Source of the DNA: a virus
DNA: 64,000 nt
IMG/VR virus record: IMGVR_UViG_3300025647_000020
Span: 1 to 64,000 of that record
Reading direction: 5' to 3' (one strand)
The notes beneath the pieces are model-generated. The model did not search any database. It worked only from the letters and a program-made list of their open reading frames with translations, and was not told the DNA's origin. The position numbers and the translations under genes were made by a program. Positions 1 through 64,000 of this stretch are shown piece by piece; the first letter of the stretch is position 1; every line of letters begins with the position of its first letter.

Positions 1-127
1 TATTAATTTACCAACCCAAACTTTAACTAGTTTAACTATTAATGATAATATTTTAACCTATGTTAATGAAAATTTAGATACTATTCCAATAAGTTTACCC
101 CTTTCTAACCCCTCTGTAATTACTAAT
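1..127 (+). repeat. Direct repeat copy 1 (127 bp, exact)
   Basis: Bases 1-127 match bases 445-571 without a mismatch; the offset is 444 bp, exactly 148 codons, so the duplication keeps the reading frame. The left end of the repeat may extend beyond the window. It is an internal duplication in the fibre gene. Confidence 0.9.
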
Positions 128-1309
128 TTACAATTAGTAGGTAAAATAATTGCTAGACATAATAGTGGAACAGGAAATATAAGTCCTAGAAATATTAGAG
201 AAAGTATAACTACATTGGTTAATAGTGGTCTAAACACATATACTTATATGAATGAAGCTGGTGATGTAATGTCGATTAATATAGTACAAACAACAAGTAC
301 ATTAGTTGATAATGGTTTAGGAACTTATACATATACTGATGAATTAGGAAATGAAATAACTTTTAGTACAGGTCAAACATTAACTTCTCTAACAATTTTA
401 GATAGTATTTTAACTTATATTGATGAAAATGGATTTGGTACTCCTATTAATTTACCAACCCAAACTTTAACTAGTTTAACTATTAATGATAATATTTTAA
501 CCTATGTTAATGAAAATTTAGATACTATTCCAATAAGTTTACCCCTTTCTAACCCCTCTGTAATTACTAATACTCAAAATGGGCGTTTAATCGCAGTGCA
601 TAACGATGGCACTGCGGGTATTATTCCCCCAGTTTTTATTAATGAAACAATTACCTCACTTTCAAAGTCAGGTAATAATTTAAATTATATTAATGAGCTT
701 AGAGATACTAATTCTATCACTTTACCTAATATAAATACAGATAATCAAACATTACAAGTTTTTCAAGGTATTCTTAGCATATTAAGAGCAGGTTTTATAC
801 CAATAAGAAATCTTTTTTCTTCAAGGGTATTAAATATAATAAGTGGAAATCCTATATTTTCTCATTATAGTTTTTTAGTTGAAACACCTATCACAGTATT
901 TGAAAAAATTACCACTTTGGCATTATCAGGTAATGATTTAATATACACCGATGAAAATGGGGCAAGTACTACATTAACAATTCCCACCGGAGGTGGTGGT
1001 GATGGAGCTAGAGGTGCTATTTTAAGTACCTCTGATGTAAGTTTTTCAGTTACTGCCCCCAATGGTTATTATGCAATAGTATGGAGTACTGGTCAAGCAT
1101 CTTCAACTGTCACAATAAATGTAAACCCTATCAATGGTGATGTTATAGATATACCTAAATTAATAGATAATAACATAGTAGAGTTTTCTACTGGACAAAT
1201 ATATAATCTTAATGATGGTACATTTCCAGAAACACTTATGTTTTTAACTGATGGGGATATAACAAGATGTATATATGTTGATGGAATTTGGTATTGCAAG
1301 GCAATATAA
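2..1309 (+). CDS. Tail-fibre-like repeat protein, 5' end outside window
   Basis: The reading frame is open from base 2, so the gene begins upstream of the window; the TTG at 215 lies inside the frame and is not a convincing start. About 435 residues are visible. They consist of repeats of roughly 25-45 residues of the type T-SLT--DN-LTY-NENG---I-LP, seen at least six times, followed by a Gly-rich linker (GGGGDGA, about nt 990-1010) and a C-terminal domain with SVTAPNGYYAIVWSTGQ, which resembles an Ig/PKD or SprB-type fold. Such TYTYTDE-type repeats are common in fibre-like proteins of Bacteroidota phages (family knowledge). A 127-bp exact in-frame duplication lies inside it. It leads the co-directional fibre cluster. 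The fibre role is inferred from repeats and neighbours; receptor specificity cannot be read. Confidence 0.7.
   Translation: MNLPTQTLTSLTINDNILTYVNENLDTIPISLPLSNPSVITNLQLVGKIIARHNSGTGNISPRNIRESITTLVNSGLNTYTYMNEAGDVMSINIVQTTSTLVDNGLGTYTYTDELGNEITFSTGQTLTSLTILDSILTYIDENGFGTPINLPTQTLTSLTINDNILTYVNENLDTIPISLPLSNPSVITNTQNGRLIAVHNDGTAGIIPPVFINETITSLSKSGNNLNYINELRDTNSITLPNINTDNQTLQVFQGILSILRAGFIPIRNLFSSRVLNIISGNPIFSHYSFLVETPITVFEKITTLALSGNDLIYTDENGASTTLTIPTGGGGDGARGAILSTSDVSFSVTAPNGYYAIVWSTGQASSTVTINVNPINGDVIDIPKLIDNNIVEFSTGQIYNLNDGTFPETLMFLTDGDITRCIYVDGIWYCKAI
445..571 (+). repeat. Direct repeat copy 2 (127 bp, exact)
   Basis: Second copy of the 127-bp unit at bases 1-127. Identity ends at 571/572, where this copy reads ACTCAAAATGGG and the first reads TTACAATTAG. 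The absence of silent changes suggests a recent duplication or gene conversion. Confidence 0.9.
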
Positions 1310-1320
1310 GTTTTTTTATA

Positions 1321-1330
1321 ACTATTTATA
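1321..1330 (+). promoter_or_regulatory. Putative phage late promoter (ACTATTTATA)
   Basis: ACTATTTATATATAA lies 26 bp upstream of the 1357 start codon, between two co-directional fibre genes. It is one of nine copies of CTATTTATA found just upstream of phage genes on the coding strand. Confidence 0.6.
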
Positions 1331-1356
1331 TATAATTAAAATATAAAAAATAAAAC

Positions 1357-2823
1357 ATGGCTAATAAAACACCTTCAATAGATTGGGTAAGAAGAACCAC
1401 AGCTTTAAGTGGTTCTGAAGACCTATTACGTCAAAACCCAATAGGCGATGCTTCCCCTTTTCCTAAAGAAGAACGTATACCTATTAATTTGATAAAAGAC
1501 TATACGTTAACATTTTTACCAGATGATAAATATATTGCGTCTGGTGCCATAGTTGGCAATAATTTAGTTTTAACCCTAACTGATGCCTCAACAGTAAGTA
1601 TTAACATCTCATCTGCATTAACAAACACAACTCTTGTAACTGGTGTTTATAACAGTGGCACAAAAGCATTAGATTTAACTCTTTCTGATGCAACTATTGT
1701 TTCTATTCCAGTAGCATCATTGATTGCAGTATCAACTGATAATACAATTAATGGTGATGGTAATACAACTGCCCTTTCTGTTGTTCCATCTACAACTGCT
1801 GGTAATCAGTTAACCATTGATGGCACTGATGGAAAATTATATGTTGCAGCTTCAGAAAATAGTGGAGCAACTAACTTAACTAATACTCCCGCTGCAACAA
1901 CTGTCACTGTTGCTTCCTCTACTGGTACTAGTACTATTTTAGTAGGTGCTACGACTAGTTTAGCTGGGGTTATGACCGCCGCTGATAAAGTAAAGTTAAC
2001 TGGATTACCAACGACAATTGATGGCTCAGAAACAATATTGACTGCTGGTACTAATGTAACTATAACGGGTACAGGTACAATTAGCACTCCTTATGTTATT
2101 AATGCCGCTGGTGGTGGTGGTGGTGGTGATGACTGGGGAACACAAGTAGTTGTAAGTAACAATACAATGGTAGGCGATGGTACTACTCTTAACCAATTAG
2201 GGGTAGATACTACTGTTATTGCCGAACTTTCGGTAGTAACTCCAACAATTATTTTAGCAGATAATTTATCTATGGCAATGGGTATTGCCACAAACGCAGA
2301 TGACTTAGGAACTTTTACAGGTAGTATTATTACTAATAATGCAACTGTAAAGGGAGCAATGCAAGAATTAGAAACTGCAATCGAAACAGTTCCTACCTAT
2401 AAATGGTATACCACTATTGACAAAATTTCTTTATATGCTACTGCCAATCCAACCACTTGGATTAGTCAAGTATTAATAGGAGAATATACAATAACAGTGC
2501 CAATAGGCCAAAGTTTAGATAGGATTGCCTATTTATCAGAAATAGGTATTAATCGTGAAAGTGGAACAAACGAGACAATTTTTCATATTAATACAAGTGC
2601 TACGGCAAATACTAATACAAATATGCAAAATTCATTTACCCCAAGCATATGGATGTCTCCAACTCAAACTGGTGGAGTTGTACCAGTAGGAATTGGAGGT
2701 TCACCAAGTGTTAATGCTCCTGCCCCCAGTGCAGGTATAAGAGATATTACATTACAGGGTATAACAAATATCTCTGAGGGCATAACTAGAATACAAATAA
2801 ACGATATTAGCGTAAAAGTTTAA
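1357..2823 (+). CDS. Tail-fibre-like structural protein
   Basis: A 488-residue protein. The start is set by ATG after an A-rich leader behind the late promoter motif at 1321. The N-terminus (MANKTPSIDWVRRTTALSG) is not hydrophobic, unlike the next three gene products. The body is Thr/Ser/Asn/Val rich with low-complexity beta-type repeats (LTLTDASTVSI, LTLSDATIVSI). It contains VMTAADKVKLTGLP at about residue 205, a variant of the TAADKxKLxGI element common in phage tail fibres (family knowledge), and a GGGGGG linker near residue 250. The C-terminal part is less repetitive and may be a receptor-binding or attachment domain. It is co-directional with the other fibre genes, and late expression is likely. 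Confidence 0.65.
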   Translation: MANKTPSIDWVRRTTALSGSEDLLRQNPIGDASPFPKEERIPINLIKDYTLTFLPDDKYIASGAIVGNNLVLTLTDASTVSINISSALTNTTLVTGVYNSGTKALDLTLSDATIVSIPVASLIAVSTDNTINGDGNTTALSVVPSTTAGNQLTIDGTDGKLYVAASENSGATNLTNTPAATTVTVASSTGTSTILVGATTSLAGVMTAADKVKLTGLPTTIDGSETILTAGTNVTITGTGTISTPYVINAAGGGGGGDDWGTQVVVSNNTMVGDGTTLNQLGVDTTVIAELSVVTPTIILADNLSMAMGIATNADDLGTFTGSIITNNATVKGAMQELETAIETVPTYKWYTTIDKISLYATANPTTWISQVLIGEYTITVPIGQSLDRIAYLSEIGINRESGTNETIFHINTSATANTNTNMQNSFTPSIWMSPTQTGGVVPVGIGGSPSVNAPAPSAGIRDITLQGITNISEGITRIQINDISVKV

Positions 2824-2838
2824 ACAAATTTAATTTTC

Positions 2839-5703
2839 ATGAAACAAATAATATTAATTTTACTTTTAGTGCTAGGTTATTTAGGTTTAATGGCCCAACC
2901 ATTAAAGGCAATAAATAGTTCGGTTAGTGGAAGTAAGCCAACATTTGTAGCTCAAGGCGATATTAGTGCTACAAGTAATCTAGATTCTCAAAGATATACT
3001 ATAACATTGGTAAATCGTTCTGAATTACTGGGGAACTCTTTGTTTATTGCAACAAATTCAGAAATAGGTGATATAATCATTGACGGAAATGGTGGAATTT
3101 ACGAAATAATATCTGGTACAAGTCCAACATTTACTGTTCAACTTTTAAATGACCCGCTTGATTTGCCAGAACCATTCTTTGGTTTTCCTGCCGCTCCAAC
3201 TCCTCCAATTAATATTGCACGGCCAATCGGTCAAGCGGGGCTATTGCCATCTTATGCGTTTTTGGGTTCTGGGCTGGATTCAAGATTGGTATCAATTATT
3301 GATAATTTCAATAAAAATCAAATAGCAGATAATCTAAAAAAAGATTATGTAAGTTATAATATTACTGACGGCAATGGTGTTGTTACAGTTCCAGCTTTAG
3401 AGGAAACAACGATAGTAGGAATTAATGTTACAGGAGCAAGTACTGGGCATACTTTTTTGATGCTTCCAGTACCTAGCATTACGTATGCTGGAAAAGTAGT
3501 TAGAGTATTTGTAACCGACGTTAACGGTACGCATAATGCTTATGTAGCTACTACGGGAGCATTGATACGAAATGTTGGCGGCATAGAAGTAGACAATATT
3601 GTTGTTCCTACTCTGGAAGCTTACACGCTTACTTGTACGGAAGTTAGTACTGGCGCTTTTCGGTGGATTGCTGTTAAAGAATTAGCAAGTGCGGTCGAAA
3701 CAGTGGTAGCCGGAACAAACACAACTGTAGACAACACCGACCCAGCCAACCCAATAGTAAATGTACCAAGCCTGAACGATGCAGATTCCGACCCCACCAA
3801 CGAAATACAAACAGCACCCGAAGTGCCGATAACAGCCATCCTTACCCTACCAGCAGCAACCAACGTGCAAAACGCACTGGAAGAAGCTGGCGCGAACATT
3901 AACGCGCTGGCCGGGCTTATACCAACAGCAGTCAGCGACCTTACCAACGATGTACCCTTTGTGTCTGCTGCAACGCTTACAGATAGCTTACTGGTAGTCC
4001 GCGACAGCATGGCGGCTATTCGTGGGGGTGGTGGAACAGTGAACACGATAACTAGTACTGATGGCAATTTGTCGTTTGACGCTACTGACCCTGCAAATAT
4101 TGTAGCTACGAATAATGCACCAGATCAGACTGTTTCTATTACTGGCGCTGGTAGTGTTGCTGTGACGGGTACTTATCCTAACTTTACGGCGACGGGTAGT
4201 GGGGTGACTGGTAGCGGAACCGTAAATGCCATCCCTGTTTTCACTGGTACTAGCACAATCACTGGCACATCTGCCTTTACATGGGATGGGAACCGTCTTG
4301 TTATGACACCTGCATCGTTATCCAATACTTTTATCCGGGGCGGTAACGGAACATTAACAGGGAACCATAATATTGGAATCGGGGCATCAGTGCTTACTAA
4401 TATTACATCTGGTTTGTATAATATCGGGATCGGATTAACGGCTTTAAATGGGGTTTTAACAGGAATAGGAAATATTGCAATAGGGTTTCAGTCTCAGCAA
4501 AATGGAACATCAGCATCGCATAACGTTTCGATAGGGAATTTTGCGCTATCATCCATTACAACTGGCGCAGAAAACGTAGGTATATGTTTGAATGCACTGC
4601 AAAACAACACGACAGGAAATTTGAACGTGGCAATAGGTCGTAATGCAATATCCTCCGCAGCCACAAGCACCGGGAATTTCGGGCTAGGTTATTTTTCGTT
4701 ATCTTCAATGACCACTGGAGATAATAATATGGGTATAGGAACTTCGGCGGGTAGATATACTGGTACTGGAAATAATACATCCTCTAGTAATTCGATATTT
4801 ATAGGTGCGGAAACGAAACCGCTAGTGAGTGGCCAAACTAATCAAGTTGTAATAGGACACGGAGCTGTTGGTAACGGCAGCAACACGGTAACAATAGGAA
4901 ATACGTCTACTATTGGCACTTACTTGTCAAGCCTTAGAATTACAACCAATACAACGGCGGGACGGGGAATAGGCGTAGAGGGTTATTTGGGCGCAAATAG
5001 TACCACGAAAGCACTAGATTACCACGACGGAACCAGTTTTGGCCGCCTATACCCACACACCGACGTAACCCCAACGAACGGACAAATACCATATTTCAAC
5101 TCCACTACGGGGATGTATGTGCCGACAACGCCAACCTATTTAACTAGCGAGGTGGACGGTAGTACCACCAACGAAATACAAACCCTATCTAACGCAGCAG
5201 GGGCAGGACTCGCCCTAAGCCTTGGCGGTGGCACAGTTGGCCTAATTTCCAGTGATGCGGGAAACACCTTATCGGCTGGCACGGACAACAAGCTGTACAG
5301 TGCAGCAGGTGCGGGAGCAAGTGTAACATACACAGGAACACTGTCTGGTGGCATCTCTACGACAATCTCACTCTATGGCTTCGCACCAGTGTATTCCACT
5401 TCTGGAGGTGTTGTAACGGCGGCAAATACTACCCTTAATACTACGCTTCATCAGTACTATGTGCAAGGGGCCACTGGAAGTATTGTAATTCTTGGTGCTG
5501 GCACAAAACAAGTAACCGCAACTTTCACCTATACAGCAGGAATAACATACTACTTAAATGACGCTGGTGGACTAGCTACGAGCGCAGATGCAGATGGTGA
5601 TGCAATAGATTACGACAGTGCGGTGGTGTATTGCGTAGCAGCACTAGGAGGTAACGAGTATCTAATCAACCTGAAAGACCCGCGTCATTTCGTAAACAAT
5701 TAA
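2839..5703 (+). CDS. Secreted-type fibre/adhesin with YadA-like head repeats
   Basis: A 954-residue protein. Residues 1-23 look like a classic Sec signal peptide: a Lys, a run of Ile/Leu/Val, then LMAQ, the usual Bacteroidota ending. The middle holds NEIQT elements (DADSDPTNEIQT, DGSTTNEIQTL) of the type seen in Bacteroidota fibre proteins. Residues about 500-690 hold repeats such as NIGIGASVL, NIAIGFQS, NVSIGNFAL, NVAIGRNAI and NMGIGTSAG, the pattern of trimeric autotransporter (YadA-type) head repeats, so a trimeric fibre is likely. The C-terminal about 120 residues are non-repetitive and may be a receptor-binding tip. GC is visibly higher from about nt 3150 onward than in the phage core. 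A signal peptide on a fibre-like phage protein is unusual; a secreted or lysogeny-related adhesin is the alternative. Confidence 0.7.
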   Translation: MKQIILILLLVLGYLGLMAQPLKAINSSVSGSKPTFVAQGDISATSNLDSQRYTITLVNRSELLGNSLFIATNSEIGDIIIDGNGGIYEIISGTSPTFTVQLLNDPLDLPEPFFGFPAAPTPPINIARPIGQAGLLPSYAFLGSGLDSRLVSIIDNFNKNQIADNLKKDYVSYNITDGNGVVTVPALEETTIVGINVTGASTGHTFLMLPVPSITYAGKVVRVFVTDVNGTHNAYVATTGALIRNVGGIEVDNIVVPTLEAYTLTCTEVSTGAFRWIAVKELASAVETVVAGTNTTVDNTDPANPIVNVPSLNDADSDPTNEIQTAPEVPITAILTLPAATNVQNALEEAGANINALAGLIPTAVSDLTNDVPFVSAATLTDSLLVVRDSMAAIRGGGGTVNTITSTDGNLSFDATDPANIVATNNAPDQTVSITGAGSVAVTGTYPNFTATGSGVTGSGTVNAIPVFTGTSTITGTSAFTWDGNRLVMTPASLSNTFIRGGNGTLTGNHNIGIGASVLTNITSGLYNIGIGLTALNGVLTGIGNIAIGFQSQQNGTSASHNVSIGNFALSSITTGAENVGICLNALQNNTTGNLNVAIGRNAISSAATSTGNFGLGYFSLSSMTTGDNNMGIGTSAGRYTGTGNNTSSSNSIFIGAETKPLVSGQTNQVVIGHGAVGNGSNTVTIGNTSTIGTYLSSLRITTNTTAGRGIGVEGYLGANSTTKALDYHDGTSFGRLYPHTDVTPTNGQIPYFNSTTGMYVPTTPTYLTSEVDGSTTNEIQTLSNAAGAGLALSLGGGTVGLISSDAGNTLSAGTDNKLYSAAGAGASVTYTGTLSGGISTTISLYGFAPVYSTSGGVVTAANTTLNTTLHQYYVQGATGSIVILGAGTKQVTATFTYTAGITYYLNDAGGLATSADADGDAIDYDSAVVYCVAALGGNEYLINLKDPRHFVNN

Positions 5704-5706
5704 ACA

Positions 5707-6492
5707 ATGAAAAATATACTAATATTGATTTTGCTGTTAATTTCAGCAACAAGTTATGCTCAGATTATTAATGATAATACCGACGTTAATACGTCTGGTA
5801 ATCTACCTAAAGAGGGACTGTTTTGGGACGGGACAAATTGGGTTAACGCTAGAGCGGAAGGCAATATCTTTAGCTATCCTTTTAAGTACTTTTACGAGAA
5901 TGATTTTAGTGAAAATATTACAGGAACAACTGCTTTTAACGCGGGCGTAATAGCCTTTAATTCTGGGGCGTTACGGGTTGTTGGTTCTTCTTCAGCTAAA
6001 GGTGTTTTGATAGGAGGAGCCAAAACGGAGGGAGTGCAATACGTTGCAAAGTTTACACTGTCTGGGGTAGACCCTGTAAATGGGGTGAGGGTTTTTTCAG
6101 AGTGGGCAGACAATATATCTGCTGTGGTGTTTGATGGAACATATACGTTTTATTTCACAGAGCCGACGAACGGGAATGGTGATGAAAGGTTAGGAATTAC
6201 AGCAAATGGGTTAGATACATTTTTCGTAAGCGATTTGTCGATTATGGAGGTTGTGGAGGATAGTGAATTTTACCCGGCTAACGTGATTGACGCTGCTATT
6301 TACAATGAAATAGATGCATCTTTTTTGAATACCGGGTATATATGGAGAAACGACTTTGACCGTAATTTGTCGGGAGTTTCCGTAGTTGGTGCAGCAACAA
6401 GAGTGTTAAACAATACAGGAGGAGTAAATATAACATCTCCATCTGGGGGGCAGGTTGTTGGGTTCGTTCCTCGCCAGCTCGGGTGCCGCTGA
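5707..6492 (+). CDS. Signal-peptide-bearing fibre-cluster protein, frameshifted 3' end
   Basis: 261 residues as read. Residues 1-19 form a second Sec-type signal peptide (MKNILILILLLISATSYAQ). The mature part is beta-rich and Gly/Asn/Val rich, with no family I recognise; the paired stretches around FYENDFSENITGTTAF and WRNDFDRNLSGVSVV suggest a duplicated jelly-roll-like unit. The frame ends abruptly in GFVPRQLGCR just after a run of six G (6445-6450). One fewer G would continue the frame through a sensible GSFLASSGAAETGS segment, so the stop at 6492 is probably not the ancestral end. It starts 3 bases after the previous stop, suggesting one transcript. Confidence 0.6.
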   Translation: MKNILILILLLISATSYAQIINDNTDVNTSGNLPKEGLFWDGTNWVNARAEGNIFSYPFKYFYENDFSENITGTTAFNAGVIAFNSGALRVVGSSSAKGVLIGGAKTEGVQYVAKFTLSGVDPVNGVRVFSEWADNISAVVFDGTYTFYFTEPTNGNGDERLGITANGLDTFFVSDLSIMEVVEDSEFYPANVIDAAIYNEIDASFLNTGYIWRNDFDRNLSGVSVVGAATRVLNNTGGVNITSPSGGQVVGFVPRQLGCR

Positions 6493-6710
6493 AACAGGAA
6501 GCGTATTAATTAGAGGGGATTACGCTGGGAGAGATGAGGTAGTAATAGGAAAAGGAGCAACAGGGCGCGGTCTTAATACAAAGGTCATAGCGATAGGATA
6601 TAATTCGGATGCGACATGGAACAATATTTAAGATACGAGTAAGAGATTCTACTGGTGCAGCAGTAACTTCAGGAACAATAAACATTTCGTGGAACGCACG
6701 AATAAACTAA
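6445..6710 (+). pseudogene. Out-of-frame 3' remnant of the 5707 gene (two shifts)
   Basis: After the G6 tract the coding sense moves to another frame, readable as GSFLASSGAAETGSVLIRGD and on to NSDATWNN, ending at TAA 6629-6631. The sense then moves again, reading FKIRVRDSTGAAVTSGTI and ending in ISWNARIN at TAA 6708-6710. Each change is consistent with one extra base. The peptides have the same Gly/Thr/Val composition as the upstream part, so this is decayed or mis-sequenced coding DNA rather than spacer. Two independent shifts favour a real decaying gene or a low-quality stretch; reads would decide. Confidence 0.6.
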
Positions 6711-6728
6711 CAAATAAATAAACAACTA

Positions 6729-7397
6729 ATGAAAAAAATAATTTTAATCTTATCCTTACTTCCGTTCTTGTGTGCTGCACAAAACGTTGAGGTAATTTCT
6801 TCGGTAACAACTTACTCAGTGTATCAGGACAGCTTGCTGTTGTCAAGCGCCTATCAGATTGTCAACCGAGGACAAGAAGGCATTAACGATACGCTACGTC
6901 TTAATTCTATCGTATCAGATACTGCTTCGGTAGTGTTTTATGAGACAAATACTGCCATCAATGATCTCAACCAGACGGTATCAAAGTTTGTGAATGCTAC
7001 ACCGTTCCGTACAGTACTTTCTGAGTATGCTGCCAAGAAAGCAGTGCTTGCAACATTTAACGTAAATCTTGACGATCGCTTGGTTGCTACGTATGGCTCT
7101 AGCTACTATGGTCGTTATCGTATTGTCGGAGCGACAACTTTTGATGTAGACATTGCGGCTCATCCTACACGTACCGATATGCTTCGGGCTACTGGAACAA
7201 ATGGTGAAGGGAATTTTAACGTTCAAATCTTTGGGGCCAAGATGTTTAAGATCAATCTCCAGGGCGGATACTCTCCTTTTCTGATTCTTGATGGTCGTGG
7301 CGGTGAACGGGTTACTTATCGCAGACCTAGTTTCTTTTTACCAGCTGTCATGTTTCCTGAAGGTGCGGATAACCTAAGAGTTACAAAAATACGCTAA
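6729..7397 (+). CDS. Signal-peptide-bearing protein of the fibre cluster
   Basis: A 222-residue protein, third in a row with a Sec-type signal peptide (MKKIILILSLLPFLCAAQ, residues 1-18; cleavage likely after AAQ or before it). There is no lipobox: the Cys sits before AAQ rather than as a +1 residue with a proper lipobox. The mature part alternates beta-type stretches (NVEVISSVTTYSVYQDSLLL) and ends in a compact Arg-rich domain (GGERVTYRRPSFFLPAVMFP). No family is recognised. It follows the frameshifted gene and has the same elevated GC. A virion or cell-surface role is inferred from position only. Confidence 0.55.
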   Translation: MKKIILILSLLPFLCAAQNVEVISSVTTYSVYQDSLLLSSAYQIVNRGQEGINDTLRLNSIVSDTASVVFYETNTAINDLNQTVSKFVNATPFRTVLSEYAAKKAVLATFNVNLDDRLVATYGSSYYGRYRIVGATTFDVDIAAHPTRTDMLRATGTNGEGNFNVQIFGAKMFKINLQGGYSPFLILDGRGGERVTYRRPSFFLPAVMFPEGADNLRVTKIR

Positions 7398-7474
7398 TGA
7401 AAACCTACACTATAAAGAAAGGCAGCTTTAATTTTAAACTTTCTAAAACAGTTTTTACAACCATATTTTTTTAA
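7397..7474 (+). CDS. Short ORF, possible truncated gene (25 aa)
   Basis: ATG overlaps the previous stop (TAATG) and the ORF ends 1 base before the next start. It encodes MKTYTIKKGSFNFKLSKTVF plus TTIFF. TAATG coupling on one side and tight packing on the other make translation plausible; the KTYTIKKG beginning may be the remnant of a longer protein, ended in a T-run. No function can be given. Confidence 0.35.
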   Translation: MKTYTIKKGSFNFKLSKTVFTTIFF

Positions 7475-7475
7475 A

Positions 7476-8204
7476 ATGGAACAAATAAATCTAAGTTTAC
7501 AAAAGACAAGCACCATTGATTTAAAAAACATCTCAAGGATTACGTTATATGGTAATTATGTAGGAGATAGATTAAAATTAGTAAACTGGTCAAACACATT
7601 TATAACTTTTAAGGATGGTTTTATTTCCACTACCCACATTGAAGATGCACTTGTCTTTGTGGGTAGTGGGGAAAACTGTGGTGTTATTGCAGAAAATTTC
7701 GTCATTAAAAATGGTGGAATAACATTTTGGGACAAACTAAAAAATGTTGGAATTGCTAATTTTACAATACTATTTCCTCATACGGGAATTAGATTTACAC
7801 AAGATCATTTTCATCAGAAAGTTTCAATTATTAACAACACTATTATTGGTGCATCACATGAGGGCATATATTGCGGCATCTCAAAAGCTACTACTAACCC
7901 TTGCAATTTGATTCTTATTGCAGGAAACAATATATCTACAACAGGGTGGGATTTAATTCAAGTAGGGAACTTTAAAAATACCTATATCACTAATAACATC
8001 ATTAAAGATGGTGAAATAAAAAGAGATGCTGGGCAAGAACATTTTATTACTATTAACCCCAATTCATTAGCTTGGATATGGAATAATCAAATAACTGGTG
8101 ATGGTAAAAAAATAGCTGTTTTAGATGCCAGATGTTTTTTTGAAGCACCTGACAATTATAGTTTTAAAGGTTTTTATTTTAATGATATAATTAGATTACT
8201 TTAA
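7476..8204 (+). CDS. Parallel beta-helix-like protein, possible fibre tip
   Basis: A 242-residue protein without a signal peptide. It has repeated short strand-turn units typical of right-handed parallel beta-helices: FVIKNGGITF, NFTILFPHTGIRF, SIINNTIIGASHEGIYCG, LILIAGNNISTTGWDLI and TYITNNIIKDGEI, with Asn and Gly at turns. Such folds occur in pectate-lyase-like domains and in phage tailspikes that bind or cut surface glycans (family knowledge). No catalytic residues can be assigned by eye, so depolymerase activity is only a possibility. It returns to the low GC of the phage core, unlike the preceding genes. Its last 14 bases overlap the 3' end of the convergent gene at 8191-9324. Confidence 0.55.
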   Translation: MEQINLSLQKTSTIDLKNISRITLYGNYVGDRLKLVNWSNTFITFKDGFISTTHIEDALVFVGSGENCGVIAENFVIKNGGITFWDKLKNVGIANFTILFPHTGIRFTQDHFHQKVSIINNTIIGASHEGIYCGISKATTNPCNLILIAGNNISTTGWDLIQVGNFKNTYITNNIIKDGEIKRDAGQEHFITINPNSLAWIWNNQITGDGKKIAVLDARCFFEAPDNYSFKGFYFNDIIRLL

Positions 8205-9324
8205 AAGGCATTGGACTATAACTTAAAATTTTATTTAAATTTTCAGCCTCACCTGCTTTTCTTTCAAGTTGTTTATCACTTCTTAAATCTGTCAGAAAAT
8301 CTTGTAATTCAGTTTTTAATTCACTAAATTCTTCCTTAGCTTCGGCTAATAAAATATCCCAATCAAGTTCTAATGAATCACCCCCCATGTTAACAAGCTT
8401 ACCTTTAAACTTACCTCTTGCTCTTCCTAAGACTTGTTTGGTATAAGCAGTCAACCATTTTCTTATCCAAGTCTTAGAGAAATGATTTAAATCACAGTAA
8501 TCTTGTTTTGGTAAATCAATTTGTGTTGGTGAATAAATTTTTTCACAGTCTTTTCTACACTCTGCTGCATCTGAATCATTTAAAATGTTGGTATCATAAT
8601 ACTCATACCAAACTTTACACCTATACATATCTCTGTTAAAACTTCTTGTTCTATTATTTTCAGGTAATGAAAATAAGTGTAACAATCTAGTCCCATTCGG
8701 CCCTTTTGTAATACGATATGTTAAATCAGAATTTAACATTCTATCAGTTATACTAAGGTGTGCAGCTCGTAAAATAACATCATGAGCTGGGAACAATGGG
8801 AAAACTCCACCTACACCTGCCCCACCAAATCCAAAACTACCATAGGGAGCTAACCCACTCCCACTAAGACCCATATTACCATAGCCCCATGAAGAAAATA
8901 TAGCTGCATCAATCTGTGAGGGGGTCATAAATAAAACCTTTTTTACTTCTCTACCAGCCGGAATTTGATATACTTGATTACCTTCAACTATATCTACAAA
9001 TCCTTTTTGTAATTCAAATCGGCCACCTCTTGAAGATAAACCAATATCTTCACTATATGCTTGAGCTAATGTTAGTTCATAATCAAAAGAAGCAGTCGTC
9101 AACGACAGACACACATCATTTGATGTAACATTTTTACCAAAAAATGATGAAAATTTATTATTAATTATCCACATGTGCAAATAAGCATAAAAATCATCAA
9201 TTGTCAATCTTAATAATGAACACCAATCCTCATAATTAATTTCTAACTCAAATCTACCCCCAGTTAACAAGATTTTAATATCTTGATATAGACATTTTAA
9301 TTCTTCTGAACAATTGGTTTCCAT
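8191..9324 (-). CDS. Putative virion structural protein
   Basis: A 377-residue protein starting 13 bp downstream of a late promoter motif (9338-9347, minus), which suggests a structural role. A Gly/Phe-rich low-complexity stretch at about residues 145-172 (SSWGYGNMGLSGSGLAPYGS and following) precedes a more regular region with DVILRAAHLSITDRML and later WIRKWLTAYTKQVLGRARGKF, followed by a helical Glu/Lys-rich C-terminus. The K-x-LGR-RGKF type segment recalls conserved structural proteins of marine T4-like phages, but I cannot name the family with certainty. Neck or head-tail connector is a guess. It converges on the fibre cluster. Confidence 0.5.
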   Translation of the reverse strand: METNCSEELKCLYQDIKILLTGGRFELEINYEDWCSLLRLTIDDFYAYLHMWIINNKFSSFFGKNVTSNDVCLSLTTASFDYELTLAQAYSEDIGLSSRGGRFELQKGFVDIVEGNQVYQIPAGREVKKVLFMTPSQIDAAIFSSWGYGNMGLSGSGLAPYGSFGFGGAGVGGVFPLFPAHDVILRAAHLSITDRMLNSDLTYRITKGPNGTRLLHLFSLPENNRTRSFNRDMYRCKVWYEYYDTNILNDSDAAECRKDCEKIYSPTQIDLPKQDYCDLNHFSKTWIRKWLTAYTKQVLGRARGKFKGKLVNMGGDSLELDWDILLAEAKEEFSELKTELQDFLTDLRSDKQLERKAGEAENLNKILSYSPMPFKVI

Positions 9325-9337
9325 TTATAACTTTAGA

Positions 9338-9347
9338 TATAAATAGT
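9338..9347 (-). promoter_or_regulatory. Putative phage late promoter (minus strand)
   Basis: The minus strand reads AACTATTTATATCTAA, 13 bp upstream of the ATG at 9324. It matches the other late motifs and lies on the strand of the gene it would drive. Confidence 0.6.
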
Positions 9348-9405
9348 TATTAATAATATCTTCAAGATAAAAAACTACTCTATTTAACCGATCTCGTAAA
9401 TCATT

Positions 9406-9471
9406 TTAAAGGTTATCATTATTCATAACCTCTTTAATTTGCGTTTTAATTTCTTTTAACTTGTTTCCCAT
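9406..9471 (-). CDS. Possible 21-aa ORF
   Basis: In the 156-bp gap between two minus genes, a short frame encodes MGNKLKEIKTQIKEVMNNDN plus a final L, a charged amphipathic helix. Its start lies 9 bases after the stop of the upstream minus gene (9481). The composition looks protein-like, but the length alone cannot support it. Confidence 0.25.
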   Translation of the reverse strand: MGNKLKEIKTQIKEVMNNDNL

Positions 9472-9480
9472 AATTATTTT

Positions 9481-9822
9481 TTAATAAGATTGACCTTTAT
9501 AATTTAATTCAATACCTGTTATTTCAAAATAAAGATTTTGAAGTTCATGGACGTATTCTATTGTTTTAATATGTGACATACTGGATAATGGATAAACATA
9601 ATATTTTCTATCGCGTTTATAACTAATACTAAAACAAAAGTCTTCTTTTGTATAAAAACCACCCTTAAAGTTAAAATTAAAATTTTCAAACCAACCATGA
9701 CCCAAAGGTATAGGTTTTATGTAAATTTTATTTTGTCGATAAGATTCAAACCATTGATCAATTACTACTGGAATTCTCCATTTTTCATCAGGTCGTGATC
9801 TTGCTATTACAAAATTAGTCAT
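9481..9822 (-). CDS. Hypothetical protein, 113 aa
   Basis: No family recognised. The protein is mixed alpha/beta and aromatic-rich (GHGWFENFNFNFKGGFYTKEDF, in the middle), with a start MTNFVIARSRPDEKWRIPVV. It lies 6 bp downstream of the 9829 gene on the same strand, probably on the same transcript from the promoter at 13908-13938 that also covers the helicase gene. Function unknown. Confidence 0.55.
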   Translation of the reverse strand: MTNFVIARSRPDEKWRIPVVIDQWFESYRQNKIYIKPIPLGHGWFENFNFNFKGGFYTKEDFCFSISYKRDRKYYVYPLSSMSHIKTIEYVHELQNLYFEITGIELNYKGQSY

Positions 9823-9828
9823 TCTAAA

Positions 9829-10122
9829 TTAGCTTCCAAACTCAGAAAAAGAAAATCCTATCTCAATTTTTGATATTTTCATCACTTTTTTAATGTCGCC
9901 TATCGAATGTATCCCTTGAGCTGTATTGTCCAATGGATAAACAATTGTATCCTTATTTAATAAGGGCGCAATTTCATTTGTCCAAGATAGTTCACCATTA
10001 TTATTTCTTAATGCGACTTTTAGAAAATTATCTTCTATATTTTCTAAATACTGAATAGGTAATTCATCATCAATTAGTTTGATGTATCCACTGTCTTTTA
10101 AAATTCCAAATGTTGTACTCAT
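9829..10122 (-). CDS. Hypothetical protein, 97 aa
   Basis: No family recognised. A soluble small protein (MSTTFGILKDSGYIKLIDDE at the N-terminus) with a possible SH3/beta-barrel-like pattern. It sits 25 bp downstream of the primase-helicase-like gene in the same direction and 6 bp upstream of the 9481 gene, so these three probably form one early transcription unit. Function unknown. Confidence 0.55.
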   Translation of the reverse strand: MSTTFGILKDSGYIKLIDDELPIQYLENIEDNFLKVALRNNNGELSWTNEIAPLLNKDTIVYPLDNTAQGIHSIGDIKKVMKISKIEIGFSFSEFGS

Positions 10123-10147
10123 AATTTATTTTTTTTAAGTGATAAAA

Positions 10148-13100
10148 TTAATCATTTATTTCCAAAGAAACAACCTTTTTTCTCTTTAATTCTTTTTTTT
10201 CTTCGTTAATGTATGTAGATACATCCTGAATTTCATACATACCTCTACCTTTATGCTCTAAGTTACAATAATATTGGAGCATTTTAAATGTCTGTGCTTC
10301 ACTCACCGGACTCAGAAAATCAATTTTAGAACAAGCAAATAGATTTTTTCTAAAGTTAATGGTATATCTATTAATAAATTCTTTAGTTATATTATTTGGA
10401 ATATTACCATTTAAAGCAGAATTTATTAATGATTTATACATGTGATAATGTTCAATTTCTTCTGATTGACCATTAATACAACTTAATTTATATCTAATAT
10501 TTTTATTAGCATCTAATACTTGTTCTATACAGAAAAATTGACTTAATAAAGTCTTAGCATCTCCAAAAGAATCAATAGGAGAATCACCAACCTTAGTTTT
10601 AATATCATTAACTAAAGCAATTAATCCTTGCTTCAAATAAGAAGGTTTTTTATCTTCTTTAAACCATCTTTCATATCTATTTTTAAGTTCTTTTGCAAAT
10701 AAACTATGATAGTCAACTCTATTGTCAAAGTATTTTTCACGCTCTTGCTTTTCTATACGTAACTGATTAGAGAATTTTTTATACCAAAGATTATTGAAAA
10801 TATTATTTTGCCATTCTTCCATTACATTCCACACATCATTTAATGTCATATGGCGATATAAATAAACAATATTTTTTCTAATCTGAAATTCAAAATCTGG
10901 TAAATCACTTTTAAGTGCTAAAACATTAATATTTTCATCTTTAATAGAATCTTTTATTTGATCTATTGTTTCATTCTCAATGATATTTGTTTTAATTGCA
11001 ACCTGTTTTTCAAAAATATCATTTTTTATATTTCTTCTCAGGTTTTTTAATCTTTTTTTAGTGGCATTATCAATTGTTTCTTCAACAACAATATTACCCC
11101 TATATATCCAAGAATATTCCTTTAAAAGTTCTGCCATATATTCCTTATCTCGGTTACAGTATTGTAATTCTTTTAAATAAGCTTCATGGGCGATTGTAAG
11201 GTAGTTTATTTCATAGTTGTTATGACTTTTAAGGTACATGTGCACCTGATTATTTAAAGTGTCTAAAAGCACCTTAGATTGAGTCTTATAAGTAATTTTC
11301 TTAATTTCATTCGTTAATTCAACTAATTCTTTCTGATATTGTAATATACCATCAAAATAGAAATCTGGAACCTCATCAGAGTATTTTTGATAGGTATAGA
11401 TATTTTCAGGTACTGTCTTTCTAAATCTATTTACCACTTGTTCCATAATATAGACAGACTCTGCTGTGCAAAAATGTAATGTTGATACATTTAAGTTATT
11501 AATATTTAATCCTTCTGCTACTAAAGAAGTACAGAAAACTAAATTATATTTTTCCTCTATTAATTCTTTTTTAATAATGTGTTCAAAAGATGGATGGGTT
11601 TTATTATCATTATTTAGAAATAACATTTTTTCTTCTTCCCAACCTTTTTCAATAAAGTAGTTCTTAAATGTACCTAATTCACGCTCCATTTTTTTGGATT
11701 GTAAATAAATAATATTTAACCCATCTTTATTACATAAAGATTCAGTAGCTGCTGGCTTGTCAGAATATAATACATTGGAGAAATATTTTAATCTTTCTTT
11801 TATAACTTTTATAATTTCATAGTCTTGAAATTCAGGAATAATATTTTTTATATATGTTCCTGTCCACATAACAACCTTTTTAAAATAATTTAAGTGATTT
11901 AAAATAAACAACATGTCCTCAGCCCTAAATTTTTCAGATGATGAAGTTATGAAATTCTGAGCTTCATCAACATGTAATGAATAATCATCAATATTGTACT
12001 GTGGACTAGTGCTTAATATGTGAAATAATGCAGGAAAAGAACTATACGTGCAAATAATTAAATCCCTTTTTGGGTTAATATTCTTCTTTACACCATAAAA
12101 CACACTTGCTTTATGAGCATTTTCCATTGATTCTAACAATGGAATAACTGGGACTAACACAATTCTTTTTCCTGAAATATTAGAACAAATATTAGTAGTT
12201 TTACCAGTGCCCGTATAAGCCCACATGATAGTTTTATCACAATATTGTAAATTAAGATCGCTTAAATATTGATCATCTTTAAGAACATAAGTATTTTTAG
12301 CAATTGTTTTTTCAGCAATTATTTTTTTCTCCCACTTTATACCAAACAAATATGCATTAACTTCAAAAGTCCAATCATAATAATCATTTAAATCAATGTT
12401 ATTTTCATTGACTTTATTTTCTTGAATATATGTTAGTGCATAATTTTTACTAATACCATTTTGCATAGTATTAACAAAATACTTATAAAGCATTTTATAT
12501 TGATTACTTTCATCTAATATCAGGTAATCACCTACCTTACCAGATACATTTTCATGGACATTATATCCAGCTTCTTTTTTCTCATTTATAAGGGCAATCT
12601 GTTGTTCAAGACGTTTTTTTTTATCATTATCAACTACTACTCCATAAATAAAATATGGATTACTATATATCTTATGGACTAGATATATGTATGTATTATT
12701 ACTAGAATGATTTAACAAATATTCTATAAAAGTTTCCTTTGCTATACCTTTTTCTTTTACTGCAATTGTTAGTTCCTTGATGTTTTTCCGAGTAAAATTA
12801 TTAATGTTTAATTTTGCCTCTAAAAATGAGATATAGTCTAACTGTTTTTTCAGAGTACCGACAAATAAAACGTTAAAATCAACAATTGTTCCTTCGATTT
12901 CATTTATACAATTTTCGTAAAAAGTGCCAAATTGTCCACCATAAGAATTATAGATTTGACTGGCAAACCCTGAAACGGTGCCAATATTTCTATAACCCAA
13001 TAAAAGATTATATTTATCTTCATTAGCTTTATCTTCTAAGTAAGATAAAGCAATTTCCATTTCAATTCCTAATATGTTTGTTTCTGAAAAATACTGTCTA

Positions 13101-13888
13101 TAAAAATAATAGTTTAGTCTCCCTTCACTATTATTGATGCTATCATCGTTTGAATACCATTTGTTAAGTACATACTCAAGTGTACTTACTTCATTTAACC
13201 CGTATAAATCTTTATTGAGATTAAAATTATTAACAATTTCTTTTGCTACAGGCTCAATAGCATCAATTTCATATGAATATGTACTAATATACATATCCGG
13301 GTCATAGGATAATGCATTTAATCTAGTAAAATCTTTAGTTGCTTTATCTAGCTTAAGAAAATGCTGCCCATCAGTATATTGAGTAAATCTTTCTTCTATT
13401 AAAACCTTATAATGTTCCCATGTAGTAAGGTAATTTTTTAGTGTTAGACCATTAATTTTTAAAAGAAAGCCCATGCCGTTTAATCCGAATGATCTCCATG
13501 CGGCAACGACATAGGCTTCTGAAACCAAAAAACGTATGACATAATCTAAATTATCTGTTTCATCTATATCATAATAGATATATGATGTCAGATTATCGTC
13601 AGAAAGTTCTGACTTTTTTCTTTTTTTACCTTTTAAATCAATAGACCACGTAATAGCACCAGTGCTATTTTTTACATAGTCATAGTAATTAACCTTGACA
13701 TTTTTGCCATATTGAAAAAGGTTATATATTTTTTCAGTATTCTTTTTTCCAGATATACGTGCTTGAATAATATCCTTTTTCAAGGGATTATTTTTTATAA
13801 ATTCGTATCCCTGTTCAAGAGTTACAGATTCATTGCTAGTCCCACTTTTGTTCAAGGCTTCAAACCTTGAAAATTTTATCTCAGTCAT
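10148..13888 (-). CDS. BT4734/primase-like domain fused to SF2 helicase
   Basis: 1246 residues. The N-terminal part (about residues 95-210) has YYDIDETDN, then RSFGLNGMGFLLKI, then DKATKDFTRLNALSYDPD. This order (DID, S/N-G-x-G, R-x-x-x-SYDPD) matches the BT4734-like/VirE N-terminal domain often fused to primase-helicases in Bacteroidota; that family is thought to be related to archaeo-eukaryotic primases. From about residue 555 there is an SF2 helicase core: Walker A AYTGTGKTT, motif II VDEAQ (near 643), motif III-like MWTGT, motif V CTSLVAEGLNI, and motif VI QVVNRFRK. The C-terminal 350 residues are helical and unassigned. A strong host-type promoter lies 20 bp upstream, which suggests early expression. 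Replication initiation or priming with unwinding is the likely role, inferred from domain content. Confidence 0.7.
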   Translation of the reverse strand: MTEIKFSRFEALNKSGTSNESVTLEQGYEFIKNNPLKKDIIQARISGKKNTEKIYNLFQYGKNVKVNYYDYVKNSTGAITWSIDLKGKKRKKSELSDDNLTSYIYYDIDETDNLDYVIRFLVSEAYVVAAWRSFGLNGMGFLLKINGLTLKNYLTTWEHYKVLIEERFTQYTDGQHFLKLDKATKDFTRLNALSYDPDMYISTYSYEIDAIEPVAKEIVNNFNLNKDLYGLNEVSTLEYVLNKWYSNDDSINNSEGRLNYYFYRQYFSETNILGIEMEIALSYLEDKANEDKYNLLLGYRNIGTVSGFASQIYNSYGGQFGTFYENCINEIEGTIVDFNVLFVGTLKKQLDYISFLEAKLNINNFTRKNIKELTIAVKEKGIAKETFIEYLLNHSSNNTYIYLVHKIYSNPYFIYGVVVDNDKKKRLEQQIALINEKKEAGYNVHENVSGKVGDYLILDESNQYKMLYKYFVNTMQNGISKNYALTYIQENKVNENNIDLNDYYDWTFEVNAYLFGIKWEKKIIAEKTIAKNTYVLKDDQYLSDLNLQYCDKTIMWAYTGTGKTTNICSNISGKRIVLVPVIPLLESMENAHKASVFYGVKKNINPKRDLIICTYSSFPALFHILSTSPQYNIDDYSLHVDEAQNFITSSSEKFRAEDMLFILNHLNYFKKVVMWTGTYIKNIIPEFQDYEIIKVIKERLKYFSNVLYSDKPAATESLCNKDGLNIIYLQSKKMERELGTFKNYFIEKGWEEEKMLFLNNDNKTHPSFEHIIKKELIEEKYNLVFCTSLVAEGLNINNLNVSTLHFCTAESVYIMEQVVNRFRKTVPENIYTYQKYSDEVPDFYFDGILQYQKELVELTNEIKKITYKTQSKVLLDTLNNQVHMYLKSHNNYEINYLTIAHEAYLKELQYCNRDKEYMAELLKEYSWIYRGNIVVEETIDNATKKRLKNLRRNIKNDIFEKQVAIKTNIIENETIDQIKDSIKDENINVLALKSDLPDFEFQIRKNIVYLYRHMTLNDVWNVMEEWQNNIFNNLWYKKFSNQLRIEKQEREKYFDNRVDYHSLFAKELKNRYERWFKEDKKPSYLKQGLIALVNDIKTKVGDSPIDSFGDAKTLLSQFFCIEQVLDANKNIRYKLSCINGQSEEIEHYHMYKSLINSALNGNIPNNITKEFINRYTINFRKNLFACSKIDFLSPVSEAQTFKMLQYYCNLEHKGRGMYEIQDVSTYINEEKKELKRKKVVSLEIND

Positions 13889-13907
13889 ATATATCTATTG
13901 GTTTCCA

Positions 13908-13938
13908 CAAAGATAAGAGAAATGTTTTTACTATGCAA
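13908..13938 (-). promoter_or_regulatory. Host-type (Bacteroidota sigma) promoter for 10148-13888
   Basis: On the minus strand the -7 element TATCTTTG (13908-13915) matches the Bacteroidota consensus TAnnTTTG. A TTG (13936-13938) lies 20 bp further upstream, the usual -33 spacing. Transcription would begin about 10-15 bp before the ATG at 13888. Confidence 0.7.
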
Positions 13939-14099
13939 CTCTTTTGATGAAAAATCTCACATATATATTTTTGTTATTTATAACTAATAGTATAACTTTT
14001 ATTGTAAAAAGTTTATAATGTTTTATCTAATAAGAGTGATTCAGTATTTTTAATTGCACTAAATAACTGATATACATTGTATTAAACTAGATTGAAAAA

Positions 14100-14123
14100 A
14101 AATTTTAACATATGTTAAAATTT
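14100..14123. repeat. 24-bp perfect palindrome (AACATATGTT core), copy A
   Basis: A perfect dyad centred between 14111 and 14112, AAA-TTTTAACATATGTTAAAA-TTT. The same 24 bp recur at 58031-58054; shorter versions lie at 14542-14557 and 28798-28817. It lies in the noncoding region between divergent transcription units, a fitting place for an operator or replication signal. The rest of 13939-14181 is AT-rich DNA with no gene seen. Confidence 0.85.
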
Positions 14124-14150
14124 AAATGGCTGTATTAATAAGAAATTTAA

Positions 14151-14180
14151 ATAATTATATTATTATGAAAATATAATTAT
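14151..14180 (+). repeat. Inverted repeat abutting a start codon
   Basis: ATAATTATAT (14151-14160) and ATATAATTAT (14171-14180) are perfectly complementary around a 10-base spacer TATTATGAAA, ending one base before the ATG at 14182. It could fold in mRNA and hide the start, or serve as an operator. It is AT-only, so chance is possible. Confidence 0.45.
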
Positions 14181-14181
14181 T

Positions 14182-14439
14182 ATGAATGTACCTGATATTT
14201 TAGGAGTCGAAGTGATAACGCCTGATGGGAGAGGAAGCATTTTATCTTTAAATCCTGCAAGAGTTACTGTCCATTTAAACAGAACTCATCGTAATCAAGT
14301 AATGAAAGGCAGTCATGCTGGGATAGGGGCTTTGCATTATTCTTATGAATATGATGAAGTTGAAATTATAAAAGGACAATATTGTTTTAACGATGAAAGG
14401 ATCAATTGGCAATATGATAACATTAATATTAACCCATAG
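14182..14439 (+). CDS. Hypothetical small protein, 85 aa
   Basis: No certain family. The N-terminal half (GVEVITPDGRGSILSLNPAR followed by VTVHL) has the strand pattern of a small beta-barrel (KOW/SH3-like), and the protein has several His and acidic residues. It is a lone gene set in more than 300 bp of noncoding DNA on either side combined, flanked by two copies of the AACATATGTT palindrome (14100 and 14542), with an inverted repeat touching its start codon. Such a setting suits a regulator or a tightly regulated early gene, but this is inference only. Confidence 0.55.
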   Translation: MNVPDILGVEVITPDGRGSILSLNPARVTVHLNRTHRNQVMKGSHAGIGALHYSYEYDEVEIIKGQYCFNDERINWQYDNININP

Positions 14440-14541
14440 TTGTTTTTTATCATAGTATAATTAACTATATAGGGGGAAGCACACTTTTTAATGCATCTAA
14501 CTAGTTAACTATAAGCATTTTATAATTCACAGTCATAAAAT

Positions 14542-14557
14542 TTTAACATATGTTAAA
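14542..14557. repeat. 16-bp palindrome TTTAACATATGTTAAA, copy B
   Basis: Perfect over 16 bp and near-perfect beyond (AAAATTTT on the left, AAATTTT on the right). It lies 37 bp before the 14594 start codon, in the 154-bp gap after the 85-aa gene. The same gap holds two copies of TTAACTATA and the dyad TAACTAGTTA. Confidence 0.8.
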
Positions 14558-14593
14558 TTTTGGCGGTTTTCTCTAAAATTTAATATTTTCATT

Positions 14594-15625
14594 ATGCAAT
14601 TATATTTAAAAAAAAGAGAATACATGGATTTTTTGGAAAAAATAAAAAATAGGGGATCAACAGTATACTTCATTGATGTTGACCACAAGGGACAATATAG
14701 TGAAATTGTTGACTATTTTTATCAAATTGCTTTAAAGGTTTCTCAGACTCATAAAGTAATTATTTTACATGATAAGAAAGATTACGTCAAACCTTATTAT
14801 ACTACTCGATTTGATGGATTAGAACATTTATCGTTTGAGGAGTTACAAGCGAAAGAAATAAAAATTTCGGCTGCTGATTTTATTTTCGTCATGGAATATT
14901 ACCTTGATGTGGTAAAACAATTAAGAGAAACTAAAATTCCTGCTGAAATAGTTTTAGTGGTTGCCAATTTTAGTGCAATTTTACCCTCACTTGATATGGG
15001 TGATAATTGGTATAATTATGGCATTAAAAATGTTGTGGTTACAAATGATTTTACTAGATCATTTTGCAGTAAGTTTTTTCCTACTATAAACTACCATGTT
15101 TATAATTCTAACTTAGAATTGCCACTAAAAGATAAAACAACTTTAGATAATCCTACTATCTTGATGGTAAATGGATCAGTCACAAAAATCGAAGATATTG
15201 TAAAAGGATTTTTTCTTGCCTATCCTCAATATAGTTTCGTTCCCATTAAAACACTTGAGTTAAGTGAATATCAGAACATATATGAGCAATTTGATAATTG
15301 CAGTGTGGCTGTATTTATGGATGACTTGTCTTCTGAGTATGATTTATTGAAAATGGCACTAACAAGAGGTGTAAATACAATAGGATTGATACCAAAACTT
15401 GCTCCTAGTTGGTTTATCAACGAAGAGGGTGCAATTAAATATGGAGAGTGGACAAATAACCCTTATCGTTTAATTGATTTACTAGCAATGCATTTTGATG
15501 CTTGGATTAGTGATAATAATAGACAACAAGAACCCGTCTCATTTTCTGTTTACGATAGTGACATTATGGATAAACTTATGGAAAACCGTATTGATTTTTT
15601 AGAAAAAATAGTAAATAAATCATGA
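14594..15625 (+). CDS. Putative GT-B-type glycosyltransferase
   Basis: 343 residues. The first ATG is taken; a second in-frame ATG at codon 11 (MDFLEKIKNRG) is equally possible. The N-terminal half alternates strands and helices in Rossmann-like order (VYFIDVDHKGQYSEIVDYF, VIILHDKKDYV, FIFVMEYYLDVVKQL). The C-terminal half has PTILMVNGSVTK, VAVFMDDLSSEYDLLKMALT and RGVNTIGL, which resembles the donor-site region of GT-B enzymes where acidic and Gly residues contact the nucleotide sugar. It overlaps the next gene by 4 bases (ATGA), and that gene is a GT-A-like protein. Glycan addition to phage DNA, virion or host surface cannot be distinguished. Confidence 0.5.
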   Translation: MQLYLKKREYMDFLEKIKNRGSTVYFIDVDHKGQYSEIVDYFYQIALKVSQTHKVIILHDKKDYVKPYYTTRFDGLEHLSFEELQAKEIKISAADFIFVMEYYLDVVKQLRETKIPAEIVLVVANFSAILPSLDMGDNWYNYGIKNVVVTNDFTRSFCSKFFPTINYHVYNSNLELPLKDKTTLDNPTILMVNGSVTKIEDIVKGFFLAYPQYSFVPIKTLELSEYQNIYEQFDNCSVAVFMDDLSSEYDLLKMALTRGVNTIGLIPKLAPSWFINEEGAIKYGEWTNNPYRLIDLLAMHFDAWISDNNRQQEPVSFSVYDSDIMDKLMENRIDFLEKIVNKS

Positions 15626-16368
15626 TAGACGTTATAGTACCAGTAAAAAACATTGTTAGTGCCAAAGATAAGGAATTACTTATAAAAGCATTTCAATCGT
15701 TAAACAGCCAAGTAAACCGAGATTTTACAGTCAACCTTTTTATTAATAATGCAGAAAGTGGCGTATTAACTGATTTGGTAACTTCTTTGAATAATCCTCC
15801 TTTAATTCATATTTATGATGAAGATTATTCATATACTGAATTAATTAATTATGCATCTTCTATGTTAAAAAATGATTATTTTATCATTTTAGAGCAAGAT
15901 GATGTTTTTCAATCAAAACACTTTCAAAATTTTTATAAAAATTCACAGGAAAAATGTGCCATGTATCTAAACTTATCATTGGAACTATCTAATGGTAATG
16001 AAGTCATGGGGATTAGAAATGAAATTTTTTGGTCTGTAAACGTAAACAATCAAATAGGTAACGTTTCTCATGAAATTGCAAAAAGAAATGTTAATAACCT
16101 TTCATTAGATGGTGCATTTATAAACAGAGAAAAATTTATTGAATATAAGGGATATAGAGAAGATATTGAGATTTTCTTTAATCAGGAATTAATTTTAAGA
16201 TTTGCATATAAGGGTGAAACTATATATGTAATACCTAAAATGGGAGTTCATCACATGATGAATAGAGATGGTTCATATTTAGATGTTTGTTCACAAAAAT
16301 ATTCTAGAGATGATATAGGTGAATTTCATACTAAAATGATGAAAATTCACATGTTAAATAAAAAGTAA
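15622..16368 (+). CDS. Family 2-like (GT-A) glycosyltransferase
   Basis: 248 residues. The N-terminus MIDVIVPVKN is the standard first strand of GT2 enzymes. LINYASSML followed by DYFIILEQDD gives the acidic DxD-type motif (EQDD, about residues 91-94) that holds the metal and the nucleotide sugar. A later LSLDGAFINREKFIEYKGY and EDIEIFFNQELILRF correspond to the acceptor-side and catalytic-base region, with HHMMNRDGSY near the end. It overlaps the upstream GT-B-like gene by 4 bases and is followed directly by a sigma-like gene, so the three are co-transcribed. The substrate is unknown. Confidence 0.65.
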   Translation: MIDVIVPVKNIVSAKDKELLIKAFQSLNSQVNRDFTVNLFINNAESGVLTDLVTSLNNPPLIHIYDEDYSYTELINYASSMLKNDYFIILEQDDVFQSKHFQNFYKNSQEKCAMYLNLSLELSNGNEVMGIRNEIFWSVNVNNQIGNVSHEIAKRNVNNLSLDGAFINREKFIEYKGYREDIEIFFNQELILRFAYKGETIYVIPKMGVHHMMNRDGSYLDVCSQKYSRDDIGEFHTKMMKIHMLNKK

Positions 16369-17394
16369 ATGGACATTAAAAAAAAGAGGCGTTCAAAAAT
16401 CAATAGGAATGAATATATAGATTTATTTCCTATTGATTTTGAAGACATAGTAGAGAAAGGAGATAAAAATTTATTAACAAAAATAGCTATATCAATATAT
16501 GATTTTTACATAGAAAACATAATTGGTTTTACCCCTACCAAAGAATCATTTACCAATCTATTTCTTTCATATACCCGCACTTACAGGAAAGAAGATGAAA
16601 TAAATTATTATTATTTCATCAAATATGCATTAGAGTTACATTATAAAATGCATAATCATAGGAGATATTTTTCAGAAAAAGAAGAACACGCATTTAGGGA
16701 ATATATCTTTGCCAAAACTGAAAGAAGAAAAGAAATAATATATAACAAATTTTTATATTATCCGCTTACAAAATTAGTGGAAAATATAATTAATACTTAT
16801 AAACTTCGATTGGAAAAAATGTCATATGAAGATCAACATGTAGCAACAATGGCATATGTCCATGAAAAAATAAATAAGTTTAAACCTACCTTAGAAAAAA
16901 AAGCATATTCATATTTTGGGACTATTATTAAACGTTATTTAATAAATGAACGAAAGAAAGAAGCAAAAACTATTAAATTAGAAGATTCTTTCGATGCTCT
17001 AAGATCACACTTAATAGATGATGTTCAATATTCATATATTGAAAGATTAGAGGAAGAAAATATAAATAATGATTTTTTCAATGAGTTGTTAACAATAATG
17101 GAATATTATATTAATGATCCTTTAAAAGTAGATTTTTTATCTGATAAAGATATTACTGTTGGACAAGGGATATTGCAAATTATGAAAGATTGGGAAAATA
17201 TATTTGATGGTGAAAATTCTATAACCATAACTAATAGGTTTCAAAAAAAATATGTTTTTAATGTTTTAAGAAATTATACAGGAATGAGTACTCCTGAAAT
17301 TTCCTGTTCTTTAAAAGTGTTTAAAGGTGCTTATAAAACATGGAAAGCTGATTATATTAATTCTATATATAACCCCTTTGACAATTTTAATTAA
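16369..17394 (+). CDS. Sigma-like protein (region 2-like), possible late transcription factor
   Basis: 341 residues. The middle (about 125-205) reads YNKFLYYPLTKLVENIINTY, then MAYVHEKINKFKPTLEKKAY, SYFGTIIKRYLINERKKEAK. This resembles sigma-70 region 2 and the corresponding part of T4 gp55, where a helix pair ends in a tract of the form F-p-----aysY----i-----ik-e. The C-terminus (NYTGMSTPEISCSLKVFKGAYKTW) could be a helix-turn-helix. The start codon directly follows the stop of the GT2 gene. The following gene carries a CTATTTATA motif. A role in recognising that motif is attractive but unproven; a second sigma-like protein is at 39619. Confidence 0.5.
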   Translation: MDIKKKRRSKINRNEYIDLFPIDFEDIVEKGDKNLLTKIAISIYDFYIENIIGFTPTKESFTNLFLSYTRTYRKEDEINYYYFIKYALELHYKMHNHRRYFSEKEEHAFREYIFAKTERRKEIIYNKFLYYPLTKLVENIINTYKLRLEKMSYEDQHVATMAYVHEKINKFKPTLEKKAYSYFGTIIKRYLINERKKEAKTIKLEDSFDALRSHLIDDVQYSYIERLEEENINNDFFNELLTIMEYYINDPLKVDFLSDKDITVGQGILQIMKDWENIFDGENSITITNRFQKKYVFNVLRNYTGMSTPEISCSLKVFKGAYKTWKADYINSIYNPFDNFN

Positions 17395-17396
17395 TT

Positions 17397-17405
17397 CTAT
17401 TTATA
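17397..17405 (+). promoter_or_regulatory. Putative phage late promoter of the baseplate block
   Basis: TTCTATTTATAAATAA lies 13 bp upstream of the ATG of the gp6-like gene, in the only gap of this region. It would start the long baseplate transcript 17419-33064. Confidence 0.65.
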
Positions 17406-17418
17406 AATAAATTATTAA

Positions 17419-19191
17419 ATGCAAAGTTTTAATGAAACTAGACTAGAGTTATTTGATTATATAAAAAGATTTTACCCAGACGTATATAATGATTTTAATG
17501 ATATGTCTGTTGGTACAATGTTTATTGATTTAATATCATACCTAAATTCTAGATTGTCTAGTTCTTATTCTAGTCATTTACAAGAAAATAATGTTGATGA
17601 AGCCCAATTATATTCTTCATTAAGTAATATAGCTAAAAAACACGGTATAAATGTATATGGTAAATCTGCCTCTACTACTTTATTAGAAATTAGTGTTAAT
17701 TTACCTGTAAGGGGAGATGCCCCAGATTTAACTTATGCTCCCATTATTGTAAGGGGTGCTCAGTTTACGGGTGGGGGGCAATTTTTTGAAACAATTTACG
17801 ATGTAGATTTTAGCAATCCATTTTCTAAAAATGGTTCTCCCAATAGAACTATAACTCCTATATATGTAAATAATGTTATTCAATATTATAAAGTTACTAA
17901 AACTGAAATAGTTGTCAATGGATTGAGTAAATTTTACACTAAAGAAATAACTATTAATGAAAGTAAACCATTTTATGAATTAATATTACCTGATAGTGAT
18001 ATATTACAAGTTACTGATATAATTACAAAGCCGGGAAGAGGGCTTAACAGAACACCATCTTTAGAAGACCTATATGATGATAATTTAAGATGGTATAAAG
18101 TTGATAACTTAGCTCAACAACGAGTTTTTACCTATAAAAACCAAGTAACTAGTGGAGGAGCAATCAGGTTTTTAGGTGATTGGAAAACAGTAACAAAAAG
18201 GTATGTTACTGAATATACTGATAAATTTTTCTTAAAAATAAAATTTGGAGGTGGTAAATTAGTAGAAACTCAAATTGAGGGTAAATACCAATCATTAATT
18301 AATGAAATGTTAGATCGTTCTAATGTTCAATCTATGGGTTCAACATTAGAACCTAATCATACTTTATTTGTAAAATATAGAATTGGAGGTGGTAAAAAAT
18401 CTAATGTTGGTGCAGGAACAATAAATAGTATTGGTACTGCTAATATATTTATAAATGGAGCTTCTAATCAAATAAATACTTCTGTAAGGCAATCAATAAC
18501 TGTAACTAATCCTATCCCAGCTTTTGGAGGTAATGATCAACCTTCCTTGGAAGATTTACGTAATTTGGTAAAAAGAGTAGGAAATCCATCGAATACATAT
18601 ATTACTACTGCTGATTATGAATCTTTATTATTTACGATGGAACCAGAGTTTGGAAGACCTTATAAAATTAATAGTACAATTATTGATAATAAAAATATTA
18701 TTAATATTTTAACATTAGATAGCAATAATAAATTATCACTATCTATTCCAACAATTTTATCACAAAATGTAAGTAATTTTTTAAAGGGGAAAAAAAATCC
18801 TTCGACTTATATAGAGATAAGACCAACTAATGTAATAAATTATGGTTTAGATATTGTTTTATATATAGATAACAATATAAGCAGATTAGATATAGAAAAT
18901 ACAATCTATAATAAGATTATTACATGGAGTAATGTCGAAAATAAAAATATAGGCGAAAATATTAATATTACAGAAGTAGAATCTTTAATAGGTTCGACTA
19001 CTGGTGTAATTTCATTACAATCATTACAGGTTAAATATAAAACAGGTTCAAATTATAGTTTAAGTGTACCTCAAATAGGAGTTGATTCTAATTTAAACAT
19101 TAATGTTTTAAATAAAGTTTTATATGCTAATTTTGATGAAATATATGAGATAAGAAACCCACAAACAGATATAAAAATTACTTTTGTATAA
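17419..19191 (+). CDS. Baseplate wedge protein, gp6/J-like
   Basis: 590 residues. The N-terminus (FDYIKRFYPDVYNDFNDMSV then GTMFIDLISYLNSRLSSSYS) is the hallmark of gp6/J-type baseplate wedge proteins, in which a PD--ND-----G-m-idl-ay--d-l-yy---n-EaflatA segment opens the protein. The N-terminal region is followed by beta-rich domains and a C-terminal part with NLVKRVGNPSNTYITTADYE, equivalent to the conserved r--------r-vt--Dye element of J-like proteins. T4 gp6 is 660 residues, so the size fits. Late promoter motif 13 bp upstream. It opens a long co-directional run of baseplate-size proteins. Confidence in the family is good. Confidence 0.85.
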   Translation: MQSFNETRLELFDYIKRFYPDVYNDFNDMSVGTMFIDLISYLNSRLSSSYSSHLQENNVDEAQLYSSLSNIAKKHGINVYGKSASTTLLEISVNLPVRGDAPDLTYAPIIVRGAQFTGGGQFFETIYDVDFSNPFSKNGSPNRTITPIYVNNVIQYYKVTKTEIVVNGLSKFYTKEITINESKPFYELILPDSDILQVTDIITKPGRGLNRTPSLEDLYDDNLRWYKVDNLAQQRVFTYKNQVTSGGAIRFLGDWKTVTKRYVTEYTDKFFLKIKFGGGKLVETQIEGKYQSLINEMLDRSNVQSMGSTLEPNHTLFVKYRIGGGKKSNVGAGTINSIGTANIFINGASNQINTSVRQSITVTNPIPAFGGNDQPSLEDLRNLVKRVGNPSNTYITTADYESLLFTMEPEFGRPYKINSTIIDNKNIINILTLDSNNKLSLSIPTILSQNVSNFLKGKKNPSTYIEIRPTNVINYGLDIVLYIDNNISRLDIENTIYNKIITWSNVENKNIGENINITEVESLIGSTTGVISLQSLQVKYKTGSNYSLSVPQIGVDSNLNINVLNKVLYANFDEIYEIRNPQTDIKITFV

Positions 19192-19352
19192 TGTGTTGCA
19201 ATAAAGAAAATAAAAAAATTGAATTTATTCCATTTAGGCAAATTATGATTTTCATGGGGGCGATTTTGTGTATACCATTTTATCCTTTTATTATCACTTG
19301 GTTATTTTGGGGAACTAATATAAAAATAAAAAATGATAATTCAAGAAAATGA
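19191..19352 (+). CDS. Small membrane protein, 53 aa
   Basis: ATG overlaps the gp6-like stop (TAATG) and the frame runs 20 bases into the next gene. It encodes a basic N-terminus (MCCNKENKKIEFIPFRQ) followed by a hydrophobic stretch of about 23 residues (IMIFMGAILCIPFYPFIITW) and a basic tail, so a single-span membrane protein is likely. The overlaps at both ends and the clear membrane segment support a real gene. Function unknown; a small membrane protein among baseplate genes could act in infection or lysis. Confidence 0.5.
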   Translation: MCCNKENKKIEFIPFRQIMIFMGAILCIPFYPFIITWLFWGTNIKIKNDNSRK

Positions 19353-21726
19353 TAATAACGTAAAATCTAAAATTTTTCATTTATCCAATAATGTAAAACA
19401 GATAAGTGAACCATCTATAGACATAAATCAAGTAGATGAATATCCTCTTTCTACTAGCCAAAAAGGAATTATATCTGGTAAAGTTACATCTAATGGAGGT
19501 GTTGCAATACCTAATGCAAAAATATCAATTTTTTTATCAACCGAAGAAAATGAAGAACCCTATACTACTTTATATCCTTATCAAAACATTTTTGATAAAA
19601 ATCAAGATGGTTTTAGATATAATTTATTAAATAAAAAGAAGAACTTTGGCTCTAAAAAATGTTATAATCCAACTGGCTCATTTTTCACAAAATCTGAAAT
19701 ATTATCTGACCCTTTTATAAATTACATTCATAGTAAATATTATAAGTTTACTGCTGTAACAAACAATAATGGAGATTATGTTATAACTGATTTACCCCTT
19801 GGATTAACACAAGTTCACGTAGATATAGATATTTCTGATATAGGATTTCTAAGTCAAAAACCTTATGATTTAATAGCAAGTGGTGCATCAGAAAATTTAT
19901 TTGAAAGTTTAAGTGTTTTTAAAAAATCACAAAATTTAGATACGCTCCCCCAAATTTTTTCATTTGACACAACAACAGATGTTTTACCAACTTGGAGTCA
20001 GGTAGAAGAAAAGGGGATTACCAGATTAGATATAGATTTACCATTAAATATTGTTCCAACAGCATTTATAGTATTTGGTAATTTTACAGATTCTTTAAAG
20101 GGTGCAGTGGCAAAAAGTGGAAGAGCTAGAAGAAAAACGGGTCGTAATTGTGAATTAGAATCAAGGGGGGGGACAGTTACTATTTTAAGAAAAATTTCTG
20201 ACGATTCAAATGAAGTAGAAATTTTAAATAGTCAGACATTTAAAATAGACAGTTTAGGTAATGCGGTGATTCCAGTGCCAATGAATCTTAATAAGATGGT
20301 TACTGATAACACAGGTAATTTAGTGCCTTCAAATGATCTTAAAAACGGTATTGCTACTACTGCTAAAATAAGACTTAAAGTAACATTAGATGATTATGAC
20401 AATGTTAAAAAAAGAACAGCAAGTTATTTAGTTCCCAATTTATACAATGATTTTACATTTGATAATAATACACCTGAAAGAGATTTTTTTGAGGTAAAAC
20501 GCAATAATATTTATACTGTTACTAACTATATACCTAGAATCCAAAAAACTAAACAACAAACTAATGAAAACTACATAGGTATAAAAAGAATAGGTGAATG
20601 TGAGGATAATCTTTCTATGCCATTTAATAGGGTACAGAGCGAATTTAACATATTATATTCTATACTGTGTTTGATAATTAATACTTTTGTGCTTATAGCA
20701 GATATAATAGATACAATAGTAGAGTTAGTTCCGTTTACTGGCGAGGGGTTAACTTTTGAATGTGATGGTGTTACTTATGATGATGCTAAAGATTGGAGGG
20801 ATGAATGCGTAATGCCTAAAATTGCTGATTTTTTTGGTGTTATAGAATATGAATTTTATAATGATTTTCTAACAGGTTCACTTTATCATTTTAAATGGAG
20901 ATTTAAAGCTAAATATAAGTCTAATAAAGATGCCATATTTTATAAATATAGTGCATATAATTGTAGGGATTATGTTAGTTCTAATGATCCATCCGCAATT
21001 AACAGGTGTAGAGAATTAAATGTAGTGGATAGGAGAGATTATAATAACGGAGCAGATTATTTTATATCAGATGAAGCCACTAGAACTTTTAACAGAGGTT
21101 TAATTGTAGAATATAATAATGATTTTTTTTATGCGGCCCGTAATGATGTAAACATAAATTCTCCTAGTACTCAACCTCTTAATTTAAATGCATCTGTTAC
21201 CGAAAAAAACAAGTTACTATTTGGGACTGATTTTATTAATTTAGGAATAACAGAACAGTGTGCCACAAATGAAGGATTTTTCATTCTAGATTTTTTAGAA
21301 TCTACTACGTTTGAAGAAGAAGAAGGCAATAATTTCCTATATAATATTGGCAATTTTAGCTCTTGTTTCAGACCTAACAATATAGAGGAATTATTAATAT
21401 ATAAAATATCACAATTTGGTACTGAGGTGATAGGAGGAGAAGAAGATGATTTAGATGGTAATTATTATTTAGATCATCAGTTAGTAAGTCAGCGCAGAGA
21501 GTTATCTCAGGCATTTAATACATATGGTTTATTTAACTATTTTATTGAAGCACCAGATTTAATTGTGTCTCCTAGTGTAGGTGATGATATTGTAATATTG
21601 ACAAACTCCATAAATAACTTAGAAGGAAATAGTATTATTCGAGCAGTTAGCCCTTATTTCCATTTTTTTGGATTGAAGAATAGTAAAACTTCATTAGATG
21701 TATTAAAAAATAATTTTTTATGTTAA
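19333..21726 (+). CDS. Large baseplate-region protein with carboxypeptidase-regulatory-like domain
   Basis: 797 residues. Residues about 45-65 read GIISGKVTSNGGVAIPNAKI, then SIFL, and later NNNGDYVITDLPLGLTQVHV: the start and end of a carboxypeptidase-D regulatory-like (transthyretin-fold) domain with an insertion between. The remainder is mixed alpha/beta with a hydrophobic helix near residue 440 (ILYSILCLIINTFVLIADII) and many Cys in a central stretch (CDGVTYDDAKDWRDECVM). Its position directly after the gp6-like gene suggests a gp7-like wedge component, but the sequence alone does not prove that. It overlaps the next gene by 7 bases. Confidence 0.6.
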   Translation: MIIQENDNNVKSKIFHLSNNVKQISEPSIDINQVDEYPLSTSQKGIISGKVTSNGGVAIPNAKISIFLSTEENEEPYTTLYPYQNIFDKNQDGFRYNLLNKKKNFGSKKCYNPTGSFFTKSEILSDPFINYIHSKYYKFTAVTNNNGDYVITDLPLGLTQVHVDIDISDIGFLSQKPYDLIASGASENLFESLSVFKKSQNLDTLPQIFSFDTTTDVLPTWSQVEEKGITRLDIDLPLNIVPTAFIVFGNFTDSLKGAVAKSGRARRKTGRNCELESRGGTVTILRKISDDSNEVEILNSQTFKIDSLGNAVIPVPMNLNKMVTDNTGNLVPSNDLKNGIATTAKIRLKVTLDDYDNVKKRTASYLVPNLYNDFTFDNNTPERDFFEVKRNNIYTVTNYIPRIQKTKQQTNENYIGIKRIGECEDNLSMPFNRVQSEFNILYSILCLIINTFVLIADIIDTIVELVPFTGEGLTFECDGVTYDDAKDWRDECVMPKIADFFGVIEYEFYNDFLTGSLYHFKWRFKAKYKSNKDAIFYKYSAYNCRDYVSSNDPSAINRCRELNVVDRRDYNNGADYFISDEATRTFNRGLIVEYNNDFFYAARNDVNINSPSTQPLNLNASVTEKNKLLFGTDFINLGITEQCATNEGFFILDFLESTTFEEEEGNNFLYNIGNFSSCFRPNNIEELLIYKISQFGTEVIGGEEDDLDGNYYLDHQLVSQRRELSQAFNTYGLFNYFIEAPDLIVSPSVGDDIVILTNSINNLEGNSIIRAVSPYFHFFGLKNSKTSLDVLKNNFLC

Positions 21727-23117
21727 TAAATACCTTTAACAATACCTCACTAGTTAACCTTAATTTTTCTATGAATCAATCCATAGAAAAGAATTATGAT
21801 GTATATGAAAATTATTTATTAAATCTTAATGATCTGGGTATTAGTGAAAGGGATAAATCTATTTCTTTTTTATTTAATATAGGCATAAAAAATATTGTTG
21901 ACAATGTTTTATTTAACATTACTGGACAAAATTCTTATGCAACCTTAATAGAATCAAGGGCTTATAGTGAAGCTGAAGAAGTTTTTCAATATTCTCTAGA
22001 TGAAGTTTTAACAAGTGTTAAATTTTGGGGCTATCGTACTACTCTCAGTGAAAATATATGTGATGTCAATAGTTTTTTTCCATTAAAGGATCAGCTAAAA
22101 TTAAATACTTCTAATTACCATATGGCATTGAGTTATGAAAAATCGTATAGTGATTTAAAAATTAATGGTGTTAATTTATCTGATGGATTGAAATTATTTT
22201 TAATAACAGGTGAAACATATAAATCTAAGGATTTATATAAATGTGTAAGTGAAATTCCACATAATTTAGATGATACTTCACTTATAACACTATTTTCTAG
22301 TGGGGATACTATTGGTATTATATCAATTTATGATGTGCAAGATAAGTACACATTTTACATATCTAAAGATTATATATTAAATAACGGCATTTCTTTTAAA
22401 AAAAATATTCTTGGGTTAGATGTAGAATATTTTTTAGAGTCATGTATAGAAAATAAGGTTGTTAATTCACATCTAGAGTTACAGTATGATGACAATCTTT
22501 TATATGACAAGGGTACACACATAAAAGATTGTTTATTAAATGTCCCTAACTCTTTTTCAGAAGCAATTCTTTTTTTTAAGAAAAACAATAATATTAATCT
22601 TAATCAAATCCAGTATGGTCTTGATACTTACATGGATGTTGATTTTTCAAATAAAAATAAAGTAAATAATTCAAATAGCTTTTCGTTGCAGATTAATAAA
22701 GATAATCCACTTAGGATAGTTGAATATGATCAAAGAAGCCAAGTCTATTCTACTATTAGTGAAATATATCATATTTTCAATACTGTTAATAGAGAAGATA
22801 ATGGGTTCTATGAAAGCTATTATTATAAGCCATATTATGTTATTCCACTGAGAACTCTTACCCCAGTAAAAGTTACTAGTGAAAATATAGATCGAAATGG
22901 ATATTATGAAAATGGGCGTTTATTCTATAAAAATGTTAATAATAACCGCTTAAGTAATTTATATCCATTTTTAAATCAAAAACATATAGTAGAAGTTGAT
23001 TATAGTTTTTACTTATATAGGCAGGATTTATATAACATTTATGAAAAAGGTAATACTTATAATTTTATTCATGAGTTACCTGAAAATTATAACTTAGTAG
23101 AATCATTGACATGTTAA
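21720..23117 (+). CDS. Baseplate-region structural protein, 465 aa
   Basis: No family recognised by sequence. Soluble, Asn/Ser/Tyr rich, mostly beta, beginning MLINTFNNTSLVNLNFSMNQ. It overlaps the preceding gene by 7 bases and the following one by 7, typical of a tightly packed structural operon. A baseplate wedge or tail-associated role is inferred from order: it lies between a gp6-like gene and several further large structural-type genes. Confidence 0.5.
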   Translation: MLINTFNNTSLVNLNFSMNQSIEKNYDVYENYLLNLNDLGISERDKSISFLFNIGIKNIVDNVLFNITGQNSYATLIESRAYSEAEEVFQYSLDEVLTSVKFWGYRTTLSENICDVNSFFPLKDQLKLNTSNYHMALSYEKSYSDLKINGVNLSDGLKLFLITGETYKSKDLYKCVSEIPHNLDDTSLITLFSSGDTIGIISIYDVQDKYTFYISKDYILNNGISFKKNILGLDVEYFLESCIENKVVNSHLELQYDDNLLYDKGTHIKDCLLNVPNSFSEAILFFKKNNNINLNQIQYGLDTYMDVDFSNKNKVNNSNSFSLQINKDNPLRIVEYDQRSQVYSTISEIYHIFNTVNREDNGFYESYYYKPYYVIPLRTLTPVKVTSENIDRNGYYENGRLFYKNVNNNRLSNLYPFLNQKHIVEVDYSFYLYRQDLYNIYEKGNTYNFIHELPENYNLVESLTC

Positions 23118-23749
23118 ATATAAAAAACAAATTTAGTTATAATATAGATGAAAGGCTTTATCGAAGTTTTTTATCTAAAAGTGTTGATAGTAATATTATA
23201 ATTGATAACGATATTATTTATTCTACCTATGTGTTTTTACATGATGAAATAATATATCAGTTAAAAAATGGGGTAGCAGATTTAAGCTACGGGGATTTAG
23301 GTTTTATCAAAGAAGATATAGATAAAAGATTAAATGGATTTATTAAATCTTATTTTTACATTAGATATAAAACCGAAAAAAATAATATAAACTCTGAGAT
23401 TTTAAATGATGTTAAAATTCCCATACAATATTCATCTGATTTTTTCATAGATAATGTATTAAAAGATGTGTTTGATATAAAGGTTCTTTTTCAAACTAGT
23501 AACATTAATAAAAAAGGGCATGTAGTAAGATTGCCGAGAAATACCTATGATGTTTTATATTGTGATTTTATGTTTTTTAATGCTAAAAACGGTAGTTTAA
23601 TAACATTAAATCAGGATATTATGTTTTCAAGAGAAGAAAAAGACGTAAAGATTTTCCTTTCAGATTTATTAACATTAAATTATGAAAATTCCTTTATAAC
23701 AACCACAATAGGAAATAATAGATATATAAATTTGTATGCAAATATATAA
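23111..23749 (+). CDS. Baseplate-region protein, 212 aa
   Basis: No family recognised. Soluble, with an N-terminal helical region (YNIDERLYRSFLSKSVDSNI) and beta-rich remainder. Overlaps the neighbours by 7 and 14 bases, so it belongs to the baseplate transcript. Role inferred from position only. Confidence 0.5.
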   Translation: MLNIKNKFSYNIDERLYRSFLSKSVDSNIIIDNDIIYSTYVFLHDEIIYQLKNGVADLSYGDLGFIKEDIDKRLNGFIKSYFYIRYKTEKNNINSEILNDVKIPIQYSSDFFIDNVLKDVFDIKVLFQTSNINKKGHVVRLPRNTYDVLYCDFMFFNAKNGSLITLNQDIMFSREEKDVKIFLSDLLTLNYENSFITTTIGNNRYINLYANI

Positions 23750-24368
23750 TATAAAAAGTATAATTAACAAACAAACATTTGTTAATCCAATATCTGTAAC
23801 ATTAAACTCTGCTGATTGTATCAATATATCAGAAACCAGTTATGTTAATTTAATTAGTACATCTTATAATGATATAACACTTTTTTTTAATTTAAACAAC
23901 AATTTAAACCATATAAATTATTATTCAGAGATATTTACTAGAAATGTTAGTAAAACACATGAAATAATAAAAATAAATGTAATAGGCGAAATGGTTAATA
24001 TCCCTATTTATAACAAGGCATATAATAGGTATTTAAATATAAATTTAAGTAGTGAAATAGGTAAATTTACTGGTGTTATTTCAAATGATGATCAATACTT
24101 AATTTATATTGTTAATGCAGATATTGGAAACTTAAATTCAGGAATAAAATACAGAATTGATAAAAATGCTAAAACAACAACTATTATTTTTGATAGATAT
24201 TATTTTAGTGACTTAACAAGATTTTTACTTATGAGAGATATTAGTATACGTGTTAGTTTTATAGATAAAAAACAACTTTATATTTATAGGGGTGATGACG
24301 TTGATATAAATAATAACTTTCATCTTTTATATACTAGTCAAAATACAGAAGAACTATGGGAGCAATAA
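23736..24368 (+). CDS. Baseplate-region protein, 210 aa
   Basis: No family recognised. It opens with MQIYNIKSIINKQTFVNPIS and is beta-rich throughout. It overlaps both neighbours (14 and 13 bases). A CTATTTATA occurs inside it at 24004-24012 but is not near a start codon and is probably coding. Structural role inferred from position. Confidence 0.5.
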   Translation: MQIYNIKSIINKQTFVNPISVTLNSADCINISETSYVNLISTSYNDITLFFNLNNNLNHINYYSEIFTRNVSKTHEIIKINVIGEMVNIPIYNKAYNRYLNINLSSEIGKFTGVISNDDQYLIYIVNADIGNLNSGIKYRIDKNAKTTTIIFDRYYFSDLTRFLLMRDISIRVSFIDKKQLYIYRGDDVDINNNFHLLYTSQNTEELWEQ

Positions 24369-25240
24369 ATTATGGAAGTGTTATACCTGCTAATGTAAAC
24401 ATACAGGATATAGAATTATGGTATACCAAACAAAGCAGAAATGGTATAATAACTGATCCCATAAAATTAGATGCTACTACATATATTAATAAAACATATA
24501 TTCCTAATAGTTTGGGAAGGTCTATTAGTGGATTATATAAATTAAATATACCATCTAGTTTTTACCTTAATCAAGGTAATGGAACATATAGTTTTTACGT
24601 AATTCCAAGAAGTTTCGAGCTAACAATAAGTGACGTTAGTTTTTTAGATGGAACAAACATCAAGGGTCTGGTAATTAATACAAGCAACTTAGATTCATAT
24701 ATAAAAAACAAGCTTTTAAATGTAAATAATGTTTCAGGTTATTTAATTCGTTATATTAATGACGAAAATGAAGAGGATAGTATTGTCAGTTCTCTTGAGC
24801 GTATAGTCTCTTACAATTATAGAGTTGAGGCTATTACTGCATCTTTAAACTCTAACATTAATCAATACGGGCTTAGATATAGAATTAATAATACATCTGA
24901 TAACGTGTTATTAGTAGTCAATCCAACAGTAAGTGGAATCAATAGTTTTGCAGATGAGTTATTTATAGGTATAACTGGGCAAAAAATAGTTTTATCAAAT
25001 ACATATTTTGAACCTCAGTTAATAACAGTTGATTTTACAGATGTTGACTTACAAACTTTATTTGATGGGATATATGGTAATCAGACATTCAATTATGAAA
25101 AAGGGCTGCGTACTTTTTATGATGACAATGGTGCTATTATTCACCAAAGAATAGAAAGCACTGTAAAAAATAATGTAGGTGATGATATAAGAAAATTTGC
25201 AAAAAATACAGATGCAATAGATACTAGTGAAAGCATATAA
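24356..25240 (+). CDS. Baseplate-region protein, 294 aa
   Basis: No family recognised. Beta-rich and without a signal peptide (MGAINYGSVIPANVNIQDIE). Repeating motifs around NTSNLDSYIKNKLLNVNNVS and FTDVDLQTLFDGIYGNQTF suggest two domains, and the C-terminal DDNGAIIHQRIESTVKNNVG may be an attachment segment. It overlaps the upstream gene by 13 bases and shares its last base with the next start (TAATGG). Part of the baseplate operon by position. Confidence 0.5.
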   Translation: MGAINYGSVIPANVNIQDIELWYTKQSRNGIITDPIKLDATTYINKTYIPNSLGRSISGLYKLNIPSSFYLNQGNGTYSFYVIPRSFELTISDVSFLDGTNIKGLVINTSNLDSYIKNKLLNVNNVSGYLIRYINDENEEDSIVSSLERIVSYNYRVEAITASLNSNINQYGLRYRINNTSDNVLLVVNPTVSGINSFADELFIGITGQKIVLSNTYFEPQLITVDFTDVDLQTLFDGIYGNQTFNYEKGLRTFYDDNGAIIHQRIESTVKNNVGDDIRKFAKNTDAIDTSESI

Positions 25241-28200
25241 TGGAGAATAATTTTATTAATAGTGAAAGAGTTTTTAGTGACCTAGAATATACTTTGATCA
25301 GAAGTTCAAATATTCTTAGCCAAGAAGTTTCATACAATAATCAAGTTACAGGGCTTGACTATAATAATGTAACAACACAAAAAATAGATTTCTCACAACC
25401 TAATACCTATATAAAATATGGGTCATTATCCAATTTATTAAAGCTTGGTATTGAATCTATAATAATTAATTATCCTAAATCTCTTAAGATAGAAACTAAT
25501 GTTATAGGTAGATCAATTAGTGATGTTAACATATATAATATTTCAAACTTAGGAAATAATCAAAGTTTTAAAATTAATACAAATTACATAAGTAATCCTT
25601 TAGAATTAGATTACAGGGTTAACGATTCTTTACTTAATTATTATTTTGAATATGATAATAACGTATATAAGATTTTATCATATTCATTGCCAAATTCTCT
25701 ACGAAATTCAAGTATATCTTTAACGGTTGAGGGTAAACCTTTTAATAGTCTTTCTGCAATTAATATTAATGGCTATATTTTTAAAACTAGGGATGAAAGA
25801 TTATTCACAGATTTTGAAAATTATTTACTAAGGGAAAGCTTTTTATTCCAGCGTCAGTTAGAAGAACAATATACATATACTTATAATGAAGAATTTAAGT
25901 TTCCATTAATAGATAAGTATAATTTAGATATTAAAAGTGAGCTATATTTAACATTTTTAAATAGTCTTTTAGATATAGCGATATACTATGATGAAAATTA
26001 TACTAATTTAGTTTCTAGGAAATATATACCCTCAATTTTACAAGAAATTACTTTAAGTTCTAATGGAACGTCTACACTAGGTAAAATTAATGTATTATTA
26101 GATGTTATAGCAGCATTTTTTGATAGAAAATATATAGAATCAGTTTCTTTACAAGAAAAAGAAATAACTTATGACTTTTTATCAGAACAAGATAGATATT
26201 CTATCTTATATGAACTGAATAAATTTGGAATAAAGATTAATAGTACTAACGTAGGTTTATTTAGTATTTTCTTTTTATACCTAAACCGTTTTTATTTACA
26301 GTTTAATAAAGATAGTTTTTTTACCATACAGGAAATACTCAACATTATGGGTATTCCAGATGAACTAATAGAATATAATGAGTACGTATATATTTATGAA
26401 CCTATTAACATAGATTATTTAAACAATGTATTATTAAAAAAATATGAGTTAATAGATTTACCATTAAATGCAGATGGTAGTGTAAATTTAGAGAGAATTA
26501 ACACGCATTTTCAATCTAGTACTTATATTTCTAATTTAGAAAAAATAGTCAATGCAGAAAACAGTGGTTTATTTAATGAAGAGCAATTTAAAACCAATCT
26601 TTATTTAACTTATAAGACCGACTTTAATACTGATGAAACTTTTTTTGATGTTGTAACAGAAGATACTTGTTTTATTATAAGTGGAGGTACTACTAGTTTT
26701 CTTCCTAAAATAATTGTTGATGAGTGTGGTTGCCCACTTGACCTAGATGATTTATCATATCAACTTGAAACTACTCATAATGATCCATATTCACTTTCTT
26801 GCCCAAAATTGCTTTTGGATATTGTTACCGAGTGTACTAGTTATGTGAGCAGCGGATTTACAGGTGATACAGAATGTTCTATTTCAGGTATTATTGTATC
26901 ATCAGATGACCAATTAAATAAAGCAACAATTAATATTAACACTTTAAATGTTGACATGAAGTATAAAATATTAATTGCCGATACTTGTCAGGGTAATAGA
27001 GTTATCGAAAGAGATAGCCTAATATCTTGTGAGGTATTTAGACGTTATACCAATGATGCCTTTTTTGGTGCATCTGGTTATGTAACGTCTATAAGATTAT
27101 ATGATACTTTAGGTAATATTCCATTAGATATTAATTTAAATCCATATAGTAGCCCACACCTAACAGGATTTTATGGCAGTGTAACAACAAGTCAATTATT
27201 ATATTCAAGTATTAATTGGGTAGGTAATATTAAAAAGCTAATTAGAAATGCACTATATGATATTTATGGTGCCGAAGATGGAGTGTCATATGTTTTAGAT
27301 GTCAATGATTTTTTAGATGGTAATATAGAAATATGTTTTCTCTGTAAAAATAATGTGTTATTACCGCAATATAACATAGGCATAAATGAAAATGACCCAC
27401 TTATAACATATTTTGATGGTGTCAATTCTCAATTTATCACTAACAGTAAATTAAAATATATTATTAATGATTTAATAGATACTGTTCCCACCATTTTAGG
27501 TAATTTAACATTTAGTGGAATGGTAAACGATGGTGAATTATCTAACATTAATGGCAATTATAACTTTATTTCGTCTGTAACTGAAACATTATCATTGATT
27601 AATGTAAGTAATAATGGAGTTCTAACAGGATTGACTACTATGCCAATTACATCAGAAGATGTGATAAGCGGGGCTTTTTTAAATTATACAACGTATGGCG
27701 GCATTGGCAATTTAACATTTAATGGTAATCAACCCCATCAATTTTTAAGTTCAGGTGAAACATTTTTTTCATATTTTACAGATGAAAATGGATGCCAGTC
27801 TAATTTAGTTTCAGGGGTAGTGTTGTGCCCTCCCGATCCATGTCTTTTTCAAGAGGTGGTTGAAACTATTAGAGTTACAACAAGTATAACTGAAACAACT
27901 GAAACTCTAAGTTGTCCTGATATAGCATTAACATGGGCATTAGACCCAGTAGAATTACCAAATGATGGTTCTCCTAGTACTTACTCATTAAGTTTAAGAT
28001 TTGAAAATTTTGTTGCTGATAATATTGATTATTTTGATGGTATTATAACTTTTCCATCATATCCTCTCAATGAACCTATATTATTTACAGGCAATATAAT
28101 ACAAACTTACCACAGTATAAGTGCAACCGTTTTTAATACTCAAACGGTGGATTTTTTATTAAATTTAAAAGTTTATATTAATGGTAAATGTGGGGTTTAT

Positions 28201-28932
28201 GATTATGAAGTATTAATATCCCTACCTTTTGACGATTCGGCAGTAGGGAATGCATTAATTACAAAAGAAAATATAGTTATAACTAACGAGGTATCCACAA
28301 TTGTAACAGAAACAGTTTATGAATTAATAGGAGGAACACCAATATTGTCTTCAAATATTTCTTGTGCTGATAATGTAGCCACTGTTAATTTAACAGTAAG
28401 TGGAGGTACTGCACCTTTTAATTATTATGGATTGATAGATGGACAAGAAATAACAGAAAATGGTATCTATTCTGTCTATGTAGAAGATTCTAATGGCTGT
28501 AAATCAGATGTTATAGAAGTTTTAATAGATTGTATCACTGAGGTTAATTGTAGCCCTATAACTCTTATATCTGCGTTAGAAACCACTTCTTCTGATGATG
28601 AAAACAATACTTCTACTTTAACATACTCATATAGAGTTGATTTTACTAATATTAGTGACCGAATAGATGAGGTAGGGTTAACAGTTCAAGGAATAAATGG
28701 TTCTGAGCTATATATGTTAGGCAATCCAGTTATACAAACATTTAGTACTGACTTTGGAGCAAAACAAATTTTCTTTAATTACAATCCATTTTCACCCATT
28801 TTAACATATGTTAAAATTTTTATGGTTGTAAAATTAGAGAATGGATGTATATATAGTAGTGTTCATGAGTTATCAGTAGATGGTTCAACATTAATGAGTA
28901 GGCAGGAACAACAATTTATATTAGATAATTAA
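25240..28932 (+). CDS. Very large baseplate/tail protein with SprB-like segments
   Basis: 1230 residues. The first about 450 residues are helix/strand mixed, with FLLRESFLFQRQLEEQYTY-type helices and a middle region of the kind seen in wedge proteins. The second half is modular: FSYFTDENGCQSNLVSGVV (about residue 850) and LTVSGGTAPFNYYGLIDGQE ... YSVYVEDSNGCKSDV (about 1050-1095). These follow the pattern of SprB repeats of Bacteroidota surface adhesins (vsGGtaPy-y ... G-Y-v-V-D-nGC). Several Cys pairs precede them (DECGCPLDL, SCPKLLLDIVTECTSY). The palindrome AACATATGTT lies inside near the 3' end. Distal tail or baseplate adhesin is the best guess. Confidence 0.6.
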   Translation: MENNFINSERVFSDLEYTLIRSSNILSQEVSYNNQVTGLDYNNVTTQKIDFSQPNTYIKYGSLSNLLKLGIESIIINYPKSLKIETNVIGRSISDVNIYNISNLGNNQSFKINTNYISNPLELDYRVNDSLLNYYFEYDNNVYKILSYSLPNSLRNSSISLTVEGKPFNSLSAININGYIFKTRDERLFTDFENYLLRESFLFQRQLEEQYTYTYNEEFKFPLIDKYNLDIKSELYLTFLNSLLDIAIYYDENYTNLVSRKYIPSILQEITLSSNGTSTLGKINVLLDVIAAFFDRKYIESVSLQEKEITYDFLSEQDRYSILYELNKFGIKINSTNVGLFSIFFLYLNRFYLQFNKDSFFTIQEILNIMGIPDELIEYNEYVYIYEPINIDYLNNVLLKKYELIDLPLNADGSVNLERINTHFQSSTYISNLEKIVNAENSGLFNEEQFKTNLYLTYKTDFNTDETFFDVVTEDTCFIISGGTTSFLPKIIVDECGCPLDLDDLSYQLETTHNDPYSLSCPKLLLDIVTECTSYVSSGFTGDTECSISGIIVSSDDQLNKATININTLNVDMKYKILIADTCQGNRVIERDSLISCEVFRRYTNDAFFGASGYVTSIRLYDTLGNIPLDINLNPYSSPHLTGFYGSVTTSQLLYSSINWVGNIKKLIRNALYDIYGAEDGVSYVLDVNDFLDGNIEICFLCKNNVLLPQYNIGINENDPLITYFDGVNSQFITNSKLKYIINDLIDTVPTILGNLTFSGMVNDGELSNINGNYNFISSVTETLSLINVSNNGVLTGLTTMPITSEDVISGAFLNYTTYGGIGNLTFNGNQPHQFLSSGETFFSYFTDENGCQSNLVSGVVLCPPDPCLFQEVVETIRVTTSITETTETLSCPDIALTWALDPVELPNDGSPSTYSLSLRFENFVADNIDYFDGIITFPSYPLNEPILFTGNIIQTYHSISATVFNTQTVDFLLNLKVYINGKCGVYDYEVLISLPFDDSAVGNALITKENIVITNEVSTIVTETVYELIGGTPILSSNISCADNVATVNLTVSGGTAPFNYYGLIDGQEITENGIYSVYVEDSNGCKSDVIEVLIDCITEVNCSPITLISALETTSSDDENNTSTLTYSYRVDFTNISDRIDEVGLTVQGINGSELYMLGNPVIQTFSTDFGAKQIFFNYNPFSPILTYVKIFMVVKLENGCIYSSVHELSVDGSTLMSRQEQQFILDN
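28798..28817. repeat. 20-bp palindrome (AACATATGTT core), copy C, inside CDS
   Basis: ATTTTAACATATGTTAAAAT is a perfect 20-bp dyad inside the 3' part of the 1230-aa gene, where it encodes ILTYVKI in frame. The match to the intergenic copies is base-for-base over the core. Confidence 0.8.
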
Positions 28933-28934
28933 AT

Positions 28935-30971
28935 ATGTGTGGAAATTTAACAATAGTTAGTACTTTAAATGTTTTATCTTCAAGTGATCTAACACTGAAT
29001 TTAACTGTAGATTTGTCTTTTGATGGTACTACTAGTCCTAATTTGATTGGCTACTATAAAATGTTAGATGTTGATATAACAAGAGAGTTAACTTTTCCCC
29101 AGACTGTTATATCTCTTGTTAATGAGGGTACTAATATCGAATATACCATTATTTGTGGAGATACAATTTATACGTGTGATGTATCTCCTACTAATTTAGT
29201 TGAAGAAATTTCACCAACAAATCAAACTTATGTTGTTACTTGTAATAATTTAAACGGCAGATTAAATGTTATATCTGGTTGTACCAACCCAAATGCTTCT
29301 AATTATAATCCATTTGCTAATTTTAACGATGGATCATGTTATTTTATATCTGGGTGTACAATTCCTTTAGCTGATAATTATAATCCCTTAGCTGCAATAG
29401 ATGATGGATCGTGTGAATGTTCAAACTATGATGTTTATTTTAGATTAGATGAAATTAATGATGTAATAAATATTACTCCATCTAGCGGTGAAACTTGCAT
29501 GATTTCAGTAAAATTTAAATATGCAGTAGAAATAAACTGCGATAGTATCACTGATAGAATCTTAGAAAATAATATTAGACTTACTGATAAATTAAATGAT
29601 TTACAAATTGATTTAAATCTGTATAATATTTCTGGTGATGTTATTATGTCACAGCGGATATACACATATGATGAAAATCTTTCATTATATGGAGATGAAG
29701 GATTATGCAATTCAGTTTATGATTTATATTCATTTGAAAATGGGTTAAATTGTGATGATGATGTTTTGAGAAGATTTATACCTCAATATTTGAAAGCTGA
29801 AAAGGTTTTTCTTTTAAGTGAACCTGATATTAGAGTAGGGTTAAATATTTCAAATTTTGATTTTGACCATAGAGTTCATATAGATGAGGTAGAAATTACT
29901 GTTTTTTGCAATGAAACAGTAAATGTTTGTAGATTAATTCCTGATACTTTTGGTTTTAATTTATATAAATCTATTTCAATTAAAGTTAACGATGAACGCG
30001 AGTATTTACTTAATTCAAAAGAAATTGATTTAAAAGTTAGTCCTCTTTATCATATTAATAATGATGTTATTAAATATTTTAATAAATATGGTTTCTATGG
30101 TAAACGAGATAGATTATTTGCACTTACATTAGACGAAGTAAAATACGAACTAATAAATGTAAGATCGAGAAAGACAGACAGTAAATATTTTCATAAACAC
30201 GATATATATGACATATATTTAAGTAATCAAGAATCATGTTCTTTACCAAATAATCAATTAGAATATGATTATTTAGATGCTATATATGGGATTATTCCCA
30301 ATAACTGGAATACTGTTATTGAACCATTTATTGATCCCACTTTAATTAGAAATAATAGCACCTATATTTATGGAAATAACATATTCCACTGTGATAAATA
30401 TGTTTATCGCAAATATACGTTAGATAAGGGATGTGATGCAGATGTCGATAATACTGTTGAAATTATCAATGATGATATATGTATTGCAAATAGTGAATAT
30501 AAATCAAGATTTGAACTAATATCAGCAATTAATGATTTATGCGTACCTTGTGAGGGTACTGGTATTACTTATTCTTTCTTTGATGATGGCATAAGTGAAT
30601 CGGGGAGGTTAATACAATATACAGGAGATACCTTTACAGGTATAACTGAAGTTATTAATTTTGATACAAATATTTTTTCAGATTGTGAGTGTGTTCCTGT
30701 TAATATAGAAATTACAGCATATTCTATTCCTTCCAAGAATGTATTATTTGTTGAATTTATAACAAGTGGAGTTAATGATGTTAGTGAAATAAAAGCTTAT
30801 GTTGATGGAGTATTACAAACGGGTATAAATACAAATATTAATTTTGACTTTAATACCCAAGCGGGAAACTATACTTATACAAACCATCAATTTGCAATTG
30901 ATATACTTATTATAGTAGAAAATAACTGTGGAACTGACTCAGATGAATTAGTAGGTATTCCTACATTTTAA
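28935..30971 (+). CDS. Baseplate/tail protein with two GCTxPxAxNYNP repeats
   Basis: 678 residues. Residues 114-135 and 139-160 are tandem Cys-containing repeats of the form GCTxPxAxNYNP ... DGSC, a module widespread in secreted proteins of marine Bacteroidota and in marine phages; it may bind calcium (family knowledge, inference). The N-terminal region is beta-rich. The middle, near residues 340-400, resembles a tail-associated enzyme-free scaffold with DFDHRVHIDEVEITVF and FGFNLYKSISIKVNDEREY. It follows the 1230-aa gene by 2 bases and precedes the next structural gene by 14. Role as a distal tail component is inferred from position and the adhesin-like module. Confidence 0.6.
   Translation: MCGNLTIVSTLNVLSSSDLTLNLTVDLSFDGTTSPNLIGYYKMLDVDITRELTFPQTVISLVNEGTNIEYTIICGDTIYTCDVSPTNLVEEISPTNQTYVVTCNNLNGRLNVISGCTNPNASNYNPFANFNDGSCYFISGCTIPLADNYNPLAAIDDGSCECSNYDVYFRLDEINDVINITPSSGETCMISVKFKYAVEINCDSITDRILENNIRLTDKLNDLQIDLNLYNISGDVIMSQRIYTYDENLSLYGDEGLCNSVYDLYSFENGLNCDDDVLRRFIPQYLKAEKVFLLSEPDIRVGLNISNFDFDHRVHIDEVEITVFCNETVNVCRLIPDTFGFNLYKSISIKVNDEREYLLNSKEIDLKVSPLYHINNDVIKYFNKYGFYGKRDRLFALTLDEVKYELINVRSRKTDSKYFHKHDIYDIYLSNQESCSLPNNQLEYDYLDAIYGIIPNNWNTVIEPFIDPTLIRNNSTYIYGNNIFHCDKYVYRKYTLDKGCDADVDNTVEIINDDICIANSEYKSRFELISAINDLCVPCEGTGITYSFFDDGISESGRLIQYTGDTFTGITEVINFDTNIFSDCECVPVNIEITAYSIPSKNVLFVEFITSGVNDVSEIKAYVDGVLQTGINTNINFDFNTQAGNYTYTNHQFAIDILIIVENNCGTDSDELVGIPTF
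29274..29414 (+). repeat. Tandem GCTxPxAxNYNP protein repeat (2 units)
   Basis: Two units of about 22 residues, separated by three residues, each with a Cys near both ends, NYNP in the middle and DGSC at the end. Within the 678-aa gene. Confidence 0.85.
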
Positions 30972-30985
30972 TATAAACAAAGATT

Positions 30986-33064
30986 ATGTCATATATAGTT
31001 GAAAGAGGAGAAAAATTAATCCTAACAAAAGTAACTGAAAGAGGAAGAAGAGCTATCGCAAGAGGTAACTTTAATTTTTCTTTTTATAGTTTAGGTGATA
31101 GCGAAATAGATTATAAAAATACTGATGGATTAGCTTTAATAAAACCTAAAGATAATCACCCTACTCAAGTTTCTTTTCTTTCATTGGCAGATGAAGAAAA
31201 ATATATCCCATTAACTACATTAAATTCTAATGTAGTTAAATTTTCTATTAAAAATAAGGCAAAAACTAGAGGTTTTTTTGATGAATGTTTTATTGATAAT
31301 GCCACTTTTTTAGAAGAATGTACTAAAATACAAGGAACATTCAAACTAGATAAATTAAATGGTACTAAAATATTGGATTTATCTGGTGTTATTGATAATA
31401 CAGAGTTTAATCTTTTAAATGATGGTGATATTATAAAAATTAAAATACCTAATTTAGCTATACCTACAAGTGGTTATACAACTACTGTTGATCCTCAACC
31501 GTATTTATATTTTGCATTGGAGAAAAATAGTATGAGTCCTGTTTTAAGTGTAGATAGATTTTTACCATCATATAACTATGTGAGTAATGGATCACTAATT
31601 GATGTTGCGTTTTGGGTTTTACCTAGAAAGGAAGATGCCATCACATATTACTCGCCTAGTGGACAAACAATAGAGTGGAATTCAGAATTATTGGAGTTTT
31701 ATGAAAATTGTGAAAGTGGCGACACTAAAGTTTGGAATTTTAATAGGGTATTTTGTGATAGTGTAATAGGTACTATTGAATGTGAAGAAGACTATCAGAA
31801 TTATGGCTCACAGAATTATAGTTCTTTATTAGTTTACCTAAATGCATGTAAGGCATGTTCTGACATCTCTTCTACTAATTGTAATGATAACCTAGAATCC
31901 AGTGAATTACCAAATACCTCATTATCTATTATTCATTTTTCTAATTTTAACACAAGGAATGAATATGGAGAATACCTATACATTGACTCTGTAAATAAAT
32001 TTTATTTATGTTTACCAGAATTAATGTGGCATAATAGAGATTTTGGCGGCTCCAAATTAGGTGATATTATGGGGATGAGATTTGTTAGCGATGTAACAAA
32101 AAAATATTTCTACCCTGAAACATTAAATTTAGAATATTTTGACCTAATTGAAGATGGGTTTTATGTTCAAAGTGGTGTTACTCCTCTAGTAGTAGGAAAA
32201 GTTTTCCCATCTTTGAAAATGGCTATTATCGAAAATGAAGAATTACAGACTGTTCTTTCATACAAATCTAATAGAAGCTACTCTTTACCTAAATTAAAGG
32301 CCAGACAAATTTCACCAACTGGTGGCGTTAATACAGGTATTTTAAAAAGGGGTAAAAGAATATATCTAACATATTACTTAGAATCAAACAATGGTATTTT
32401 AAACGTATTACCTCAAGGAGTTATTAGTTACTTAGATAATGTGGGCAATATTGACCGGGATGTGGATTTTACTATTGAAGATGTAAATAAATTTCCTTAT
32501 ATGAGAAACTTAAATGATGGAAACTATGATGGATTAGGGTTTTTTGCAAATAAATTTAAAGTATTGTATCAAATACAGGATGTAGGGGTATACCCAAAAT
32601 CAGATGAATGGCAAATTGTTGATTTTACGAATAATATTATTTTGAACAATGAGCCTTTGGGAACCATTGAACCGTTGATCCTAGAACGACAACTTGCATC
32701 AGATAATAATTTTATCTTAAATGAGGCTCGTGTAGAAATGCATGGTTTAGGTTTATATGATAATACTTATTTCTGTATAGCATGTGACTCATCTAACTTA
32801 ACAATGGGGGATGAAAGACTGTTTATTGGGAATGTTGAAACCTATATAGGAGCGGCTGTCTATAAAAAAGTAATAAATATTATTATAAAATCACCAGATT
32901 TGAAAAAAACTGATAATAATAGTTATGAAATTGGGAACAAGTTTTTAAGTGAGATTTCATTTTATAATTCTGATTATGAGCAAATTGCAGTATCTAAATT
33001 ATCAAGACCTGTTCAAATAAGAGAAAATAGTACAACAGAAATTGAAATAATTTTTGATTTTTAA
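30986..33064 (+). CDS. Last structural protein of the baseplate block, 692 aa
   Basis: The N-terminus MSYIVERGEKLILTKVTERG RRAIARG, then FSFYSLGDSEIDY, has the form of a phage tail-associated protein opening: an ordered helix with TERGRRAIARG followed by a beta segment. The rest is beta-rich, with a Cys-containing middle (ECTKIQGTF, CESGDTKVW, NACKACSDIS) and a C-terminal domain (HGLGLYDNTYFCIACDSSNL, then VRENSTTEIEIIFDF-like end). No named family recognised. Fourteen bases after the previous gene. The stop codon is inside an AT-only 9-bp inverted repeat (33059-33079), and the next gene belongs to a different functional block. Confidence 0.55.
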   Translation: MSYIVERGEKLILTKVTERGRRAIARGNFNFSFYSLGDSEIDYKNTDGLALIKPKDNHPTQVSFLSLADEEKYIPLTTLNSNVVKFSIKNKAKTRGFFDECFIDNATFLEECTKIQGTFKLDKLNGTKILDLSGVIDNTEFNLLNDGDIIKIKIPNLAIPTSGYTTTVDPQPYLYFALEKNSMSPVLSVDRFLPSYNYVSNGSLIDVAFWVLPRKEDAITYYSPSGQTIEWNSELLEFYENCESGDTKVWNFNRVFCDSVIGTIECEEDYQNYGSQNYSSLLVYLNACKACSDISSTNCNDNLESSELPNTSLSIIHFSNFNTRNEYGEYLYIDSVNKFYLCLPELMWHNRDFGGSKLGDIMGMRFVSDVTKKYFYPETLNLEYFDLIEDGFYVQSGVTPLVVGKVFPSLKMAIIENEELQTVLSYKSNRSYSLPKLKARQISPTGGVNTGILKRGKRIYLTYYLESNNGILNVLPQGVISYLDNVGNIDRDVDFTIEDVNKFPYMRNLNDGNYDGLGFFANKFKVLYQIQDVGVYPKSDEWQIVDFTNNIILNNEPLGTIEPLILERQLASDNNFILNEARVEMHGLGLYDNTYFCIACDSSNLTMGDERLFIGNVETYIGAAVYKKVINIIIKSPDLKKTDNNSYEIGNKFLSEISFYNSDYEQIAVSKLSRPVQIRENSTTEIEIIFDF

Positions 33065-33096
33065 TTAGGTTAATTAAAATATTGTTCTTATATTTG
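33059..33096 (+). promoter_or_regulatory. Boundary: AT-rich inverted repeat then host-type -7 element
   Basis: TTTTAATTA-GGT-TAATTAAAA (33059-33079) is a perfect 9-bp inverted repeat across the stop codon of the baseplate gene. It is followed by TATATTTG (33089-33096), a match to the Bacteroidota -7 consensus TAnnTTTG, about 19 bp before the TTG start at 33116. No well-spaced -33 TTG is visible (nearest 33054-33056, spacer 32). This marks the switch from structural to replication genes. Confidence 0.5.
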
Positions 33097-33115
33097 CCCT
33101 ATAAACTAAAATAGG

Positions 33116-34438
33116 TTGAAAATAGGGAATAATTTATTTGAAGAATTATCATATTCAGAAGTTTTTTTAGAAGAGGATAATCACATCTACATAAATAAAG
33201 TCACTGGAAAATTTTACAATTCAGTGACAGGGTTACTTTCATTGATAAAAAATGAATTTAACCAAGATGAGGCTATAAAAGGCATAACTCGTCAATACCA
33301 AACTTTTCTTAGTTGGTTTAATTTTAGTAAAATTCCATCAGAACATTTAATTGAATATCTTTCTCTTTATATAAATTATAGGCAGTTTACAGTAAGAGAA
33401 GAAAAAGAATTTGAAGGTCGTAAATATTCGGGTTATGCCATGCAATTAAAAGATTATGTTACCCCATCAGAATTTTATATTGAATATTCTTTTTTAAAAG
33501 AAACTCAAGAAATTAAGCGTAAAAAAAATATATATATAGGACAAGATGGTAAATTAATGAATAAGGCTAGTATATTGGAAATGTGGAAAGACATGACTGA
33601 TATAGCTAATCATTATGGTAACATAGTACACGTTACTTTAGAGAGAGAAATCTTGGAAAAACAAGGGCTACTTGATTTAAAAAATGATGTTTTATTACAA
33701 GCCATACAAGACCATTTTTTTTGGATTAAAAAACATCTTCCACTTTTTTATGAAAAATATCCAAACTCAAATCATTCTTTTGAAGAATATGAATTAAATT
33801 GCACTTTAGGAGAATTAATGACTCATATTATTATTGAGTTTTACAAAGTACACCAATTTGTAGGAAGATGTATTGTACCTGAAAAGAGATTATTATATAA
33901 AAATTTAACTGGTACAAAAGACATTCATGAAGATATAGATGGTTATCTTTTTAATACAGGTGACCATAAAACAAATAAGGATTTTTCTTTTACGTCAGAG
34001 TATAATCAAAGATTATTAGCACCCTTTAACCATTTAGTACAAAGTGAATTTAATCTTTATACTTTGCAATTATCAATATATAGCTTTATGGTAGAGCAAG
34101 TATATAATAAAAAATTAAATGGGCAATATATTACCTATTATAATCGTAAATATGGAGCATTTAAGAAATTTGAGATTCCTTATTTAAAGGATGAGGCAGA
34201 AGTATTAATTCAGTTAAATACTGATTGGATAGAAGAAAGAAAGAAACGATTCCTTTGTTCATCGTTAGGTGGTTTAATTGAAGCAACAATTAAACCTATA
34301 TGGATGGATCATTTTGCTAAGTCTTTTTACTACTTTGTTAAAAGTAGTAAAGAAAAGGGTGATACTGATGTAAAGGTATTTAAAGATTTTATTTTTCAAT
34401 ATGAGCATAAATATAAAAATGTAACTTATCATGGATAG
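33116..34438 (+). CDS. RecB/Cas4-like PD-(D/E)xK nuclease
   Basis: 440 residues, apparently with a TTG start; MKIGNNLFEELSYSEVFLEE has no nearer ATG that would keep the N-terminus. HIYINKVTGKFYNSVTGLLS near residues 24-45 resembles the helical N-terminus of phage-type exonucleases. The catalytic core is read as GTKDIHEDIDGYLFNTGDHK (about residues 263-283): an acidic residue in KDI/HED, then D-x-K in GDHKT. LYTLQLSIYSFMVE (about 314-328) is the Q-x-x-x-Y motif of RecB/Cas4-like nucleases. DNA end processing or host DNA degradation is likely. It opens the replication block with a host-type -7 element upstream, and its stop overlaps the next start by 8 bases. Confidence 0.7.
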   Translation: MKIGNNLFEELSYSEVFLEEDNHIYINKVTGKFYNSVTGLLSLIKNEFNQDEAIKGITRQYQTFLSWFNFSKIPSEHLIEYLSLYINYRQFTVREEKEFEGRKYSGYAMQLKDYVTPSEFYIEYSFLKETQEIKRKKNIYIGQDGKLMNKASILEMWKDMTDIANHYGNIVHVTLEREILEKQGLLDLKNDVLLQAIQDHFFWIKKHLPLFYEKYPNSNHSFEEYELNCTLGELMTHIIIEFYKVHQFVGRCIVPEKRLLYKNLTGTKDIHEDIDGYLFNTGDHKTNKDFSFTSEYNQRLLAPFNHLVQSEFNLYTLQLSIYSFMVEQVYNKKLNGQYITYYNRKYGAFKKFEIPYLKDEAEVLIQLNTDWIEERKKRFLCSSLGGLIEATIKPIWMDHFAKSFYYFVKSSKEKGDTDVKVFKDFIFQYEHKYKNVTYHG

Positions 34439-35177
34439 AATAGTTTTAAAACAAGGAGATTGTCTTGAATTAATGAAAGATATAGAAGATTCTAGCATTG
34501 ATATGGTATTTGCAGATTTACCATATGGAACAACTAAATGTAGATGGGACGTTGTTATTCCATTTGAACCATTATGGGAACAATATGAGCGAATTATTAA
34601 ACCTAATGGAGCACTAGTATTCACAGCTTCTCAACCATTTACAAGTGCTTTAGTTATGAGCAACCCTAAAATGTTTAAATATGAATGGATATGGGAAAAA
34701 TCAAAAGCTAGTAATTTTTTAAATGCTAAGAAAAATCCGTTGAAGGCTCATGAAAATATTCTTATCTTTGGAAAGAAAAAAGTTAATTATTATCCTTTAA
34801 AAATAGAAGGTAAACCCTATAATAAAGGAAAGCGGAAAACAGAAAATGGTTATGCAACAGATGTCTATGGTAAAATGGATAGTGATTTTTTGGTTGTAAA
34901 TAAAAAAGGCTTGCGTTATCCAAGATCAGTACAATATTTTAAAACTGCTGAATCAGAGGGTAAATATTTAGCTACTCAAAAACCAGTAGCATTAGTAGAA
35001 TATTTCATAGAGACCTATAGCAAAGAAAATGACATTGTTTTAGATAATGTTTTTGGTTCTTGTACAACAGGCATAGCCTGTATTAATAAAAATAGACGAT
35101 TTTTGGGTTTTGAAAAAGACAACACGAATTTTAATATTGGTGAAAAAAGAATAAAAGAAAAATTTAATTTAATTTAA
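34431..35177 (+). CDS. DNA adenine/cytosine-N4 methyltransferase (beta class)
   Basis: 248 residues. DLPYGTT (residues 29-35) is the catalytic motif IV; the usual DPPY has Leu at the second position, a variant common in phage enzymes. ALVFTASQPFTSALV follows, then WEKSKASNFLNAKKNPLKAH ENILIF (motif VIII region), and QKPVALVEYF followed by DIVLDNVFGSCTTGIAC, the motif I (F-G-S-G-type; here FGSCTTG) that binds S-adenosylmethionine. Motif IV precedes motif I, as in the beta class. It overlaps the nuclease gene by 8 bases. Protection of phage DNA from host restriction, or from the phage's own nuclease, is likely; the target sequence is unknown. Confidence 0.85.
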   Translation: MDRIVLKQGDCLELMKDIEDSSIDMVFADLPYGTTKCRWDVVIPFEPLWEQYERIIKPNGALVFTASQPFTSALVMSNPKMFKYEWIWEKSKASNFLNAKKNPLKAHENILIFGKKKVNYYPLKIEGKPYNKGKRKTENGYATDVYGKMDSDFLVVNKKGLRYPRSVQYFKTAESEGKYLATQKPVALVEYFIETYSKENDIVLDNVFGSCTTGIACINKNRRFLGFEKDNTNFNIGEKRIKEKFNLI

Positions 35178-35179
35178 TT

Positions 35180-36271
35180 ATGAACAAAACAGAAAAAATG
35201 TTAAAGGGGTATGGGTTTGATGATGTAACAATTATCCCTTATGCTGAAAACAGTATTAAATCAAGAGGTGAGATAGGGATCAATTTTAATGAGTTAATTT
35301 ATGTATCTCCTATGGATAGCATCATTAATGATGCCAACATAGATTTCTTCAGGAACAGAGGTATCATAGTACCACAAGTACGTAATATGTGGAAAAATGA
35401 TAAATTAGCTAATTCGGGCTATGTTACTTTTTCATTGTCAGAAGCTAAGAATTTAATTGACCATAAAGAATCAGATGAGTTTGAATATATGAGCAATCAA
35501 TTAAAAAATAATAAAAAAGTTAATTTACTAATTGATATAGCAAATGGCCATTTAACCGAATTATGGTCTGTTTGTTCGCAGATAAAGTCTTATTATAAGG
35601 ATTATCTATATCTTATAATTGGTAATATTGCAAATCCTAATACATATAAACATATATGTGACATGGAAATAGCAGATGCAGTAAGAGTGGGAATTGGAGG
35701 TGGTTCAAGATGTCATACATCATCTAAAACTGCTATTCACTATCCAATTATTTCACTATTAAGTACAATCAAGGATATTAAAGATAAATATAATTATAAA
35801 GTTGATATTATAGCGGATGGTGGAATAAAAAATTCATCTGATATAATTAAGTGTTTTTGTGCAGGTGCTGATAAAGTTATGATGGGAAGTGTATTTGCAA
35901 AGACTTTAGAGTCTGCTGGTAAAAAATTTTTTACTGATGAAGATAAATATATTTTACCAGTAATGGATGCCAAAATTGATGGTATTGATATTGATATGGT
36001 GGAAAGATACCGTAGTGGACAAACAATATATAGTGAATATAGAGGTATGTCAACTAAAGATGTACAAATAAAAGAGGGAAAAGCTGCACCAACTTACGAA
36101 GAAGGTTTTATTGAAAATATAAAAGTTGAATATATGTTAGATGAACTTTTGATAGAAATTAATAACTCGTTAAGATCAGCTTTTTCTTATTGTAATGCGA
36201 GAACATTATCGGAATTTTATACAACTTCAATTTTCATACAAAATTTTAATAATAACCACAATAGTTTATGA
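35180..36271 (+). CDS. IMP dehydrogenase / GMP reductase family protein
   Basis: 363 residues. GYGFDDVTIIPYAENSIKSR near the N-terminus, then YVSPMDSI, then a (beta-alpha)8 barrel. The active-site loop is GIGGGSRCHTSSKT with the catalytic Cys at residue 178. ADGGIKNSSDIIKCFCAGAD KVMMGS is the phosphate-binding region, and YRGMSTKD the flap. The CBS subdomain of full-length IMPDH is absent, as in GMP reductase and in many short IMPDHs, so the two activities cannot be told apart. Either would shift guanine nucleotide pools. The gene sits between the DNA methyltransferase and the SbcD-like nuclease; the stop overlaps the next start by 4 bases (ATGA). Confidence 0.8.
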   Translation: MNKTEKMLKGYGFDDVTIIPYAENSIKSRGEIGINFNELIYVSPMDSIINDANIDFFRNRGIIVPQVRNMWKNDKLANSGYVTFSLSEAKNLIDHKESDEFEYMSNQLKNNKKVNLLIDIANGHLTELWSVCSQIKSYYKDYLYLIIGNIANPNTYKHICDMEIADAVRVGIGGGSRCHTSSKTAIHYPIISLLSTIKDIKDKYNYKVDIIADGGIKNSSDIIKCFCAGADKVMMGSVFAKTLESAGKKFFTDEDKYILPVMDAKIDGIDIDMVERYRSGQTIYSEYRGMSTKDVQIKEGKAAPTYEEGFIENIKVEYMLDELLIEINNSLRSAFSYCNARTLSEFYTTSIFIQNFNNNHNSL

Positions 36272-37086
36272 TAAAAAAAATATATCATAGTGCTGATTGG
36301 CAATATTGTGTCAGTCGTACTGAAAATTTTGACAATGCAGCTTCTCAATATTTTAAATTAATAGTAGAAGATATAAAAAAATATGGTTTAGATAATAAAG
36401 AAGTTTTACAAGTCATTGCAGGTGATATTTTTCATAATAAAATGAAATCTTCTGTACAAGATTTTCTAGCAATAAAAGATTTTCTACGAAAATGTGGTGA
36501 AATATCAGAGGTTATTGTAACGGTGGGGAATCATGATTATGACATGAAAAATAAACAAAGAGGTGATATGTTGTCATTAGTTTTTAATAATTTTTTGATA
36601 CCAAATGTCAATTATTATTTAAACAGTGAGATTATAGAGTATGAAAATTTAAGATTTTTTATTATATCTAACTATGATGACAATAAGTTTCCAGATAATT
36701 ACTCTACAGATATAGAGAAGAAAGATAAATTTAACATCGGTATATATCATGATACGCTAGTAGAGGCATCTAATTATGGTGACGCTGGTAGTTCAAAGTT
36801 TTTTAAGAACTCTCTATCATTAAAGAAATTTAATGGCTTAGATGCGCTTATAATGGGTGATATACACAAAAGACAAATATTATTATTATCTAATGGTGCA
36901 AAAGCGGTGTATAGTGGATCACCATATCAGCACCATTATGGTGAGAGTATAAATAATCATGGCTTAGTTGTTTGGGATATAGATAACGAAATTACCCCTC
37001 ACTTTATAGACATCGAACCAAGACAACGATTTATAAAAGCAAATTTCATAAATAATAAACTAAAAGTTTTAAATGAAGAAATTTAA
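36268..37086 (+). CDS. SbcD/gp47-like recombination endonuclease subunit
   Basis: 272 residues. Calcineurin-like metallophosphatase motifs are in order: HSADWQY (D-x-H-like first motif, here SADW), AGDIFHN (GD-x-x), VGNHDYD (GNHD), then YHDT (H), then MGDIHKRQ (GD-x-H) at about residue 198. The pair with the next gene, and the 14-base overlap, are those of T4 gp47-gp46 and SbcD-SbcC, which trim DNA ends for recombination-dependent replication. The first motif is S-A-D-W rather than D-x-H; the other metal ligands are present. Likely co-expressed with the ATPase subunit. Located in the replication block. Confidence 0.8.
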   Translation: MIKKIYHSADWQYCVSRTENFDNAASQYFKLIVEDIKKYGLDNKEVLQVIAGDIFHNKMKSSVQDFLAIKDFLRKCGEISEVIVTVGNHDYDMKNKQRGDMLSLVFNNFLIPNVNYYLNSEIIEYENLRFFIISNYDDNKFPDNYSTDIEKKDKFNIGIYHDTLVEASNYGDAGSSKFFKNSLSLKKFNGLDALIMGDIHKRQILLLSNGAKAVYSGSPYQHHYGESINNHGLVVWDIDNEITPHFIDIEPRQRFIKANFINNKLKVLNEEI

Positions 37087-39625
37087 TAAAGAAGACCGTT
37101 TTAAATTATATGTTAATGGTACGTTAACAAAAAATGAGTTAAATATACAATTACACGAGTCGGCTAAAATTCTAGGTGTCCCTATTGAAAACATCCAAAT
37201 TTTTTCTACTGGCAATGAAATGGAAATTATAAGTGAAGTTATAGAAGATAAACTTTCTAGTGTAACGGGCTTACATAATTTATATGAAGAGTGGTTAAAT
37301 AAATGTACTGATGTAGAAAAAGAAGAATTTTATAAAATTGACCAAAAAGTAAATATTAAATTTGAAGAAAAAACAAATAAGTCAAATTATAAAATTTTAT
37401 ATGTAAGGGGTAAAAATATAAGATCATTTGGTGAGTTTCAATTTAATTTCTTTGAATACAGTGATTTATTATTAATTAATTCTACTCCGCAAAACTATGG
37501 AGGTAAAACTAATTTTTTCAAGTTATTTGATATACTTTTATGGGGTAAATGTCGAAAAACAGATGAATGGGCAAAATTAGATGAAACAGTTAATATTTTT
37601 GCTAATAAAAATGACACATATTTTATTGAAGGTATTGTTGAGGTATGTGACAAAAGTTATTTTTTAAGAAGAGACTATTTTGTTAATAAGGCGGGAACAG
37701 TATCTCATAAATTTAAATTGTATCTCATAACGGATGAAAAAACAGCTAATTCTTTTATTGAAATAGAAAATGATAATGTTTATTTTCATAACAAAGATAA
37801 TCATAATCGCTCTATGGATGGACATTGGGCAATTAATCTCACTGAGGAAACTGCCCATGAATCACTTAAAGTTTATCAGAGGGAAATAGGAGATATAGAG
37901 GAAAATTTAAAAATTTCACATTTTAATGCTGAAAACATCTATGAATTATTAATGACAAAACCATCTGAAAGAACTAGAAATTTCTTTAACTTGTTTGGTG
38001 GTGATTTTTTCACTAAGAAAAAGGAAGAAGCAAAAGTTTTACATAAGTCATTTCTCACTAATTCTAAAATTAAAACATATGATCCATCAGTTATTTTACA
38101 ATCTATTGATGATTTAGGTATAGAAATGGTAGAGTTAAATAGTAATTTAGATTTAATATTAATTGAAAAAGAGCGAGTTGAACAAACAATTAATCAACTT
38201 AATATTAATACCGAAACTTTAAAAGAAAGTTTAAAAAAAATACCTCAAAGCCCGACTGATATTTTTTATTTAAAGTCTGAACTTGAAAGCTTAGAAAAAA
38301 TAAAAGTAAATTATGCAGGAAAAATTAAAGAATGTACATATGATTTAAGTTTTGAAGAAAAAATTAGCACTATAAAAACTCAGCTTTCAGAGTTAAACCA
38401 TAAATATAATGAGGAACTTATTGAATTGAGGGTAAAAATCATAGAAGTGGAAGGAACAGGTTTATCCAACTATAAAGCCTATGTCGATTTACACGATACA
38501 TATAAAACAAAATCTTCATTAATAGAAAATTTTATTAAAGAGAAGGAGGTTATTTTAAAAGAATTAGATAATATAGGAACAAATTTAATTTGTGGGAAAT
38601 GTGGTCAACCTGTAAAAAATAGGAACGAAGAAAAAAATACATTAAATAAAAGATTGCAGGAAATAATAGAGGAACTAGAATCATGTGATACAAACCCCCT
38701 ATTAAATAAACTTAAAATTCTTGAGAGTAATTTCAACGCAAGAAAAAATAATGCATTAATTCAATATAAAAAAAATGAGAGTGAAAACAAATCATTACAT
38801 GATATAAATAAAAAAGAATTAGAGCAAGAAATTATTTCACTAGAATCGCAAAAAGAAATCTTTCAATTTAATGAAACAATAATTGCACAAATTGAAACTG
38901 TTGATTTAAAAATTTCTAATGTAACCGAGAAAATTGTTTTATTTAATACTCATATAGCTGATATAAAACATAATGAAAATGTTCAAGCACAAATTAGCTT
39001 ATTAAAAGAAAAAGAATCTTTGGAAAAATCTAATTTAGTTCTTATAACAAGAAATTATGATGTATTAAAAAGTACTCAACAAATTAAAAGAGATCAAATT
39101 GCTCACCAAAAAGCAATATTAGAACAAATAAAAGGTGATATTATAATTGATAAGGCATTTAAATTATATGTCGAGGCACATGATAAAGATGGAATCATAA
39201 ATAATTTAATGCTTAACTATATAGGTGTTATTAATGAAGAGTTAGATGTGATCATGGGTGATTTACCATTTAAATGTTATGTGGTACTTGAGAAGGGCAT
39301 AATAGATTATATTATAGAAAATAATGAAACTAAATATAATTTAAAAAATGGGTCTGGTATGGAAAAATGTGCATCTATGTTAGCATTAAATTTAGTTCAA
39401 ATTAATTTTTCTAAAATAAATATACCTAATTACATAAGAATTGACGAAATTTTTGGGCCAATTGGAGGAGAAAATATCGAAATTATCTTAAAAATCTTAG
39501 AGAGATATAAATCAGTTTTTGAAAAATGTTTTATAATTTCACATCGTGAAGATATAAAAGATGCTTTTTTAAATGCCGAAGTTTTAACTATTAAAAAAGA
39601 AGGAAAAATAAGTAAATTATGTTAG
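37073..39625 (+). CDS. SbcC/gp46-like recombination ATPase subunit
   Basis: 850 residues, about 1.5 times T4 gp46. The N-terminal 120 residues precede the ATPase (TNKSNYKILYVRGKNIRSFG EFQFNFFEYSDLLLINSTPQ). The P-loop reads NSTPQNYGGKTNFF; the usual first Gly of the loop is replaced (Pro). Long coiled-coil arms follow, interrupted by LICGKCGQPV, a Cys-x-x-Cys zinc hook (about residue 507). The C-terminal half has the ABC signature SGME (GSGMEKCASMLALN) and Walker B YIRIDEIFGPI. It overlaps the gp47-like gene by 14 bases and the sigma-like gene by 7. A nuclease-coupled DNA-end-processing role is likely. Confidence 0.8.
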   Translation: MKKFNKEDRFKLYVNGTLTKNELNIQLHESAKILGVPIENIQIFSTGNEMEIISEVIEDKLSSVTGLHNLYEEWLNKCTDVEKEEFYKIDQKVNIKFEEKTNKSNYKILYVRGKNIRSFGEFQFNFFEYSDLLLINSTPQNYGGKTNFFKLFDILLWGKCRKTDEWAKLDETVNIFANKNDTYFIEGIVEVCDKSYFLRRDYFVNKAGTVSHKFKLYLITDEKTANSFIEIENDNVYFHNKDNHNRSMDGHWAINLTEETAHESLKVYQREIGDIEENLKISHFNAENIYELLMTKPSERTRNFFNLFGGDFFTKKKEEAKVLHKSFLTNSKIKTYDPSVILQSIDDLGIEMVELNSNLDLILIEKERVEQTINQLNINTETLKESLKKIPQSPTDIFYLKSELESLEKIKVNYAGKIKECTYDLSFEEKISTIKTQLSELNHKYNEELIELRVKIIEVEGTGLSNYKAYVDLHDTYKTKSSLIENFIKEKEVILKELDNIGTNLICGKCGQPVKNRNEEKNTLNKRLQEIIEELESCDTNPLLNKLKILESNFNARKNNALIQYKKNESENKSLHDINKKELEQEIISLESQKEIFQFNETIIAQIETVDLKISNVTEKIVLFNTHIADIKHNENVQAQISLLKEKESLEKSNLVLITRNYDVLKSTQQIKRDQIAHQKAILEQIKGDIIIDKAFKLYVEAHDKDGIINNLMLNYIGVINEELDVIMGDLPFKCYVVLEKGIIDYIIENNETKYNLKNGSGMEKCASMLALNLVQINFSKINIPNYIRIDEIFGPIGGENIEIILKILERYKSVFEKCFIISHREDIKDAFLNAEVLTIKKEGKISKLC

Positions 39626-40689
39626 AGGAAAACAGATTTTTATATGACCACGTAGGGCAGTATTACAAACCTATGAAATTATCAGAGCAAATGGATCACT
39701 TAATCATGTATTTAAATACTAAAAATTTAAAATATAGAAATGATCTGGTTTTTGCAAATTATAAATTAATAAAAAAATGTGTAATTAATATTTCACGTAA
39801 CTGGAATTTAAAAGATGATCAACAACATGACATGTTTTTTTATGCTGTTGAGAGCGCATTAAAATCGTTAGACAGGTACACTATTGGAAGAGGCACTACA
39901 ACTGTTCCTAGTTGGATAAATACTTGCGTAATGAATGATCTTTATGCCTTATTAAAAAGAAGTTATACCGAAAGAGGTAATTTAAATATAATTGATGTAA
40001 GCCCTTCCTATAAGGATAACATAATTAATGATAGGAAAATTTATAATCAAGTCATAAAAACAAATGAAGTCCCCATAAAAAATATAAAATACAATGTGGG
40101 AGGAGAAGAGCTTGTTTATAGGGGTACTAATGACATATCTTTTTTTTCTATTGATGAGTTAGAACATTTTGATTTATGTGATAATACGGACGTAGAAACA
40201 GAATTGAATAATGAATTATTAGAAATTATAAAAGACATTCTTTCTAAGCGCGAATTTTTAATTTTTAAAAATATAGCTTTAGGTATACGTACAAAAAAAG
40301 ATATTATATATGAAATTCCACCTTTGAACAGTCAAGAACTTGAAAAACTTGAAAACCGAGGAAAAAACGAGATTATTATAAATAATAAATTAATAGAAGT
40401 AATATGGAGTAAGTTTTACAAGGGAGAAAAAGAATCTGTTAAAAATGGTACATATGTATTTTCTTCCTCAGAACTCACAGAAGTTATTTATAATGGGAAA
40501 GATGTAAAACCAAGATTTATTAATTCTAAATATTTATATAATATAAAACTTGATAATGAAGGTTATTCAATAAGTGGAATGAGTGCAGGAATTATATATA
40601 ATGAAGCATTGACAAAACTTCGAAATTTTTTAATTAAAAATAAAATAAAAAATATAACAGATTATGCAGACAAATTTACAAAAGTATAG
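39619..40689 (+). CDS. Sigma-like late transcription factor (gp55-like)
   Basis: 356 residues. Residues about 50-120 read RNDLVFANYKLIKKCVINIS R, then DDQQHDMFFYAVESALKSLD RYT, then WINTCVMNDLYALLKRSY, the order of sigma-70 region 2 (helices 2.1-2.4, with the DLVxA----KLI---A opening). In T4, gp55 (late sigma) lies near genes 46 and 47, and here the gene overlaps the gp46-like gene by 7 bases. The rest is longer than gp55 (185 residues) and unassigned, with a C-terminal helical region that could be a promoter-recognition part. It is a good candidate for recognising CTATTTATA. Confidence 0.65.
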   Translation: MLEENRFLYDHVGQYYKPMKLSEQMDHLIMYLNTKNLKYRNDLVFANYKLIKKCVINISRNWNLKDDQQHDMFFYAVESALKSLDRYTIGRGTTTVPSWINTCVMNDLYALLKRSYTERGNLNIIDVSPSYKDNIINDRKIYNQVIKTNEVPIKNIKYNVGGEELVYRGTNDISFFSIDELEHFDLCDNTDVETELNNELLEIIKDILSKREFLIFKNIALGIRTKKDIIYEIPPLNSQELEKLENRGKNEIIINNKLIEVIWSKFYKGEKESVKNGTYVFSSSELTEVIYNGKDVKPRFINSKYLYNIKLDNEGYSISGMSAGIIYNEALTKLRNFLIKNKIKNITDYADKFTKV

Positions 40690-40939
40690 TTCATATATTA
40701 TGATTGGGCTTGCTTTACTATTACTTTTGGTATTATCTAATAAATGTAGTTTAAAAACACAGCTCATGTTAGAAAAAAAATCTAGAGAAGCTGATAAAAA
40801 AGAATTCATGTTAAAATTATCTAATATTGATTCTCTTTTCTTAAATGAAAAAAAAGAAATTCTTTTACTAGAAAAGGAATTTGATAATCCAAATACAACT
40901 CTAGAAGAATTAAAAAAAAGGTTAAATGAAAATAACTAG
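40664..40939 (+). CDS. Single-span membrane protein with coiled coil
   Basis: 91 residues. A hydrophobic span at about residues 12-27 (YIMIGLALLLLLVLSN) is followed by a charged helix (LKTQLMLEKKSREADKKEFM), Glu/Lys-rich to the end. This is the layout of an inner-membrane spanin or similar lysis-related protein, but no outer-membrane partner was seen, so function is open. The start overlaps the sigma-like gene by 26 bases; a shorter start at 40700 (MIGLALLLLLV) is possible. It overlaps the next gene by 14 bases. Confidence 0.5.
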   Translation: MQTNLQKYSSYIMIGLALLLLLVLSNKCSLKTQLMLEKKSREADKKEFMLKLSNIDSLFLNEKKEILLLEKEFDNPNTTLEELKKRLNENN

Positions 40940-41732
40940 AGGCACATTAATTGCAGTAACAGTTGCTTGTTTAGTTCTATTTTATTTGGGATTAGGTATT
41001 ACAAGTGTTTTTCACAGTATTTATTTTTGGCATATTTTTAATGAACAGTTTTATGCTTATTTACTAGCCATAGGTGTTTTTTTAGGAATTGCATCGGTAT
41101 TGCTACTAACGTTCTTGAAAATAGGTACTAATTTTACCAAAGCAATGATCTTCTTTCCCACCTTATTTGCAGAAATATGTGGGAATGTTTTTTATCAATA
41201 TATAAAAATTGATATTGCTTCTTTAGATTATCAGGCATATTTAGAACTTATGACTCCATTACTTAACTTTTTTAAAATAATGGAAGATGCTGAATTTAGC
41301 TCTTATTTAAAAAGTATGACAGCAGTTATATTTGGATTATGGATACCGATTGTTCACTTAGGAGTATTTTGGGGTCTTATGAGCATAATTAAAGAAGTAG
41401 ACGTTTTTAATGAAAGTGAACAATCTGATGTAGATGTTAATTCTAATCAAGACGAGATTATTAAAAATGATGAACCTATTGTAGAAGATAAAACCATATC
41501 TTTAGATGAAGTGATTATTGAAAATCAAAAAGTTATTATCCCACTTGAAGAAAAAGAAGAGGAGATTCTAATATCTGATAATAAAGCTGATTTAACAAAA
41601 GAAGTTTTATTACCTATACTATCCGAAGATTTGTCTAATACTGAAATTAGCGATGTGACATATGAAAACAAGATAATATTAAAAGATACAGATAGTTCTG
41701 TTAAAAAAGGAAAAAGAACTATTAGAGAATAA
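40926..41732 (+). CDS. Multi-span membrane protein with acidic tail
   Basis: 268 residues. Hydrophobic spans at about 6-26, 44-65, 72-90 and 137-158 (for example GTLIAVTVACLVLFYLGLGI and YAYLLAIGVFLGIASVLLLT), followed by a long Glu/Asp/Lys-rich tail (about 165-268; VDVNSNQDEIIKNDEPIVED). It lies at the end of the replication block, behind the coiled-coil membrane protein. Neither a holin nor a transporter family is recognised. It is followed by a late promoter motif and the structured RNA candidate. Confidence 0.5.
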   Translation: MKITRGTLIAVTVACLVLFYLGLGITSVFHSIYFWHIFNEQFYAYLLAIGVFLGIASVLLLTFLKIGTNFTKAMIFFPTLFAEICGNVFYQYIKIDIASLDYQAYLELMTPLLNFFKIMEDAEFSSYLKSMTAVIFGLWIPIVHLGVFWGLMSIIKEVDVFNESEQSDVDVNSNQDEIIKNDEPIVEDKTISLDEVIIENQKVIIPLEEKEEEILISDNKADLTKEVLLPILSEDLSNTEISDVTYENKIILKDTDSSVKKGKRTIRE

Positions 41733-41744
41733 AATATTAATTTT

Positions 41745-41754
41745 ACTATTTATA
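41745..41754 (+). promoter_or_regulatory. Putative phage late promoter before the structured RNA
   Basis: TTACTATTTATAGATAATG lies with its last base 6 bases upstream of the closing stem of the RNA candidate (41761). If the spacing is as in T4 late promoters, transcription begins at about 41761. Confidence 0.6.
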
Positions 41755-41760
41755 GATAAT

Positions 41761-41847
41761 GCAAGAACAATTTCTGTTTTTTATACTTATCATTTGTGCA
41801 GACGGGAAAATTGGCTATAGGTAAAAAAATGGGTTGTTCTTGCTTTT
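41761..41847 (+). ncRNA. Candidate structured RNA of about 87 nt
   Basis: GCAAGAACAA (41761-41770) is perfectly complementary to TTGTTCTTGC (41834-41843), 63 bases apart. Inside it a second helix forms between CTGTTTTTT (41774-41782) and AAAAAATGG (41824-41832), with a 3/1 internal loop. The 3' arm is followed by TTTT (41844-41847), an intrinsic-terminator-like end. A late promoter motif ends 6 bases upstream, so the 5' end of the RNA would be the 5' end of the stem. The region also contains short frames (41759-41824, 21 codons, MQEQFLFFILIICADGKIGY R; then MGCSCF), so a leader-peptide/attenuator is an alternative to a free RNA. It precedes the 41861 gene by 13 bases. Confidence 0.5.
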
Positions 41848-41860
41848 AACATAAAAATAT

Positions 41861-42205
41861 ATGACGTTTTTCATATCTGAAGAGGTATTAACATTACCTA
41901 ATGATAATGATTTTTTAAATGATGCTAAAACAAATATTATTGAGTTAGCAGGTTCTTTGTCAGTAAGCTTTGACGATATTACTTACGATTATGAAAATAA
42001 TATGTTTCAATGGTCAGGTTCGTTTGGTGATAAAATTAAGTGGTTATTTACTATGGGAAAAGGCAACAGTGGGTTTTATTTAGAAAATGCTTCCATGTTA
42101 AGATTAGAACCTACTGTATTACAAGCTTTATTAAAACTACAAGGATATTTTAATGTTGGATTCACTAAAGCTGTAAATGAAAAACTAGCAAAAAAAGATT
42201 TTTAA
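41861..42205 (+). CDS. Hypothetical protein, 114 aa
   Basis: No family recognised. A small soluble alpha/beta protein (MTFFISEEVLTLPNDNDFLN at the N-terminus) with a central beta-rich part (NMFQWSGSFGDKIKWLFTMG). It follows the structured RNA candidate, which may act as its 5' leader, and precedes the 252-aa gene. Late expression is likely if the RNA is its leader. Confidence 0.5.
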   Translation: MTFFISEEVLTLPNDNDFLNDAKTNIIELAGSLSVSFDDITYDYENNMFQWSGSFGDKIKWLFTMGKGNSGFYLENASMLRLEPTVLQALLKLQGYFNVGFTKAVNEKLAKKDF

Positions 42206-42215
42206 TAAAAAACAT

Positions 42216-42974
42216 ATGAATAATAATAACACAAGCCCAGAAATATTGGAAATTAAGGCAGAGATGTCTGAAAATGATTCAGGTGCTTATGAAACTCCAT
42301 TGGTACTAGAAGATGACTATATAGAATTGACCACAGAGCAATTTGAAAAAATGGTGATCGAGAAATTAATGGAATCACAAGTCTATTCAGTTGCTGCTGA
42401 TTTAACAAATAAATACATAAAGTCTAGTAAAACTAAGGCTAAAAAACCAGCTAAAAGTGGTTATTTCTTTCCTAAGTCAGATAGCAGTAATCCTCACAAT
42501 ACTGAGGATATGGAAGTTGAAAGAGGGAATAATGGTCTTGATTCTATGGAATCCGCAGTTGATGGTGATGCCATAGGAGAATCAAAAAAAGAACAGATAT
42601 TGGCCACTGATAAAGAAACTGGTAATTCAGTGGAAGGGGTTGGAAAAGAATTGGTTAAAGACAATGATAACCGAGCAAAAGAAACTTCAAAAGATGATGT
42701 TACACAAGTTGGAGACAACCCAATTAAACTTTCTGAAAACATAAAAAAATATGTTTTAAAAGATAAGAGCTATTTAAATGAAGAATCTTTAGAGCGTATT
42801 TTAGAAAAATATCAATCTAAAATGAAGGGGAGTGTGTTTATCATCCAAGATGGGCATGATAATGTCTACAAGATAGACTGGTCGCAAAATAAAGCTGAAA
42901 TACTTGAAAAACACGATATAAATCATTACGCCAAACAAATAGCGTTACAAGAAAGATTATTTAAATTATTTTAA
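42216..42974 (+). CDS. Hypothetical acidic protein, 252 aa
   Basis: No family recognised. The middle is low-complexity and highly charged (Lys/Glu/Asp/Ser rich, from about residue 70 to 170, including KSSKTKAKKPAKSG and a run of acidic residues). The N-terminal 60 residues and C-terminal 70 residues (KGSVFIIQDGHDNVYKIDWS) are better ordered. Highly charged linkers of this type occur in scaffolding or tail-assembly proteins, but no assignment is made. Ten bases after the 41861 gene and one base before the next gene. Confidence 0.5.
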   Translation: MNNNNTSPEILEIKAEMSENDSGAYETPLVLEDDYIELTTEQFEKMVIEKLMESQVYSVAADLTNKYIKSSKTKAKKPAKSGYFFPKSDSSNPHNTEDMEVERGNNGLDSMESAVDGDAIGESKKEQILATDKETGNSVEGVGKELVKDNDNRAKETSKDDVTQVGDNPIKLSENIKKYVLKDKSYLNEESLERILEKYQSKMKGSVFIIQDGHDNVYKIDWSQNKAEILEKHDINHYAKQIALQERLFKLF

Positions 42975-42975
42975 C

Positions 42976-43245
42976 ATGGATGTATATAATGTCAGGTCAT
43001 ACAATGGAGGTTTAATTTTACAAATTTTTAATGAAAATGGTACTTTTTATTATTTTGATGCTACTCGTAAGGAAATCATAAGCAGTAATAGTCCTTCTAT
43101 TAGAAATTTAGTTTTAGATGATCTAATAATAGATTGTGCATCTATATGTCTTACTTTTGAGATTGATTGTGTAGATGGAGCATTATTAACAAATGCTGCC
43201 TTTTGCTTGGTTACAAATGGGGGTGATCCAATAGTAGGAAATTAA
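42976..43245 (+). CDS. Hypothetical protein, 89 aa
   Basis: No family recognised. A compact beta-rich protein with several Cys (CASICLTFEIDCVDG, then NAAFCLVTNGGD), starting MDVYNVRSYNGGLILQIFNE. It starts 1 base after the previous stop, so it belongs to the same transcript. Its end overlaps the convergent gene at 43242 by 4 bases (TTAA), with no clear terminator hairpin between them. Confidence 0.5.
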   Translation: MDVYNVRSYNGGLILQIFNENGTFYYFDATRKEIISSNSPSIRNLVLDDLIIDCASICLTFEIDCVDGALLTNAAFCLVTNGGDPIVGN

Positions 43246-43607
43246 GATTTTTTTTCATCGTTGTTAATGGCAGAGAGTTCATTTAAAAGAACCGCTGCCA
43301 TTTCATTTTTCCAATTATCTGATTTGTAATAAATCATTTGCTGTAAACTGTTTATGAATAAAGATACTGCTCCCGATAAGCTACCACTAGCTATATAGGA
43401 TAATAATGTATATTGAAATTCAATATTATGAATAGGTGTTCCAGTGAAATGCAGAAAAATTCCTACCCAAAAACCAGTACATAGTGGACAAATAAATAAT
43501 AACCCAAAAAAATTAGGTGATATTTTTTTAAAAAAATCTCTGAATCCTTGAAAAATAGAGCTATTTGTTATTATGATAGTAATAGCATAACAAATTAATA
43601 ATATCAT
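43242..43607 (-). CDS. Small membrane protein with CPLC motif
   Basis: 121 residues with a hydrophobic N-terminus (MILLICYAITIIITNSSIF) and a second hydrophobic region at about 34-60 containing CPLCTGFWVGIF (a C-x-x-C-x-G-x-W-x-G motif recalling the DUF1360 family of small membrane proteins; that identification is tentative). A third span is likely at about 70-90. It overlaps the 43604 gene by 4 bases (ATGA), so it is translated from the same minus transcript. Function unknown. Confidence 0.5.
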   Translation of the reverse strand: MILLICYAITIIITNSSIFQGFRDFFKKISPNFFGLLFICPLCTGFWVGIFLHFTGTPIHNIEFQYTLLSYIASGSLSGAVSLFINSLQQMIYYKSDNWKNEMAAVLLNELSAINNDEKKS

Positions 43608-43855
43608 TGTACTAAATTTATTGCACCTTGAAATCTTGTTTCTCCTATAATAATAGTAACTTCCTCTGAATTTTTATCAATAATGTGATAATTTTCTTTT
43701 AAAAGTTTCATTTCATTCATAAGAAAATTTATTTTTTCTTCTAGTGTATTTGGCTCATCAAAAGTTTTTTTGTTTTTATCCATGTACTCAAAAAGACTTT
43801 CATTTTTTGTTGAAACTCTTTCTAAAAGTTTACTGGTATCATGATTTGGTTGCAT
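43604..43855 (-). CDS. Hypothetical coiled-coil protein, 83 aa
   Basis: No family recognised. Mostly helical and charged (LEEKINFLMNEMKLLKENYH), with a beta-type C-terminal end (EVTIIIGETRFQGAINLVQ). Part of the four-gene minus operon 44695 to 43242, overlapping both neighbours (17 and 4 bases). Confidence 0.5.
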   Translation of the reverse strand: MQPNHDTSKLLERVSTKNESLFEYMDKNKKTFDEPNTLEEKINFLMNEMKLLKENYHIIDKNSEEVTIIIGETRFQGAINLVQ

Positions 43856-44129
43856 CTAAATGTATTTTAATTTGTTCTTTAACTATTTTCGTTATTAATA
43901 TTTCTAACGCATTAACATTAAATATTTCGCTTTTATTATTATAAGTAGATGAGTCAGTCTTTTTTTTATTTAACCTATCCTCTATATTTTGAGTATGGGT
44001 CATTATTCTATTTAAAAAAACATTTCTTTCATCGGTTGTTAAAGGCTCTACTATTTCATCACCAACTGCTAAAACAGCATATTCAGGTGGTATAACGGGA
44101 GTAGCTTCTTTTTTAAAAGCTTTTTTCAT
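43839..44129 (-). CDS. Hypothetical protein, 96 aa
   Basis: No family recognised. Helical and charged, with a basic N-terminus (MKKAFKKEATPVIPPEYAVL). The helical part (LTTDERNVFLNRIMTHTQNI) is followed by a charged C-terminus. It overlaps the 44126 gene by 4 bases (ATGA) and the 43604 gene by 17 bases. Confidence 0.5.
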   Translation of the reverse strand: MKKAFKKEATPVIPPEYAVLAVGDEIVEPLTTDERNVFLNRIMTHTQNIEDRLNKKKTDSSTYNNKSEIFNVNALEILITKIVKEQIKIHLDATKS

Positions 44130-44695
44130 AATATATATGGTTTATAAAGAGTTTCATATTTTATGTCAAATTTTTTAATGATATTTTCATTATATAAACT
44201 TCTCATTCTTTTATTTAAAATACCTAAATAAATATTTTTTTTACTAAGTAATATATTCTGAGCAAAAAATGAAGCCTCTCTTTTATTTGTACAAACTATA
44301 AGATAATTTTTCTTATCCTCTGCTTCAAATATAATCTTATTAAGAAAAATATAAAAGACATAACCCTCTAATGAAGAAACTTCGTTATATCTTACATATG
44401 CTTTTTCTGGATATGAATAAAATAATCTCTCTTCATATATGTTTTTAATTTCTAAAACTTTATAGCCATTACTTGTTGTATATCCTAACCCTTTAGTATA
44501 CGGGTTATTAGTTATTAACAGTAATTGATGTTTTATTGCTTTTCCATTCTTATAGGTTTTATAAAATTCTATATTTTTATTTTCTTTTAAAATTTTATCA
44601 TATTTGTTTTTTATAATTACATATTTTTTATTTAATGCAATTGTAGTTTTTTCTACGCTATTCTCTATTTTAATAATTTTATAAAAATATTTCAT
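44126..44695 (-). CDS. Hypothetical protein, 189 aa
   Basis: No family recognised. A Lys/Tyr/Asn-rich soluble protein with no signal or membrane span (MKYFYKIIKIENSVEKTTIA at the N-terminus). First gene of the minus operon 44695 to 43242, divergent from the 44759 gene. The 63-bp gap between them carries the host-type promoter of the plus gene; on the minus strand only a weak TATATTTT-like element is seen. Function unknown. Confidence 0.5.
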   Translation of the reverse strand: MKYFYKIIKIENSVEKTTIALNKKYVIIKNKYDKILKENKNIEFYKTYKNGKAIKHQLLLITNNPYTKGLGYTTSNGYKVLEIKNIYEERLFYSYPEKAYVRYNEVSSLEGYVFYIFLNKIIFEAEDKKNYLIVCTNKREASFFAQNILLSKKNIYLGILNKRMRSLYNENIIKKFDIKYETLYKPYIL

Positions 44696-44702
44696 AAATA
44701 AA

Positions 44703-44734
44703 TTTGGTTATCTGGATAAAATATATTATCTTTG
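44703..44734 (+). promoter_or_regulatory. Host-type (Bacteroidota sigma) promoter
   Basis: TTTGG (44703-44707; TTG 44704-44706) and TATCTTTG (44727-44734) with a 20-base spacer: both the -33 and the -7 element match the Bacteroidota consensus. It drives the gene at 44759. The same TATCTTTG occurs before the 10148 and 51339 genes. Confidence 0.75.
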
Positions 44735-44758
44735 CACTAAATAATAAATAAATATTTT

Positions 44759-45238
44759 ATGATAGAATTATTAGAAGATGGCAATGATGTCAAAAAATTA
44801 GTTGATGATTTTTTTGACCGCACAGGAAATGACAACTATATGTCATATCACGTTTTTTCATTTGAAATGAGGTTCAATAAACAACGAGATATTGGAAAAG
44901 TGGTTGTCTTAAAAGAAGATGAAAAAGAAATTCTTATTGCTGAAGGTATTAAAGAACCTGTCGATGTAAGAATCTTTTTTGATAGCAATGCTATAGATGA
45001 ATTACGATCCATGTCTATAAATGAAGGTGATCCTAACCTACCTAAATTGGCTGTTGACCGTATATTGGAGGGGATTTGGTATGATCAAGAAAAAGATAAG
45101 GTCATGTACGATAAACCAACAGTACAAGAATATACTGGCATATTAACATCATATGATCCTGTTGTAGTAACAGAAGTCTATAGAGCTGCTATTGATCAAA
45201 TAGAGCAAAAGAGAAAAGAACAAAAAAATGGGGGTTAA
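44759..45238 (+). CDS. Hypothetical protein, 159 aa, early-type promoter
   Basis: No family recognised. An acidic soluble protein (MIELLEDGNDVKKLVDDFFD) with a mixed alpha/beta middle and a Lys/Glu-rich C-terminus. It has its own strong host-type promoter 25 bp upstream, which suggests early expression, so a host-takeover or regulatory role is possible but unproven. Its last 4 bases overlap the convergent 45-aa gene. Confidence 0.5.
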   Translation: MIELLEDGNDVKKLVDDFFDRTGNDNYMSYHVFSFEMRFNKQRDIGKVVVLKEDEKEILIAEGIKEPVDVRIFFDSNAIDELRSMSINEGDPNLPKLAVDRILEGIWYDQEKDKVMYDKPTVQEYTGILTSYDPVVVTEVYRAAIDQIEQKRKEQKNGG

Positions 45239-45372
45239 CGAGTAATACCCATAACTTTTTTTATCGCAGCAATTTTTTCTTCTGTTGTTAAAGGCTGCTG
45301 TCTAACAATATTATTAAAAGTTGCTGCGGTATTAGTTGCAGTATTTCTTGAACCTCTTGTACAATTACACAT
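45235..45372 (-). CDS. Small Cys-containing protein, 45 aa
   Basis: The chosen ATG (45372) gives MCNCTRGSRNTATNTAATFN, then an ordered helical C-terminus (EEKIAAIKKVMGITR). A longer frame upstream exists but would run into the opposite gene. A C-x-C at the very start is reminiscent of small phage proteins with metal-binding ends. The start codon is 1 base away from the divergent amidase start (CAT-T-ATG), so each gene's promoter must lie inside the other. Function unknown. Confidence 0.45.
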   Translation of the reverse strand: MCNCTRGSRNTATNTAATFNNIVRQQPLTTEEKIAAIKKVMGITR

Positions 45373-45373
45373 T

Positions 45374-46231
45374 ATGAAAATCGTTTTAAATAAATATTTA
45401 AATAAAATAAAATTTATCATAAAAAACGATAAAGTATTGTTTTTTCAGATAGTATTATTATTGTTATTATTATTAGTTATTTATCGTGGATTTCATCACT
45501 TACCTGATAAAACAGAAATAAATGAAATTCTCATGAATAGTAAACAAAAAAACCTGTATATTATTGATGTTGGACATGGATATACAGGTGAATGTAAGGG
45601 TAATCATGTAAAATTGGAGGATGGTAGTTGTTTTTACGAATATCAATATTGCTATGATCTTTATAAAAAGATAGACATTATGTTAAAAAAATCTAATATT
45701 TTTTCCATTTTATTAGATACTAATGTTTTAGTGCAAAACATGCCTATTAATACAAGAGTAAGAGAGGTTAATAATATAGTAAGAAAAGTTAATAGAGCAA
45801 ATATTACAACATTAGTGATTAGCTTACATGCAAATTATACTAGTAAAAACCCTGATGCAACAGGAGTTGAAGTTTATATAAACTTAGAAAAGCAAAAAAA
45901 TATTTTAGATGCAAGTTTATATAATGAAGCAATGACAAATGCAGCCATACTTTTTGCTAATAACCTAGCTCATTATAGTGGACTACCATTAAGAAAGTCT
46001 AGGGGTAAGGAATATAAATTATCAGAATTAAGGCCAGAAGATTGCGGCATTTTAAAAAGAACAAAGTGCTATGCGATTTTAACAGAAAACGGTTTTTTCT
46101 CCAATGAGAAAGAAAGAAATAAAATGCAAACCGATAAATTTAAAACAAATATTGCGTATGCACATTATGCCAGTATATGTGAAATAGAGGGAATTATCCC
46201 TTATCCTATAAATATTTTTTATGAACAATAA
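45374..46231 (+). CDS. Membrane-anchored N-acetylmuramoyl-L-alanine amidase (endolysin)
   Basis: 285 residues. An uncleaved membrane segment at about 21-38 (VLFFQIVLLLLLLLVIYRGF) places the enzyme on the outer side of the inner membrane, like a signal-anchor lysin. The catalytic domain is an Amidase_3 zinc enzyme: IIDVGHGY gives the first zinc His (68), Glu 79 (FYEYQYC region) the second ligand, VISLHANY the third ligand (His 142), and ILTENGFFSN the catalytic Glu (228). It cleaves the amide between MurNAc and L-Ala in peptidoglycan. It overlaps the MazG-like gene by 11 bases. Host lysis at the end of infection is the likely role; the signal anchor would allow delayed activation. Confidence 0.85.
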   Translation: MKIVLNKYLNKIKFIIKNDKVLFFQIVLLLLLLLVIYRGFHHLPDKTEINEILMNSKQKNLYIIDVGHGYTGECKGNHVKLEDGSCFYEYQYCYDLYKKIDIMLKKSNIFSILLDTNVLVQNMPINTRVREVNNIVRKVNRANITTLVISLHANYTSKNPDATGVEVYINLEKQKNILDASLYNEAMTNAAILFANNLAHYSGLPLRKSRGKEYKLSELRPEDCGILKRTKCYAILTENGFFSNEKERNKMQTDKFKTNIAYAHYASICEIEGIIPYPINIFYEQ

Positions 46232-46685
46232 CTTAAAAAAAGTAGAAGAATTTCAATTATTCTTTGGTAAACCAGTAAGAAAAAAACCTACATTAATTTC
46301 AAAACCAGAATTTGAGTTGAGGGTTAAACTTCTAAAAGAAGAATTACAAGAATTAGAAGATGCTTATGAAGCAAATGATTTAATAGAAATTGCGGATGCG
46401 CTTATTGATATTGAATATATTTTGCATGGTACAACATTAGAAATGGGGTTTGGTGATTATAATGAAATTCTGTTTGATGAAGTACATTCTTCTAATATGA
46501 GTAAAGCCTGTGATACGTTAGATGAGGCTAACTTATCTATTTTGTCTTATAAGCAAAAAGGAGTAGAAACCTATTCCTTATATAAGGAAGAGTATGGCAA
46601 ATATTTGATTTTGCGTAGTGAAGATAATAAAATTTTAAAATCAATAAATTACAACGAAGCTAACTTAACTAATTTTTTTAACTAA
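46221..46685 (+). CDS. MazG-like nucleotide pyrophosphohydrolase
   Basis: 154 residues. KLLKEELQELEDAYEANDLI then EIADALIDIEYI gives the E-E-x-x-E and E-x-x-D metal sites of the all-alpha NTP pyrophosphatase (MazG/phosphoribosyl-ATP-like) superfamily. Such enzymes hydrolyse NTPs to NMPs; in phages they are thought to adjust nucleotide or alarmone levels. The C-terminal part (KGVETYSLYKEEYGKYLILR) is an added small domain. It overlaps the amidase by 11 bases. Substrate not known. Confidence 0.75.
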   Translation: MNNNLKKVEEFQLFFGKPVRKKPTLISKPEFELRVKLLKEELQELEDAYEANDLIEIADALIDIEYILHGTTLEMGFGDYNEILFDEVHSSNMSKACDTLDEANLSILSYKQKGVETYSLYKEEYGKYLILRSEDNKILKSINYNEANLTNFFN

Positions 46686-46707
46686 ATTAATCAAAACTTT
46701 AATTTTT

Positions 46708-48825
46708 ATGAACAAACTTAATTTAAATGATGGTTCTTTCTTATACCAAATGACTAGTGAGTTAAATACTCAGGTTGTTAAAGAAGAAAAACAAAAACAT
46801 TATTGCATTGCAATAGATGTTAGTGGGTCGATGCATTATTCGCTTGAATCTATTCGAGAACATTTAGGAAATCAGATTGCAACGTCATTGGCTGAAAATG
46901 ATTTGTTGTCTATTATCTATTATTCTTCTAATGGTGATTTTGGACTTATCTTAGACCGTTTTATCTATAAGGGGATAGATTCTCTTATGTCGGCTAAAAA
47001 TGCCGTCAAAATGCTTAAATCACGTAATTTAACTGGCTTTTGTGATCCTTTGAAATTGGCAAAGAAAACTTTTACTCAATCTGAAACCAATATTTTTATT
47101 TTCATGAGTGACGGGTATGAAAATCAGAATTCAATTACCTCAGTATTGAATGCAACATCTGATTTAGCATCTGTTGTTGATTATGGTATTGTTATTGAGT
47201 ATGGAGATTACGCTAACCACGATTTGTTGCTAAAGATGGGTGATATTTTAGGAACAACAATATATGCAAAAAATGTTCAGACCTATAATATTCAACTAGA
47301 CACCATTGTTAAAGGAACATATTCTTCTAATACTATTAAAATTCCTAGTACAGATATTGAGCAAATTTTCTTTGTACAGGATGGATTAACAGTTGTTCCT
47401 AAGTTGGTAGATAACGAGTATATTATTCCTATTGACTTGGTGTATTATGTTGTTTCATTTAATTCTAATTATGTACCAGCAAAAGAGATAAGTCAACTAA
47501 ATCAAGGGTTACTGGGATTATGTTACATCAATGAATCTAAGCCTAGTAAAGTATGGGAATATTTGGGACAATTGGGTAGTATATCATTAATTGACCAATA
47601 TTCTGGGGCCATTGGCAATCAAAAATTAAATGAGTTTCAACAAAAACTTCTTTCTTATATTGTAGCTGAAACAGAACTATTTGAAGGCGGGTTTGACTTA
47701 AATTATTTACCACCATCTAATGAATTCAATCTTATTGATTTGTTACAATTATTGAGTGAAGATGAAGAAACAAAAGTTTACACAAGAGATGATCGTTTTA
47801 ACTATAGTAAGATTGGTTCATCTAAGGTTCAAACATCAACATTAGATGAAGAGAATCCTTATAAGTTGGATTATGAATATGTTGACCTCATTGAAAAAGG
47901 TAATCCCTTGGAATTAGTATATAACTCATCTCGTGCAAACATTTCATTTCAAGTTAATCATAAAGTTAGTGTTGATCTAACACCTGTTATTAATGCTAAA
48001 AAATTAGTAGGGTTGCCTGAAAAAGTGGAAACAATTATTTTTAGAAATTATACTATTGTAGCTGATTTAATTTTAAATCTAAAACAAATGGTTGTAACTA
48101 CATCTGAAGAAACACTAAAAATCATTCCTACTGATTTGTATGAAATTGTTAATGGTAGAGTAGTTTTGTTTTTAGATAAGTTATCGCTTACCAATCGTGA
48201 TATGATTGCTAGTGTTGACATGGAAGCATTTGCAGAACAAGTCTTGGATGATAAAATGTTAGCTTATCGCCAACGTGTTTTTAATTCACTATCAAAAGAA
48301 AATGAAGTAAAATCATATTCTAATCCTTTTGTTGAAAAATATGGTGAAGAAGTGGCAAATCAATTATCAGAACTTGGAATTGGTAATAATGGTTTTTCTC
48401 CTAAAGTAGTTAGTGTGAGCGGTCAAGATATGTACTATGCTCCTGAAATTACTACTAAGGTAGCTGGGATACAATCAGTCCCAAGTTTGGATAATGTGAT
48501 TAAAAAAGTAAATGAAAAAGGAGAAGCAAAATTAACTCCGGGTGAAACAATTCTTTATGGAATTTATAAAGAATACCTAACATTTATCTCTATGCCACAT
48601 TATGTTAATTCTGCTGATCAAAAAGCATTATTAATCAGTTATTTGGAAACAGAACAAAAGTCTATCCGAAAAGTAAAGCGTAATATCCTTTATAATTTAT
48701 CAAAATCAATTTTCGTAGCTTTGCTGAGTAAACAAAAAATTGACAATGATCAGTATGAAGTAACAAAGGAAAATAATAAATTTTCTATCACAATTGACCA
48801 AAAGGTTAAAGAAGTGCTTATTTAA
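46708..48825 (+). CDS. von Willebrand factor A domain protein, 705 aa
   Basis: The VWA domain is at about residues 30-210: CIAIDVSGSMHYS provides the D-x-S-x-S metal-ion-dependent adhesion site (D37, S39, S41), RNLTGFCDPL the Thr, and FIFMSDGYENQ the acidic residue. The remaining about 490 residues are mostly beta and not assigned. No signal peptide or membrane span, so the protein is probably cytoplasmic. VWA proteins often work with AAA+ ATPases (family knowledge); a ClpB-like AAA+ protein lies at 51339-53327, so an ATPase/VWA pair is one idea. It is followed by a bidirectional terminator. Confidence 0.75.
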   Translation: MNKLNLNDGSFLYQMTSELNTQVVKEEKQKHYCIAIDVSGSMHYSLESIREHLGNQIATSLAENDLLSIIYYSSNGDFGLILDRFIYKGIDSLMSAKNAVKMLKSRNLTGFCDPLKLAKKTFTQSETNIFIFMSDGYENQNSITSVLNATSDLASVVDYGIVIEYGDYANHDLLLKMGDILGTTIYAKNVQTYNIQLDTIVKGTYSSNTIKIPSTDIEQIFFVQDGLTVVPKLVDNEYIIPIDLVYYVVSFNSNYVPAKEISQLNQGLLGLCYINESKPSKVWEYLGQLGSISLIDQYSGAIGNQKLNEFQQKLLSYIVAETELFEGGFDLNYLPPSNEFNLIDLLQLLSEDEETKVYTRDDRFNYSKIGSSKVQTSTLDEENPYKLDYEYVDLIEKGNPLELVYNSSRANISFQVNHKVSVDLTPVINAKKLVGLPEKVETIIFRNYTIVADLILNLKQMVVTTSEETLKIIPTDLYEIVNGRVVLFLDKLSLTNRDMIASVDMEAFAEQVLDDKMLAYRQRVFNSLSKENEVKSYSNPFVEKYGEEVANQLSELGIGNNGFSPKVVSVSGQDMYYAPEITTKVAGIQSVPSLDNVIKKVNEKGEAKLTPGETILYGIYKEYLTFISMPHYVNSADQKALLISYLETEQKSIRKVKRNILYNLSKSIFVALLSKQKIDNDQYEVTKENNKFSITIDQKVKEVLI

Positions 48826-48835
48826 TATTACGTTG

Positions 48836-48875
48836 GGGGGAAAGAAGCTATTATTGTTCTTTCCCCCATATTTTA
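48836..48875. terminator. Bidirectional terminator between convergent genes
   Basis: GGGGGAAAGAA (48836-48846) pairs perfectly with TTCTTTCCCCC (48857-48867): an 11-bp GC-rich stem with a 10-base loop, followed on the plus strand by ATATTTT. It sits between the VWA gene (+) and the tail tube gene (-). On the minus strand only a short T-tract follows the stem. Confidence 0.85.
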
Positions 48876-49364
48876 ATAGAGTAATATACAACGCTGTGGT
48901 TGTATAGTAAAACTAAGTTCTATTACACCTTCTCCTTCCATCTCATAGTCACCAAAACTGATTTCATCTACAAGAATACAATTCTCATATCTCCATACTG
49001 ATATAGCAGTACCTGCGGGATCGAGAATTTCAAAATCAATATCTTTAGCATATCCAACTGCATAACCTGATCGACCTGTTACAGCTTCATGGTGTAATCT
49101 TTGCCATTCTATTAGTGCCTGAGTAGTAGATGGTGCAATAAAGTCACGAGTAACCACTGACAGTGAACCCCAAACACTTTTACCAATAACATAAGTCTCA
49201 GTATTTAAGTACCCCATTACCACTTTATTATTTGTAACTTTAGGGGCTTGAAAACTTTTTATCATAAAAGGCAATATTCCTATATCATTAGGAAATCTAG
49301 CTACAAATCTATGCTTTTGTTTTGGTTCAGCTTGTATAGGGGCTTGAAATAGTAAATCAGCCAT
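48873..49364 (-). CDS. Tail tube protein, gp19-like
   Basis: 163 residues, the same length as T4 gp19. The N-terminus (RFVARFPNDIGILPFMIKSF) is the typical f-----g-------v-s---p--t-e opening of gp19-type tube proteins. VIGKSVWGSLSVVTRDFIAP and LIEWQRLHHEAVTGRSGYAV correspond to the conserved w---h-----g--g-a---k region, followed by ISFGDYEMEGEGVIELSFTI and a short end. It forms the hexameric inner tube through which DNA passes. A late promoter motif lies 13 bp upstream (49378-49387). It ends at the bidirectional terminator. Confidence 0.85.
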   Translation of the reverse strand: MADLLFQAPIQAEPKQKHRFVARFPNDIGILPFMIKSFQAPKVTNNKVVMGYLNTETYVIGKSVWGSLSVVTRDFIAPSTTQALIEWQRLHHEAVTGRSGYAVGYAKDIDFEILDPAGTAISVWRYENCILVDEISFGDYEMEGEGVIELSFTIQPQRCILLY

Positions 49365-49377
49365 ATATTATTTTTTA

Positions 49378-49387
49378 TATAAATAGT
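49378..49387 (-). promoter_or_regulatory. Putative phage late promoter of the tail tube gene (minus)
   Basis: The minus strand reads AACTATTTATATAAAA, 13 bp upstream of the ATG at 49364. The best-supported case, since the gene is clearly structural and transcribed from its own promoter. Confidence 0.7.
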
Positions 49388-49396
49388 TATTATTAA

Positions 49397-50245
49397 TTAT
49401 TTTGTATATTGGAATTTCATATATTTTTTAAAAATTTCTTCAAAGGCATCACTATCTAAAATTTTATAAACATGTATTCCAAACTTCTTTAGTTTAGTAT
49501 CTGTAAATTTTAATTGATATAAGGCTCTTCCCATGTGGGGTATCATTATTTCTGCACTAACATCAATGGCCTCATTTAAAGAAACTCCGTTCTTTAATAC
49601 TTTAGTAAGAATAGTAATATCTGCATCTTCTATTTGAGATTTAAGCTCTCTTTTTAATTTAGTTGTTATTAATGGAAAATAATCTAATATGCCATCCATT
49701 AATTCATATCTTGCTCGTTGTTCTTTGTTACCTTTAGCTCGTAACCAATTAATTCCTTTTTTTACCTGTTTTATTTGATCTTTAGTTTTATTACCATAGC
49801 TTTTTTCATTTATTGTTGCTAAATCTAAAATTTCAGGGATTTCATTAACCATGAAAAATTGCATATTATTAATAATGTCTGCCTTAACTTTAGGTTGAGA
49901 CAAATATTTTTCAATGGCTCCTTGGTAAGCAATATCTATTTTTTTCTCCCCACTAATATTTTTAAAAAAAGAAGGTTGAGAAGCATATATGTAATAATCT
50001 ATAAATAATCTTGCGAAAAGTTTATAAAAATCTTGTGTTTTACCATTCTCATAATCATTTAATACTTGTAATAAGCTTATTCTACTTGCTAAGGTAGGCA
50101 TTTTTTTCTTTATATAATTTGAGAAATCACCACCAAAGATTTCCGCAATTTTTTTTATTATGTTTTTATTTAAATTACGCTGTTCGCTTGTAGATAATCT
50201 ATCCATCAATGAATCTATAATTCCAGCTTCTACTAATATTTGCAT
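49397..50245 (-). CDS. Hypothetical helical protein, 282 aa, near tail genes
   Basis: No family recognised. Mostly helical and basic (Lys/Ile/Leu rich), beginning MQILVEAGIIDSLMDRLSTS and ending KILDSDAFEEIFKKYMKFQY. It follows the 113-aa gene by 1 base and precedes the tail tube gene by 32 bases on the same strand. The first about 12 residues resemble the leader-like N-termini (MDFYIRQ, MNFFIRQ) of neighbouring late proteins only loosely. A tail or head-assembly role is inferred from position. Confidence 0.5.
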   Translation of the reverse strand: MQILVEAGIIDSLMDRLSTSEQRNLNKNIIKKIAEIFGGDFSNYIKKKMPTLASRISLLQVLNDYENGKTQDFYKLFARLFIDYYIYASQPSFFKNISGEKKIDIAYQGAIEKYLSQPKVKADIINNMQFFMVNEIPEILDLATINEKSYGNKTKDQIKQVKKGINWLRAKGNKEQRARYELMDGILDYFPLITTKLKRELKSQIEDADITILTKVLKNGVSLNEAIDVSAEIMIPHMGRALYQLKFTDTKLKKFGIHVYKILDSDAFEEIFKKYMKFQYTK

Positions 50246-50246
50246 T

Positions 50247-50588
50247 TTATTGTATAACGTTTATGATAATTTCTTCTTTTAAAGGTAAAATATATTGACC
50301 TTCTTCATTTATGATAATAATTTTCATTCGATATTTCCCTATTTTTTTTGTTAGTATTAATGGAATTTTGTAACTAAGAAAAAACTTATCTGGGCAATCA
50401 TTACAATTAGGTACTTCTATTAATTTGACCTTTCCACATTTAACCAATGTTTTACAATTATCATATGTTTTAATTATAGATGATATTTCAGATGCTTTTA
50501 AAATATTTAAATAATCATTTTCGGTATATCTATTGAATACCAATTGCATATGAGGTAAATCACTATTTTGTCGTATGTAGAAATCCAC
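50247..50588 (-). CDS. Hypothetical protein, 113 aa, GTG start, tail region
   Basis: No family recognised. The start codon is GTG (50588), giving MDFYIRQNSDLPHMQLVFNR; a later ATG would drop the conserved-looking N-terminus. The protein is beta-rich with Cys (TLVKCGKVKLIEVPNCNDC) and ends in a Glu/Lys-rich strand. A late promoter motif ends just 6 bp upstream, so a leaderless or nearly leaderless mRNA is possible. Next gene on the strand starts 1 base after its stop. Tail-region role inferred. Confidence 0.5.
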   Translation of the reverse strand: MDFYIRQNSDLPHMQLVFNRYTENDYLNILKASEISSIIKTYDNCKTLVKCGKVKLIEVPNCNDCPDKFFLSYKIPLILTKKIGKYRMKIIIINEEGQYILPLKEEIIINVIQ

Positions 50589-50594
50589 TTTTTA

Positions 50595-50604
50595 TATAAA
50601 TAGT
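50595..50604 (-). promoter_or_regulatory. Putative phage late promoter (minus), very close to the start
   Basis: The minus strand reads AACTATTTATATAAAA, ending 6 bp before the GTG at 50588. A divergent partner on the plus strand lies at 50639-50647. Confidence 0.6.
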
Positions 50605-50638
50605 TTTATATATTTTTATAACAACAATTTTTCATTAT

Positions 50639-50647
50639 CTATTTATA
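50639..50647 (+). promoter_or_regulatory. Putative phage late promoter (plus), divergent pair
   Basis: ATCTATTTATATGTAAAG lies 7 bp upstream of the ATG at 50655. With the opposite motif at 50595-50604 it forms a divergent late promoter pair in a 66-bp gap. Confidence 0.6.
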
Positions 50648-50654
50648 TGTAAAG

Positions 50655-51347
50655 ATGTATAGGATTAATAAGAAAAAGTTGGCTGCTGCACTAAATGAAG
50701 CAGTATTACTTCAGAAAAAAAACTATAAAAATTTAACATTTGTTGATGAGATTTTTAATTCATTTGATATACATATAGATAACATCAAGCATATTATTAG
50801 AGAGAGAAGTACAAACAATGCTAAAAGATTATATACATACCTTTTAGAAGAATGTAATTGTAGCAGCAGATATGATGATGTTGCACCTAAGTTAAATTAT
50901 CCACCTGAGGAAACTATGCTATATGATGATGATGTCAATGAACAATATGGAGATGAGTATTATGATGATGATTATAGCTCGGTAGACGATAATATAGAAA
51001 AAACAAGGGATGTTTTTCGTATTATTTATGACAGAGAACCAACAGATGAAGAGTTAGAAGATTTTATGGATAGTGATATATTCCACGATTATATCAGAAG
51101 TGAAGAAGAATCAAGGGGAGATGCCCAGCATGATTTTAATCGAGATATGGCCTTAGGAGAATCAAGTGATGAAGAAGATCAAACACCAAGTTTTTGGGCA
51201 GCATATAATGAATCTGTTAAAAAAATGAAAATAGCTAGAAAAAAACTTAGTGAATCTGACGTATTAAAAATTAAGTCAGAAGGTTATGACGTTAAAGCTT
51301 TCGTGAATGAAGATGATATGATGGAATATGTTAAATCCCTAAAATAG
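50655..51347 (+). CDS. Hypothetical acidic protein, 230 aa, late
   Basis: No family recognised. The N-terminus is basic (MYRINKKKLAAALNEAVLLQ), followed by an acidic middle (YDDDVNEQYGDEYYDDDYSS) and a helical, mixed-charge C-terminus (YVKSLK at the end). The layout, basic end and acidic middle, suits a scaffold, core or structural-accessory protein, but this is a guess. It is the plus partner of a divergent late promoter and ends within a hairpin shared with the convergent AAA+ gene. Confidence 0.5.
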   Translation: MYRINKKKLAAALNEAVLLQKKNYKNLTFVDEIFNSFDIHIDNIKHIIRERSTNNAKRLYTYLLEECNCSSRYDDVAPKLNYPPEETMLYDDDVNEQYGDEYYDDDYSSVDDNIEKTRDVFRIIYDREPTDEELEDFMDSDIFHDYIRSEEESRGDAQHDFNRDMALGESSDEEDQTPSFWAAYNESVKKMKIARKKLSESDVLKIKSEGYDVKAFVNEDDMMEYVKSLK

Positions 51348-51368
51348 GGATTTAACATATAATTTTTT
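51326..51368. terminator. Hairpin across the overlapping gene ends
   Basis: A perfect 16-bp stem with a 3-base loop: ATATGTTAAATCCCTA (51326-51341), AAA, TAGGGATTTAACATAT (51345-51360), then AATTTTTT on the plus strand. The plus gene stops at 51347 and the minus gene at 51339, both inside the hairpin. It looks like an intrinsic terminator for the plus gene; on the minus side no T-run follows. Confidence 0.75.
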
Positions 51369-53327
51369 GTTTTCTTTTAAAAGGTTCTTAAAATTTCTAG
51401 CCGTCATTTTTTCATTAAATGCTTTTTGAATAATAGCACTAGTAATTTTAAGACTATATATCTTAGCAAATTTTTTATAATCATTTAATAATAGCCCATC
51501 AAAGTTAATTATATTTGTTATTGCATCAGAAAAACTTTTAGTAAAATATTTTTCAAGATTTATTACATTTTCGTTTTGTACATATGAAATAAGATTATTC
51601 TTATTAAGACTACTAATGAAAAATATAAAAGCGTTTTCAAATGAAAACTCATCTCCTTTACCATCTAATAATACACCATTTTCAAGAATACTAGAAAATA
51701 GATCAATAAAACTTGGGTGTGCCAATTCTATGTTTTCAACTATGATAACAGTATTAGGATTATTATGTATATAATTAGTTAATAACCCACCCTCTGAATA
51801 CCCAACATACCCTGCGCTTGCACCAATTAATTTGTTTATACTAATCTTATCTGTGTATTCACTTGCATTAATTATCAATTTCTTTTTGTTACATAATTCA
51901 TTGGCAATTAACGTGGCTAAATATTTTTTACCCATTCCTTTCTCGCCATTTAACAGGAATGATATAACTCCTGATTCATTTCCATTATTATATAGAGAAG
52001 AAATGATTTTTTGTACACCAAGTTCATTACCTGCATATTTCTTCATAATATTATTATAACAGTCCTTATAAAATCTTTTACTATTTTTCACAATAGAAAT
52101 ATCATAATTATCTGTAAAAGTTGTTTCTATATCTTTCAAGGTGACAATAACATTTTCAGTGGGGGCAGTTTTAATTTTTACTTTTGAGTAGGCACAGTCT
52201 AAAATTTCTAAAGCAGCATCAGGCATATATAGATCATTAAGGTATTTTACTCCATTGTCATATATAGATTTCAATGCTTTTTCATTACATGAAAAATTGT
52301 TTGAGGCTGCAAAATTTTGCATAATTTTTATTGTAGTGTGTTCATCAGTTTGATTGATTTGAATCTTACTAACTCTTCTCACAAAAGCTTTGTCTTTTTT
52401 TAAATGTCTGTTAAATTCATCATTAGTAGTTGCAAGAATCACCTGTAATTTACCCCTTGCCATTGGTTCTTTTAAAACATTTAAAATAGATAAACCATCT
52501 TCTCCACCTGCTCCATTAATCAATACATGAGCTTCATCGAAAAATAAAACTATGTTTTCATTATCCTGAAAATCTTTTATTAAAAATTCAAGTTTTTTCT
52601 CCAAATCACCTCTAAATTTAGTTCCGCTTACTAATTTATTAACATCAATGTGGAGAATTTTTTTATCTATGTAGTTTGGTAAACTTTCCACTATTTTAGT
52701 TTTACCAACCCCAGCCTGACCTACTAATAGTATATTACGTTTAGTAATTTTATTTAATATTTCTATGCATAGTTTTATTTCTCTATCTCTACCATATAAA
52801 ATATTATTATTAGGGTTCAATTCAGAAAGATAATCTTTTTGGGGGCTAACTTTCTGAACAATTTCATCTTCTTCTGATAAAAAATCTTCTCCATCGTTGA
52901 CAAATTCATTTTCAAAAAACACTTCTGACCCGCTAAGATTAAAATCTTGTTCATACGTTTCAATAAATGTTTTTTGCGAAACGTTAAGATAATTAATTGC
53001 TCCGTAAGCAAGCCATCTCATATCAAATAGTTGTATAAAAATATCATATACTGTTGCTTCATTAAAACATTCAAATGATGCCATGAATCTAATCAGTTCA
53101 TCTGAATATTTTTGATCAGTAATTGGATATTTTTTTACATTTGCCTCTATTTTAGAAGTTACCATAGGTATTTTACTATCCAATCCCTCTAATGTATGAA
53201 TAATAGTACTATAGCCTTCTGCTAATATAGAATACAAGAAAATCTCCGTGGTAACCACATTACTTTCAAAGATTGAAAAAGCCCATCTTTCAGAATCTTC
53301 CAATAAATTTTTTCCGTTTAGTATCAT
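51339..53327 (-). CDS. ClpB/ClpA-like AAA+ ATPase with degenerate second domain
   Basis: 662 residues. The N-terminal region resembles a Clp repeat domain, followed at about 160-400 by AAA+ domain 1: NILLVGQAGVGKTKIVESL (Walker A) and NIVLFFDEAHVLING (Walker B intact). AAA+ domain 2 starts near 430: ISFLLNGEKGMGKKYLATLI has GKK instead of GK(T/S), and VIIVENIELAHPSF has EN where the family has DE, so Walker B is not intact. No ClpP-interaction loop can be assigned. Members of this family disassemble or unfold proteins. A host-type TATCTTTG lies 22 bp upstream (53350-53357), suggesting early expression. Convergent with the 50655 gene. Confidence 0.8.
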   Translation of the reverse strand: MILNGKNLLEDSERWAFSIFESNVVTTEIFLYSILAEGYSTIIHTLEGLDSKIPMVTSKIEANVKKYPITDQKYSDELIRFMASFECFNEATVYDIFIQLFDMRWLAYGAINYLNVSQKTFIETYEQDFNLSGSEVFFENEFVNDGEDFLSEEDEIVQKVSPQKDYLSELNPNNNILYGRDREIKLCIEILNKITKRNILLVGQAGVGKTKIVESLPNYIDKKILHIDVNKLVSGTKFRGDLEKKLEFLIKDFQDNENIVLFFDEAHVLINGAGGEDGLSILNVLKEPMARGKLQVILATTNDEFNRHLKKDKAFVRRVSKIQINQTDEHTTIKIMQNFAASNNFSCNEKALKSIYDNGVKYLNDLYMPDAALEILDCAYSKVKIKTAPTENVIVTLKDIETTFTDNYDISIVKNSKRFYKDCYNNIMKKYAGNELGVQKIISSLYNNGNESGVISFLLNGEKGMGKKYLATLIANELCNKKKLIINASEYTDKISINKLIGASAGYVGYSEGGLLTNYIHNNPNTVIIVENIELAHPSFIDLFSSILENGVLLDGKGDEFSFENAFIFFISSLNKNNLISYVQNENVINLEKYFTKSFSDAITNIINFDGLLLNDYKKFAKIYSLKITSAIIQKAFNEKMTARNFKNLLKENKKLYVKSLF

Positions 53328-53349
53328 AAATATTTTATTATATTTATCA

Positions 53350-53357
53350 CAAAGATA
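53350..53357 (-). promoter_or_regulatory. Host-type -7 element for the AAA+ gene
   Basis: Minus strand TATCTTTG, 22 bp upstream of the ATG at 53327. It matches the Bacteroidota -7 consensus; no good -33 TTG was found at the expected spacing, so a weaker or activator-dependent promoter is likely. Confidence 0.5.
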
Positions 53358-53364
53358 TAAAAAA

Positions 53365-53691
53365 ATGCTAGTATATACTAATAGAGATGAAGGTATTTTA
53401 GAAGAAAGTTACTTTTCATCATCTAATGTCCTATGTATCCGTTATTTAGAAGTTGAAAAAATAATGGAAGTGTTATTTAATTCTGGAAGATTGTATACCT
53501 ATCATGAAATACCCAGAGATTTCTTTATTAGAATTAGAATGGCTGATAGCCAAGGAAGTAAAATTAACGAATTATTGGTAAAAAAACAAGTTGGTAAAAA
53601 ATTATATAATGAAACATTGAGTGGAATAATTTCACCTGAAGATATTGCAAAAATAAAAAATTTTATAAATGAGAAAAGTAATAAATTATGA
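53365..53691 (+). CDS. KTSC domain protein, 108 aa
   Basis: The start is set at 53365 (MLVYTNRDEGILEESYFSSS), since the longer frame from 53248 is antisense to the AAA+ gene. IRYLEVEKIMEVLFNSGRLY TYHEIPRDFF and RIRMADSQGSKINELL follow the KTSC pattern (y------L-v-F--g--Y-Y--vp-----ll-A-S-G--fn). KTSC proteins are small, often phage- or plasmid-borne and of unclear function, thought to bind nucleic acid. The 3' end overlaps the thymidylate synthase start by 23 bases, so the two are co-translated. Confidence 0.7.
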   Translation: MLVYTNRDEGILEESYFSSSNVLCIRYLEVEKIMEVLFNSGRLYTYHEIPRDFFIRIRMADSQGSKINELLVKKQVGKKLYNETLSGIISPEDIAKIKNFINEKSNKL

Positions 53692-54598
53692 AAATAGTTA
53701 TATAAAACTATTAGAAACAATAATGGAAGATGGGTATGATCATGATGACCGTACAAGCATTGGAAGAAAATCTATACAGGGTTATCAGATGACCATTGAT
53801 ATGAAAAAATCATTCCCCATGTTATCTTCAAAGTATGTTAATTTTAATAATATTAAATATGAATTATTTTGGTTCTTAGGTTATCACATGAATTTACCTG
53901 AGTATAAGTCTCTTAACCTTACAAATATAAAATATTTGGTTGATAATAATGTAAATATTTGGAATGAATGGCCTCACCAAAATTATCTTAAACAGACGGG
54001 TAATTTCATATCATTAAAAACTTTTAAAGATAATATCAAAGAGGATTTTGACTTTGCGAATAAATGGGGTAATTTAGGAAATGTATATGGAAAACAGTGG
54101 TTGAATTGGAATGGCACAAATCAAATAGAAAAAGTTATTGCCTCTATTAAAAATAATCCTTTTTCCTCAAGGCATATAGTTTCTGCTTGGAATGTTGATG
54201 AATTAGGTGATATGTTATTACCACCTTGCCATAATATGTTTCAATTTTTAGTAAATGATCAAAATGAGTTAAGCTGTATTTTTAATATGCGTTCGACAGA
54301 TGTTTTTTTAGGATTACCATATAATATCGCATCTTATGCACTGTTATTAGAGATAATAGCAAAACATTGTGGGATGGGGGTTAACTTATTAATTTATAAT
54401 GGAGGTGACGTACATATATATCACAATCACTATGACGCTATCAAACAACAATTATCGAATTATAATAATTTAAACAATACTCTAACTCCACAGTTAATTT
54501 TGCCAAATTATGAAAATATTAATGATATTAATATTAGTGAAATATTCATACAAAATTACACACATAGTGGAGTAATAAAAGCACCTGTTGCAGTTTAA
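53669..54598 (+). CDS. thyA: Thymidylate synthase (ThyA type)
   Basis: 309 residues. MLLPPCHNMFQF holds the catalytic Cys (187), DVFLGLPYNIASYALL the substrate-binding region, and GGDVHIYHNHYDAI the C-terminal signature. Asn 219 in GLPYN is the residue that selects dUMP; in dCMP hydroxymethylases it is Asp. The enzyme therefore should make dTMP from dUMP with methylene-tetrahydrofolate. Slightly longer than bacterial ThyA (264), with an extra linker near residues 75-130. It works with the dCMP deaminase at 58551, which supplies dUMP. A late promoter motif follows it directly. Confidence 0.9.
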   Translation: MRKVINYENSYIKLLETIMEDGYDHDDRTSIGRKSIQGYQMTIDMKKSFPMLSSKYVNFNNIKYELFWFLGYHMNLPEYKSLNLTNIKYLVDNNVNIWNEWPHQNYLKQTGNFISLKTFKDNIKEDFDFANKWGNLGNVYGKQWLNWNGTNQIEKVIASIKNNPFSSRHIVSAWNVDELGDMLLPPCHNMFQFLVNDQNELSCIFNMRSTDVFLGLPYNIASYALLLEIIAKHCGMGVNLLIYNGGDVHIYHNHYDAIKQQLSNYNNLNNTLTPQLILPNYENINDINISEIFIQNYTHSGVIKAPVAV

Positions 54599-54608
54599 AC
54601 TATTTATA
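54599..54608 (+). promoter_or_regulatory. Putative phage late promoter
   Basis: AACTATTTATAATAAAATAC lies directly after the thymidylate synthase stop codon and 10 bp upstream of the ATG at 54619. It marks the switch from nucleotide to late genes. Confidence 0.65.
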
Positions 54609-54618
54609 ATAAAATACA

Positions 54619-55650
54619 ATGAATTTTTTTATTCGTCAAGGTATATTAAAAGAGTCTATAGATTTTAAATCTTTTCAAATTAAAGACTCTCTTAACCCAG
54701 AAATTTTTAATGATAATAGTAAAATGAAAAAGGAAGTACGAAAAAGTCTACTTGAAATGGCAGAAAACTTTTATGATTTTTTACAATTTGATTGGTTAGC
54801 TGAAAAATATTCAGATGTATGGTTAGTTGGTTCAATGGCTTCTTATAATTGGTCTGAAAAATACTCTGATATTGATGTTCATCTAATCATGGATTTATCT
54901 TTAATTTCTAATCATATTGATCTCCTTAAAAGTGATTTGTGGGCATCAAAAACATTATATAACGATGAACATGATTTAACAGTCAAAAATTATAATGTTG
55001 AGTTGTACATGCAAGATATAAATGAAAAGATAGAAAGCAATGGTATTTTTTCTATCTTAAAACAAACATGGATTAAAAAACCTGTGAAATTAGAACATAT
55101 AAATACTAACCAAAAAAGGGTTAGTTATTATGTGGGGATGATAGAAAAAAGAATGGAAGAAGCCATAAAACAATTTAGATTAGGAAACTATGATGAAGCT
55201 AGATCATTAAATTCTGATATTTTAGAAGATGTTATGAATCTTCGAAAAGAAGGTTTAGCCGAGGGAGGTGAATTTTCAGATAAAAATATTGCATATAAGT
55301 CATTAAGACGTGATGGCACGATGGATAAACTTAATAGATTAGATATTCTTGCATTTGATAAAAAAGTTTCCATAGATACAACCAATAAAGAGAAATTAGA
55401 TAATGGAGAAATAACCCCCCAGAAAAAAGCCGAATTACCCAATGATGAAACTAGCGATCAAAAAAATGGTGGAGCTGAAGAGGAAGAGGATACTGATGGC
55501 TACACCGATGGTATTAATTATGTTATTAATGGCCGTAAATTTAATTCACTGCGACAAGCAGAGGAAAAACTAGGTGTGGCAAAATCTACCATAGAATATA
55601 GAGTAAATTCAGAATCAGATAAGTGGAAGGGATATAAAAAATTAACTTAA
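54619..55650 (+). CDS. Nucleotidyltransferase with a NUMOD-like C-terminus
   Basis: 343 residues. VWLVGSMASYNWSEKYSDID VHL has the G-S-x-(x)-D-x-D pattern of the Pol-beta nucleotidyltransferase superfamily (GS at 71-72, D84 and D86). The last about 45 residues (INYVINGRKFNSLRQAEEKL GVAKSTIEYRV) resemble a NUMOD1-type DNA-binding element found in homing endonucleases, in which the F/Y-x-S--eA---lg-----i---- pattern is a helix-turn-helix. Between them is an acidic linker (PNDETSDQKNGGAEEEEDTD). A late promoter motif lies 10 bp upstream. It stands at the head of the operon leading to the capsid gene. The target is unknown; tRNA, DNA or protein could be modified. Confidence 0.7.
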   Translation: MNFFIRQGILKESIDFKSFQIKDSLNPEIFNDNSKMKKEVRKSLLEMAENFYDFLQFDWLAEKYSDVWLVGSMASYNWSEKYSDIDVHLIMDLSLISNHIDLLKSDLWASKTLYNDEHDLTVKNYNVELYMQDINEKIESNGIFSILKQTWIKKPVKLEHINTNQKRVSYYVGMIEKRMEEAIKQFRLGNYDEARSLNSDILEDVMNLRKEGLAEGGEFSDKNIAYKSLRRDGTMDKLNRLDILAFDKKVSIDTTNKEKLDNGEITPQKKAELPNDETSDQKNGGAEEEEDTDGYTDGINYVINGRKFNSLRQAEEKLGVAKSTIEYRVNSESDKWKGYKKLT

Positions 55651-55651
55651 T

Positions 55652-56044
55652 ATGTTTAATTGTAGAGACGTAATAACCTCTGATTATACCATTAATTGTG
55701 CAAAAATATGTATTAGATCATGTGAATTATTTGATGCATTGCATTTCTTAGAAGAAAATGTATTATATGCAACTGAAATAGTAGGTGCTACTTATACATG
55801 GAATATATATTCTCAATATAAGTTAGAATTATCATTGGGGAGTGGGCAATATAATGATGTTATTTCAATTGACCCTGCTCTTGGAATTTATGGTGAATTA
55901 AATGTAGGTAAAAGTTTTTTACTGTTAAAACAATTATTAACAGATAATAACATATTTATAGAAAGCGGATGTTTTACTATTGAATTAGAAATTGAAACAT
56001 CTTGCTATAAAAACCAAAAAAAAATATATTTGTTTAATGGATAA
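55652..56044 (+). CDS. Hypothetical protein, 130 aa
   Basis: No family recognised. Beta-rich with paired Cys (CAKICIRSCELF, ESGCFTIELEIETSC), which recalls the Cys content of the 89-aa protein at 42976 and of parts of the 678-aa protein, but no homology is claimed. It begins 1 base after the nucleotidyltransferase stop and overlaps the next gene by 8 bases. Confidence 0.5.
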   Translation: MFNCRDVITSDYTINCAKICIRSCELFDALHFLEENVLYATEIVGATYTWNIYSQYKLELSLGSGQYNDVISIDPALGIYGELNVGKSFLLLKQLLTDNNIFIESGCFTIELEIETSCYKNQKKIYLFNG

Positions 56045-56993
56045 GAATACAAAAGCAAGAAGTGGCAATTTACTAGAAGCCATGATAAAGCTTACCAAAG
56101 AAAAGAAAGTTTTTAATTCATATTTCTCTAAAAAAATTGATGAGACGCAAATCTATGTCATAAAGGAGAAAGGTAATTATATCTTAGTAAAAGAGGCAAA
56201 TAACCCAGTTGGTTATGAGCGATATAGCAAACATAATTTCAAATCATTAAATGGCGCAATTAATAATATTAATCTTCTTATAACAGAAGCTGAAAAATAT
56301 GTTATTAAAGAACCCATCCCAGCATCATCTGTTGATGATATGGGTGGAGCTGATGATTTTGATATGGACAGTGATAGTGAAGAAGTTTCACTAGATGACG
56401 ATGAAATGTCAGCAGAAGAAGATCAAGGTGAAGCCATTGAAACAGATTTATCTGAATATCAAGAGCTGGCAGGAAAATTGGCTTATATCTTAAAAGATGA
56501 AGCTGATGAACTAGATGATTATGATGCTACTGTAAAATATGTTTTTAATACTTTGTTAGCATCTTTAAAAATTGATACAGTTAGCCCTGAATTGTTAGAT
56601 AGCATTAAAGAAAAGCTAACAAAAAATGAAGATACACCCGAAGAACCAACAGATGAAGTTGTAGAGCAGTATGTTCATGAAATGGCTAAGAAAAAAGGAT
56701 ATGTTGTTGAATCTGTATTTAAAGATAAAACACTCTTAAAAGAATATGGAGAAGAGGATTCTCCTTGGGATGATTATTCTTTGACCGATAAGCAAGTACA
56801 ATATGATAAAGATCAAACAGGTCTTCCTTATTATATGAATAGTAAAGAAGATTTAGTAGATGATAGTCTTGATGACGACGACGACGACGATTTTGACGAC
56901 GACGATAGTCATAATAAGGGCCATTGGTTTCACGGGTTTGACAATTATGCAGATTACGATGATTTATTAAGTGATAATTTTTTAAAAGTATAA
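56037..56993 (+). CDS. Acidic protein with poly-Asp tract, possible scaffold/prohead core
   Basis: 318 residues from the ATG at 56037; an upstream in-frame TTG at 55992 is less likely because it lies within the previous gene. A basic N-terminus (MDKNTKARSGNLLEAMIKLT) is followed by two long acidic regions (DDFDMDSDSEEVSLDDDEMS, and a poly-Asp tract near residues 278-293, encoded by GAC repeats at 56873-56904). The helical middle (AYILKDEADELDDYDATVKY) looks like core protein. Acidic, helical proteins just upstream of the capsid gene often serve as scaffold in T4-like phages (gp22-like), but sequence similarity cannot be shown by eye. Confidence 0.55.
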   Translation: MDKNTKARSGNLLEAMIKLTKEKKVFNSYFSKKIDETQIYVIKEKGNYILVKEANNPVGYERYSKHNFKSLNGAINNINLLITEAEKYVIKEPIPASSVDDMGGADDFDMDSDSEEVSLDDDEMSAEEDQGEAIETDLSEYQELAGKLAYILKDEADELDDYDATVKYVFNTLLASLKIDTVSPELLDSIKEKLTKNEDTPEEPTDEVVEQYVHEMAKKKGYVVESVFKDKTLLKEYGEEDSPWDDYSLTDKQVQYDKDQTGLPYYMNSKEDLVDDSLDDDDDDDFDDDDSHNKGHWFHGFDNYADYDDLLSDNFLKV

Positions 56994-56998
56994 TAATT

Positions 56999-57604
56999 AT
57001 GAAAAACATTTTAGAAAAATACGGCAAGTTGGTTACAGAAGCCGAAGAAACACAATTAACCCCTTCTGATGTAGAAAATGAGGCATATACACTTTTAGGT
57101 AAAATAAAAACATTTTTACAAAAAGCAAAACCTCATATCTCAGGAGATCAACAAGCTATTTTAAAGGGTGCAGCTACTGTTCTTGCCAGTTTATTAAATA
57201 TTGAAGACACTAAACCTGTTGAAGAAGATGTCAAGATGGATGTCAAGACTTATACAGATATGCCTGACCAAGATATAAAAAAAATTACTGATAAAGGAAA
57301 TGAAAATAGTATTACACTTACTGAATCCGAGGGCAGTGTTAAACCTACTCAATTTTATCAGCCACAAGGAAGTCAAAAATATAACGTTACGGTTAATTTT
57401 TCAAAGTTTTACGCTAATGATAAAAAACAAGTTTTTGATTTCTTTTCAAATATGGAAACAAAATGGGATTTAGGTATTAAAGTAACAGATATTGACGGTC
57501 AAGGAGACTCACAAATCAATGAAACTTATACTAAAAATCAGGTCATGGCACTAATAAGTGCAAAGAAAAAAGGTTATATAGTTGAGGGTATTGAAGTGAT
57601 ATAA
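56999..57604 (+). CDS. Putative head-assembly/core protein, 201 aa
   Basis: No family recognised. MKNILEKYGKLVTEAEETQL TPSDVENEA is a helical N-terminus, followed by a Lys/Glu-rich middle and a beta-rich C-terminus (VTVNFSKFYANDKKQVFDFF). It lies 5 bases after the acidic protein and shares its stop base with the next gene start (TAATGAAG). By position between the acidic protein and the capsid gene, a prohead-core role is likely, but unproven. Confidence 0.5.
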   Translation: MKNILEKYGKLVTEAEETQLTPSDVENEAYTLLGKIKTFLQKAKPHISGDQQAILKGAATVLASLLNIEDTKPVEEDVKMDVKTYTDMPDQDIKKITDKGNENSITLTESEGSVKPTQFYQPQGSQKYNVTVNFSKFYANDKKQVFDFFSNMETKWDLGIKVTDIDGQGDSQINETYTKNQVMALISAKKKGYIVEGIEVI

Positions 57605-58527
57605 TGAAGGAACAGGTACAAAGAACATATTCCATATTAGATGAAATATTTAATATTTCAGAATTTTATAGTTTAGAAGATTATAAAAAAGATTATACCT
57701 ATGTTTTTAATAAAAAAAAACAGGTATTAAATCAAATTTATAAAACATCTGATTTCCAACAAATAAAACAAGCCTATGAACTTAATATCCAAGATATAGA
57801 AATTTTTGAAGATAATAATGAGGAGCAAATAAAAAGTGCCATACTTTCTTTTTTCTCCATTTTTTCTAAGTCAAAAGTTACTATCCACCTAGAAAAAGAT
57901 GATTTATTTAGCTTACTACATAAAGTAAAGAATAATAATAAGGAAAAATATATTTCTGATAATATCTTAAATTATATCAGAAATGATGTTAAAAGAGGAA
58001 ATTCATCACTTGAACCAGAGTCTGAGAAAAAAATTTTAACATATGTTAAAATTTCCGAACAATCATCAGATATTAACATGGAACAACTCATAAAGTATTT
58101 AATATTAGTTGGTTATGTAAACAACATATCTAAGTTTTTTTTCACTGAGTCTATATATAATCAATTCAATAAGAGTTATTCTAAATGGATAAAGTATTAT
58201 TCCTTTAATGATTGTTATAAATTTATCAATACAGGTAAGTATATACCCAATGATTCATACATGCAATATAAGAATGGATTATCTATTAGTGGATTAAATA
58301 CTATTATCATATTAAGAACGGGGGTAAAGTTATTAATGTTAAAGAATTTAAATCTTCCAAATATTAATTCATTGGAATTAGAGCTTTTAGGTGATATTAT
58401 TTTTGAAAAAGTTTCAAGGATAAATCCAGATTTAGAGGTATTAACAACCCAGCTATATGATTTGATGTCTAAAAGTGAAAATGATCTAAATCAAATTATT
58501 TTTAAATCTCTTTGTAATATCAGATAA
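57604..58527 (+). CDS. Hypothetical protein, 307 aa, upstream of capsid gene
   Basis: No family recognised. A helical, Lys/Ser/Asn-rich protein. The palindrome copy D (58031-58054) lies inside it and encodes KKILTYVKI. It overlaps the previous gene by 1 base (TAATG). The C-terminal half (KLLMLKNLNLPNINSLELEL) resembles a helical repeat protein. Since the next gene is dCMP deaminase with the capsid gene behind it, a head-assembly role is possible. Confidence 0.5.
   Translation: MKEQVQRTYSILDEIFNISEFYSLEDYKKDYTYVFNKKKQVLNQIYKTSDFQQIKQAYELNIQDIEIFEDNNEEQIKSAILSFFSIFSKSKVTIHLEKDDLFSLLHKVKNNNKEKYISDNILNYIRNDVKRGNSSLEPESEKKILTYVKISEQSSDINMEQLIKYLILVGYVNNISKFFFTESIYNQFNKSYSKWIKYYSFNDCYKFINTGKYIPNDSYMQYKNGLSISGLNTIIILRTGVKLLMLKNLNLPNINSLELELLGDIIFEKVSRINPDLEVLTTQLYDLMSKSENDLNQIIFKSLCNIR
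58031..58054. repeat. 24-bp perfect palindrome (AACATATGTT core), copy D, inside CDS
   Basis: Perfect 24-bp dyad, base-for-base identical to copy A at 14100-14123 although 44 kb away and within a reading frame. It encodes KILTYVKI. The identity across coding and noncoding sequence points to a DNA-level signal rather than a protein constraint. Confidence 0.85.
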
Positions 58528-58550
58528 TTTTTTTATATTTTATAGAAAAT

Positions 58551-59027
58551 ATGAATTTATCTAAATGGGATTTAAGATTTATCAAGCGAGTTGATGAAGT
58601 GGCAAGCTGGTCAAAAGATAATTCTACTAAAGTTGGCTGTTTATTTGTGAAGAATAAAAAAACCTTAGTAGAAGGTTATAATGGTTTGCCAAGCTATTTA
58701 AATGATAAAAATGAATATTATCATAAAGCTCCACAAAAATATTTTTATTTTGAACATGCTGAAAGAAATGCGATTTATTTAGCACAGCAGAATGGTATTT
58801 CTTTAGAGGGGTCAACCTGTTATCTCAATTGGATTCCTTGTCCAGATTGTATGAGAGCGATTTTATATCAAAAACCAGAAAAAATTCTTTGTGATTTAAC
58901 TATCCGTGAAAAACGAGAAGATTGGAAAGATAAATTCCAAGCATCTATTCATTTGTCTAAAATGGCTGATGTTATTATCTTATTCACCCACGATGGAGTA
59001 AATTGGTCAGAACAACATAATCTTTGA
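58551..59027 (+). CDS. dCMP deaminase
   Basis: 158 residues. YFEHAERNAIYLA gives His 69 and the proton-shuttle Glu 71; NWIPCPDCMRAI gives the zinc Cys 97 and Cys 100. N-terminal KVGCLFVKNKKTLVEGYNGL P matches the dCMP/CMP deaminase family. It converts dCMP to dUMP, the substrate of the thymidylate synthase at 53669. Short for the family (T4 Cd is 193) but complete in motifs. Sits between the 307-aa gene and the capsid late promoter. Confidence 0.85.
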   Translation: MNLSKWDLRFIKRVDEVASWSKDNSTKVGCLFVKNKKTLVEGYNGLPSYLNDKNEYYHKAPQKYFYFEHAERNAIYLAQQNGISLEGSTCYLNWIPCPDCMRAILYQKPEKILCDLTIREKREDWKDKFQASIHLSKMADVIILFTHDGVNWSEQHNL

Positions 59028-59035
59028 TTAATTAC

Positions 59036-59044
59036 CTATTTATA
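59036..59044 (+). promoter_or_regulatory. Putative phage late promoter of the capsid gene
   Basis: TTACCTATTTATATAAAAAA lies 12 bp upstream of the ATG at 59057. The best functional anchor for the motif, since the major capsid protein is the classic late gene. It may also drive the two-component genes behind it. Confidence 0.75.
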
Positions 59045-59056
59045 TAAAAAATATAA

Positions 59057-60763
59057 ATGGTTAATCATTTAACAGGATTAAACAAATCTTTTATACCGAC
59101 CGATAATCTTTTAGTAGAAAAATACAGTAATTATTCTGAACATGATAAATTTGGGCAGTATGATAATTATAACTTCTTATTAGAAAAGACTGAACCTGAA
59201 AAGGAACAATTAAGTTTGCTTTTAGAGAATGTGTCAGGAAATGTGTCAGGTGTTTTCGCTTCTATTGCATTTCCACTTATTAAGCGTACTTTTGATAATA
59301 TCATATCAAAAAGCCTAGTTACATTTTACCCAATTGATAAAGCATCAAGTAAAATTTTCTTTTTTTATCCTAAAGTATCATCTCGCAGAGAAAGCGGTGG
59401 TAAGCAAATTCACATAGAAAATACAAGTGATTATAAATGTTTAGGATTAAATTGCCCTGAGCCTTTTGTGGAAAGCTGTAAATCATTTTACGATCAGCTT
59501 TATAATGATTCTTTTTATGATCAATCTAAAGGAGCGTATGAAGTTATAGTTGCTACTGGGACTCCTTTTTCATTTGATGCAGATAGTTGTATAGTACCTT
59601 ATACAGATGTCACCTCACAAGATAATACTATTAGAGCCATTGGTTTTAAAATAACTGGATTAAATAACAAGCCAGTCTTTAGTAATGGCAGAGGAAATGA
59701 AATAGCTGTTGAAGAATTTATTACATCTTTTAGAGTTATAAACTCTGGTGCTCCTATTGTTGATTCATCTGATAATGTAATATATCAAACAGGTGATGAA
59801 GTTAAGGGAAGATTTTTCGCACAAAAATATGGGGATAGTATTGTACATGTTGATGATTTATGCGATGAAAATGGGTATATTTTATATGAAATTGATTTAA
59901 AACATCCTGTTAGTTCTGGCAATCCAACAACATATGATGGATATGTTGGAGTTTTACCTAACGTTAATATTTCTTCAAATTTTACATTTACTTGGAAACG
60001 ATATGATACCCTAGAAAATAATGGACAAATTAGTGAATATGGTTTTGATTTACGTGGTATAGATTTACAAGTTGTTGATCGAATGACTAGAGCGATATGG
60101 TCACCACAACTTCAAATGGATTTACAAGCATATCAAAATATTAACGCTAATAAAGAATTTATTAATTCTATGTCGCAGCAAATTGCCTTAGAAATTGATA
60201 GAGAGATTTTACTTGATTTAAAAAACGCTGCGCCTTGGGCATTAAGATTTGATTATTTAGGATGGCAAAATACCACTCAAACTTACAATCAAGAGTTATG
60301 GAACAAAAAATTATTCGACAAGATTAATGAGGTTTCAGCACAAATACATAAAACGACTAATTGTGGTGGAGCAAATTGGGTTGTTCTTAGTCCTGAAGCT
60401 TCTGCTCTGTTCCCTAATTTAAGCATTTTAAGAGAGGGAGAGACACTTACAGAAAAAGATAGGTACAACATAGGTCTAAAGAGAGTAGGAACCTTAGGAG
60501 GGAGATATGACGTATTTATTGATGCTTTTGCTAAACCTAATGATATACTTATTGGGTTTAAACCAGAATCATTGACAAATGTGGGGTATATTTATGCACC
60601 ATATGTTTTAGCACAACCAAGTGTTCCTGTTATGAATCCAAATAATTTCTCTATAAATCAGATGTTAATGACTAGATATGCAAAGAAATTTACTAATAGC
60701 AAGATGTATGGGAAAATTTACGTAGATAATATACCTACATTTAATACATTTGAAAGTCGATAA
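59057..60763 (+). CDS. Major capsid protein, gp23-like
   Basis: 568 residues (T4 gp23 is 521). Near the N-terminus SGVFASIAFPLIKRTFDNII SKSLVTFYPI matches the P-L-v-r-vf-nlia-elvsvqPm region of gp23-type capsid proteins. RMTRAIWSPQLQMDLQAYQN INANKEF and LEIDREILLDLKNA match the ---ra-----s-el-qdl-a---ld-e-el-------e---eInrevl segment. The C-terminal domain has VVLSPEASALFPNLSI, VYIDAFAKPNDILIGFKP-type and FSINQMLMTRYAKKFTNSKM, all usual in this family. Late promoter 12 bp upstream. The two-component genes follow at 11 bp. Confidence 0.9.
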   Translation: MVNHLTGLNKSFIPTDNLLVEKYSNYSEHDKFGQYDNYNFLLEKTEPEKEQLSLLLENVSGNVSGVFASIAFPLIKRTFDNIISKSLVTFYPIDKASSKIFFFYPKVSSRRESGGKQIHIENTSDYKCLGLNCPEPFVESCKSFYDQLYNDSFYDQSKGAYEVIVATGTPFSFDADSCIVPYTDVTSQDNTIRAIGFKITGLNNKPVFSNGRGNEIAVEEFITSFRVINSGAPIVDSSDNVIYQTGDEVKGRFFAQKYGDSIVHVDDLCDENGYILYEIDLKHPVSSGNPTTYDGYVGVLPNVNISSNFTFTWKRYDTLENNGQISEYGFDLRGIDLQVVDRMTRAIWSPQLQMDLQAYQNINANKEFINSMSQQIALEIDREILLDLKNAAPWALRFDYLGWQNTTQTYNQELWNKKLFDKINEVSAQIHKTTNCGGANWVVLSPEASALFPNLSILREGETLTEKDRYNIGLKRVGTLGGRYDVFIDAFAKPNDILIGFKPESLTNVGYIYAPYVLAQPSVPVMNPNNFSINQMLMTRYAKKFTNSKMYGKIYVDNIPTFNTFESR

Positions 60764-60774
60764 ATTTACTGTAT

Positions 60775-61866
60775 ATGTTATACACATTATTATGCATATT
60801 ATGTTTTATAAACATAATATGCATTTTTTTTAATTTTTTATTTTATAAGCGTAATTATTATAAAATAAAAATTATAGATGGAATACAAAAAAACAGTCAG
60901 GTTTGCATATACGTTAAAGATAAAAATCATAGATTTAATTTTGTAACTGATAATTTTGAAGAATTTGCACCATTATATAACGTGTTTGGATTTACAGATT
61001 ATGATTTTTTCCCTAAAGACATTGCTGATAAATTTAGAGAGGGAGACTTACATGTGAGGTCAACACATGAAAGGTTAAATATTATTGATGCATTAGAATT
61101 AGGAGATAATGTTTTATATTATAATTCATCTAAATTTATGATTGATAACGAAAACATGTGTGGTGTAAGCATAGATATAACTAATGAAATTAAAAAAAGT
61201 GAAAAGGTACAAGAAACGAATAATTTTTTAACTCATATAAATTACATAATAAGACATGATTTATATAACTCAATAAATTTAGTTAATCAGTTTTTTATTA
61301 AAATCGAAAAAAAAATTGAAATAGAATATTTAGAAGAGCATAAAATAATTGGAGCTTTTAAAGCTTTAAAACAATGTATTTTTACTTTAAAAGAAACCTT
61401 TCAAGGGATTTGTGATTTTAGTATAATGTTGGATGATCATAAAAAATTACCTGTTGAAAGTTTTTACTTAAGTGTAATATTAAATGATTTTTTAAAAAAA
61501 ACCGCTTATTATTCATATGTAGATATAGATGAAGAAATGGGAATAATTACAGCAAATAAATCATTGATGATAACGGCTCTTATCAATTTAATAAAAAATG
61601 GAATTAAGCACAATAATTCACAAAATAAAAAAGTAAAAATTTATAAATGTGAGAATGATCTACTTATAGAAGATAATGGGTATGGTATAACAGATGAACA
61701 ACTTTCTAAATTTATAAAGCCATATTCACAAGCAAATGATAATGGTGAGGGATTAGGGTTAGGATTATCAATAACAAACCTAATTTTAAAATACCATAAT
61801 TTAAATTTATCTGCTTTACCTAAAGAAAACGGTACTATTTTAGTAATAAAAAATATATTCATATAA
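60775..61866 (+). CDS. Phage-encoded sensor histidine kinase (TM-PAS-HK)
   Basis: 363 residues. N-terminal membrane span at about 2-24 (LYTLLCILCFINIICIFFNF), then a PAS domain at about 36-135 (VCIYVKDKNHRFNFVT, FGFTDYDFFPKDIADKFREG D), then a dimerisation helix with INYIIRHDLYNSINLVNQFF in which His 161 is the predicted phosphoacceptor. The catalytic ATP-binding domain has the N-box NLIKNGIKHN (271-280), the G1 box DNGYGI (300-305) and the G2 box GEGLGLGLSI (324-333). All core boxes appear intact. It starts 11 bases after the major capsid stop, and a response regulator follows, so it should form a complete two-component pathway with it. It is probably late expressed through the capsid promoter. 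The ligand of the PAS domain is unknown. Confidence 0.85.
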   Translation: MLYTLLCILCFINIICIFFNFLFYKRNYYKIKIIDGIQKNSQVCIYVKDKNHRFNFVTDNFEEFAPLYNVFGFTDYDFFPKDIADKFREGDLHVRSTHERLNIIDALELGDNVLYYNSSKFMIDNENMCGVSIDITNEIKKSEKVQETNNFLTHINYIIRHDLYNSINLVNQFFIKIEKKIEIEYLEEHKIIGAFKALKQCIFTLKETFQGICDFSIMLDDHKKLPVESFYLSVILNDFLKKTAYYSYVDIDEEMGIITANKSLMITALINLIKNGIKHNNSQNKKVKIYKCENDLLIEDNGYGITDEQLSKFIKPYSQANDNGEGLGLGLSITNLILKYHNLNLSALPKENGTILVIKNIFI

Positions 61867-61875
61867 TATATTTTT

Positions 61876-61884
61876 ATATTTATA
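61876..61884 (+). promoter_or_regulatory. Weak late-promoter-like motif before the response regulator
   Basis: ATATTTATATGAAAA differs from the CTATTTATA consensus in its first base and lies 16 bp before the ATG at 61901. It would allow separate late expression of the regulator. Confidence 0.35.
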
Positions 61885-61900
61885 TGAAAAAAAAGTTTTG

Positions 61901-62347
61901 ATGTTTAGCAACTATAAAATAAAAACACTTTTATGTGTTGAAGATGATATATTTTATTCATATCTTTTTCAAGATGCAGCAGAAAGTGTAGATTTAGCAA
62001 TAAAAGTAAAAGCCATTCATTCTTCTGATGAAGCAGAAGAATGGTTTATTAAATCAAGAAAGCGGGGGGATGTTCCTGATTGTATTTTTGTGGATGTAAA
62101 TCTTAAAGGGTCTTCTTTTTCTGGGTTAGAACTTATAAGAAAAATTAATTTTGAACATGGAAATAACGTTGTTATTGGTGTTATATCAACATCTAATGAT
62201 GATCAAGAAAAAGCAACAGCAGTAAAAAATGGGGCACAATTCTGGATTTTGAAAGACACGTTAGATTTAGAAAAAGTATTAATTGATTTTAAAGATGATT
62301 TTATAGGTTTTCAAAACAGATTATTACCATTTAAAACCTATAAATAA
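61901..62347 (+). CDS. Stand-alone response regulator (receiver domain)
   Basis: 148 residues from ATG 61901; a TTG three bases upstream would add one residue. A single receiver domain with no output domain: LLCVEDDIF provides the acidic pocket (E14, D15), IFVDVNLKG the phospho-acceptor Asp (65), GVISTSND the conserved Thr (97), and FWILKD the Lys (118). It lies 34 bp downstream of the kinase and its stop overlaps the next start by 1 base. Without an output domain it probably acts by protein-protein contact, like CheY or Spo0F, possibly on the membrane protein encoded next. Pairing with the kinase is inferred from adjacency. Confidence 0.85.
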   Translation: MFSNYKIKTLLCVEDDIFYSYLFQDAAESVDLAIKVKAIHSSDEAEEWFIKSRKRGDVPDCIFVDVNLKGSSFSGLELIRKINFEHGNNVVIGVISTSNDDQEKATAVKNGAQFWILKDTLDLEKVLIDFKDDFIGFQNRLLPFKTYK

Positions 62348-62949
62348 TGATTATTGATGAAAAAACATTTGAGGCTCTATATGAATTAAAAGAAACACAG
62401 GAGATTTTTTTGAGTGGAGATATAATAAAATTTATAGAGCCTCAAGATGAATTACAAAAAGTATATTTGTTTGAATGTATTACTTTATATAAAAATTCTA
62501 TAAGAAATCGTTTAAGTACTTCACAACTAGTTTTAAAACAAAATTTACAACTAGTAAAAAAGGAAACTATTTTATTAGAAACGTTAGAACAATTAAGAAT
62601 TGAAAGTGAAGCAGTAAAAGAAGAAAAAAATAGAACTAAAGAAATATTAGTTTTAACCGAAAGAGATAAAGTTTCTGCTGAACAGCAAGTAGAGATACTC
62701 AAAACCAGTAAAAAATTAGACATATTAAATAGAGGGTTACTTTTTAGTATGATAGCTATATTTACTATTATTGTTAGTGTTACTCTTATTCAAACTGCTT
62801 TTCTGTATAAAAATTTAGAAACTGATCAAATTATAGGCAATGTGTTTAATATATACAATATCTTACTAACTGGTTTACTTACAATAGTCAGCAGTGTCTT
62901 AGGGGTAAAAATAGGGTTAAATAATAATAAGGAAGAAAAAACAGTTTAA
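62347..62949 (+). CDS. Coiled-coil protein with two C-terminal membrane spans
   Basis: 200 residues. Residues 1-60 are soluble and helical (MIIDEKTFEALYELKETQEI). A long coiled coil follows at about 60-125 (QLVLKQNLQLVKKETILLET, then ERDKVSAEQQVEILKTSKKL). Two hydrophobic spans lie at about 130-153 (RGLLFSMIAIFTIIVSVTLI) and 168-190 (YNILLTGLLTIVSSVLGVKI), with a charged end (NNNKEEKTV). It is translationally coupled to the response regulator (TAATG overlap) and is therefore the likely third partner, possibly the output of the pathway at the membrane. No family is recognised; a modified holin-like or signalling role is only a guess. Confidence 0.6.
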   Translation: MIIDEKTFEALYELKETQEIFLSGDIIKFIEPQDELQKVYLFECITLYKNSIRNRLSTSQLVLKQNLQLVKKETILLETLEQLRIESEAVKEEKNRTKEILVLTERDKVSAEQQVEILKTSKKLDILNRGLLFSMIAIFTIIVSVTLIQTAFLYKNLETDQIIGNVFNIYNILLTGLLTIVSSVLGVKIGLNNNKEEKTV

Positions 62950-62965
62950 ATATTTTCTTTCACCG

Positions 62966-63651
62966 TTGGCAACCCTTATATTTAAAATAAAATTGAAAGA
63001 GGATATTAACATAGAAGTTTATTTTATGGCACGACAAGTTGGAAAAACAATGAGGGCAATTGAAAGATTTGTTATGAACTATGATAAATCTATATTTATC
63101 AATCCTAATAATGAGTCAACTAGATCAACAATTGAAACAATCCTTCTTAATTACCCTCATCTAAATCCCGGATTTTTAAGTAAAAAAGTTTTCTCGCTTA
63201 ATGCTAATAGAAATAAATACATGGATGCCAGATATGGGGAAAAAATATTATATTTGATGAATATTTATCATCCCCAGTCAAAGATGGCGTAATTTCTATT
63301 CTTTTCCCCCAGTTAGAGAACATATATGTTTATTCATCATTTGATAAAGAGTACATTGTATTAAATAATACCGTGCCAAAATATAGATTACCCGATTACA
63401 TGATAATTAATTTACCCGAAGTAGATAGATTGCAATTTCGGCAATTTAATGATGTTTTGCTCACTAATGATAATACAAGAATATTGGTGGTTCCTAATTA
63501 CAACATCAATACTAAATTAGAAAAGCAGTTGGGGGAAAGAGCTTACAAAATAGGAGTTTTAAATAATATATTATCAAGCAGCGATAATAGTTCTTTATTG
63601 TGGGATCAAGCGTTTATGGCATTATTCCCCAACATATCAGATAAACATTAA
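62966..63651 (+). CDS. P-loop NTPase interrupted by a one-base frameshift
   Basis: Two frames together encode one protein. The first part (62966 to about 63240) reads INIEVYFMARQVGKTMRAIE RF, with a strand and then Walker A-like ARQVGKT. The second part, in the -1 frame from about 63240, reads NIIFDEYLSSPVKDGVISIL, with Walker B IIFDE. They join if a run of six A after GGGG (63240-63245) had seven, giving YGEKNIIFDEY. Total about 228 residues. Walker A of the form (A/S)RQxGKT is typical of terminase ATPases, but the protein lacks a nuclease domain and is far too short. The first ATG at 62966 is preferred over the one at 63026, which would remove the strand before the P-loop. Either a sequencing or assembly slip, a decayed gene or programmed slippage. 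Confidence 0.55.
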
Positions 63652-63747
63652 CAGTTTTATTTAGTTGATAATCAATTATTTAAGGTAATTAGTTATCTTT
63701 ATAAAAGTTTTTTTTGCTAAAATCCTTGCCAGTTAACAAAAAACAAC

Positions 63748-63764
63748 CTACGTTTGCAACGTAG
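63748..63764 (+). repeat. Hairpin CTACGTT-TGC-AACGTAG in a leader
   Basis: Perfect 7-bp stem with a 3-base loop, 36 bases upstream of the 63801 ATG and 97 bases after the NTPase gene stop. A -7-like element TATCTTTA (63694-63701) lies upstream (one mismatch to TAnnTTTG, with poor -33 spacing). No T-run follows, so it looks more like an mRNA leader structure or operator than a terminator. Confidence 0.45.
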
Positions 63765-63800
63765 TTATAAAAAACAATTTTTTCATCTAAAAAAAATATT

Positions 63801-63953
63801 ATGCAAATTGACGTTAGTGATAGCACAGTTCATTTGGTAGAAACAATTTGTCCTAAGGGGACAAAAGACAAAGTATTATATACTGCGTTAAAAATGACTT
63901 GTTGGAATGAAAATGCTGAGGTAATTTTTGAAGCAGGAATAACATGTCATTAA
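63801..63953 (+). CDS. Small protein, 50 aa
   Basis: ATG at 63801 gives MQIDVSDSTVHLVETICPKG followed by a mixed alpha/beta part (YTALKMTCWNENAEVIFEAG) and ending ITCH. It is close to the right edge, with a leader of 149 bp from the previous gene that holds a hairpin. Three Cys. No family recognised. The unusual leader suggests separate regulation. Confidence 0.4.
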   Translation: MQIDVSDSTVHLVETICPKGTKDKVLYTALKMTCWNENAEVIFEAGITCH

Positions 63954-64000
63954 TGCAATTATATAAAACATGTTCAATGTTGTCATATTATTGATGTTTC

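Follow-up and report, generated by a model that had tools for sequence, protein, structure and literature searches.

Three signal-peptide-bearing genes in the fibre locus of a T4-related phage: a candidate acquired cassette of exported virion adhesins

Tailed phages are taught to assemble wholly in the cytoplasm. What, then, is the role of three consecutive genes that begin with Sec-type signal peptides and lie directly downstream of the fibre genes of a tailed phage? The genes, named here by their start positions (2839, 5707 and 6729), lie in a window of 64,000 nucleotides that comprises bases 1-64000 of a 92,950-base IMG/VR record. Judged by its genes, the source is a T4-related myovirus, with a major head protein (59057-60763) that matches phrog_138 (E 1e-35) and gives tblastn matches to T4-like phages. 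Two distant IMG/VR relatives, G006 and G008, hold part of the same gene set, including the major head protein. A BT4734-like_N domain is also present and, together with the signal peptides, points to a Bacteroidota host. The locus contains the following features.

2-1309, + strand: proximal fibre-type gene, 5' truncated by the start of the record; open reading frame with internal repeats, native composition (GC3 0.115) and no visible signal peptide
1357-2823, + strand: fibre/virion structural gene without a signal peptide; phrog_24595 (virion structural protein), E 6e-7; tblastn matches to cyanophage tail fibres; GC3 0.174
2839-5703, + strand: signal-bearing fibre gene 1, 954 aa; Q-rule Sec signal with the predicted cut behind residue 19; repeats of ~17 residues at 511-640; NEIQT linkers; GC3 0.333
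2839-2895, + strand: signal peptide of gene 2839, MKQIILILLLVLGYLGLMA, with Q at +1 and mature start QPLK
4369-4770, + strand: repeat region of gene 2839, with a 17-residue period; resembles phage tail fibres/spikes
5707-6492, + strand: signal-bearing gene 2, interrupted open reading frame, 261 aa; Q-rule Sec signal; GC3 0.359
5707-5760, + strand: signal peptide of gene 5707, MKNILILILLLISATSYA, with Q at +1 and mature start QIIN
6446-6712, + strand: apparent extension of gene 5707 through two +1 shifts into the two other frames; includes a repeat-like stretch, VVIGKGA...IAIGYNSDA
6729-7397, + strand: signal-bearing gene 3, 222 aa; Q-rule Sec signal; no detectable relatives; GC3 0.363
6729-6779, + strand: signal peptide of gene 6729, MKKIILILSLLPFLCAA, with Q at +1 and mature start QNVE
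7476-8204, + strand: downstream gene lacking a signal peptide, with a native-looking GC3 (0.21); the start of other contigs of the species falls within it, at 7746

Signal-free proximal fibre genes (2-1309 and 1357-2823) are followed by the signal-bearing distal genes, with operon-like spacing: 15 nt separate 2823 from 2839, and 3 nt separate 5703 from 5707. Scanning the locus for promoters and terminators yielded nothing better than shuffled sequences did.

A preliminary description of this DNA had proposed Sec-type signals on all three products, and had named signal-peptide prediction as one check. We called signals with a heuristic that scores n-region charge, h-region hydrophobicity and the cleavage site, rather than with SignalP. 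By this heuristic, the open reading frames at 2839, 5707 and 6729 all carry genuine Bacteroidota Sec/signal peptidase I (SPI) signals, with a basic n-region, a hydrophobic core, small residues at -3 and -1, and glutamine at +1 (A|Q); the proposal is thus borne out. Under the Q-rule, cleavage by SPI exposes a glutamine that is then cyclised, and ~71% of the SPI substrates of the phylum conform (PMC10653852). Q-rule signals were found in 8 of the 184 non-overlapping open reading frames of the species, versus none of 293 spurious overlapping ones, and three adjacent signal-bearing genes among eight arose in ~1% of label shuffles. A secreted metalloprotease is among the other exported proteins that the phage encodes.

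A Sec signal alone delivers a protein to the periplasm. We detected no Por_Secre_tail, the T9SS sorting domain, anywhere in the record, and no Pfam or NCBIfam match for any of the three proteins; the lipobox cysteine at +1 is also absent, that position being Q in all three. The sequence therefore predicts release into the periplasm only, and T9SS export and lipoprotein anchoring are ruled out on the same grounds. Hence, the earlier suggestion that the products are exported to the host surface to mask receptors lacks a visible route.

The protein encoded by 2839 carries a repeat with an exact period of 17 residues, in which the motif N-[IVFM]-x-[IL]-[GC] recurs at 511, 528, 545, 562, 579, 596, 613 and 630, and this repeat matches phage tail-fibre and tail-spike families. 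It had been described as YadA-like head repeats, but Pfam YadA models gave no match at E 0.1. We found no solved structural relative of 2839, and no IMG/VR relative of 2839 or 6729. The linker motif DPTNEIQT also turned up in two environmental phages of IMG/VR, G004 and G005: in G004 the protein with the motif bears a Q-rule signal, and the fibre region of G005 holds five Q-rule genes. A plasmid search returned one match, to a Bacillus tail-fibre-domain protein.

For the other two genes, we found no relatives among annotated phages; 5707 matched only phrog_29773, at E 0.015, and an AlphaFold model of 6729 built without an alignment was uninformative (pLDDT 31). The reading of 5707 continues past 6492 through two apparent +1 frameshifts to ~6710, first into the next frame (...SFLASSGAAETGSVLIRGDYAGRDEVVIGKGATGRGLNTKVIAIGYNSDATWNN) and then into the third (IFKIRVRDSTGAAVTSGTINISWNARIN). 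The first shift falls at ~6446-6470, at a G6 run, and the second at ~6615-6632, both within ~170 nt. From the sequence, the shifts may reflect either decay or an error of sequencing or assembly, and we regard 5707 as a probable frameshifted member of an adhesin module. The label "fibre-cluster proteins" given to all three genes is supported for 2839 through its family matches, is backed for 5707 by one repeat-like stretch in a shifted frame, and applies to 6729 by position only.

The three genes also stand apart in composition. Their GC3 values (0.33, 0.36 and 0.36) rank first to third among 140 genes, the remainder of which average 0.195 +/- 0.039 (s.d.) with a maximum of 0.296. The flanks look native, with GC3 of 0.115 and 0.174 in the upstream fibre genes and 0.21 in the downstream gene; hence, the borders of the cassette, at 2839 and 7397, are sharp. 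These features point to acquisition of the three genes as a cassette. Two further contigs of this species, of 55 and 133 kb, show no differences from the window over the parts compared, from 7746 onward; both end exactly at 7746, within gene 7476-8204, and neither contains a match to 2839. The idea of recent capture raised in the preliminary description gains from the GC3 ranks and from the missing 2839 match in these two contigs, which end at 7746. Foreign composition to the left of 7746 could also suit a chimeric assembly at that point; we consider such a chimera unlikely, since gene 7476-8204 runs in frame across it. One limited scan of genome contigs with 2839 detected no Bacteroidota homologue, its sole return being a weak match of 64 residues in Longicatena. 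A flavobacterial phage of higher GC would serve just as well as a candidate donor. The fibre genes of the more distant relatives G006, G008 and the Flavobacterium phage immuto lack signals, and on the simplest reading of the sequences the signal-bearing cassette was gained in this lineage.

Can proteins with signal peptides be virion components? The preliminary description took a signal peptide to speak against this, a premise that four cultured Cellulophaga phages do not bear out. Sec signals start phi10:1 gp091-095, phi19:1 gp101-104, phi39:1 gp25-26 and phi18:3 gp085-087, and the preceding tail genes lack signals. Of these 14 signal-bearing distal fibre/lyase genes, 13 (phi10:1 gp091-094, phi19:1 gp101-104, phi39:1 gp25-26 and phi18:3 gp085-087) have an MS/MS-based annotation as virion proteins, the evidence being notes in the sequence records rather than primary data. 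The proteomics behind these records is reportedly that of Holmfeldt et al. 2013. In phi10:1 and phi39:1, the virion note is attached to six of seven distal genes versus none of 13 other genes with signal-peptide-like starts (Fisher p 0.0002), a contrast that simple carry-over of exported proteins as contaminants would not readily give. These counts were made by hand over the whole of phi39:1 and the first 50 kb of the 53.7 kb of phi10:1, and omit phi39:1 gp17, a structural protein judged to be a false positive of the heuristic.

The same layout is found in phages Nekkels, Ingeline, phi19:3, phi46:3 and phi13:2, and 32 of 34 signal-bearing genes have Q at +1 (a hand count; some of these genes belong to shared cassettes and so do not count independently). 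One leader, MKKTIYILSILLLTISGVSA|QTVIK, is common to Assiduviridae siphoviruses and Pachyviridae podoviruses. Over its 20 codons, it occurs in six DNA versions with 1-7 synonymous differences and no amino-acid changes; this shared Cellulophaga leader is under purifying selection. The first 118-132 residues, leader included, are common to proteins of phi10:1, phi18:3 and Nekkels with differing C-terminal parts, so that the leader and N-terminal domain together behave as a mobile attachment module. In phi17:2, phi4:1 and phi14:2, only the lyase part is present (from ~residue 119), inside larger proteins, and the leader is absent from the lyase proteins of phi17:2 and phi14:2.

We propose that the three genes form an acquired cassette of Sec-exported virion adhesins or fibres, a reading to which we give about an even chance. 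Its support comes from the Q-rule signals, the composition borders, the fibre matches of 2839, the G004 and G005 loci, the Cellulophaga MS/MS annotation, a leader that is both conserved and swapped there, and the absence of a T9SS tail or lipobox; against it weigh the lack of homology to the Cellulophaga proteins, the interruption of 5707, and the signal-free fibres of the closest relatives. By analogy with the Cellulophaga phages, we infer that the window proteins would be virion parts, with the signal cleaved and attachment taking place outside the cytoplasm. Under this model, the cassette would be expressed late, together with the proximal fibre genes, and the signal peptide would carry the adhesin precursors through the inner membrane via Sec. 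SPI would cleave before the glutamine, which host glutaminyl cyclase would then cap, as in most exported Bacteroidota proteins. The adhesins would fold and wait in the periplasm until lysis, when they would meet virions assembled in the cytoplasm and become distal fibres or depolymerases, joined via the signal-free tail-tip fibre proteins (2-1309 and 1357-2823).

The same genes could instead be morons, their products being exported to the envelope or surface to block superinfection, alter adhesion or strip exopolysaccharide, with no part in the virion. There is a precedent in lambda lom, a gene for an exported outer-membrane protein that lies within the tail-fibre region. The export signals are genuine, as this explanation needs, and further exported proteins are encoded elsewhere in the phage, the metalloprotease among them; moreover, P. 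gingivalis prophages bear Q-rule genes of unknown function (PMC10367356). However, the three proteins show neither a T9SS sorting domain nor a lipobox, nor any other means of anchoring at the surface; their genes come after fibre genes with operon-like spacing, and the parallels that have been studied best are listed as virion proteins. We consider morons unlikely; together with the uncleaved leader described next, they are the main alternatives.

Two further explanations appear improbable. The leader might be an uncleaved hydrophobic N-terminus that serves trimerisation or tail docking rather than a working export signal, which would accord with the presence of the parallel proteins in virions and with the otherwise cytoplasmic assembly of tailed phages. 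A small residue followed by Q at the predicted site in 32 of 34 genes argues otherwise, since a docking peptide needs no Q-rule, and the rule makes sense only if SPI and glutaminyl cyclase act there. There is also a slim chance that the cassette consists of recently captured host surface-protein genes in decay that have as yet no phage function. Foreign composition, the two frameshifts in 5707, and the lack of a 2839 match in the two conspecific contigs that end at 7746 would all fit such decay; against it, the one limited scan found no Bacteroidota chromosomal homologue, the 2839 repeat best matches phage fibres, and a higher-GC flavobacterial phage is as good a donor.

If adhesins listed as virion proteins bear a working, conserved export signal, then either export is part of assembly or the leader has an unknown structural role. 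We tentatively suggest, as a possibility that we hold with less than even confidence, that in many unrelated Bacteroidota tailed phages the distal adhesins and depolymerases are produced as Sec precursors, which would mature in the periplasm through SPI cleavage and a pyroglutamate cap and be added to virions only at lysis. This would amount to an extracytoplasmic last step of assembly; the modular signal-plus-anchor cassettes behind it would pass between siphoviruses and podoviruses and take another sequence form in the T4-type phage. If true, annotation would change, in that a signal-bearing gene in a fibre locus would no longer be labelled a moron or a host gene as a matter of course. We found no report in the open literature of signal-peptide-bearing fibres as a class; one paper remarks briefly on signal peptides in the lyase-domain proteins of Ingeline and Nekkels (PMC8776804).

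The closest parallels in architecture are the distal fibre/pectate-lyase clusters of Cellulophaga phages, found in phi10:1, phi19:1 and Nekkels (Assiduviridae), Ingeline (Duneviridae), phi18:3, phi19:3, phi46:3 and phi13:2 (Pachyviridae), and phi39:1. As in the window, runs of two to five distal fibre-type genes, mostly adjacent, carry Q-rule signals right after signal-free tail genes. Unlike the window phage, these phages are siphoviruses or podoviruses rather than T4-type, and they carry lyase domains that are missing from the window cassette. The likeness is one of architecture only, as we detected no sequence homology between the window's three proteins and the Cellulophaga signal-bearing fibres. 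BLASTP of the window proteins gave no phi10:1 match and one 55-residue match, between 2839 and a signal-free G005 protein. A shared N-terminal domain was also considered and rejected, a profile built from seven Cellulophaga N-termini giving no match in the window.

The nearest relatives of the window phage are immuto, G006 and G008, which are T4-type by their packaging or head genes and have Bacteroidota links; the immuto tail spike shares the 2839 repeat region at 34% identity, and G006 and G008 share the major head protein. All three differ from the window in that their fibre genes lack signal peptides, which contradicts the idea that signal-bearing fibres are general in T4-type Bacteroidota phages. 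In the regions read, fibre signals were likewise absent from phi38:1, phi14:2, phi17:2, phi46:1 and phi12:1, and from Flavobacterium phages 11b and FCL-2 and Bacteroides phage B124-14, as they were from immuto, G006 and G008. The Porphyromonas gingivalis phages (Nixviridae) resemble the window phage in having genes with Bacteroidota Q-rule signals, but those genes are of unknown function, and their description mentions neither a fibre cluster nor a place in the virion (PMC10367356). Across the sequences compared, signal-bearing fibres recur among Bacteroidota phages, but with a patchy distribution and not as a rule.

The two other contigs from the same species are identical to the window over the parts compared. 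Both start exactly at window position 7746, which suggests strain-to-strain variation in the DNA on the left of this point. We compared an adaptor-like gene (window 8191-9324) with L005:8265-11080 in a relative with 64% identity. In that relative, the terminase gene comes after the adaptor-like gene; in the window, its place is occupied by the fibre locus, on the opposite strand. We detected no tblastn match to the terminase within the examined stretches of the window phage's species. Within the fibre locus, gene 5707, the second of three genes with signal peptides, has two apparent +1 frameshifts within ~170 nt of each other (window 6446-6632), the first of them close to a run of six G residues.

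We used a heuristic to score Sec/SPI signal peptides with Q at +1 (Q-rule signals). Outside the fibre locus, this T4-type phage is predicted from sequence to encode a secreted protease.

ORFs with Q-rule signals, by position
73836-76085 of the record (L002:10836-13085): reprolysin-like (M12) metalloprotease, 749 aa, with a DUF3244-like C-terminus
86152, 98709, 103299 and 108065 (record and G003 contig): four further ORFs, 65-231 aa, dispersed over the genome

A Q-rule signal is also found on a 697-aa protein of a related phage (G006:80621-82714), whose gene adjoins that of the major head protein.

We compared L025:44100-46433 with its homologues in the Cellulophaga phages phi18:3, Nekkels, phi17:2, phi4:1 and phi14:2. 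In phi17:2, phi4:1 and phi14:2, the lyase part sits within larger proteins; the two that were inspected, from phi17:2 and phi14:2, have no leader (signal peptide). Among the remaining tailspikes, the leader and an N-terminal domain of ~100 residues are exchanged between lyase and non-lyase proteins, and this exchange spans siphoviruses and podoviruses.
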